Below are positions 1 through 30,910 of a DNA stretch of 30,910 nt, piece after piece. The DNA is taken from IMG/VR virus record IMGVR_UViG_3300028840_000038, positions 1 through 30,910 of that record; one strand, given 5' to 3'. Below the pieces are notes generated by a model. That model was given only the letters and a program-made list of their open reading frames with translations, had not been told where the DNA came from and did no database searches. Position 1 is the first letter of the stretch, and each line of letters opens with the position of its first letter. The DNA comes from a virus. The position numbers were made by a program, and so were the translations under genes.

Positions 1-2073
1 TGGAATCATTGCGTTGTTGCGATTGATACAACTCAAGCAACATCCGGTGATCGTGTTAAAATTTATATAAACGGTGTTCGTGTTACAGAGTTTGACACAG
101 AAACTCAGCCATCTCTAAATAAAAATCTTAATGGTTTTAACAACAATGGCATACACGCAATAGGTGCTAGAGGATGGTCTGGTGCGGCAGGTTTTTATGA
201 CGGCTATCTGGCCGAAATATATTTTATTGATGGGCAGCAACTAGACGCTTCCAGCTTCGGTCAACTAGATGCATCAACAAACCGCTGGATTCCAAAAGAC
301 GCCAGTGGTCTGACGTTTGGTACGAATGGCTATTACCTTGACATGGAGACTGCACCGGGTACTGGAAGTGGTGCTGGTACTGACTCCTCTGGCAATGGCA
401 ATAACTGGACTGAGTCAGGTTTTGCTGCGTCAGATCAGGTAGATGATAGTCCTACTAAAAATTTCTGCACACTAAATCCAAATGATTCTTATGGTAGTGG
501 ATTAACTCTATCAAACGGAAATCTTAGGGCTGTTCCTTCTGCTGCTGCTTATTGCAACAATCATGGCACTATTTATGTAGGCTCTGGTAAGTGGGTTTAT
601 GAAGTTAAACACACCACTGTTTATGGTGAGGCAGTGGGATGGTCGCCATTGGGTGAGACAATTAATGGGTCATCGCAGCGTGGTTGGTTTATGTTTAACG
701 ACGGTCGTGCTTATATTAATACAACCAATCAAGGCACGTTAGGTACATCTCTTTCCAGCGGTGACTATAGATACATTTTCTATGATGCTGATAAGAAAGC
801 TATGTGGTTCGCCCATTGCGACGTAAGCAGTGGCACACCTACGACGCTTGTCTATGAGAACGGTGCAACAAAAGCAGAGATTGAATCCGGCGATACAAGT
901 AATGCAGTGTTTACTGGAATTGATCCAGTTGATCTTGCACCGGGTATTTGGATGGATACTAGCGGCGTCATTGAAACAAATTTTGGTCAGTCTTCTTTCT
1001 ACACTACCAGCACTTTGCCGACCGGATTTAACACTCTTAACAACGACAACCTCCCACTGAGCAACGGCGACCTGTCTGCATTTGTCTGGATCAAGAACCG
1101 TGACGCCACAGACAATCACATGCTCTTTGATGCAGTGCGTGGCGTTACCAAAGACATACATTCAAACTCAACTGCTGCTGAAGTTACCAATGCAAACACA
1201 CTAACTCGTTTCCTCAAGAATGGTTTCGAAGTTAGTAATGATGCAGAGGTAAACACCAGTGGCGAAAGCTACGTTGCATGGCAGTGGCTTAACGATAGCC
1301 TATCAACAAGCAGCAACGCTGATGGCGATATTACGTCAACGGTGCTGGCTAATACGACGAGTGGCGTCAGTATTGTTAAATATGCAGGAAGCTTATCAAC
1401 AACAGGATCAGCTACTGTTGGTCACGGTTTGGGGACAGCGCCTTTAGTAGTAATATCTAAAAGCTTAGATAGCACAGCTGGAGACAGTGGAGGATGGTCC
1501 GTACAACACACTTCTTTGGCGGCTTCTAATATACTACGATTGAATACTACTGCTGCTGCGTCAGATAAGTCTGCAAACGGGACGCTTTTGTCTCCAACTT
1601 CTACAGTATTTTATACTAACTATACAGAAGGTCTGAACGTAACTGGCAACGACTATATTGCCTACTGTTTCGCAGAAGTAGAAGGCTTCAGCAAATTCAG
1701 CAGCTACACTGGCAATGGTTCTACTGATGGTCCGTTTGTCTACACAGGTTTCAAGCCTAGATTTGTTATGATAAAACGATACACTTCTACAGAAAGTTGG
1801 CCCATTCTCGACACGGCACGGGGCAGCGGCAATTTCGGTTCAGATGCTGGCTCAGGTGGAGATAATCCAACAGCGGGTAATGACCTAAATGCTGTTCTAG
1901 TTGCCAGTACAACTGCCGCTGAAGAAGATAATGGTACTGGTAGTCGTAGAGCATCATATGTATCAAATGGCTTTAAGGTGAGAACTACAAACACAGCAAT
2001 GAATGCTAATGGTGGCGATTATCTGTATATGGCATTTGCTGAGTCACCGTTCAAAACAGCTACTGCCCGATAA
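1..2073 (+). CDS. Tail fibre/appendage protein, LamG-like, 5'-truncated
   Basis: The reading frame is open from base 1, so the gene begins before the window; 690 residues plus the stop are visible. An ATG at 343 is internal and not a likely start. The first ~100 visible residues (DRVKIYINGVRVTEF, then GYLAEIYFIDGQQLD) look like the end of a laminin-G/concanavalin-type beta sandwich, a common carbohydrate-binding fold in marine phage tail proteins. The middle (GKWVYEVKHTT to FYDADKKAMWF) resembles a SPRY-like sandwich. The C-terminal third has two related segments, around VSIVKYAGSLSTTG and FSKFSSYTGNGSTDG, each followed by a strand of type PLVVISK or PRFVMIKR. This arrangement fits a virion surface protein that contacts the host. 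It is followed by a tail-assembly-like gene. The fold assignment is by eye; the tail role is inferred from position and composition. Confidence 0.75.
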   Translation, partial: WNHCVVAIDTTQATSGDRVKIYINGVRVTEFDTETQPSLNKNLNGFNNNGIHAIGARGWSGAAGFYDGYLAEIYFIDGQQLDASSFGQLDASTNRWIPKDASGLTFGTNGYYLDMETAPGTGSGAGTDSSGNGNNWTESGFAASDQVDDSPTKNFCTLNPNDSYGSGLTLSNGNLRAVPSAAAYCNNHGTIYVGSGKWVYEVKHTTVYGEAVGWSPLGETINGSSQRGWFMFNDGRAYINTTNQGTLGTSLSSGDYRYIFYDADKKAMWFAHCDVSSGTPTTLVYENGATKAEIESGDTSNAVFTGIDPVDLAPGIWMDTSGVIETNFGQSSFYTTSTLPTGFNTLNNDNLPLSNGDLSAFVWIKNRDATDNHMLFDAVRGVTKDIHSNSTAAEVTNANTLTRFLKNGFEVSNDAEVNTSGESYVAWQWLNDSLSTSSNADGDITSTVLANTTSGVSIVKYAGSLSTTGSATVGHGLGTAPLVVISKSLDSTAGDSGGWSVQHTSLAASNILRLNTTAAASDKSANGTLLSPTSTVFYTNYTEGLNVTGNDYIAYCFAEVEGFSKFSSYTGNGSTDGPFVYTGFKPRFVMIKRYTSTESWPILDTARGSGNFGSDAGSGGDNPTAGNDLNAVLVASTTAAEEDNGTGSRRASYVSNGFKVRTTNTAMNANGGDYLYMAFAESPFKTATAR

Positions 2074-2086
2074 GGAGAAATAAATT

Positions 2087-2659
2087 ATGTGGCAATATAG
2101 AAACAGAACAATTAGAACAGGTAAAGCATGGACCGATGATAACGGTGTGCAGCATCCTGCTAATTGGCATGTTTGGTCTGCTACAGAAAAGGCTGCTGCT
2201 GGTCTTGTTGAAATAGTGGAACAGACACCACCGGATAGTCGTCTTTATAAGTGGTCACAAAACTCTGATGGTACAATTACGTCTACAGCTAAAAATTTAG
2301 ATGATGTAAATGAAGTAGACGAGAATGGTGATGCTATTTTAGATGACGATGGTAATCAGCTTGTTACTCGTGGAGTTAAGTGGAATCTAAAACAAGAAGT
2401 AAAAAACCAGCAAGCCAGCCTTCTTGCTCAAACTGATTGGGCTATTGTACGTAAAACTGATAATAATACAGCCGTACCTGCTAACATTCAGACATGGCGT
2501 GATGCTATTCGTACTAAAGCAACTGAAATGGAAACAGCTATTGATGGTGCTGCTGATATAGATGCAATGGCTGCTTTATTCGTAACGTATACTGAAGAAG
2601 ATGATGGCAGCATAACTAAATCTGGCATTCTTTATGATTGGCCTGAATTAGGAAACTAA
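2087..2659 (+). CDS. Tail assembly chaperone-like protein
   Basis: 190 aa, preceded by a good Shine-Dalgarno site (AAGGAG about 10 nt before the ATG). The segment LLAQTDWAIVRKTDN at about residues 112-126, followed by WRDAIRTKATEMETAID, matches the pattern of phage tail-fibre assembly/DUF4376-like proteins (an ASLLAQTDW-type helix, then a WR..IR helix). The N-terminal part has a W-rich opening (MWQYRNRTI, WHVWSATEKAAAGL) also typical of these accessory proteins. There is a very acidic linker (DDVNEVDENGDAILDDDG) in the middle. It lies directly after the LamG-like tail gene, as expected for a cognate assembly factor. Whether it is a chaperone or a structural component cannot be decided from sequence. 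Confidence 0.6.
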   Translation: MWQYRNRTIRTGKAWTDDNGVQHPANWHVWSATEKAAAGLVEIVEQTPPDSRLYKWSQNSDGTITSTAKNLDDVNEVDENGDAILDDDGNQLVTRGVKWNLKQEVKNQQASLLAQTDWAIVRKTDNNTAVPANIQTWRDAIRTKATEMETAIDGAADIDAMAALFVTYTEEDDGSITKSGILYDWPELGN

Positions 2660-2660
2660 A

Positions 2661-3305
2661 ATGGTTTTTGGCAACAGCGCCTTTGGTGAAACAGCTTTCG
2701 CTGAAAATATCGGTGTACCTGATCATACGGTAGCGATTACAGGCGTTAATGCTATTTTTTTAACAGGAACTATTTCTCCTGTTATTAATGTAACCTTTGA
2801 GGTTACAGGTGTTAATTACACAGCAAACACAGGAACACTAACTCTTTCGGGTGGTGCAACTGTTAATATAACAGGTCAATCATCATTTTTTAATGCTGGT
2901 AGTATTCTTGTTACACCATCAATAGAAATAGCTCTTTCCGGTGTTAATGCTACTTTTAATACTGGAACAATTACAAACACTCTTACTACTAACGTAACTG
3001 TTAGTGGTTCAGGCTTTATAGCTAATACTGGAGAACTTAAAGCTTCAGGTGGTGGTGTTGCTATTTTAACTGGTGTAGCCGCTGAGTGGAATGATGGTTC
3101 TTTTGGTTTAGAACTTTTAACTCCTGTCAGCCTTACCGGAAATAGTGCGGTATTTAATTTAGGAGACTATTCAGTAACTGGTGATGCAAACGTAAGTATT
3201 ACAGGATTGAATGCAAAGTTTGATCAAGCTACTGGACTAGTTTGGTACAGTGTTCCTCAAAACGACACGCTGGAAGCTTGGACAACGGTCACAACGCCTT
3301 TATAG
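2661..3305 (+). CDS. Eight-repeat beta-rich protein, probably tail-associated
   Basis: 214 aa; the ATG follows the previous stop by one base. After a short head (MVFGNSAFGETAFAENIG) nearly the whole protein is made of about eight imperfect repeats of ~20-23 residues with the pattern V-x-[IL]-[ST]-G-x-x-A-x-F-x-x-G-x. Examples are VAITGVNAIFLTG, IALSGVNATFNTG and VSITGLNAKFDQA. It ends in LVWYSVPQNDTLEAWTTV. Each unit would make two or three short beta strands, suggesting a solenoid or stacked-strand fibre. No catalytic motif is seen. I do not recognise a named family; the location among tail genes suggests a virion fibre or connector protein. Confidence 0.6.
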   Translation: MVFGNSAFGETAFAENIGVPDHTVAITGVNAIFLTGTISPVINVTFEVTGVNYTANTGTLTLSGGATVNITGQSSFFNAGSILVTPSIEIALSGVNATFNTGTITNTLTTNVTVSGSGFIANTGELKASGGGVAILTGVAAEWNDGSFGLELLTPVSLTGNSAVFNLGDYSVTGDANVSITGLNAKFDQATGLVWYSVPQNDTLEAWTTVTTPL

Positions 3306-3314
3306 GAAATTACA

Positions 3315-3974
3315 ATGTCTTTAACTTACTCAACTCTTCAAAGTCAAATAAAAGACATTTTGGAAAATGATGGCTCAGAGTTTTCTGATGCTGTTCCATC
3401 TTTTATTGATCGTGGAGAATGGCGTCTTTTTCGTGAAATTGATTCACAGGGTTTAAATAGATACGCTGCTACTAGTTTTAATATTGGTGATCCTTTTTTA
3501 AGTAAACCAGTAGACGCTACTATTGTTCGTAGTATTAACTACAAAACTGCAGAAGGAAATCGTATTCAACTTTTGCAAGCTACTAATGAGTATATTACAG
3601 ACTACTGGCCTGTTCGTACTTCTGTAGGATCACCACGTTATTATTCTAACTTTGGATATGATAGAATATTAGTAGCTCCTGCTCCTTCTTCAACCAGTAG
3701 CGTTGAAATGGAGTTTATTGTTAAACCAGTTTCATTAGCTGATGATAATCAGACAAACTATTTTACTGATTATGCTTCTAATGCTTTGTTGTACGCTTGT
3801 TTGATTGAAGGCTGCTATTACATGAAAAATCCTTCTGCAGTAGCCTACTGGGAAAAGAGATATACTGAAGAAGTTGCTGCTCTAAATAACGAAGCAAGAC
3901 GCACTCGCCGTGATGATATGATTGTAGCAGCTAATCCTTCTGGCGGCGAAGATAATTTAATTAGCGGGACTTGA
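3315..3974 (+). CDS. Tail adaptor/tubular protein A-like (head-tail connector)
   Basis: 219 aa with a Shine-Dalgarno AGGAAA before the ATG. The N-terminus (TYSTLQSQIKDILENDGSEF, then FIDRGEWRLFREIDSQ) is an alpha-helical opening of the kind found in phage adaptor proteins such as T7 gp11-like tail tubular A, followed by a beta-rich core. The C-terminus is helical (YASNALLYACLIEGCYYMKNP, then YWEKRYTEEVAALNNEARR) and is typical of the family's final helices. In T7 the adaptor comes just before the nozzle gene. Here a fibre-like gene and then the nozzle-like gene follow, which agrees with this assignment. Its role would be to join portal and tail nozzle. Confidence 0.6.
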   Translation: MSLTYSTLQSQIKDILENDGSEFSDAVPSFIDRGEWRLFREIDSQGLNRYAATSFNIGDPFLSKPVDATIVRSINYKTAEGNRIQLLQATNEYITDYWPVRTSVGSPRYYSNFGYDRILVAPAPSSTSSVEMEFIVKPVSLADDNQTNYFTDYASNALLYACLIEGCYYMKNPSAVAYWEKRYTEEVAALNNEARRTRRDDMIVAANPSGGEDNLISGT

Positions 3975-3979
3975 TATAA

Positions 3980-4912
3980 ATGTCTAGTACTTACACAACA
4001 AACCTACGTTTAGAAAAACAGGGATCAGGTGAGAACGCTGGTAGCTGGGGTGATCGTTTAAATGATAATGTTATCGATCTTGTAGACCAAGCTGTAGGTT
4101 CTTATACGTCAATTTCGCTAGCTGCTGATAGTCATACTCTGACTACTAATAATGGCGCTACTGATGAAGCTCGTTCTGCCGCTCTATATCTTCATGGTAC
4201 TTTGACCTCTAGTGTTGATGTTAATGTTCCAGACAATATTGAAAAAGTTTATATTGTTCGAAATAATACATCAGGTAGCTTTGATGTAACTATTAAAAGT
4301 ACATCAGAGACAAATGGATTTGTTGCTCCACAGGGAACTACATGTGTTGTCTTTACTGATGGTGTTAGTGTTAACCCTGTAACTACTCCTGTAAATCAAA
4401 CGACAGGACAGCCTACAACTCTTTCTGCTACTACTATTAATGTTCCTACTATTACCAGTGCTGCTATTAGCGGTTCTACAATTAATAACACTGCTATTAC
4501 AGGTGGTTCAGTTTCAGGAACTTCTATTGTTGCTACAAACATAACTGCAGAATCAACAGTTACTTTTGAATCTGTTGTCTCTGTTAGTGGTGCAGCTATA
4601 GCCAAGTTTGTTACTGCTAGTGTTAGTGGTGATCATCAGATTAACTTAATACAAAGCAATAACTTTTTTGTTTATACAAAAGGCAATGTTTCAATTCAAA
4701 CTCCTTTAAATATAAATCAAGGACAGTCTGGAGTAATCTACGTAGTTCAAGATTCAAGCGGTACAAACAGAATTTCTTTTTCAGATGTTTGGAAATTTGC
4801 AGGAGGCACTTCTATAACTCTTTCACGACAAGCTAGTGCAGTAGATGCTCTTTCTTATTTTGTTAGAGGAGTATCTGCTATCGACGTTGCCGCTGTTAAA
4901 AACTTAAAGTAA
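3980..4912 (+). CDS. Fibre-like structural protein, Thr/Ser/Val rich
   Basis: 310 aa. The N-terminus (MSSTYTTNLRLEKQGSGENA, then GSWGDRLNDNVIDLVDQAVGS) is a motif often seen at the start of marine phage tail/fibre proteins. The rest is beta-rich and low in charged residues, with a repetitive stretch around residues 145-190 (TTINVPTITSAAISGSTINN, then TAITGGSVSGTSIVATNITA) that reads like a fibre shaft or triple-beta-helix repeat. The C-terminal domain ends in FVRGVSAIDVAAVKNLK. No clear Shine-Dalgarno precedes the ATG, and the previous stop is 5 nt upstream, so translation may be coupled. Fibre function is inferred from composition and context. Confidence 0.6.
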   Translation: MSSTYTTNLRLEKQGSGENAGSWGDRLNDNVIDLVDQAVGSYTSISLAADSHTLTTNNGATDEARSAALYLHGTLTSSVDVNVPDNIEKVYIVRNNTSGSFDVTIKSTSETNGFVAPQGTTCVVFTDGVSVNPVTTPVNQTTGQPTTLSATTINVPTITSAAISGSTINNTAITGGSVSGTSIVATNITAESTVTFESVVSVSGAAIAKFVTASVSGDHQINLIQSNNFFVYTKGNVSIQTPLNINQGQSGVIYVVQDSSGTNRISFSDVWKFAGGTSITLSRQASAVDALSYFVRGVSAIDVAAVKNLK

Positions 4913-4922
4913 ATAAACAAAA

Positions 4923-6761
4923 ATGTCTACTGACACTAAAACAGTTAAATACGAGTTTCGTCCGGGTATCACTCGTGAAACCACTCCCTATGCTGCAGAA
5001 GGTGGTTGGTTTGACGGTAATCGTGTTCGTTTTAGAGATGGTAAGCCGCAGAATATTAGAGGCTGGCAAAAAAGAAATACCAGTACTTTTATAGGGACTG
5101 CTCGTGAAATAACAACTTGGTCAAGTTTAGACTCAGTTAAATATGTAGCACTTGGAACTCAGCATAAAGCTTATTTAGAGACAGGTGGTACTTTTTATGA
5201 TATTACTCCTATTGTAAGCACTGTTTCTGTAAGTGCTTGTTTTAACACAAGCGCAGGAAGTTTTGATGTTATTGTTAGTTTAACAGCGCATAACATTCAA
5301 CAAGACAGTTATATTGAAATTGAAAATGCTACTACGGTTGGTGGTAATGTTTATTTAGAAGGCGACTATCAAGTAAGTGTTGTAGACATTAATTCTTTTC
5401 AAATTACATATGTTTCCGCTGCTGCTGAAACATCTGCTAGTGCAGGAAATGCTACAATTAATTACAGACTTCCTTCTGGTGGATCAAATTCAACAGGTGG
5501 TTCAGGTTATAATGCTGGAACATATGGTGGTCTTGATGCGGGTGTAAGTGTTCGTGCTTGGAACGTTCCAGCTACTACAACAAATATTGAAATTGATCTT
5601 CGTAAGTGGACGTTTGCACCTTTTGGTGAAGACCTCCTGATTAATGATTATCCTGAAGGCAAAATATATAGATGGGATGAAAGTAATGGAACAGGTGTAG
5701 AAGCTGTTCTCATCAGTGCTGCACCTACCGTTTCAAATGGAGTTATTGTAAGTCCTATTGATAGACACGTTCTTTCTTTAGGCTCTACCGATCTTACTGG
5801 AACATTTGATCCTCTTTTAGTTCGTTGGTCTGCACAAGAAAACTATGATGATTGGACACCCTCAGTAGGAAATACTTCTGGTGATGTGCGACTAGCTAAT
5901 GGTTCTGAAATTCGCTGCGCTATCAATTATAGTAATCAGATATTAATCTGGACTGATAAATCTCTTCACGGAATGCAGTTTGTAGGTTCTCCTCTTGTCT
6001 TTTCTAGTACACAGCTTGGAGATAACTGTGGAATTATTTCAAGAACAGCAGCAGCAGAACTAGATGGTAGAGCTTTTTGGATGGGAGAAGGTAACTTCTT
6101 CATGTATGCTGGTCAGGTAAACATCCTACCGTGTACTGTCCGATCATTTATATTTGATGATTTTAACTTTGATCAAAAAGAAAAAGTATTTGCTGGTGTA
6201 AACTCTGAGTTTGAAGAAGTTACTTGGTTGTATCCTTCTGCTGAATCTGAAGAATGTAATAGATATGTTTCGTTTAGTCCTTCTCAAAACTACTGGACTT
6301 ACGGTGAATCTATCTGGACGGTGTGGGAAGATGCAAACGTATTTGATAATGTATTAACAGCAGGTGTTTCTGTTTCAATAGGAGAAACTCCTCCTAATTA
6401 TGCTTATCTTTATAATAATGAACCTAATGGCGTATATACTGCAGATGGTGCTCTGTTAACCTCATTCGTTGAAAGCGGCGAATTTGATATCGGTGACGGA
6501 GACGATATAATGTATATAGATAGAATTATTCCTGACTTCGTTGTTTCTGTCGGTACTTTGGATGTAAGTCTAATTACTAAAACACATCCAAGCTCAGAGG
6601 AAATAACGAAGGGGCCGTTTGTTGTAAACAATACTACTACTCAGCTAAGACCAAGAGCACGGGGGCGAACAGCTAAACTAAGAATAGCTACGTCTACGGC
6701 TCAAACTAAATGGAAATTTGGAACAGTCAGAATGGATATGATGGCTGATGGTAAAAGATAG
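4923..6761 (+). CDS. Tail nozzle-like protein (tail tubular protein B/stabilisation type)
   Basis: 612 aa. The opening (EFRPGITRETTPYAAEGGW, then FDGNRVRFRDGKPQNIRGWQ) is the characteristic start of podovirus nozzle/stabilisation proteins: a short helix-free arm, then G-R-V-R-F-R-x-G-x-P-x-x-I-x-G-W. The body is beta-propeller-like, with repeated W/G-rich blades (RWDESNGTG, RWSAQENYDDWTPS, FWMGEGNFFMYAG). This matches the distal tail-tube proteins of T7 gp12 and P22 gp10 type, which close the DNA channel. Length is near the family norm (T7 gp12 is about 790 aa, P22 gp10 about 470 aa). No Shine-Dalgarno is visible before the ATG. It is flanked by fibre-like genes. Confidence 0.7.
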   Translation: MSTDTKTVKYEFRPGITRETTPYAAEGGWFDGNRVRFRDGKPQNIRGWQKRNTSTFIGTAREITTWSSLDSVKYVALGTQHKAYLETGGTFYDITPIVSTVSVSACFNTSAGSFDVIVSLTAHNIQQDSYIEIENATTVGGNVYLEGDYQVSVVDINSFQITYVSAAAETSASAGNATINYRLPSGGSNSTGGSGYNAGTYGGLDAGVSVRAWNVPATTTNIEIDLRKWTFAPFGEDLLINDYPEGKIYRWDESNGTGVEAVLISAAPTVSNGVIVSPIDRHVLSLGSTDLTGTFDPLLVRWSAQENYDDWTPSVGNTSGDVRLANGSEIRCAINYSNQILIWTDKSLHGMQFVGSPLVFSSTQLGDNCGIISRTAAAELDGRAFWMGEGNFFMYAGQVNILPCTVRSFIFDDFNFDQKEKVFAGVNSEFEEVTWLYPSAESEECNRYVSFSPSQNYWTYGESIWTVWEDANVFDNVLTAGVSVSIGETPPNYAYLYNNEPNGVYTADGALLTSFVESGEFDIGDGDDIMYIDRIIPDFVVSVGTLDVSLITKTHPSSEEITKGPFVVNNTTTQLRPRARGRTAKLRIATSTAQTKWKFGTVRMDMMADGKR

Positions 6762-6763
6762 AC

Positions 6764-7066
6764 ATGGCTCAGTTTCCTAACTTTCCTAGATTTCCATATA
6801 ACTTTGATACTGTAGTTTCAGAAACTCTTTATCGAATTATAGGTCAGTGGGCAACAGCACTAATAGAAACAAACAATCAAGCTGACATTCGTTTACAGCA
6901 GCGTAAAGTAGAAAAAGATAACGACGGAAGTATTGAAATACCCGGAAGAATAAACGTAGCAGACACTGGATCAGCGGTCACACCTAAAGCTGGTGATATT
7001 AGATTTAACTCTTCTACAAATAAATTTCAGGGTTATGACGGAACAACTTGGCAGGATTTTCACTAA
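6764..7066 (+). CDS. Small fibre-tip-like protein
   Basis: 100 aa beginning 2 nt after the nozzle stop. The first half (FPRFPYNFDTVVSETLYRII, then GQWATALIETNNQADIRLQQ) is helical. The second half ends in GDIRFNSSTNKFQGYDGTTW, a short beta segment that recurs at the tips or ends of phage tail fibre proteins (the pattern G-x-I-x-Y/F-N-S-x-T-x-x-F-x-G-Y-x-G-x-x-W). It probably forms a small tail accessory or spike protein attached near the nozzle. Its stop codon overlaps the next start (TAATG), so the two are translationally coupled. Confidence 0.6.
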   Translation: MAQFPNFPRFPYNFDTVVSETLYRIIGQWATALIETNNQADIRLQQRKVEKDNDGSIEIPGRINVADTGSAVTPKAGDIRFNSSTNKFQGYDGTTWQDFH

Positions 7067-8367
7067 TGGTTGGATTTAACATGGACATGGGAAACACTGG
7101 TCTTCAAATAGGCTTAGAAGGTGTTTCTGGAAGAATGCCTACTGGAGGAGCACCTACCGGAGGAGCGCCGAGTATGTCTTCTATAAGCCCAGATCAACGC
7201 GCACGTATTATGGAAATGCTTGCAAAGATACGTGGCGTTCAAATGGCTGAAGGAGGCGCTGCTGGTTTTCCTGATTTAAATAAAGATGGAAAAGTTAGTT
7301 ACGCTGATGTTCTCAAAGGTCGCGGTGTAGAAATGGCTAGCGGCGGAATTGCTGACATTCCTATTCATTATGGAATGGGAGGTATTCTTGGAACTTTAGG
7401 ACGTATAGCTGGTACAGTTCTTCTTACACCTTTTCTTGGTCCTGTAGGAGCTTCTGCTGCTTCTAGCGCGGCTGTAGGTGCTCTTGAAGGCAAAGAGACA
7501 GATGAGATACTTGGAGACGCTGCTATGTCTGCGTTGTTCTCCTACGGCTCTGGACAGCTACTAGGTAGTGCGGGTGCAGAAGCTGGCAAGACTAGTATTG
7601 CTGAAGATGTTTTCGGAACAGGAACTTTAGCCTCAGATACAGGAATTGAAGCTCTTCAACCTTCTATTGAACCTACACAAGTTTTTGATACAGCGGGAGT
7701 ACCTTCTGAACCTACTTATCTTCAACAGCTAGGACAGATGAAGACTGCTGATGTTGCGTCAACGGCTGTGGGTGAAGGTGTTAAGTATGCTCTTACTCCA
7801 CCAGAGCCAGAGCCTTTCTCTATGGAAGAACAAGACCCGTACACTATTGCTCCTGCAGCACCAATGCAAAGGCAGTTAGCGCCGTCAGGAAGCCGTACTT
7901 TCTTTAGTCCTTATTCTTTACAGGCGCAGCCAGTAATGGCTGAAGGCGGTCCTGCAAAGCTAAATGAAAATGATTTTGTTATTACTGCTGATGTTGTGTC
8001 TGACATTGGAGATGGTGATACGACTGCAGGAGCAAAGCGTCTTGCAAATGAATTTGGAATGAGTGCTGGCGGAGCCAACTATCAAAAAGGAAATGTAGTT
8101 AACAGTGGTTTACAGGGATTAGTTGGCGGTCCCGGTTCTGGACTTGATGATAAAGTTCAGGCTACAATAGGAGGACGACAAGCGGCACGGTTGTCTCGTG
8201 GAGAGTTTGTTATTCCCCGTAATAAAGTTGCTGAAATAGGCGACGGAAATATTACTAAGGGACACGAAAAACTTTATAATCTTATGAAGAATGTTCGTAA
8301 AGACAAGAATGGAACTCCACAACAGCCGGGGCCGTTAAGTAGGACGCTTTCTTCTATGATGGGATAA
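7066..8367 (+). CDS. Internal virion/structural protein with EF-hand-like loop
   Basis: 433 aa from the ATG at 7066, which overlaps the previous stop as TAATG. A TTG at 7048 is also in frame but less likely. The N-terminus is Gly/Met rich (GRMPTGGAPTGGAPSMSS). Residues 70-83 (DLNKDGKVSYADVL) match a dockerin/EF-hand calcium loop, with D70, N72, D74 and D81 in ligand positions. A hydrophobic region follows (ILGTLGRIAGTVLLTPFLGP). The C-terminal part holds two copies of one motif: NENDFVITADVVSDIGDGD near 300 and SRGEFVIPRNKVAEIGDGN near 377. Short AEGG segments recur (MAEGGAAG, MAEGGPAK). The position, just before the large internal-protein genes, suggests a virion component. Function is unknown. 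Confidence 0.6.
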   Translation: MVGFNMDMGNTGLQIGLEGVSGRMPTGGAPTGGAPSMSSISPDQRARIMEMLAKIRGVQMAEGGAAGFPDLNKDGKVSYADVLKGRGVEMASGGIADIPIHYGMGGILGTLGRIAGTVLLTPFLGPVGASAASSAAVGALEGKETDEILGDAAMSALFSYGSGQLLGSAGAEAGKTSIAEDVFGTGTLASDTGIEALQPSIEPTQVFDTAGVPSEPTYLQQLGQMKTADVASTAVGEGVKYALTPPEPEPFSMEEQDPYTIAPAAPMQRQLAPSGSRTFFSPYSLQAQPVMAEGGPAKLNENDFVITADVVSDIGDGDTTAGAKRLANEFGMSAGGANYQKGNVVNSGLQGLVGGPGSGLDDKVQATIGGRQAARLSRGEFVIPRNKVAEIGDGNITKGHEKLYNLMKNVRKDKNGTPQQPGPLSRTLSSMMG

Positions 8368-8368
8368 G

Positions 8369-8809
8369 ATGCACAAAATAGTTAAGCTCGGCGCTGATAT
8401 ACTGAACTATAATCCAGTATTAGAAATAGATGAAGTAGATAAATTATTAGATAAAGTTATTCCTTATACTGGTGAAAGATATAATAAAGAGGATATAAAA
8501 GAAGCCTTACATGCAGATCAGATGCAGCTTTGGTTAGCGTTTGATGCGGTAAATGAAAAGATAGATGGACTAGTAGTTTCTCACTTTTGTAACTATCCAC
8601 GTAAAAAAGTTCTTACTCTTCTTTTATGTTCAGGAAAAAATTTAGATAGTTGGTATGATCCAATGTTATCTGATTTAGAAAAGTTTGCGGTTCTCAATAA
8701 ATGTTCTACTATTGAAACTGGCGGACGAAAAGGTTGGATTAAAAGAATGAAAAAAGATAATTATCATCAAAAGTTTTATTTGGTAGAAAAAGAGGTTTCT
8801 CATGGGTAA
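8369..8809 (+). CDS. GNAT-like protein within the virion gene block
   Basis: 146 aa starting 1 nt after the previous stop. It shows an alternating pattern typical of small acetyltransferase-like phage proteins: MQLWLAFDAVNEKIDGLVVS (two strands around a turn), KKVLTLLLCSG (the central strand), a helix DPMLSDLEKFAVLNKCSTIE, and then ETGGRKGWIKRMKKDNYHQK with a final strand FYLVEKEV. Related proteins sit at the T7 gp13 position, before the internal virion genes, in many podoviruses. The acetyl-CoA loop is not a clear R/Q-x-x-G-x-G/A, so catalysis is uncertain and the fold may serve structurally. The last 8 nt overlap the next gene. Confidence 0.55.
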   Translation: MHKIVKLGADILNYNPVLEIDEVDKLLDKVIPYTGERYNKEDIKEALHADQMQLWLAFDAVNEKIDGLVVSHFCNYPRKKVLTLLLCSGKNLDSWYDPMLSDLEKFAVLNKCSTIETGGRKGWIKRMKKDNYHQKFYLVEKEVSHG

Positions 8810-11198
8810 GAAAGGAGGATCGCCACCCCCGGCACCAGCATCGACTCAGGTAGTTAGAAGCGAGATTCCTGAATTTTTCAGGCCATTTCTTGAGGATATC
8901 TTTAGACGTTCTTCGGCTATTTCTGAAGAAGCATATATTCCACCGCCTGAAAGAGCACGTTTACAGGAAGTAGGAGAGGAAACTATTGCTCCTATTGATC
9001 CTGCCCAGCAAGCAGCTTTAGATCGTTTAAAATCAACGGAGATGGCTGAGACAGGTGTGTCTGCTGTTCGTGCTGGACAGGGGCTTACTTTATCAGGTGC
9101 TGAAAGAGTTGGCGGAGAAGAAATAAGAGAAGCGATGAATCCGTTTCAGCAAGCTGTTACGGACATTGCTGTACGAGAAGAGCTACGACGAGCAGCGCCG
9201 CAACGACAGGCGCTTCAGGCACAGGCAGCAAGGGCTGGTGCTTTTGGTGGTTCGCGTGGCGCTCTTCTTGAAGCAGAGTTTGAACGCAATCTTGGACAGC
9301 GTCTTGCTGATATTCAAACCACTGGAGGTGCTGCGGCCTTTGATCGTGCTACTCAGCGTCTTGAACAAGAACGTCAAAGGCAGATAGCCGGAGGTCAGGC
9401 TTTAGCTGGCCTTGGAGCACAAGAGGCAAATGTTCTTTCTGCTGGTATTGGTCGTCAGCTAGCCGCTGGTGAAGCGCAGCGTGGTCTTCAGACTGAAGCT
9501 ATTACTCGTGGTCTTGAAGAGTTTCAGCGTGAAGTTGATTATCCAAAACAACAGATTGGTTTTTATTCTGGTATTCTTCGTGGATATCAGCCGCCTATGA
9601 ATACGTATCAGACGGTATCTACTCCCTTTAGTCCTACTCAACAGATACTTGGACAGGCTGCAGCGGCAGGTGCTATCGGTAAAGGCTTCGGCTTGTTTAA
9701 TGATGGCGGTATTGTAGGTCTTGCCTTTGGCGGTGCTCCGTCTCAGCAGTACACAGAAAATGTGGGAGACGATAAGGGACTAAGCAGCATGGTTGGTAAT
9801 CCTGTTGCTTCGTATGCTAATGGTGGCGTTGGAAGATATCAAAGTGATGCTGCTAGGAGAAGGGCTGCTCTTCGAAATATAGGTTTAACGCCTAGAGAGC
9901 AGGAAGTTTTTGCACTAGATGCTGATCCTCTTTCTGAAATGGAACAAGATGTTTTAAGGCCAAAAATAACAGAGGATATCAGAGAATATCTAACGGCTCC
10001 ATCTGTATCTTTTTCACCAGAAGCTGATCCTCTTTCTGAAATGGAAGCATATGCAGATTATGGTCTTCCTAAAATAAACATTCCTTTATCTAATCCAGAA
10101 GCTTCAAGAGAAGAAAGAATTGCATTAGAAAAAAGAGTTAAAGGTGTTGTTAATCAAAGAGTAGAAGATTTACTAAGAGTTTCTGCTGAACAGGGCAGAC
10201 CTTTGACTATGAAACAAGCTCAAGCACAGGCCATTGAAGATGTTTATGGTGGCGAAAGGCTTGGATCAGAAATTGCTGATCGTGCAGGAAAAACAGGCAA
10301 TCAGCTTATAGCAACAGGTCAAGTGCTAGCTCAAGAAAGTAACATAGCTCGCGAAGAGTTAGAAGCTGAAAATAAAGCTGCTAGAGCAAAAAAAGTAGCT
10401 GAACTAGCAAAAAAATATGAAGATCAAGGATTTGATCCCGGATCAGCTATTCAGGCTGCTCAAGCTGAAGTTTCTACTGATACAACGCCAACTCGTGGAC
10501 AAATATCAAAAAGAATAGGTACTGGTCAACCGGGAGTTGCTCCTACTAGAGGAACAGGTACTGGTTCTAAACCAACAGCAGTAGAAGAAGGTCCGCTTCT
10601 TGCTGATGATGAAGTAGTTGGTGGATTTAATAGGCTACCTATTGAAGAAGCTAAACCTGCTGCCGCTGATGCTCCTGCTGCTGCTGCAGAACCTAAGAAA
10701 GCAGAAGACCTTACTGATTGGTTTGGTCTAGCTGCTGCTGCGTTGGCTGCTGGAACAGGGCGTGAAGAAGGTTTGACTAACGCTGCTACATTGTTGTCTA
10801 AGGTTAAACGACCTGAAGATATTGCACTTGATAGAGCACAGAAACGTTATATAGATGTTAAAGGACAATCAGACCTTATTGACTCAATAGCATCTACAGG
10901 TAAAAACGCTCTTGAAAAAAGAAAATTTGCATTAGAGCTTGCAAAATTTAGAAATACTCTTTTGAAAGATGATAGAGAAGCAGCTTTAAATATGTATAAA
11001 GAGATGGACGTACCATTAAAAATGGCTTTGAATGCTAAACTGCTAGCTGGTAAAAATATAGATGAACTTACTCAAGACGAGATTATCAACACTTTTAAAG
11101 AAAACATTTCTAAATTTAGCCCTAGAGCAGCGGCTGGCGGTGTGATGCCAGATGATCTAAAAGATAGATACGGTATAACGAGCATTCAAAGGATTTAA
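8802..11198 (+). CDS. Large internal virion (ejection-type) protein
   Basis: 798 aa, starting at an ATG that overlaps the previous stop by 8 nt. The N-terminus is GKKGGSPPPAPAST, followed by IPEFFRPFLEDIFRRSSA. Residues ~60-280 are long, Ala/Gln/Arg-rich helices (REELRRAAPQRQALQAQAAR, then ARAGAFGGSRGALLEAEFER) with coiled-coil character, as in podovirus ejection proteins. A Gly-rich hinge (LFNDGGIVGLAFGGAP) follows. Residues 374-381 and 408-415 are identical (ADPLSEME). After a charged middle region, a low-complexity Pro/Ala linker (PAAADAPAAAAEPKKAED) separates a C-terminal helical domain (LTDWFGLAAAALAAGTGREE onward). The role is inferred: packaging inside the capsid and entry with the DNA. 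No enzymatic motif is recognised. Confidence 0.6.
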   Translation: MGKKGGSPPPAPASTQVVRSEIPEFFRPFLEDIFRRSSAISEEAYIPPPERARLQEVGEETIAPIDPAQQAALDRLKSTEMAETGVSAVRAGQGLTLSGAERVGGEEIREAMNPFQQAVTDIAVREELRRAAPQRQALQAQAARAGAFGGSRGALLEAEFERNLGQRLADIQTTGGAAAFDRATQRLEQERQRQIAGGQALAGLGAQEANVLSAGIGRQLAAGEAQRGLQTEAITRGLEEFQREVDYPKQQIGFYSGILRGYQPPMNTYQTVSTPFSPTQQILGQAAAAGAIGKGFGLFNDGGIVGLAFGGAPSQQYTENVGDDKGLSSMVGNPVASYANGGVGRYQSDAARRRAALRNIGLTPREQEVFALDADPLSEMEQDVLRPKITEDIREYLTAPSVSFSPEADPLSEMEAYADYGLPKINIPLSNPEASREERIALEKRVKGVVNQRVEDLLRVSAEQGRPLTMKQAQAQAIEDVYGGERLGSEIADRAGKTGNQLIATGQVLAQESNIAREELEAENKAARAKKVAELAKKYEDQGFDPGSAIQAAQAEVSTDTTPTRGQISKRIGTGQPGVAPTRGTGTGSKPTAVEEGPLLADDEVVGGFNRLPIEEAKPAAADAPAAAAEPKKAEDLTDWFGLAAAALAAGTGREEGLTNAATLLSKVKRPEDIALDRAQKRYIDVKGQSDLIDSIASTGKNALEKRKFALELAKFRNTLLKDDREAALNMYKEMDVPLKMALNAKLLAGKNIDELTQDEIINTFKENISKFSPRAAAGGVMPDDLKDRYGITSIQRI
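9921..10046 (+). repeat. Exact 24-nt direct repeat pair inside the 798-aa gene
   Basis: The 24-nt sequence starting GCTGATCCTCTTTCTG occurs at 9921-9944 and again, without change, at 10023-10046, 102 nt (34 codons) apart. Both copies are in frame and encode ADPLSEME. The intervening codons are not repeated. Confidence 0.85.
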
Positions 11199-11201
11199 AG
11201 A

Positions 11202-14200
11202 ATGCCGACACTTGTTCAGTTACAGGGGTTAGGCGAGCTAGAGATACCTGATGAGTACAATACTCAACAGATTCAAGATGCTATTGCTTTAGCTAATCTA
11301 CAAGACCCTGCTTTTCAGGCTATAGATCAAGAGCTAATAGGCATTAATAATCTCTTGTCTGAAATGGAAAGAGGTGGACTTACTCCTCCTAAGTTTACTC
11401 CTGCCTCTCAAGAAGCTGCACAGGTTAGTGATCAAGATCGTACTTATCTAGGTGAGATACTTGCTGGACTGCGGTCTGGAGCACAGTTTGCTGTTGGCTC
11501 TGGATTGTCTGGTATTGAGCGCATTGCAGAACGTGTTGGCTTAGACCCTACTGGAGATGAAGAAGGTTGGGTTAGTCAAGCCGGTGATGCACTGAAGCGT
11601 GGCGCTCAAGAGATACAGGCGTCTGAAGACAAAGAAACTCTCTTTAAATTTTCCAATGCTTTTGGTTCTATTCTAGGCTTTGCTGCACCTGCAGTGATAG
11701 CGGCTCCAATTAGTGGTGGAGCTTCTCTTGGTTTTGCTGCATCTCTTGCTGCCGGTTCTGGTGCAGATGAAGCTTTTGAACGTGCAAAAGAAGCTGGTGC
11801 CAGTGACGAACAGCTTACTCAAGCTACATTGTTTGGCGCTGGTGTTGGCCTAACTGAAGTGCTTGCTCCTATCAAAGCAATCAATCGTATTAAAAAGATA
11901 TACGGTGGTAAGACAGCACTTACAAATACTTTGGAAAGCACAGTTCGCAACATAGGAACAAAGCAAGCACAGCGTGGAGACTTGGCAGCTAACTTAGGTA
12001 TTTCAGATAAACCGTTTAAAGACTTTGGAGTTCGTATAGCAAAGACTGCTGGACTTGAAGGTTCTCAAGAAGCGGTAGCTGCTATAGCTCAAAATGCTAT
12101 TGAAAAATATGTTTATAATCCAGACAGAGAACTTCTTGATCCTGCAATCATGGAAGAAGGTCTGTATGGTGGTGCCGCTGGTGGTACTCTTGCAGGTATT
12201 ATTGAAAGCTTCGGGCTTCGTAAAGCGCGTCGTGTTCGTAAAAAGTTTGATGAGTACACGAAGTCTGATGAATATACCAATATACAAAAGCAGGTAGAAG
12301 CAGACGTTACAACTTTAGAACAGGCTGAAGCAGCGCAAGCTCAAGCCTTGGCTGAAGGTAATCAGCAACTAGCAGATCAGTATCAAACAGTCATAAACGA
12401 TGCTACTGCGCGTGTTCAGAGAGCTAATGAACTTGTAACAACGTCAGTCATGGAAAATGTCTATGGCGGTCCTGAAGTTCTAGCTTATCTGATGGATCAA
12501 AAGCTGGAAGATGGTACTCCCATGTACGATCAGAACCAGCTAAACAAGATGACAAGCTCAGAACTGTCTGAAGTTTATGAACGTCATGTAAGAAATCCAG
12601 CAACTAAATATGAACGTGATGCTCGTGATCTTCTTAGTTTCACTATAAATCCTGATACAGGTAAAGAGTTTACCTTTGAAGAGATAGAGACTATTTACGA
12701 CAAAGAAGGTCCGCAGGGTGTTGGTCAACTTGGTGCATTTATTGAAGAAGTTAATGTTCAAGAGTCAGAAGGAAAAGCTTCTCGCGGTGAAGTTGATGAA
12801 CGTATTCGACTAAGGACAGGCTATCAGTTTGGTGAAGCAAACCAGAATGAAGCAGTCAATGTAGTAGAAAATGATCCTTCACTAGACGCTAATCAAAGAC
12901 TGCAAGTACGTTATAATCTTTTGTCTTCTATTAGAGAAGCTCGAAAGGCGGGTGTCTCTAACGCACGTATCATGAAAGCTATTCGTGAGCGTAATACTGC
13001 TTTTGCTAATGAGGCAGTAAATAACGTTAGAAAGCTAATACCCAAAGAAGAAGTTACAGTAGAAGCAGCACCTGAAAAAGGTCCGGTACAAGGACCACCT
13101 GCTGAACCTCCTCAGGTACAAGGCCCACCTGCTGAGCCTCTTCCGGTACAGGGTCCACCTGCTACACCTCCTCCGGTACAGGGTCCACCCACTGCAGAAC
13201 CTGTTGCAGCATCTGATGCAGCACAAGAAGTAACACCTCCTGCCACTGGAACGACTACTGAAGGTGCACCTAATGCAGCAGCACAGCAAACTATTAGAGA
13301 TATCAAAAAAGACTTTGCTAGAATTGTTGGTGTGTTTGGATCATCTAAGGAAGATTCTCAAGATTTTGTAAATGCAATAAACGATTTTGTAAGGCCAAAC
13401 GGTACTGTAAATGTTGCAGCATTAGCAAATTCTGGTGTGTTAGTTGATTCTGATGGATCAAACTTGTTAAGCGGTTATTCAAGGGCAAGATCTACACCTT
13501 ACGCCAAAGAATTTGAAAACTTTCTAGATGCTTATGCAAAAGGAGAAGTTGGTCAGTATCTTGGAGATGGTAACATTCAAGATGTAACGTCTTTTGAGAA
13601 TGTTATGATTACAGATCAGAAGGCAGCTACAGATGGCGTTATTGATAGTGCTGCTATACAAGGATTAAAAAACGCTATTCTAAGAATGGTAGGACCAATA
13701 AGAGCGGATCGTGCAGAAGAGATAGCTATCTACATAGGTCAAGAAGCTAATAGGCATCTAGCTAGAAATAGTTTAGGCGCTGCTACTATTAGATTTAATA
13801 AAAAAGGTGAACAGCCTTTTGTAAAAACTCCATATGGTTATGTAGAAGTCGGTGGAGATTTTGATGGTCGTCAAGGTGTTCCAACAAGAATAGCTATTCA
13901 GACGACAAGGCTTCCTACTAGCGAACACGGTTTTCCTGAAAGCTTTAATGATTATTCAAGGCTTCTTGGTGTTACTTATCATGAAGCGTTTCATGCTGGT
14001 AAGCGTTTAGTTCTTACTCAGGATGATCAGGCATTGCTCGACAGAGTTATCACGCCTGAGTTTGCTATGAAAAACGGAGTATCAAAAGAGTGGTTTGACG
14101 CCTATCCTCCAGAGCAGCGTTTGGAAGAGGCACAGGCTCAAATCTTTTCTCTGTGGGCAGCGGGTGTTCCAATCAAAGGAATGCAAGCTCCGGTTAGAAA

Positions 14201-17200
14201 GCGGCTCAAAACACTGAAAGATTTCTTTGATGCAGTGTCTAGCTGGGCGCGGGGCAATGGTTTCATTACGCAGATAGCTGATCCAGATGTTACATCAGAG
14301 ATTGAACAGGTTAAAAAACTCTTTGAAGACTTTGATAGTGGTGAGCTAGCAAGACAAGCAGGACGTTTAGACGATCAGGCTGCTGCCAAGTACGCAGGTG
14401 TAAATGCTGCGCCTAACTATGAAGCATTGGTAGGTGCTCCTATCAAGAGAACTCCGGGCTTCGGTGGCGTTGCTAATCCATTTAAAGATGGGTTCTTTAA
14501 CAACTCCTTGCGTGATCTTGGTTTCATGGGTCGTCTTATTTCTCATCCCTCTGATCTAGCGCAGAAGAATCCACTGTTTCGTGCTTTCTATAACACGCTG
14601 CAGAAACGTGTACAGATACGTAACATTATTAAAGGCGCATCAGTTAAGATAGGTGCAGAACCTTTACGTGCTCTTAATCGTGATCAACGACAGCTAACAT
14701 CTGTAATGGTTCAGCTTTCTAACAACGGTGAAGTTGAGCCAACGATAGACATCGAAAGCGGAACTGTTGAAGTTTCTATACCGAAAGCAAGATATGAAGA
14801 AATAGAAACTGAATATGGAACAGAGAATAGATTTTTGTCTATGCTTGGCCTTGATCCGTCAACAGTTTCAATACAGAAAACAGAAGAAGGGGTTACGTTT
14901 ACCCTGTCAGGTCAGCCTGAAGTTGCTAATGCTGTAGCTGGTGTACGTTCTACCAGTAATTTTCTTAGTAATAATTTATTTACTTCGATCCTTCACTCTT
15001 TTATAAACGGCAGAGAACTAAGCGAGTCTGGTCTTTCTGATATTATTCGAACTGTAGATGACGCTGGACAACCTGCTGATTACAACAATGTAATTGCTGA
15101 TCTTCGAAAGTTTTTAGATGTAGATAATAATCCATTCTTAGAAAGAGTTACAGAAGATGGAATTACTACAATACGTCTAACAGATGCTTTTAAAAATGCT
15201 TCGCTAGAAGAAAAGAAAGCCGCCTTTCCCGGTTTGAAAGAAGAATATTTAAATAGAGGAGACGTTGATCAAAAGCTTGGTGAAGCTCTTCTTCTTATTC
15301 AACAGTTACAGCAAAGCAGAAAAGAAGGTTATTTTCCTAACTATCGTTACGGCGACACAGGTATTGTTGTAAAAGATAAAGATGGCAAAGTTTTATACTT
15401 TGAAACTGTTCCTTCTACTTTCTTAGATCGATTTGGCTCAAGAAAACAGGATAGGCTAAACGAAATTCGTTCAGAACTACAGGCTCAGTATCCGGGCATG
15501 ACTGTAAGTGCTCCGTTTAAAATTGAATATGATGAGAATAAGAAAACATTTAGAGGATTGAAACCAGAAGAACAGGCTGCGCTTCTTGAGTCCTTAAACA
15601 TTCTTGAAGAAATAGCTTTGAGAAAAGCAGGAACTACTTCAGAAGATGCTGGTAAGCTTATAGATGAAATTGCTTCTGGTCTTTTTGCAAAGCGTATTAA
15701 TAGATTGATACAGCCACGGCAGAATATTCCGGGTTACATCAATTCAAGAAATAACGATGGTGCTTATCTTCTTGATTCTTTTGTCAGGTCTATCGATACT
15801 ACAGCAAACACTGCCTCTTCTTTGTTTACAGAGCCTGAACTTTTTGGAAGCTTGACTAACCTAGAAGCTGCTAGAGGTACTCAACCTAAATATCATGATA
15901 GAGCTAAAGAAATATATGATTATGTAAATAATCCAAGAAACGAAGCTCCAATGGCTCGTGCCTTTGCTTTCCATATGTTCCTTGGCTTCAATGTTTCATC
16001 TGCTCTAGTCAACCTGACGCAGACTTTCCAAGCTACCTATCCTGTTCTGGGTGCTATTACCGGATTGGGCAGCGGCGGTGTGTATGTTGCGAAAGCTCTA
16101 AAAGATTCCTCTGCTTTGTACGGCAAGATGCTCGGATCAAAAGACAAACCTTCAGTAGGTGAGTACGGGTTCTCGTTCTTTAAAACTGAGACGGCTCCTG
16201 ATGGTACGGTCAGCGTCGAAGTAGACATGGATAAAAAACCAAACTCTGTTACAGAAGAAGAATACAGATATCTGGCAGAGCTATTTAGAACTGGTGTTAT
16301 TCAGCCGATTCAGAACATTGACTTGGGCGCTGCTCGTCTTCAAGAGCTAGATGTCAGGCGTGGCGTTGCTCCTGTGCTTAACGCTTCTGGTTATGCTTTT
16401 GGTGTTGTTGAAAACACTAACCGTATTGCAGCGGCTCTCGCTTTCTATCGTGCTGCTAAAGACCCCAAGAACCGTAAGAACTTTGAAGCATTCGTAAGTG
16501 GTACTCGCTTTGGTGATCAGGATGTCTCTCGGTTAGACACTGAAGACTTTGCTAAACTGATGGGAACAATGGGTGTCGAAAAGACACAGTTCTTCATGGG
16601 CCAAGAGAACCGTCCTGCTATTATGCAGGGTCCGGTTATGAGTGTTGTAACTCAGTTTCAAAGCTTCCTGTATCAGATGGTTGGAATGTACGGTGACGCG
16701 CTATTCAAGTCTTTGAATGGGCGTATGGATACTATTCCAGAGGCTCTTCGCCCTGCCGCACGTAAGATAGCTATGAAGCAGCTAGCAGCCATGACGCTCT
16801 CTATGATGGCGTTTGGCGGTGCTATGGGTCTTCCGTTCATGGAAAATCTAAAAGAGATTATCAAGTTCTTTACGGAACAGTTTGGTGATCAGGTTGGGGA
16901 AGACTTTGAAGAAGAGCTTCGCGTAACTCTTGGCGACACGATGGGATACACGGCAACTGATGCGCTTCTTCGCGGTATTCCCAGAATGCTGGGTGCGGAC
17001 GTATCGCGTCGTACTGGTTACGGTGATGTCGTGCCGCTACGCCTGTTGATGGGTGGTGATCCTGTTGACTTTGCTGGTCCTGCAGTTTCTCGTGCAGTAG
17101 ACATGGTCAAAGGAACTAAGGAAGCTTACGATAATAACGATCTTCTCGGCGCTGCCGTTGGTGTGATGCCTATCGCTGCACGTAACGCTTATGATGCTCT

Positions 17201-17687
17201 AGTAAAAGAACCATCAGTAGGTACGTTTACGGCAAGAGGACAGCAGCTACTACCTGCAGGTTCTCTGTCTGGCACAGAACGTCTTATGAAAACATTTGGA
17301 TTTACACCTACTCTTGTGTCTCGTGCTAGAGAACGGCGTGGACTTGAGAACTATCTGTCTTATCGTTCCAAGATAGGCAAAGATGTCTATACAAATAGAA
17401 TGTCTAAAAATCTGGGTGCTTATCTAGCAGCCGCTCAAAGGGGAGATGGTGACTCAGCCGCTAACTTCCTAGCTAAATATTACACAGACTTTCTGCATAC
17501 CATGCAGCATGACTTTGATAATATTATGGAGCCTTCTCGTCAGTACAGAATTAATCCGCAGACGCCGATGAACCGAGTACTGAGAGGAATGGAACCATTT
17601 GGCTACGGTGCCGGACCCCGTGTTCCGAAAGCAGTACGTCCTGAACTGTTTATGCGTGTTCTCGGAGACGCTACATACAACGAATAA
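11202..17687 (+). CDS. Giant internal virion/polyvalent-type protein with HEAFH zincin motif
   Basis: 2161 aa, the largest gene here. Residues ~154-190 (FGSILGFAAPAVIAAPISGG, then ASLGFAASLAAGSGADEAF) are hydrophobic. Residues 628-667 are four decapeptide repeats of PVQGPPAEPP type. Residues 927-931 are HEAFH, followed by EEAQAQIF at 975-982, which could supply the third zinc ligand, so this looks like a gluzincin-type metalloprotease domain. Just after it come W/F-rich helices (LKTLKDFFDAVSSWARGNGF) of the kind that trail zincin domains in large polyvalent phage proteins. The last ~500 residues hold a mostly helical domain (MARAFAFHMFLGFNVSSALV onward) and a Met-rich amphipathic stretch near ALRPAARKIAMKQLAAMTLS. 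Position and size suggest a protein packaged in the capsid and ejected with the genome; cell-wall or membrane passage is inferred. T7 gp16, the nearest functional analogue, has about 1318 aa. Confidence 0.65.
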   Translation: MPTLVQLQGLGELEIPDEYNTQQIQDAIALANLQDPAFQAIDQELIGINNLLSEMERGGLTPPKFTPASQEAAQVSDQDRTYLGEILAGLRSGAQFAVGSGLSGIERIAERVGLDPTGDEEGWVSQAGDALKRGAQEIQASEDKETLFKFSNAFGSILGFAAPAVIAAPISGGASLGFAASLAAGSGADEAFERAKEAGASDEQLTQATLFGAGVGLTEVLAPIKAINRIKKIYGGKTALTNTLESTVRNIGTKQAQRGDLAANLGISDKPFKDFGVRIAKTAGLEGSQEAVAAIAQNAIEKYVYNPDRELLDPAIMEEGLYGGAAGGTLAGIIESFGLRKARRVRKKFDEYTKSDEYTNIQKQVEADVTTLEQAEAAQAQALAEGNQQLADQYQTVINDATARVQRANELVTTSVMENVYGGPEVLAYLMDQKLEDGTPMYDQNQLNKMTSSELSEVYERHVRNPATKYERDARDLLSFTINPDTGKEFTFEEIETIYDKEGPQGVGQLGAFIEEVNVQESEGKASRGEVDERIRLRTGYQFGEANQNEAVNVVENDPSLDANQRLQVRYNLLSSIREARKAGVSNARIMKAIRERNTAFANEAVNNVRKLIPKEEVTVEAAPEKGPVQGPPAEPPQVQGPPAEPLPVQGPPATPPPVQGPPTAEPVAASDAAQEVTPPATGTTTEGAPNAAAQQTIRDIKKDFARIVGVFGSSKEDSQDFVNAINDFVRPNGTVNVAALANSGVLVDSDGSNLLSGYSRARSTPYAKEFENFLDAYAKGEVGQYLGDGNIQDVTSFENVMITDQKAATDGVIDSAAIQGLKNAILRMVGPIRADRAEEIAIYIGQEANRHLARNSLGAATIRFNKKGEQPFVKTPYGYVEVGGDFDGRQGVPTRIAIQTTRLPTSEHGFPESFNDYSRLLGVTYHEAFHAGKRLVLTQDDQALLDRVITPEFAMKNGVSKEWFDAYPPEQRLEEAQAQIFSLWAAGVPIKGMQAPVRKRLKTLKDFFDAVSSWARGNGFITQIADPDVTSEIEQVKKLFEDFDSGELARQAGRLDDQAAAKYAGVNAAPNYEALVGAPIKRTPGFGGVANPFKDGFFNNSLRDLGFMGRLISHPSDLAQKNPLFRAFYNTLQKRVQIRNIIKGASVKIGAEPLRALNRDQRQLTSVMVQLSNNGEVEPTIDIESGTVEVSIPKARYEEIETEYGTENRFLSMLGLDPSTVSIQKTEEGVTFTLSGQPEVANAVAGVRSTSNFLSNNLFTSILHSFINGRELSESGLSDIIRTVDDAGQPADYNNVIADLRKFLDVDNNPFLERVTEDGITTIRLTDAFKNASLEEKKAAFPGLKEEYLNRGDVDQKLGEALLLIQQLQQSRKEGYFPNYRYGDTGIVVKDKDGKVLYFETVPSTFLDRFGSRKQDRLNEIRSELQAQYPGMTVSAPFKIEYDENKKTFRGLKPEEQAALLESLNILEEIALRKAGTTSEDAGKLIDEIASGLFAKRINRLIQPRQNIPGYINSRNNDGAYLLDSFVRSIDTTANTASSLFTEPELFGSLTNLEAARGTQPKYHDRAKEIYDYVNNPRNEAPMARAFAFHMFLGFNVSSALVNLTQTFQATYPVLGAITGLGSGGVYVAKALKDSSALYGKMLGSKDKPSVGEYGFSFFKTETAPDGTVSVEVDMDKKPNSVTEEEYRYLAELFRTGVIQPIQNIDLGAARLQELDVRRGVAPVLNASGYAFGVVENTNRIAAALAFYRAAKDPKNRKNFEAFVSGTRFGDQDVSRLDTEDFAKLMGTMGVEKTQFFMGQENRPAIMQGPVMSVVTQFQSFLYQMVGMYGDALFKSLNGRMDTIPEALRPAARKIAMKQLAAMTLSMMAFGGAMGLPFMENLKEIIKFFTEQFGDQVGEDFEEELRVTLGDTMGYTATDALLRGIPRMLGADVSRRTGYGDVVPLRLLMGGDPVDFAGPAVSRAVDMVKGTKEAYDNNDLLGAAVGVMPIAARNAYDALVKEPSVGTFTARGQQLLPAGSLSGTERLMKTFGFTPTLVSRARERRGLENYLSYRSKIGKDVYTNRMSKNLGAYLAAAQRGDGDSAANFLAKYYTDFLHTMQHDFDNIMEPSRQYRINPQTPMNRVLRGMEPFGYGAGPRVPKAVRPELFMRVLGDATYNE
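13083..13202 (+). repeat. Four tandem 30-nt units encoding PVQGPPAEPP-type decapeptides
   Basis: Units at 13083-13112, 13113-13142, 13143-13172 and 13173-13202 follow one another without spacers and stay in frame. They encode a Pro-rich linker at residues 628-667 of the giant protein, between an N-terminal helical part and the zincin-bearing part. The copies differ at several positions. Confidence 0.85.
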
Positions 17688-17691
17688 GGCA

Positions 17692-17720
17692 TTGACACTT
17701 ATATAAGTTAACTATATAAA
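17692..17720 (+). promoter_or_regulatory. Near-consensus sigma70 promoter upstream of the glycosyltransferase genes
   Basis: TTGACA at 17692-17697 is separated by exactly 17 nt from TATAAA at 17715-17720. The spacer is AT-rich. It lies in the 66-nt gap between the giant virion gene and the glycosyltransferase at 17754, the only large + strand gap before the lysis genes. Transcription would start near 17727, leaving a short leader. Confidence 0.75.
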
Positions 17721-17753
17721 AGGAGTATTTCCTTCTATAAGGTTAGTTTTATT

Positions 17754-18551
17754 ATGTCACTGCCAAAGTATAATGTGTATGTGGGCTATGACTCTCGTGA
17801 ACAAGAAGCCTACGATGTCTGTGAATTTACTTTAAAAAAGTATAACGGTATAGATGTCGAAGTTCATAAACTAGATCATAGAGTTCTTCGTCGTTACAAC
17901 TGGTTTTCTCGTAGATGGCTCATCGATGAGGATGGTCAGTACTGGGATGAAGAAGATGGTAAGCCTTTCTCTACAGAGTTTTCTCACTCTCGTTTTCTAG
18001 CTCCTTACATGGCTAAACGTCATTACGCAGAAGATGGTTGGATTCTTTTCTGCGACTGTGACTTCATGTTCAGAGCACCGCTCGACAGCTTGTTCGAACA
18101 GGTTGACGACAAGTACGCAGCAATGTGCGTCAAGTTTGATTTCACTCCTAAAGAAAATAAAAAGAAGATGGATGGCATGGTTCAGAGTGCTTATCCAAGA
18201 AAGCTTTGGTCTTCTTTTGTCTTGTGGAACGTAGGGCATCCGTCCAATAAACCTATTCTTGATCCTGTTAAAACTAATGAAGCTTCGGGTGCTAGCCTAC
18301 ACTCTTTCAGTTGGTTGAAAGATGAGGAGATTGGTGAGATAAACGAAGGATGGAACTTTATTCCGGGCATCTCTGTTAATACAGAAAAGGCAAGACAAGA
18401 GGGTATCAATATCAAAGCCGTTCACTTTTCTGAAGGCGGTCCTTGGTTTCCTGAGTACAGAGAAGTCGCATACGCTGACGAATGGTTTAAAAACTACAAA
18501 GATGCTTTGTACTTAAAGACGAGCATTATCTCCTCTAAGGGCAGGTTATAA
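17754..18551 (+). CDS. Glycosyltransferase, GT-A-like
   Basis: 265 aa. The start YNVYVGYDSREQEAYDVCEF is the first strand and nucleotide-sugar loop of a GT-A fold, as in GT8-like and many phage and surface-polysaccharide transferases. W-rich helices follow, then YAEDGWILFCDCDFMFRAPL with the DCD metal/nucleotide motif at residues 101-103, which is the DxD signature. Later comes YPRKLWSSFVLWNVGHPSNK, where acceptor contacts are usual, and near the end AVHFSEGGPWFPEYREVAYA with the closing HF..GGPW loop. It has its own sigma70-type promoter and is followed 1 nt later by the triple-domain glycan protein. The likely job is to transfer a sugar to a virion protein, to DNA, or to a host surface glycan; the acceptor is unknown. 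Confidence 0.75.
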   Translation: MSLPKYNVYVGYDSREQEAYDVCEFTLKKYNGIDVEVHKLDHRVLRRYNWFSRRWLIDEDGQYWDEEDGKPFSTEFSHSRFLAPYMAKRHYAEDGWILFCDCDFMFRAPLDSLFEQVDDKYAAMCVKFDFTPKENKKKMDGMVQSAYPRKLWSSFVLWNVGHPSNKPILDPVKTNEASGASLHSFSWLKDEEIGEINEGWNFIPGISVNTEKARQEGINIKAVHFSEGGPWFPEYREVAYADEWFKNYKDALYLKTSIISSKGRL

Positions 18552-18552
18552 A

Positions 18553-20841
18553 ATGACATCGAAAAAAGTTACTATTGTTTCTAGCTTTCACGTAAAAGAT
18601 TGGGAAGTCTACGCTAAGAATTTTGTTGAAAGTTTTATAGACAAATGGGAAAGCACTATCGATCTTCGGCTTTACTATCATAATGGAGAACTGCCTGAAG
18701 ACGCTCCTGATGCGCCAAACGTTTCTTACTTTTCCTTAGACAGTGATGAAGACCTCACCACGTTTAAGAACGACAATGCTGAGTACAATGGTAAAGAACC
18801 TAACGGTGGCTACAACTACCGCATGGACGTGATAAAGTTTTGTCACAAGGTTTTTGCTATTACAAACTCAGCCAATATAGATGGTTATCTCGTATGGCTA
18901 GATGCAGATACTGTATCAAAAAATCACATGAGTTGGTCAGACATCGTAAACTTTGCTGCACCCAACGAAGAAGCAGAAGTTGTACATCTGGGCCGCACTG
19001 CTATCGATTACAGTGAAACTTCTTTTCTGTCTTTCAATCTAAACTCTACTCGTACTCTTGAGTTTTTATCTGACTTTCGTGGAATGTATACGAGCCATGA
19101 AGTGTTTGGGTACAGAGAGTGGCACGATGGCTTTGTCTTTACGCGCTTGTTGAACATTCATGAAGAGCACGGCTTGAATGTGTACAACATGTCGCCTGAT
19201 TGCACCGATCTAAATGCTTTTGCTACCAGTGAACTCGGTAAGTTTTTGGAGCACAAAAAGGGTAATCTAAAATATAACAAACAAGATCAAGCAAATCAGA
19301 TACCTGCGATGCCAGTGGGTCCGCAGCGATATGCTTATATTAATTCTCTTGTTGCTTTTTATGAAAGAAAAAATCTTCTTGAAGTAGGAACGTGGAATGG
19401 TGATAGAGCTATACAAATGGCATCTGCAGCGTTCGCTAAATCGGATGTTGTTCACTACACTGGTTTTGATCTGTTTGATTATGCCACAGAAGAAACGGAT
19501 AAAGCGGAACTTAATACGAAAGCGCATCATACTAAAAAACAAGTTGAAGAAAAGCTAACTGAGTTTGCTAAAAAGGTAAAAGAAGATGGCAAGACTTTTA
19601 CTTTTTGTCTGTATGCAGGAGACTCGAAAGAAACTCTAAAGCTGATACACGATAAAGACTTTAGAAATACTCACAACATTCATCCTGATTTTGCTTATAT
19701 CGATGGTGGTCACAGCATTCAGACGTGCTCTTCAGACTATGAGATGTTGAAGCATATTCCGTTCGTGATCATTGATGACTACTTTACTGCTGACGAAGAA
19801 GGTAAAGAAGTTGATCCAGAAATGTGCGGAACAAATCACGTATATGACAATCTAATAGATGACTCTGCACGAAAGAAAATTCTGACATCAAATGATAGAG
19901 TTCTGGGCGGCGGTATCACTAATCTTGTAGCTGTTCTTCATACTGACAAGCTGCCTGATCTTCCTGAGATGACGCTTGCTCCTGTACAGAACCGTACTCC
20001 TATCAAGGTAACTCCTCACGACTCAATGCCTGATGAGTATATTCAGGAGAGCATTACGGCTAATAAAAATAAAATGAATAGATGGATCAAGCAAGCGGGT
20101 GCTCCTAACAACGAGCATATGTGTATTGTTTCTGGTGGTCCCTCTCTTAAAAAGAATATAGATAAGTTAAAACAGATAGTGGCTGAAAAGCGTTCTAAGG
20201 TGGTCTGTGTTAAGCACTCTCTTCCGGTGCTGGTCAAAGAGGGTATCATCCCTTGGGGGTGCATTGTGCTCGATCCTAGACCGATTGACGGGGTATCTAC
20301 GCACGGCGTAAAGAGGCGTGATCTCTTCAAGGATATTCCTGAAAAGACAAAGTTCTTTGTTGCGTCGATGACAGATGTTAGTGCTGTTGATTACATTCTA
20401 AGCAAGACTGACAATGTGTATGGATGGGATGCGTTCTCTCAGGCTATTCAGGATTGGCCGCTTCTCAGAGATACAATGCTGATTGCAGGTGGAACCTGTG
20501 CAGCTACCAGAGCTATCGGCTTGTTTCATGTTCTTGGTTTTCGTAACTTTGATCTGTTTGGCTTTGATGCCTGTATTGAGGGAGAGCCTGAAGACAAAGA
20601 AGAACTTCTCGAAAGCGGAAGCCCTAAGTGGATTAAGGTTGGTATTGGAGAAGAGGAAGAAAAGTTCTGGGTTACAGGTGAGCTACTAGCGATGGCTCAA
20701 GATATGGAACAAATGCTTGATAATAAATCAGTGGACATGACGCTGAACATGCATTGTGGTGGTTTGGTAAACGCTATATGGAAAGACCGAGTCTCTAATG
20801 GCTACATTAAACCTCATTACACGGAGATACTGAATGTCTGA
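18553..20841 (+). CDS. Triple-domain protein: GT-A-like, SAM methyltransferase-like, MptE/DUF115-like
   Basis: 762 aa. The first part (~1-240) looks like a GT-A fold: TIVSSFHVKDWEVYAKNFVE, a strand YLVWLDADTVS with DAD at 117-119, and EVFGYREWHDGFVFTRLLN. The second (~255-450) is a class I methyltransferase: NLLEVGTWNGDRAIQMASAA with the SAM-binding G279-x-x-x-G283, the acidic FDLFDYATEE strand, DFAYIDGGHSI with D384-G-G-H, and VIIDDYF. The third (~515-762) starts MCIVSGGPSLKKNIDKLKQI, with GGPSL at 528-532, then VVCVKHSLPVLVKEGIIPWG, and later MLIAGGTCAATRAIGLFHVL and LFGFDACIEGE. This is the pattern of DUF115/6-hydroxymethylpterin pyrophosphokinase MptE-like proteins, which include flagellin-associated Maf glycosyltransferases. 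It probably builds or attaches a modified sugar; the order of steps and the substrate are unknown. The gene ends with an 8-nt overlap into the next. Confidence 0.7.
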   Translation: MTSKKVTIVSSFHVKDWEVYAKNFVESFIDKWESTIDLRLYYHNGELPEDAPDAPNVSYFSLDSDEDLTTFKNDNAEYNGKEPNGGYNYRMDVIKFCHKVFAITNSANIDGYLVWLDADTVSKNHMSWSDIVNFAAPNEEAEVVHLGRTAIDYSETSFLSFNLNSTRTLEFLSDFRGMYTSHEVFGYREWHDGFVFTRLLNIHEEHGLNVYNMSPDCTDLNAFATSELGKFLEHKKGNLKYNKQDQANQIPAMPVGPQRYAYINSLVAFYERKNLLEVGTWNGDRAIQMASAAFAKSDVVHYTGFDLFDYATEETDKAELNTKAHHTKKQVEEKLTEFAKKVKEDGKTFTFCLYAGDSKETLKLIHDKDFRNTHNIHPDFAYIDGGHSIQTCSSDYEMLKHIPFVIIDDYFTADEEGKEVDPEMCGTNHVYDNLIDDSARKKILTSNDRVLGGGITNLVAVLHTDKLPDLPEMTLAPVQNRTPIKVTPHDSMPDEYIQESITANKNKMNRWIKQAGAPNNEHMCIVSGGPSLKKNIDKLKQIVAEKRSKVVCVKHSLPVLVKEGIIPWGCIVLDPRPIDGVSTHGVKRRDLFKDIPEKTKFFVASMTDVSAVDYILSKTDNVYGWDAFSQAIQDWPLLRDTMLIAGGTCAATRAIGLFHVLGFRNFDLFGFDACIEGEPEDKEELLESGSPKWIKVGIGEEEEKFWVTGELLAMAQDMEQMLDNKSVDMTLNMHCGGLVNAIWKDRVSNGYIKPHYTEILNV

Positions 20842-21127
20842 TGACAACATCGTTGATTTTCCTAGTAATTTTATAGCTCTTCCTCCTAATAAAAATACTG
20901 ACGAAGGTGTTGATGAACAGGCTCATGCTGTTGTAGTTGAGTCTATGGAAAAGATTTTTGAAATCGTCGCAGAAAATGATAAAATAAAGGGAGGCGTCTT
21001 TCTCGCTTTTGAAGATGATGGGTCAATGCAAGATTGGTTTTTTGGAGCACTGACTGTAAGCGCCGTATACATTCAACTTGATAGAATTAAACAAGATTTA
21101 ATAAATACATTAGATATACTGGAGTGA
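20834..21127 (+). CDS. Small acidic protein, function unknown
   Basis: 97 aa. GGAG precedes the ATG at a suitable distance, and the start overlaps the end of the triple-domain gene by 8 nt, so it is translated with the glycan cassette. The N-terminus (MSDDNIVDFPSNFIALPPNK) is extended and acidic. The rest is a helix (AHAVVVESMEKIFEIVAEND), two strands (GGVFLAFEDDGSMQDWFFGA) and a final helix (IQLDRIKQDLINTLDILE). No recognised domain or motif. Its place between the glycan genes and the beta-rich structural gene gives no clear function. Confidence 0.7.
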   Translation: MSDDNIVDFPSNFIALPPNKNTDEGVDEQAHAVVVESMEKIFEIVAENDKIKGGVFLAFEDDGSMQDWFFGALTVSAVYIQLDRIKQDLINTLDILE

Positions 21128-21131
21128 TAAG

Positions 21132-21151
21132 TTGCTCCATGTAAGGAGCAA
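21132..21151 (+). promoter_or_regulatory. Hairpin hiding the Shine-Dalgarno of the 248-aa gene
   Basis: TTGCTCC (21132-21138) pairs perfectly over 7 bp with GGAGCAA (21145-21151), leaving a 6-nt loop ATGTAA. The Shine-Dalgarno GGAG lies in the 3' arm, and the ATG at 21154 follows 2 nt after it. There is no U-tract, so it is not an intrinsic terminator. It could control translation or be an RNase target. Confidence 0.65.
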
Positions 21152-21153
21152 AA

Positions 21154-21900
21154 ATGGCTATACCTTCATCAATTACAAGACTTGGAACGACAGAACCGTT
21201 CTCCCTTCAGGTAGCACGGGGTCAAGTAGAAAACCATAAAACAATTTTCAAGTTTGGATTTAATCCAGACGTAAACGGTTCAGAAGAAACTATTTGGGAT
21301 GTAGGTGGTATTTACGCCTATCCTAGTTCTGCCGTTGCTATGACTGTAACAACAGATGCCGGTACACCAGAAAACGATAATGGTGTAAAGGTAATAGTCT
21401 TTGGTTTGGATGAAGATTACAACGAAGTTAATCAGGAAGTAACTCTTGCTGGTTCTGGTACAGCCACTACGACACAAACATTTATCCGTGTCTTTCGTGC
21501 TTATGTTAGCGGATCACAAGCACCTACTGGAAACCTGAACATCACCAACGGTGGGACGACATATGCTCGTATTAGTCTTGGTGAGAATCAGACGCTAATG
21601 GCTCTGTGGACTGTTCCTGCTGGGTACACAGGATTTTTAGATCATGTCAACATTGCTACTGGTACGACTAATGCTAACCAGTACGTCACTGCTCAAATTG
21701 TCCAACGTACACAGGGCGGTGTGTTTCGAGTTATGATGAAACAGACCCTTGGTTCAGGAGGTATTGCAGATTTTCTTATACGTTATCCGATTGTAGTACC
21801 TGAAAAAACAGACCTAGAAGTAAGAGCAGAATCTTCTGGATCAAACAACCTTATTTCTGCAAACTTTTCTATGGTGTATATCAAAAATATTTCTGCATAA
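21154..21900 (+). CDS. Beta-rich structural protein (decoration or fibre candidate)
   Basis: 248 aa, with GGAG 5 nt before the ATG but held in a 7-bp hairpin. The sequence is largely beta strands with Thr/Gly/Val-rich turns: AMTVTTDAGTPENDNGVKV, VIVFGLDEDYNEVNQEVTLA, TFIRVFRAYVSGSQAPTGNL, ENQTLMALWTVPAGYTGFLD and DLEVRAESSGSNNLISANFS. The segment ETIWDVGG near residue 45 and the jelly-roll-like strand order are typical of marine phage virion proteins annotated only as structural. No enzymatic motif is visible. Placement after the glycan genes raises the possibility that it is a glycosylated virion protein, which is inference only. Confidence 0.65.
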   Translation: MAIPSSITRLGTTEPFSLQVARGQVENHKTIFKFGFNPDVNGSEETIWDVGGIYAYPSSAVAMTVTTDAGTPENDNGVKVIVFGLDEDYNEVNQEVTLAGSGTATTTQTFIRVFRAYVSGSQAPTGNLNITNGGTTYARISLGENQTLMALWTVPAGYTGFLDHVNIATGTTNANQYVTAQIVQRTQGGVFRVMMKQTLGSGGIADFLIRYPIVVPEKTDLEVRAESSGSNNLISANFSMVYIKNISA

Positions 21901-21922
21901 TTAAGTTAAGGGAGAAAGGTCA

Positions 21923-22285
21923 ATGGAGGGAGCCATTGATTTACGATTAGTTGTAACTCTAGGAGGAATACTGTTTAGTGTTGCTGGGGCTAGTGCTGTA
22001 GCCAAAATGCAGATCAAACAATTAGTAGATAAACTAGATGATGTAGAGCAGCGTTTAAGAAAGATGGATAGTAATTATGATAGGTTGCATACTTCTACAG
22101 AAACGCAAGAACAAAGAATTTCTATATTAGCTAAGATGGCAAGTCCTGAAAATCTCAGGCGGGATCACATGCAGTTATCTGAAATACTAACAACTATCAA
22201 AAATTTAGAAAAAAATTATGACCGGCTTTATGCCATGCACAACGGAAAACATCCGCCTGTGTCAGACACAAGAAAGGCAGACTAA
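21923..22285 (+). CDS. Small membrane-anchored coiled-coil protein, lysis region (i-spanin-like?)
   Basis: 120 aa with a strong Shine-Dalgarno (GGGAGAAAGG before ATG). Residues ~8-28 (RLVVTLGGILFSVAGASAV) form a single N-terminal transmembrane segment, followed by a long charged helix with heptad character (KQLVDKLDDVEQRLRKMDSN, then RLHTSTETQEQRISILAKM, and ILTTIKNLEKNYDRLYAMHN). One membrane anchor plus a coiled coil, placed just before the holin, fits an inner-membrane spanin-like or holin-accessory protein; no partner outer-membrane spanin lipobox is seen nearby. Its stop overlaps the next start as TAATG. The spanin role is inferred. Confidence 0.6.
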   Translation: MEGAIDLRLVVTLGGILFSVAGASAVAKMQIKQLVDKLDDVEQRLRKMDSNYDRLHTSTETQEQRISILAKMASPENLRRDHMQLSEILTTIKNLEKNYDRLYAMHNGKHPPVSDTRKAD

Positions 22286-22692
22286 TGGTTTTAGGTATTG
22301 CAGACTCCGTAATTGGAGTTGCTGGAAAAGTTTTAGATAAGTTTGTAGAAGATAAAGACTTACGAAAGAAATTAGATCACGAACTAAAAACACAGTTGGT
22401 GTCTCTTGATCTTGCTCAAGCACAAGCGAACATAGAACAGGCGAAGCACCCCTCTATCTTCGTAAGCGGAGCTAGACCAGCTATCATGTGGATATGTGCC
22501 TTTGCATTGGCGTGGCAGTTTATCGTAGCTCCGATAGCTAGCTGGGCCTTTGCTATCTGGTATCCTGTTGTCGAGCTTCCTGCGCTGGACACACAGGCAC
22601 TCATGACACTTCTTATGTCTTTACTCGGACTTGGTGGAATGAGATCATTTGAAAAGATGAAGGGAGTGGCTAGAGAAAACTTGAAAAGATAA
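22285..22692 (+). CDS. Holin, 3TM GTA-type
   Basis: 135 aa. The segment KHPSIFVSGARPAIMWICAF followed by ALAWQFIVAPIASWAFAIWY and then TQALMTLLMSLLGLGGMRSF matches the GTA-holin/3TM superfamily: a P-S-I-F-V-x-G-x-R-P-A-I turn, a long hydrophobic double span (~64-93), and a last span with GLGGMRS(F)EK. The N-terminal ~55 residues are an amphipathic charged helix (KVLDKFVEDKDLRKKLDHEL). Holins permeabilise the cytoplasmic membrane at the time of lysis. It is translationally coupled to the upstream coiled-coil membrane gene. No endolysin gene is recognised in the window. Confidence 0.75.
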   Translation: MVLGIADSVIGVAGKVLDKFVEDKDLRKKLDHELKTQLVSLDLAQAQANIEQAKHPSIFVSGARPAIMWICAFALAWQFIVAPIASWAFAIWYPVVELPALDTQALMTLLMSLLGLGGMRSFEKMKGVARENLKR

Positions 22693-22768
22693 AATCAGTA
22701 TCCATGTATTTAGAAGCGAACGCTTATAAAAAGGTTCGTATTAATCAATGCTAAATAAAGAGGTTGAT

Positions 22769-23017
22769 ATGTATATCAAGTATTTTTCCACACTGCCTTA
22801 CGACTATCCGTCTTACCCTGAAGCCCTCATGAAAAAGTATGAGAATACTTATAAAGTTTCAGAGAAGGTTATGAATAAGTATAAAGAAGCAGCGATAGAG
22901 CAGAAGCTAGAAACTATAAAATTTCAGCGCGATGCTCTTGATGAAGAGATTGTAAAGTTAGAAATGCAGCTATATGATATTACCGAAAAGCAGGACCATA
23001 AGCCCACAGAGCAATAG
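22769..23017 (+). CDS. Small coiled-coil protein at the end of the + strand genes
   Basis: 82 aa from the ATG at 22769, chosen because AAAGAGG lies 5 nt upstream; an in-frame ATG at 22748 would give 89 aa but has a weaker site. The N-terminus is Tyr/Pro-rich (MYIKYFSTLPYDYPSYPEAL). The remainder is one charged helix (KVMNKYKEAAIEQKLETIKF, then QRDALDEEIVKLEMQLYDIT) of coiled-coil type. No family recognised. The last 38 nt overlap, tail to tail, the oxygenase gene on the other strand. A terminator follows 44 nt after its stop. Confidence 0.6.
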   Translation: MYIKYFSTLPYDYPSYPEALMKKYENTYKVSEKVMNKYKEAAIEQKLETIKFQRDALDEEIVKLEMQLYDITEKQDHKPTEQ

Positions 23018-23543
23018 AATGCTTTTCGTTATATAAAACAGGCTTCACACGGTGCCAAAGAAAAGAGGGGAAGACAACAATGCTTCCCTTCTTTTTTAAT
23101 TCAGGGCAATCAATAACACGTTTGTGATAAGACTTAGAAGGCTTGCCCCAGCTAAACTGAAACTCACCCCCTTCGTAATTATCATTTAAAGAGACGACCA
23201 GCGAAAGCTTTCTAACTTTAGCAGGATCAAATGAGTTCTCTATATCCATGTGCCAGCCGTAGTGACCAGTCTCGTAGTACGTAGAGAACTGCATAACTTC
23301 TGCTGAGTGTATGTCAAAATTCCAACCAGCCTCTTTATTGGCAAGAATAATACACTTGTAAAATACTTCAGTAAGTTCTGGATTATTTATCCAAGCTACT
23401 CTGCTATTTCTGACAGTTGTGTTTACAGTGTCTTGATCTATAAAACCATACTCATGATTTATTTCTTTACCAAGTCGAACAAGGTTATCACAAAACTCGT
23501 CCGACAGAGCACTCTCACTTTTCCAAACTTCTTGAATATGCAT
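22980..23543 (-). CDS. 2OG-Fe(II) oxygenase, prolyl-hydroxylase-like
   Basis: 187 aa. The double-stranded beta-helix iron site is seen as HYGWHMD with H98 and D100, and FLWHRVKPV with H164. The 2-oxoglutarate-binding basic residue would be near K174 (NEKHSIALWAYGP), where many P4H-like enzymes carry Arg. Other family marks are MQFSTYYETGHYGWH, KLSLVVSLNDNYEGGEFQFS (the L-V-x-L-N-x-x-Y-x-G-G-E-F strand) and KKGSIVVFPSFLWHRV. Such enzymes hydroxylate proteins, nucleobases or small molecules; the substrate here is unknown. The gene is last in the - strand operon. Its ATG overlaps the DUF1289 gene by 29 nt, and its 3' end overlaps the + strand coiled-coil gene. A strong + strand terminator is encoded within it. 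Confidence 0.8.
   Translation of the reverse strand: MHIQEVWKSESALSDEFCDNLVRLGKEINHEYGFIDQDTVNTTVRNSRVAWINNPELTEVFYKCIILANKEAGWNFDIHSAEVMQFSTYYETGHYGWHMDIENSFDPAKVRKLSLVVSLNDNYEGGEFQFSWGKPSKSYHKRVIDCPELKKKGSIVVFPSFLWHRVKPVLYNEKHSIALWAYGPAFR
23061..23097 (+). terminator. Rho-independent terminator of the + strand late transcript
   Basis: The arms 23061-23073 and 23083-23095 pair over 13 bp (one G-U), with core GGGAAG/CTTCCC, a 9-nt loop (ACAACAATG) and a run of six T at 23092-23097. It lies 44 nt after the last + strand gene and inside the coding sequence of the opposing oxygenase gene. On the - strand the hairpin is followed by CTCTTTTCTTT, a poorer U-tract. Confidence 0.75.
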
Positions 23544-23664
23544 TTCGTATTTCTTCTAGTGTGCGATTACAGCCAACACAATAAACTTTTTCTGAGTCTA
23601 ACTTACAAACCTTAATGCATTTTCTCTTTTCGAGAGAAGAGCCATGTTCTTTCGATGTACTCAT
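23515..23664 (-). CDS. DUF1289-like small Cys-rich protein
   Basis: 49 aa from the ATG at 23664, the only good start; a longer frame to 23706 is open but would overlap more of the upstream gene. The segment KCIKVCKLDSEKVYCVGCNR has C16, C20, C29 and C32, followed by TLEEIRNAY. This is the DUF1289 pattern, C-x3-C-x-L-x-n-C-x-G-C-x-R-T-x-x-E-I, thought to bind a metal. GAAGAGAG lies about 13 nt before the start. It overlaps the GNAT-like gene by 53 nt and the oxygenase gene by 29 nt, in different frames. DUF1289 proteins are common in proteobacteria and have no settled function. Confidence 0.7.
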   Translation of the reverse strand: MSTSKEHGSSLEKRKCIKVCKLDSEKVYCVGCNRTLEEIRNAYSRSLEK

Positions 23665-24091
23665 AGTTATCGCTCTCTTCATTACGACTAAGAACAACGG
23701 CACCATTTGATGTATGAAACTTTTCTGCCATGTCTGTCTTGGGGCTGAGAGTTACAAAACGATCTACTGAAGGTCTGTGTTTTTTAATATCGTGGTAGAT
23801 ATCAAAGAGTATTTGCCTACCTGCTCCACGAGCATACGACCATAAAGTATAGAAGACAGCTATATTTCTAGTGTTTTCTTTTACAGAAAAGTTAGATAGT
23901 TCTTCGACTGTTTTGGGAACTAAAGAACACATTGCGGTACAGCAAGCTGCTTCAACGTTTCCAGTAAAATCATTTAGAAGAATGTAGCCGTGCCTATCCT
24001 CTGATGTTCGAAAGGCGTAGCTTAACTCAGGACGAACAGGATCGTCGTCAATAACCCATGCCGTTTCCTGAGTTAAGCTAATTAATGCCAT
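23612..24091 (-). CDS. GNAT-like acetyltransferase
   Basis: 159 aa. Residues 80-103 (FYTLWSYARGAGRQILFDIY...) resemble GNAT motif A, with R88-G-A-G-R as the acetyl-CoA pyrophosphate loop followed by the helix. DRFVTLSPKTDMAEKFHTSN at 110-129 fits motif B, with a strand then a helix, and NGAVVLSR is the last strand. The N-terminal region (GYILLNDFTGNVEAACCTAM) gives the early strands. The acceptor is unknown. It starts 6 nt after the RNR stop and is followed by the overlapping DUF1289 gene, so the three are probably cotranscribed with RNR. Confidence 0.65.
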   Translation of the reverse strand: MALISLTQETAWVIDDDPVRPELSYAFRTSEDRHGYILLNDFTGNVEAACCTAMCSLVPKTVEELSNFSVKENTRNIAVFYTLWSYARGAGRQILFDIYHDIKKHRPSVDRFVTLSPKTDMAEKFHTSNGAVVLSRNEESDNYEYIERTWLFSRKEKMH

Positions 24092-24097
24092 GATTTA

Positions 24098-25135
24098 TTA
24101 TACTCCGCAGCTTCCGCCGTGTCCAGTAATGTCGCATATGTCATGCGTCTCGACACTCTCTTCAAACTCTTCACCCAACTTATCTACGGCCTCAGAGTAT
24201 GGAACGGATGTTAAGGGTTGCCCGCCCCTACAACCGTCTGGATATACTGTGAAACCACGTAAGCGGTGAGCATAAGAAGCAAGAGTTTCAGCAAAACTAT
24301 CGATGGTATCTTCATTGTTAAGCTTAGTTCCCCACTTAGGAAGATTAATAGTACTGCTGATAGACATATCGACATAGTCTTGAACGTCAGCTTGGAACTT
24401 CATACGACGCTTATAGTCTTCTGCCAGATCAAGAGCGGACTCAATCTTATCAGGAGCAACACCATAAAGATCAATGATCTCCTGCGCTGCACTGTCTACC
24501 ACATACTGATAGTGCCAGCGATTGCCACCTTTCAGATACCTGCGCTTGTAAGCTACGGCAAAGATAGGCTCAACGCCTGTAGAAGTGCCAGCCAGAATAC
24601 CTATTGAGCCGGTAGGAGCAATGGCACGATTAGCGACAGGGCGACTACACCCAAGAGTATCAGCAAAGCTGGAGCTAACGTGATCACTAACTCCTTTGTA
24701 TACTGATAGCCACTTATGAAGTCCATCCGTAACTTCATACTTTTCTCCTGCCTTGATTAACCACTCGTGCATACCCATCAGACCAAGGCCAAGTCTACGA
24801 TTCTTCTGTCTAGTCTCGTATACCTTATCATAGGGAAGCTTGGCTCTAAGAGTGCCGCATAGTAGAAACTTAGTAGCAAGCTCTATGCAGTCAGCGAAAT
24901 CTTTTAGGTCATCAATACGTCCCATATTAATAGACCCAAGATTGCACACGTCACTATCATCTTCAGATGTAACCTCCGTACAAGCATTCCGTAACGTCTC
25001 ATTTTCCTTCTCGAAGAAAGAAAGAGAACCCCGGTTCTGCGGTAGATAAGGCTTGTCTAACATTCTGCTTAAAAGTATTCCCAACATCACCCGTCTTCCA
25101 GTAGTTAAGAAGCCATTCAGTATCATAGTTGACAC
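24098..25135 (-). CDS. Class II ribonucleotide reductase, C-terminal part (frameshifted)
   Basis: 345-codon frame; only about residue 40 onward (from FFEKENETLRNACTEV, near position 25015) is RNR, and the first ~40 codons are an out-of-frame copy of the upstream part. The frame holds LRNACTEV, the N-x-C-x-E active-site motif with the radical cysteine, then DVCNLGSINMGRI (second redox cysteine), AIAPTGSIGILAGTSTGVEP, and PIFAVAYKRRY. It ends in DGCRGGQPLTSVPYSE and a cysteine tail GGSCGV. These are class II (adenosylcobalamin-type) NrdJ marks. Joined to the N-terminal frame it makes a normal-length protein of about 559 aa. On its own this fragment is unlikely to work. RNR makes dNTPs for phage replication. 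No NrdB-like gene is seen in the window, which also suits class II. Confidence 0.75.
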   Translation of the reverse strand: MSTMILNGFLTTGRRVMLGILLSRMLDKPYLPQNRGSLSFFEKENETLRNACTEVTSEDDSDVCNLGSINMGRIDDLKDFADCIELATKFLLCGTLRAKLPYDKVYETRQKNRRLGLGLMGMHEWLIKAGEKYEVTDGLHKWLSVYKGVSDHVSSSFADTLGCSRPVANRAIAPTGSIGILAGTSTGVEPIFAVAYKRRYLKGGNRWHYQYVVDSAAQEIIDLYGVAPDKIESALDLAEDYKRRMKFQADVQDYVDMSISSTINLPKWGTKLNNEDTIDSFAETLASYAHRLRGFTVYPDGCRGGQPLTSVPYSEAVDKLGEEFEESVETHDICDITGHGGSCGV

Positions 25136-25781
25136 TGATGTTTGTCATATCAAGAGGAGCAATAAAGTTAAAGTCCTGTTCTTTAACCTGACCAATGCTG
25201 AAACCTGTATCTCCTACCGGCATGTCGTACCAGTTCTTGCTGGTAAGAAACTTATCTACATCAGGATGCTTCCAGTTTAAGCTAGCATAGATAGCAGACC
25301 TACGACTACCACCCTGCATAACTCTGCGACCAATCTCGTTGATCATCTGCATCTTTGGAATAGGACCAGACGCTAGTCCACCTGTGCCGTTCAGTATGCG
25401 CCCTTCTTCACGATAGACAGAGTAGTCGATACCAATACCGCCGCCTGTCATGAGGCACGACTCAGACTTCCAAGAGATGTTGGCCCAATCTTCTCTGGTA
25501 TCTTCCTCTGCACGTAGCAGATAACAGTTATTAAAGAACTTATTTTCACGTCCAGCATAATAAAGATAACGACCACCCGGAATAAACTTCAGGTCGGTGA
25601 TCATACGTTTCAATTCATCTTTATCATCCTTGGACAGATGCTCCTGACACACGTCATCAACAAGAGTTGATGCCAGTGCATCCCAAGTCTCACAACCATG
25701 ATGAGCATATTTATGTTTGAAGATATCTTCGCTGAATTTTGAGCGAAACATGGGGTTCTCATTGCTACGAAACGTAGCCAT
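24999..25781 (-). CDS. Class II ribonucleotide reductase, N-terminal part (frameshifted)
   Basis: 260 aa with AAGGAG 7 nt before the ATG at 25781. It contains IPGGRYLYYAGRE, NNCYLLRAEED with C86 (first redox cysteine of the active-site pair), SCLMTGGGIGIDYSVYREEG (substrate-binding glycine loop), GTGGLASGPIPKMQMINEIG and QGGSRRSAIYASLNWKHPDV, all in the class II order. After AEPGFSFF at 248-255 the frame goes LREGK and stops, while the other frame continues the family sequence. The radical cysteine lies beyond the break, so this product alone cannot be active. The break falls at two adjacent GAAA copies (25016-25023, TTTC on the coding strand). Removing one copy restores the frame exactly. 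An assembly error, a true mutation, or recoding are all possible. Confidence 0.8.
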   Translation of the reverse strand: MATFRSNENPMFRSKFSEDIFKHKYAHHGCETWDALASTLVDDVCQEHLSKDDKDELKRMITDLKFIPGGRYLYYAGRENKFFNNCYLLRAEEDTREDWANISWKSESCLMTGGGIGIDYSVYREEGRILNGTGGLASGPIPKMQMINEIGRRVMQGGSRRSAIYASLNWKHPDVDKFLTSKNWYDMPVGDTGFSIGQVKEQDFNFIAPLDMTNISVNYDTEWLLNYWKTGDVGNTFKQNVRQALSTAEPGFSFFLREGK

Positions 25782-25809
25782 GTCAGTTCTCCTTTATGTG
25801 TAGTTTTAG

Positions 25810-26010
25810 TTAGGTAGTAGGTTTTAGAGAGAGATTAGAACGCACTACATAGATATGTTTACGACCGTAGTCTTGCTTCTCAACCCAAGCACGTACATTA
25901 GTATATCCCTTCTTTGACCAATACTCTTCTATGTTGCTTGCAAGCTGATTAGAAGCACTACGAGAAGAAAGGTAATCATGTTTGGGATTGGGCTGAACTA
26001 CATACTGCAC
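25810..26010 (-). CDS. Small protein, function unknown (GTG start)
   Basis: 66 aa. The GTG at 26010 is chosen because AGGAG stands 7 nt upstream; an upstream TTG at 26040 is in frame but lacks such a site and lies almost at the predicted transcription start. The sequence (QYVVQPNPKHDYLSSRSASN, then QLASNIEEYWSKKGYTNVRA and VEKQDYGRKHIYVVRSNLS) suggests a strand, a helix, then a beta hairpin. No family recognised. It is the first gene after the predicted promoter at 26043-26071 and directly precedes RNR with a 28-nt gap. Confidence 0.6.
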   Translation of the reverse strand: MQYVVQPNPKHDYLSSRSASNQLASNIEEYWSKKGYTNVRAWVEKQDYGRKHIYVVRSNLSLKPTT

Positions 26011-26042
26011 AACTAAACTCCTTTGATTAGGGGTGAGCAACC

Positions 26043-26071
26043 ATACTATCAGCGCCGCAGCGCGATGGCAA
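26043..26071 (-). promoter_or_regulatory. Predicted sigma70-type promoter for the RNR gene group
   Basis: Read on the - strand, TTGCCA (26071-26066) is followed by a 17-nt spacer and TAGTAT (26048-26043). The spacer is GC-rich and self-complementary around GCGC. Just upstream on this strand is a run of seven T within an AT-rich patch, which could act as an UP-like element. The -10 is only 4 of 6 consensus, so this is tentative. Confidence 0.45.
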
Positions 26072-26072
26072 G

Positions 26073-26103
26073 AAAAAAATTTTCTACAAGTTTTTCAACT
26101 TGT
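26073..26103 (-). terminator. Possible weak intrinsic terminator after the DUF3310 gene
   Basis: On the - strand a perfect 7-bp stem ACAAGTT/AACTTGT closes a GAAA tetraloop (26103-26086), followed by AGAAAA and seven T (26079-26073). It overlaps the end of the DUF3310 gene. The T-run begins 6 nt after the stem and the stem is AT-rich, so it may attenuate rather than stop transcription. Confidence 0.35.
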
Positions 26104-26422
26104 TAGACAGTTCTTTTTGATCCAAGTCTACGATCCGCTCGTAAAGAAGATCAAGATACCAGCGAGCTTTAGCTATGTCTTTCTTTGGATTATCTTTGTA
26201 ACCATATCTCCAAATATATTTGAGAATGTTTCCTTTGAGATAGCCAAGAAACTCTACTTCTGACATGCTAGCTTCGATGGCTTTAATAGCTTCAATACCA
26301 CTGCGATTGTAATGCGCTGGCCTTGAAACTTCATCATGTTTAATAGCTTTTGTCATGTACAAGATAGAATCGTCTTCATCTTTTTCCCCTTTTACTAACT
26401 CTTTCCAGTCTTCATACTTCAT
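26084..26422 (-). CDS. DUF3310 protein
   Basis: 112 aa. The core DEVSRPAHYNRSGIEAIKAI, then LGYLKGNILKYIWRYGYKDN, then DIAKARWYLDLL at 82-93 is the DUF3310 signature (HY near 37-38; G-x-I-x-K-Y-x-x-R; D-x-x-K-A-x-W-Y-L). DUF3310 proteins are widespread in phages, including podoviruses, where they are often labelled as nucleotide kinase-like, but no reaction is established for the family to my knowledge. The surrounding genes concern nucleotides and DNA, so a metabolic role is plausible. It starts 3 nt after the preceding gene's stop. Confidence 0.8.
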   Translation of the reverse strand: MKYEDWKELVKGEKDEDDSILYMTKAIKHDEVSRPAHYNRSGIEAIKAIEASMSEVEFLGYLKGNILKYIWRYGYKDNPKKDIAKARWYLDLLYERIVDLDQKELSNKLKNL

Positions 26423-26425
26423 TTC

Positions 26426-26854
26426 TTAATCCTTTGAAGCGTTGATCAGAACATTAATTCTACGATACGGAAACTCAATATCACCGTCAACAACTTTTTT
26501 ATAATACCTTCTCGCGTAGTCTGGATCGATACCCGCTAGTTCACAGATAGGTTCAAAGGTAGAAGCGGTGACGCACGAAGGTACACTAAACCACTTGTGC
26601 GCTGCTCTTCGATTGTTAACGGATTCAGTAGGTTCTCCTTCATACTTTTCTTTGGTGGCATCTAGCAAGCTTTGAATAAACACCGCAATAAACATCATTC
26701 TTTCGGGACTAGACGTAGAACTTTTTGTTTCATCTGTTTCGATGTTTGAGTAATCTAAACCTAAGTCGCTCCAAGAAAAATCAAATCCTTCTTCATCAAG
26801 AGATGATACGCTTACGAAGAACTCTTCTTCCGTATCCTTTTCTTTCTTAACCAT
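26426..26854 (-). CDS. Hypothetical DNA metabolism-region protein
   Basis: 142 aa; the start at 26854 overlaps the endonuclease I gene by 43 nt. The first ~50 residues are acidic and Ser-rich (EEEFFVSVSSLDEEGFDFSW, then SDLGLDYSNIETDETKSSTS), probably disordered. The second half is helical: PERMMFIAVFIQSLLDATKE, then RRAAHKWFSVPSCVTASTFE and PICELAGIDPDYARRYYKKV. The motif R-R-x-A-x-x-W-F followed by F-E-x-I-C-x-x-A-G-I-D-P-x-x-x-R occurs in many phage proteins of this size and looks helix-turn-helix-like, so DNA binding is possible. No function can be assigned. Confidence 0.65.
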   Translation of the reverse strand: MVKKEKDTEEEFFVSVSSLDEEGFDFSWSDLGLDYSNIETDETKSSTSSPERMMFIAVFIQSLLDATKEKYEGEPTESVNNRRAAHKWFSVPSCVTASTFEPICELAGIDPDYARRYYKKVVDGDIEFPYRRINVLINASKD

Positions 26855-27249
26855 TCTTTCGGCACCACTTTCTCGGCCCAGATAAATCCATTCTTATCAC
26901 ACCATTCCGCTACCGTCGTTTTACTCTTCTTAGATATTCTCGCTTTCGGTGACATGAGAAGCATTCGAATATCTAAATCAGGATTACAATCACGGACGTA
27001 TAACATTTTCTGCCTATCCGCTAAATTAAACCAACCCTTACACTCGACTAAGATACCATTAGGTAGAATAAAATCTGGAAGATAAGTTCTGTTTTTTGCA
27101 GGTACTATGTACGGAATAGTGTAAGGTTCAAACTCGTACTTTACACTTCTCTTTTCTAAGTCTTCCGCTACAGTTCTCTCAAAGTTTGACCTGAACTTTC
27201 CCTTTCTATTTCCATAACGATTACTGTTCGACAAAGACTTCTTCGACAT
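26812..27249 (-). CDS. T7 endonuclease I-type Holliday-junction resolvase
   Basis: 145 aa (T7 gp3 has 149). The nuclease core is complete: FRSNFERTVAEDL with E24, VKYEFEPYTIPYIV, TYLPDFILPNGILVECKGWF with D59, E69 and K71, and RMLLMSPKARISKKSKTTVA, then WCDKNGFIWAE. These match T7 endonuclease I catalytic positions of type E, D, E-x-K. The enzyme resolves branched DNA during replication and packaging and helps break down host DNA. The C-terminus is very basic (KEWLRKKRIRKKSSS). It overlaps the exonuclease end by 29 nt and the next gene by 43 nt. Confidence 0.85.
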   Translation of the reverse strand: MSKKSLSNSNRYGNRKGKFRSNFERTVAEDLEKRSVKYEFEPYTIPYIVPAKNRTYLPDFILPNGILVECKGWFNLADRQKMLYVRDCNPDLDIRMLLMSPKARISKKSKTTVAEWCDKNGFIWAEKVVPKEWLRKKRIRKKSSS

Positions 27250-28066
27250 TTGGTTCTCGTTCTACGACCGTTAGAAACCTAACACCATTCGAATACTTAA
27301 AAGCTCTGAGATTAGGCCAACACTTACTTTTAAACTGACAGTATGAGCACCCAACTGCCAGCTTTCTATTACCAGACTTTCCATCTTCTTCATCCCAATA
27401 ACAAAGATCAGGAGGTGTGTCCTTCGACAAAGCCTCTTTAAGATCAGATATTCTTTTTATCGGATCGATCATCTCTGATCGACTAAGCTCCATCGTTACT
27501 AACTCTCCAGCCTGTTTATCCATAACGACAAAGGCTGCACGATCATCCTTTTCCTTTTCAGCATAAGCACTTATCTGAGCGATGTAACCAAACGGATCGT
27601 CAAAGAAAAGATTTCTATTTTTAAACTTGAGAAGAGAGCGGCCTGAAGCTGATTTAAAGTCAACCAGAACTCCATCAATGCGACCGTCTGAATGGCCTTT
27701 GACTCCATCAATATCATGCTCTTCCTGCTGACCAGTAACAGAGTGACCAGCAGTCTTTACGAGTAAGACAAGAAGCTCTTCGATGATAGAGCCGTAAAGA
27801 AACTTAAGGAGAGTAGAGTAAGAAAAGTTCTCTGCCTTAGCATCCTCTCTAGCAGCGTACCATAGCTGACGCATAGGCTTGCCTATAGAAGACATTCGAA
27901 GAACTTCTCTCTTCACATCTACTTCTGTCTTAGAGCGAGTGAGGGAAGCCACAACAGCTTCTTTGATGTTCTCAGCGAACTCTTCTAAATCTTTTTCAGA
28001 AGGTTCTACGCCCTTGTCCCAAAGGGACTTGAGATCATCTTCAAGTGTATCAAAGCTGGCGGTCAT
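27221..28066 (-). CDS. Cas4/RecB-like PD-(D/E)XK exonuclease with Fe-S cysteines
   Basis: 281 aa with GAGGGAAG before the ATG. The nuclease motifs are E97 (GSIIEELLV), GHSDGRIDGVLVDFKSA with D127, D136 and K138, and PFGYIAQISAYAE with Q164 and Y168. Four cysteines, C222 and C240-x2-C243-x5-C249 (GCSYCQFKSKCW), sit as in Cas4/AddB-type 4Fe-4S nucleases. It is therefore probably a DNA exonuclease used in recombination, filling the role of T7 gp6. No cas1/cas2 or CRISPR repeats are near, so adaptation is not implied. A 13-bp stem-loop separates it from the SSB gene upstream. Its end overlaps endonuclease I. Confidence 0.85.
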   Translation of the reverse strand: MTASFDTLEDDLKSLWDKGVEPSEKDLEEFAENIKEAVVASLTRSKTEVDVKREVLRMSSIGKPMRQLWYAAREDAKAENFSYSTLLKFLYGSIIEELLVLLVKTAGHSVTGQQEEHDIDGVKGHSDGRIDGVLVDFKSASGRSLLKFKNRNLFFDDPFGYIAQISAYAEKEKDDRAAFVVMDKQAGELVTMELSRSEMIDPIKRISDLKEALSKDTPPDLCYWDEEDGKSGNRKLAVGCSYCQFKSKCWPNLRAFKYSNGVRFLTVVEREPNVEEVFVEQ

Positions 28067-28083
28067 AGTGGCTTCCCTCTAGT

Positions 28084-28126
28084 GGACGGAGTGAGGTAAG
28101 GAGAAAGAAAAACCCTCACCCCGTCC
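28084..28126 (-). promoter_or_regulatory. 13-bp stem-loop between SSB and exonuclease genes
   Basis: The arms 28114-28126 and 28084-28096 pair over 13 bp; on the - strand RNA one pair is G-U, and on the + strand that position is an A/C mismatch, so the structure suits the - strand transcript. The 17-nt loop (28097-28113) is pyrimidine-rich. No U-tract follows, so it is more likely an RNase site or stabiliser than a terminator. Confidence 0.7.
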
Positions 28127-28138
28127 GGTACGCACTAC

Positions 28139-28630
28139 TTAAAAAGGAGCGGCTTCTTCGACGTAACCGCCGTCAACAGCGGAGAAAGAACCGCCACTGT
28201 CACCTGCACCTTCGTACTCTACGAGACTAACTACCTGAACACCTTTCAGATAGAAACCGTTCTGTCCTGCACGCGGACCATTCTTATAAGGCGACACGTC
28301 AAACAGAACGTTTACATCAGACCCGTTACCAATAAGCTTGGTCATCGGATTTGTCTGAGCATCTACGACACGGGGACGTGGATTGTCTGAGCCATCCCGA
28401 CTCTTAGCGTAGTTACGAATTGTAACGTAACTTCCTTTCTGACCCGAATATGGCTTACCTTCGACGACTTCATCAGTCTTAACATCCATGCCAAGGTCTT
28501 TGGCAATCTTGATGTTACGTTCGTCAAGCTGACCAACGTCAATAGAGTAACGATAATCATCGGGGTTGTACTTGGATGCTTGGGGCTGATAGACTTTTGC
28601 CCAGAAAGCTTTTCCAGAGATCACTGCCAT
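28139..28630 (-). CDS. Single-stranded DNA-binding protein, gp2.5-like
   Basis: 163 aa with AGAAGGAAC before the ATG. The fold is OB-like: AFWAKVYQPQASKYNPDDYR, then YSIDVGQLDERNIKIAKDLG, SYVTIRNYAKSRDG, and SDVNVLFDVSPYKNGPRAGQ followed by GFYLKGVQVVSLVEYE. The C-terminal tail (GGSFSAVDGGYVEEAAPF) is acidic and ends in Phe, the arrangement by which T7 gp2.5-type and bacterial SSBs contact polymerase and helicase. T7 gp2.5 has 232 aa, so this is a shorter type. It lies between two nuclease genes in the replication operon and would coat ssDNA at the fork and during recombination. Confidence 0.8.
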   Translation of the reverse strand: MAVISGKAFWAKVYQPQASKYNPDDYRYSIDVGQLDERNIKIAKDLGMDVKTDEVVEGKPYSGQKGSYVTIRNYAKSRDGSDNPRPRVVDAQTNPMTKLIGNGSDVNVLFDVSPYKNGPRAGQNGFYLKGVQVVSLVEYEGAGDSGGSFSAVDGGYVEEAAPF

Positions 28631-28689
28631 TGTTTTAAGTTCCTTCTATGAGTTTCAATCAGTGTCGTTTAGTTTCAGTACTACTCTTA

Positions 28690-29217
28690 CTACTCGACTT
28701 CATGAGCACGATACTTGGCTCGCGAATCGATGTCAAGAAGTTTTTTTGGATGCTGCAAATTTTTTATCTCTTTAATGTAGCAATCCGATCTGACGATATA
28801 CTCACTTCTTGAAAACTTTTCTCCCTTCTTATAAAGCTTGGATGTCTTCAGATAATCTTCTCGACTATCGTAACCAACGATCCAACCCTTACTCTTGTCT
28901 TTCATGATACGACAGAACACATAGTAGTCGCACCGTTGATTAGGATTAAGAGCGGATAGGTTAACTTCATACCAATCAGGGGGCTTGTGCGGTGTGGGCT
29001 TACTCTTAACTTCTAGCCGCGTACCATCCTGTAAAATTATATCATACTCGTAAGTATTATTAGTAGCGCAGTTGAGATACTTAGCCACCATTGCTTCACC
29101 AAGGAAACCATACTCGTTATGCTTTCCCTGTGTAATAGAGTTTCGAAGCTGACCCATCTCCACAGACTTATCGAATGCAGACTTTCGCATCTCGTCTGTT
29201 ATTTCAATCTCTATCAT
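28690..29217 (-). CDS. PD-(D/E)XK endonuclease-like protein
   Basis: 175 aa; the ATG at 29217 shares a base with the polymerase stop (TAATG), so it is translationally coupled. The core GFLGEAMVAKYLN (E41), YEYDIILQDGTRLEVKSKPT with D59, E69 and K71, is the D-x9-E-x-K nuclease signature after a typical G-x-x-G-E helix. The strand DYYVFCRIMKDKSKGWIVGY follows, as in restriction-endonuclease-like folds. Target specificity is unknown; a role in host DNA degradation or replication is likely from context. No methyltransferase partner is adjacent. Confidence 0.7.
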   Translation of the reverse strand: MIEIEITDEMRKSAFDKSVEMGQLRNSITQGKHNEYGFLGEAMVAKYLNCATNNTYEYDIILQDGTRLEVKSKPTPHKPPDWYEVNLSALNPNQRCDYYVFCRIMKDKSKGWIVGYDSREDYLKTSKLYKKGEKFSRSEYIVRSDCYIKEIKNLQHPKKLLDIDSRAKYRAHEVE

Positions 29218-30872
29218 TAGTGTGTCTCAGCCCAGTTAAAACCAATCTTTGCTTCGCTATCCAGCGGACATTTTACTGAAAGACTTTCTTCTGTTTGTTT
29301 CGTAGCCTGATGAGTGAGTTTGGAAAACTCTTCCGCATCTTTCAGATGAACCTCAAACTGAACCTCATCGTGAACATTTGCTACAGGTTTAGCGTCAAGT
29401 CCTTTGACCTTAACCAATGACATTATCTGCGTCAACCAATCTTTACAGATGATAGCTCCCGCTCCCTGAAGAAGAGTGTTAACTGAAGAGTGAGAGCTAC
29501 GAACATGAAGGTATCTTCCATCCAGAGCTTTCACTTTGCTGGACCCTTCAGCTTCTTCCATCACTTCGTTTCTCCACTTCGAAAGTTTTGGCATCTTTTC
29601 AAGAAAGCTATTAATAAGTTTCTGTCCCTCTTCAAAATCTTTACCGACAATGTTTCCTATCTTTGCCGCTCCAGCGCCATATAAGAAGGCATAGATAAAG
29701 GTCTTGGCATTGTCCCTAGTAGGTAGACCAGCCATCTTTTGATTAGCTGTATGAATGTCTCCCTCTAGTATCTCACGAGTATAGTCATCGTCTTTAATGT
29801 AGTGAGCTAGGCAGCGAAGTTCTAAACCAGAACTATCAGCACCAACCAATCTATAATTTTCTTTGTCTTCTACTGTCCAACAACTTCTGCATTCAGTTCC
29901 ATAGGGAGAGTAGACTGCTGGAACTTGAGCCATGTTAGGACTGTTGTGAGTCATTCGATTTGTAACTGCACCGATAGTTATAACTCTACCGTGAACGCGA
30001 TTGGTTTTAGGATTGACTACCTTTAACCAAGAGTTGATCTGAGCCTCTCTCTTTTTCAAAAGCATATAACGAACTAGCTGCTTCGCTTCAGGAAGTTTAC
30101 ACTCTCCTAAAGTCTTTTCATTTACGACAGGGTTTCCACTTTTCTCAGTAAATTCAGTAGGTTGCCATCCACGTTTCATTAGTCGGTCAGCTATTTGCTG
30201 TCGGCTTTGCGGGTTAAACGGAACAATTTTATCTGGTATTCTTTTACGCGGTAAAATTGTAGGTTCAAAAGTTTCCTGCATTTCTTTTTCAATTTTGAAT
30301 GACTCATCATTCAGTTCACACAGAAGAAGATTTGCTTCTTTTGTATCTATATAAAATCCATTATCTTCTTGAATGTTTATAGCTCTTCGAACTGCGTGTT
30401 CCAGATCGACGCTACGTTTAGAAAAGTCTGAGGCATGATTTGAAAAATGAGTGTAGAGTTTTTCAGTAATGTCTACATCTCGTTTACAATAAGTCTCCAT
30501 GCTTTCGGAATAGCCTGACCAATCGTGAAAGTCGATCTTAGCTAAACCGAAACGCTCTCCCCATTCAGCGAGAGAGTGTCCTTTGTCGATGATAGGATTG
30601 TGTAGCTGCGATAGCAGAAGCGTATCGACTACCTTACCGTAAGAGATATTTGATTCTAATAATCGATTGACGGTTGGTAGATCGAATGACATTCCATTAT
30701 GCATGATGATCTTATCTGCACTCTGAAGATAAGGAACAAGCATACTAATGGGTTTGCCATTCGGTCCACCAAACACGACATGTGAGTTCGCGCCTACTTC
30801 TTTACAAACGGCGACGTGAATCACGGTAGCGTCTAGATCGTCCGTTTCTATGTCAAGTACGATCTTTTTCAT
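29217..30872 (-). CDS. DNA polymerase, family A, T7-like
   Basis: 551 aa. The exonuclease domain is ~1-145: DIETDD with D7 and E9, HNGMSFDLP with D64, and YCKRDVDIT with D132. The polymerase domain has GAVTNRMTHNSPNMAQVP (306-318), motif A LVGADSSGLELRCLAHYIKD with catalytic D346, motif B RDNAKTFIYAFLYGAG with R386, K390 and Y394, and motif C VANVHDEVQFEV with D502. It is shorter than T7 gp5 (704 aa); the exonuclease part is compact and there is only a short segment between the KKREAQINSWL helix and the GRVITIGAVTNR block, so a T7-type thioredoxin-binding insertion may be absent. It is a replicative polymerase with proofreading. No Shine-Dalgarno precedes the ATG; a partial upstream frame ends 2 nt before it. 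Confidence 0.9.
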   Translation of the reverse strand: MKKIVLDIETDDLDATVIHVAVCKEVGANSHVVFGGPNGKPISMLVPYLQSADKIIMHNGMSFDLPTVNRLLESNISYGKVVDTLLLSQLHNPIIDKGHSLAEWGERFGLAKIDFHDWSGYSESMETYCKRDVDITEKLYTHFSNHASDFSKRSVDLEHAVRRAINIQEDNGFYIDTKEANLLLCELNDESFKIEKEMQETFEPTILPRKRIPDKIVPFNPQSRQQIADRLMKRGWQPTEFTEKSGNPVVNEKTLGECKLPEAKQLVRYMLLKKREAQINSWLKVVNPKTNRVHGRVITIGAVTNRMTHNSPNMAQVPAVYSPYGTECRSCWTVEDKENYRLVGADSSGLELRCLAHYIKDDDYTREILEGDIHTANQKMAGLPTRDNAKTFIYAFLYGAGAAKIGNIVGKDFEEGQKLINSFLEKMPKLSKWRNEVMEEAEGSSKVKALDGRYLHVRSSHSSVNTLLQGAGAIICKDWLTQIMSLVKVKGLDAKPVANVHDEVQFEVHLKDAEEFSKLTHQATKQTEESLSVKCPLDSEAKIGFNWAETH

Positions 30873-30874
30873 AG

Positions 30875-30910
30875 TTAGTGCTGAGTGTACTCGTCAAACT
30901 TTTTATTGAA
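30875..30910 (-). CDS. Possible C-terminal tail of an upstream gene (partial)
   Basis: The last bases of the window, read on the - strand, are open for 11 codons (FNKKFDEYTQH) and end in TAA at 30877-30875, 2 nt before the polymerase ATG. This spacing is like the other operon junctions. The product cannot be identified from 11 residues, and the frame could also be chance. Confidence 0.4.
   Translation of the reverse strand, partial: FNKKFDEYTQH

Follow-up and report, generated by a model that had tools for sequence, protein, structure and literature searches.

In phages T7 and P22, the ejection protein gp16 is encoded by the final gene of a three-gene module, which is also the largest of the three. 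Among the polyvalent proteins of phages, zincin-like metallopeptidases are the commonest domain (Iyer et al. 2017, PMC5512222), and the idea of a zincin within a polyvalent protein is therefore already known. The zincin fold is described as a three-stranded sheet, a helix with the HExxH motif and a helix with a Glu (PMC5512222). The virion RNA polymerase (vRNAP) of phage N4, gp50, has an N-terminal part thought to be membrane-spanning, a low-complexity linker of ~100 aa, an HExxH domain and a C-terminal region of ~1100 aa (PMC12633501), and the giant proteins of F116-like phages have been described as structural (PMC5217972). Here, we analyse a gene for a 2161-aa protein of comparable layout in a 30,910-nt viral sequence (IMG/VR record IMGVR_UViG_3300028840_000038; hereafter, 'the window').

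The giant gene closes an ejection-type module

The 2161-aa protein is encoded on the plus strand by an open reading frame whose boundaries, 11202–17687, are exact; AAAGGA lies 8 nt 5′ of its ATG, and the frame is intact in the two full-length relatives that we found in IMG/VR, L002 (63% identity) and L003 (91%). It is the last gene of a module of three on the same strand. The first (8369–8809) encodes a 146-aa protein with a weak match (6e-5) to a similarly placed 137-aa protein of Vibrio phage ABTNL-3, and the second (8802–11198) encodes a 798-aa ejection-type protein that matches phrog_4287, 'DNA ejection protein' (E 1.3e-6), and, through its N-terminal part, proteins of phages HTVC023P and DSL-LC04 (4e-14 and 5e-11, respectively). 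Further upstream, at 4923–6761 (+), is a virion structural protein, called 'stabilization protein' in its relatives (phrog_3287, E 1e-70; 35% identity to DSL-LC04), such that the giant gene sits among late, virion-type genes. The DNA polymerase of the window is nearest to those of the pelagiphages HTVC103P and HTVC104P (44%), and the source is probably a marine-type, podovirus-like phage.

Several other genes of the window were noted in passing. Downstream of the giant gene, at 18553–20841 (+), is a 762-aa protein in which a Methyltransf_24 domain is fused to an MptE-like domain; in L002 and L003, too, the giant gene is followed by an ORF of about this length. A 2OG-Fe(II) oxygenase-like gene (phrog_61) lies at 22980–23543 (−). 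The ribonucleotide reductase large subunit, at 24098–25781 (−), is broken into overlapping ORFs of 345 and 260 aa, whereas L003 has a single ORF of 561 aa; alignment shows a 2-nt deletion near position 25019 of the window, indicating either a frameshift or an assembly error.

Conservation is uneven along the protein

The whole architecture of the giant protein is common only to L002 and L003, together with a fragment, L001. Identity to L002 is 80% in the C-terminal domain described below and 76% between the HExxH motif and the downstream EE, but falls to 57% in the N-terminal region, 31% just before the zincin-like domain and 17% in the linker. The N-terminal region (aa 1–600; 11202–13001) had been described as hydrophobic from the sequence alone, and does contain a hydrophobic segment, at aa 153–171. 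Residues ~148–251 match the N-terminal part of another giant protein, L153 (21 bits, E 1.3e-6), which also carries both of the domains considered below; no match to the N-terminal region was found in an isolate phage. The proline-rich linker proposed in the initial annotation is real: it spans aa ~617–672 (13050–13217), has low complexity with VQGPPAEP-type repeats, and is encoded by a 30-bp tandem repeat of 3.6 copies at 13082–13189. It is also the fastest-evolving part of the protein, with a dN/dS of ~0.6–0.7 against L002, although this value is merely indicative because synonymous sites are saturated. In L002 and L003 the linkers are of a PEAEP type.

A zincin-like domain and its conserved downstream glutamate

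A zincin-like domain occupies aa ~861–1056 (13782–14369). Its HEAFH motif, which the initial annotation had placed at aa 927–931 (13980–13994), is the only HExxH in the protein and is retained as HEGFH in L002 and HEAFH in L003; H927 and H931 are the predicted zinc ligands and E928 the predicted general base. The pair of glutamates at aa 975–976 (14124–14129) had been suggested to supply a third ligand, and the choice can now be narrowed. In an alignment of 76 phage domains (the window, L002, L003 and 73 others), E976 is present in 75 and E975 in 69, which makes E976 the likelier ligand; A979 and F982 are each present in 73. The resulting consensus, HExxH ... EExxA(D/E)xF, is the arrangement that would be expected of a zincin with its third ligand in the following helix. 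The window protein departs from it in having Q980 where D or E usually follows the conserved alanine, but, like L002 and L003, it retains each of H927, E928, H931 and E976.

The DNA pattern for YHEAFHA occurs in at least 119 stretches of viral contigs, mostly within very large ORFs, so zincins of this type are widespread in giant phage proteins, and no Pfam or PHROG family matches them consistently. As the search was made with YHEAFHA, conservation of that stretch is given in advance, and the evidence here lies in the downstream motif alone. One of these giant ORFs (L011:1-5037; at least 1678 aa) has a YHEAFH zincin followed by an ADP-ribosyltransferase-like stretch (GVYFAED), and lies before tail-fibre-like genes.

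A profile built without the window family scored the window zincin at 27.7 bits, compared with 11–16 for shuffled sequences with a planted motif. A second profile, made from zincins found through the C-terminal domain plus that of L011, with the window excluded, scored it at 36.6 bits (maximum of 200 planted-motif shuffles, 5.6), and still at 17.0 bits when the window motif was masked (maximum of 200 plain shuffles, 2.3). We conclude that the sequence homology of the domain extends beyond the HExxH motif and survives masking of the motif. No entry in Pfam, PHROG, NCBIfam or PDB matched the domain itself, no solved zincin matched above noise (Zmp1/PPEP, E 0.15–0.3), and a scan for close relatives found none in bacterial genomes. 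A Pro-Pro endopeptidase cutting the PP-rich linker was considered and rejected, given the noise-level PDB matches and the PEAEP-type linkers of L002 and L003.

That HEAFH arose by chance in a structural, helical protein is very improbable: although the domain itself lacks a Pfam, PHROG or PDB match, HExxH arises in only 0.3% of shuffles, the motif is kept in a relative at 63% identity, homology persists with the motif masked, and E976 is conserved.

The C-terminal region is a tail-700 domain shared with other giant proteins

The long C-terminal region noted initially proved to be conserved. Residues 1376–2048 (15327–17345) match the tail-700, or PLxRFG, C-terminal domain NF032893 of NCBIfam at 205.7 bits, against a curated cut-off of 100, and also phrog_11358 and phrog_10089; the PLxRFG motif expected where the domain starts is degenerate in the window (YFPNYRYG). 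By tblastn, this region is found at ~25% identity in 57 phage records, including F116, H66 and Vibrio ABTNL-3, and a profile search of viral contigs returned at least 493 relatives. Giant proteins with tail-700 carry LPD1/3/5/39, ART-PolyVal, SNF2, Eco57I methylase, InPase, MuF_C, PBECR1 and cell-wall hydrolase domains, and RNase domains also occur among them; these giants are polyvalent proteins as Iyer et al. (PMC5512222) use the term.

Unlike most of the tail-700 giants scanned, the window protein has no other recognisable enzyme: Pfam and NCBIfam scans recognised no second enzymatic or LPD domain, and domain scans found no cell-wall enzyme. The zincin is therefore the only candidate activity. 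By its sequence, the protein falls within an already described class of large phage proteins with several domains, and the 'polyvalent-style' label that it had been given finds support in kinship through tail-700; it would be a compact polyvalent-type protein, in that the class calls for at least two disparate activities and the window protein shows one predicted enzyme plus tail-700, whereas its relatives carry many.

Zincins and tail-700 occur together

Of 28 non-redundant ORFs with tail-700, 17 have an HExxH 300–900 aa upstream of that domain, where 0.27 would be expected, and several tail-700 giants lack any HExxH. The zincin profile matches four giants that were found through their C-terminal domain (L159, L179, L153 and L151; 62 to 38 bits), and, conversely, L041, found through the zincin motif, carries tail-700. 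The co-occurrence of the two domains was thus reached independently from either direction.

N4-type zincins from eight schitoviruses were combined into a profile, which matches a region before tail-700 in four further giants (L174, L212, L227 and L225) at 37 to 21 bits; planted-motif controls, run for L174, L227 and L225, reached at most 6.3. A direct match between the window zincin and the N4-type zincin was absent among the scored best matches. That homologues of the N4 zincin occupy the equivalent position ahead of tail-700 in these giants points to a common zincin-helical chassis, the cargo of which can be exchanged. We tentatively propose, as a possibility on the less probable side, that zincin plus tail-700 serves phages generally as a chassis by which giant proteins leave the head, and corresponds to the C1-C2 part of N4 vRNAP, with a cargo that varies (RNA polymerase, helicase-methylase, ART or RNase) and is nearly missing in the window protein. 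If so, the 2161-aa protein would reveal what the bare chassis does. A link between tail-700 and N4 C2 is reported from earlier work in PMC5217972; in our hands, homology between the two was not significant by profile comparison, nor by way of RIO-1 gp37.

A proposed role for the giant protein at DNA entry

The initial annotation placed the protein in the capsid. That placement is supported by analogy and gene position: the annotation of the tail-700 relative in Pseudomonas phage H66 states that mass spectrometry verified it as a virion component, and the window gene is the last of its module. We consider a virion location probable on these grounds. The reading that we favour, with moderate confidence, is that the podovirus-like phage packages the giant protein inside its virion and ejects it, and that the zincin cleaves a protein at about the time of entry or shortly afterwards. 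The 2161-aa protein would be packaged in the head and leave with the DNA; tail-700 would be the conserved part for packaging and delivery, and the hydrophobic N-terminal part and flexible linker may aid passage or membrane association. The zincin-like domain would act as a working metallopeptidase, with a component of the ejection machinery, a protein of the host or the 2161-aa protein itself as candidate targets. That the domain serves only to release a cargo enzyme is disfavoured, since the protein appears to contain no other enzyme.

Self-cleavage might instead be the function of the domain, which would cut the giant protein while heads are assembled or once it has entered the cell; such an autoprotease has been proposed for P1 DdrB. 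DdrB is processed before packaging and its zincin has been proposed as the agent (Iyer et al. 2017, PMC5512222), and the window zincin lies between two separable halves and adjoins a flexible linker. However, identity to L002 is lowest in the linker and just ahead of the zincin, where no conserved cut site can therefore be seen; the protein has no second enzyme to release; and both N4 vRNAP and ArdC travel uncut (PMC5512222). We regard an autoprotease as possible, but doubtful.

Alternatively, the zinc site might be kept for folding or packaging, in which case the domain would not be a working protease and the giant would be a structural ejection protein. N4 vRNAP is packaged unprocessed even though its zincin-containing region is needed for packaging (PMC5512222), and both the tail-700 giants without HExxH and the Q980 of the window protein could be read in the same way. 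Zinc binding alone, however, would not need E928, which is kept with H927, H931 and E976 in all three proteins, and we judge this explanation unlikely.

Many giant virion proteins keep a protease-like domain, and the 2161-aa protein has a zincin with almost nothing else. This compact architecture means that the role of the conserved zincin, whether in self-processing, against another target or as an aid to packaging, is testable through E928.

Comparison with described giant and ejection proteins

The window protein resembles the polyvalent proteins (PMC5512222) in being a giant encoded near late genes, in its HExxH zincin-like domain with a downstream Glu, and in a C-terminal domain that it has in common with giants bearing LPD, ART, SNF2, methylase and RNase domains; it differs in having no recognised second enzymatic or LPD domain, since combined activities are what defines the class. 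With the NF032893 proteins of F116, H66, Skulduggery and Vibrio ABTNL-3 it shares the VNLTQ and NR motifs, but it has PNYRYG in place of PLxRFG and is shorter than most. It is likened to T7 gp16 and P22 gp16 by gene position, as the last and largest of a three-gene ejection-type module, although a transglycosylase domain was not found in it. Searches of Pfam, NCBIfam and PDB found no single-subunit RNA polymerase domain, so it is not an N4-type vRNAP, and its zincin is of another subtype. The layout nevertheless resembles that of N4 gp50, with an N-terminal part, a low-complexity linker, an HExxH domain and a long C-terminal region, and the HExxH lies at a similar distance from the C-terminus in both: 1272 aa in N4 vRNAP and 1234 aa in the window protein.
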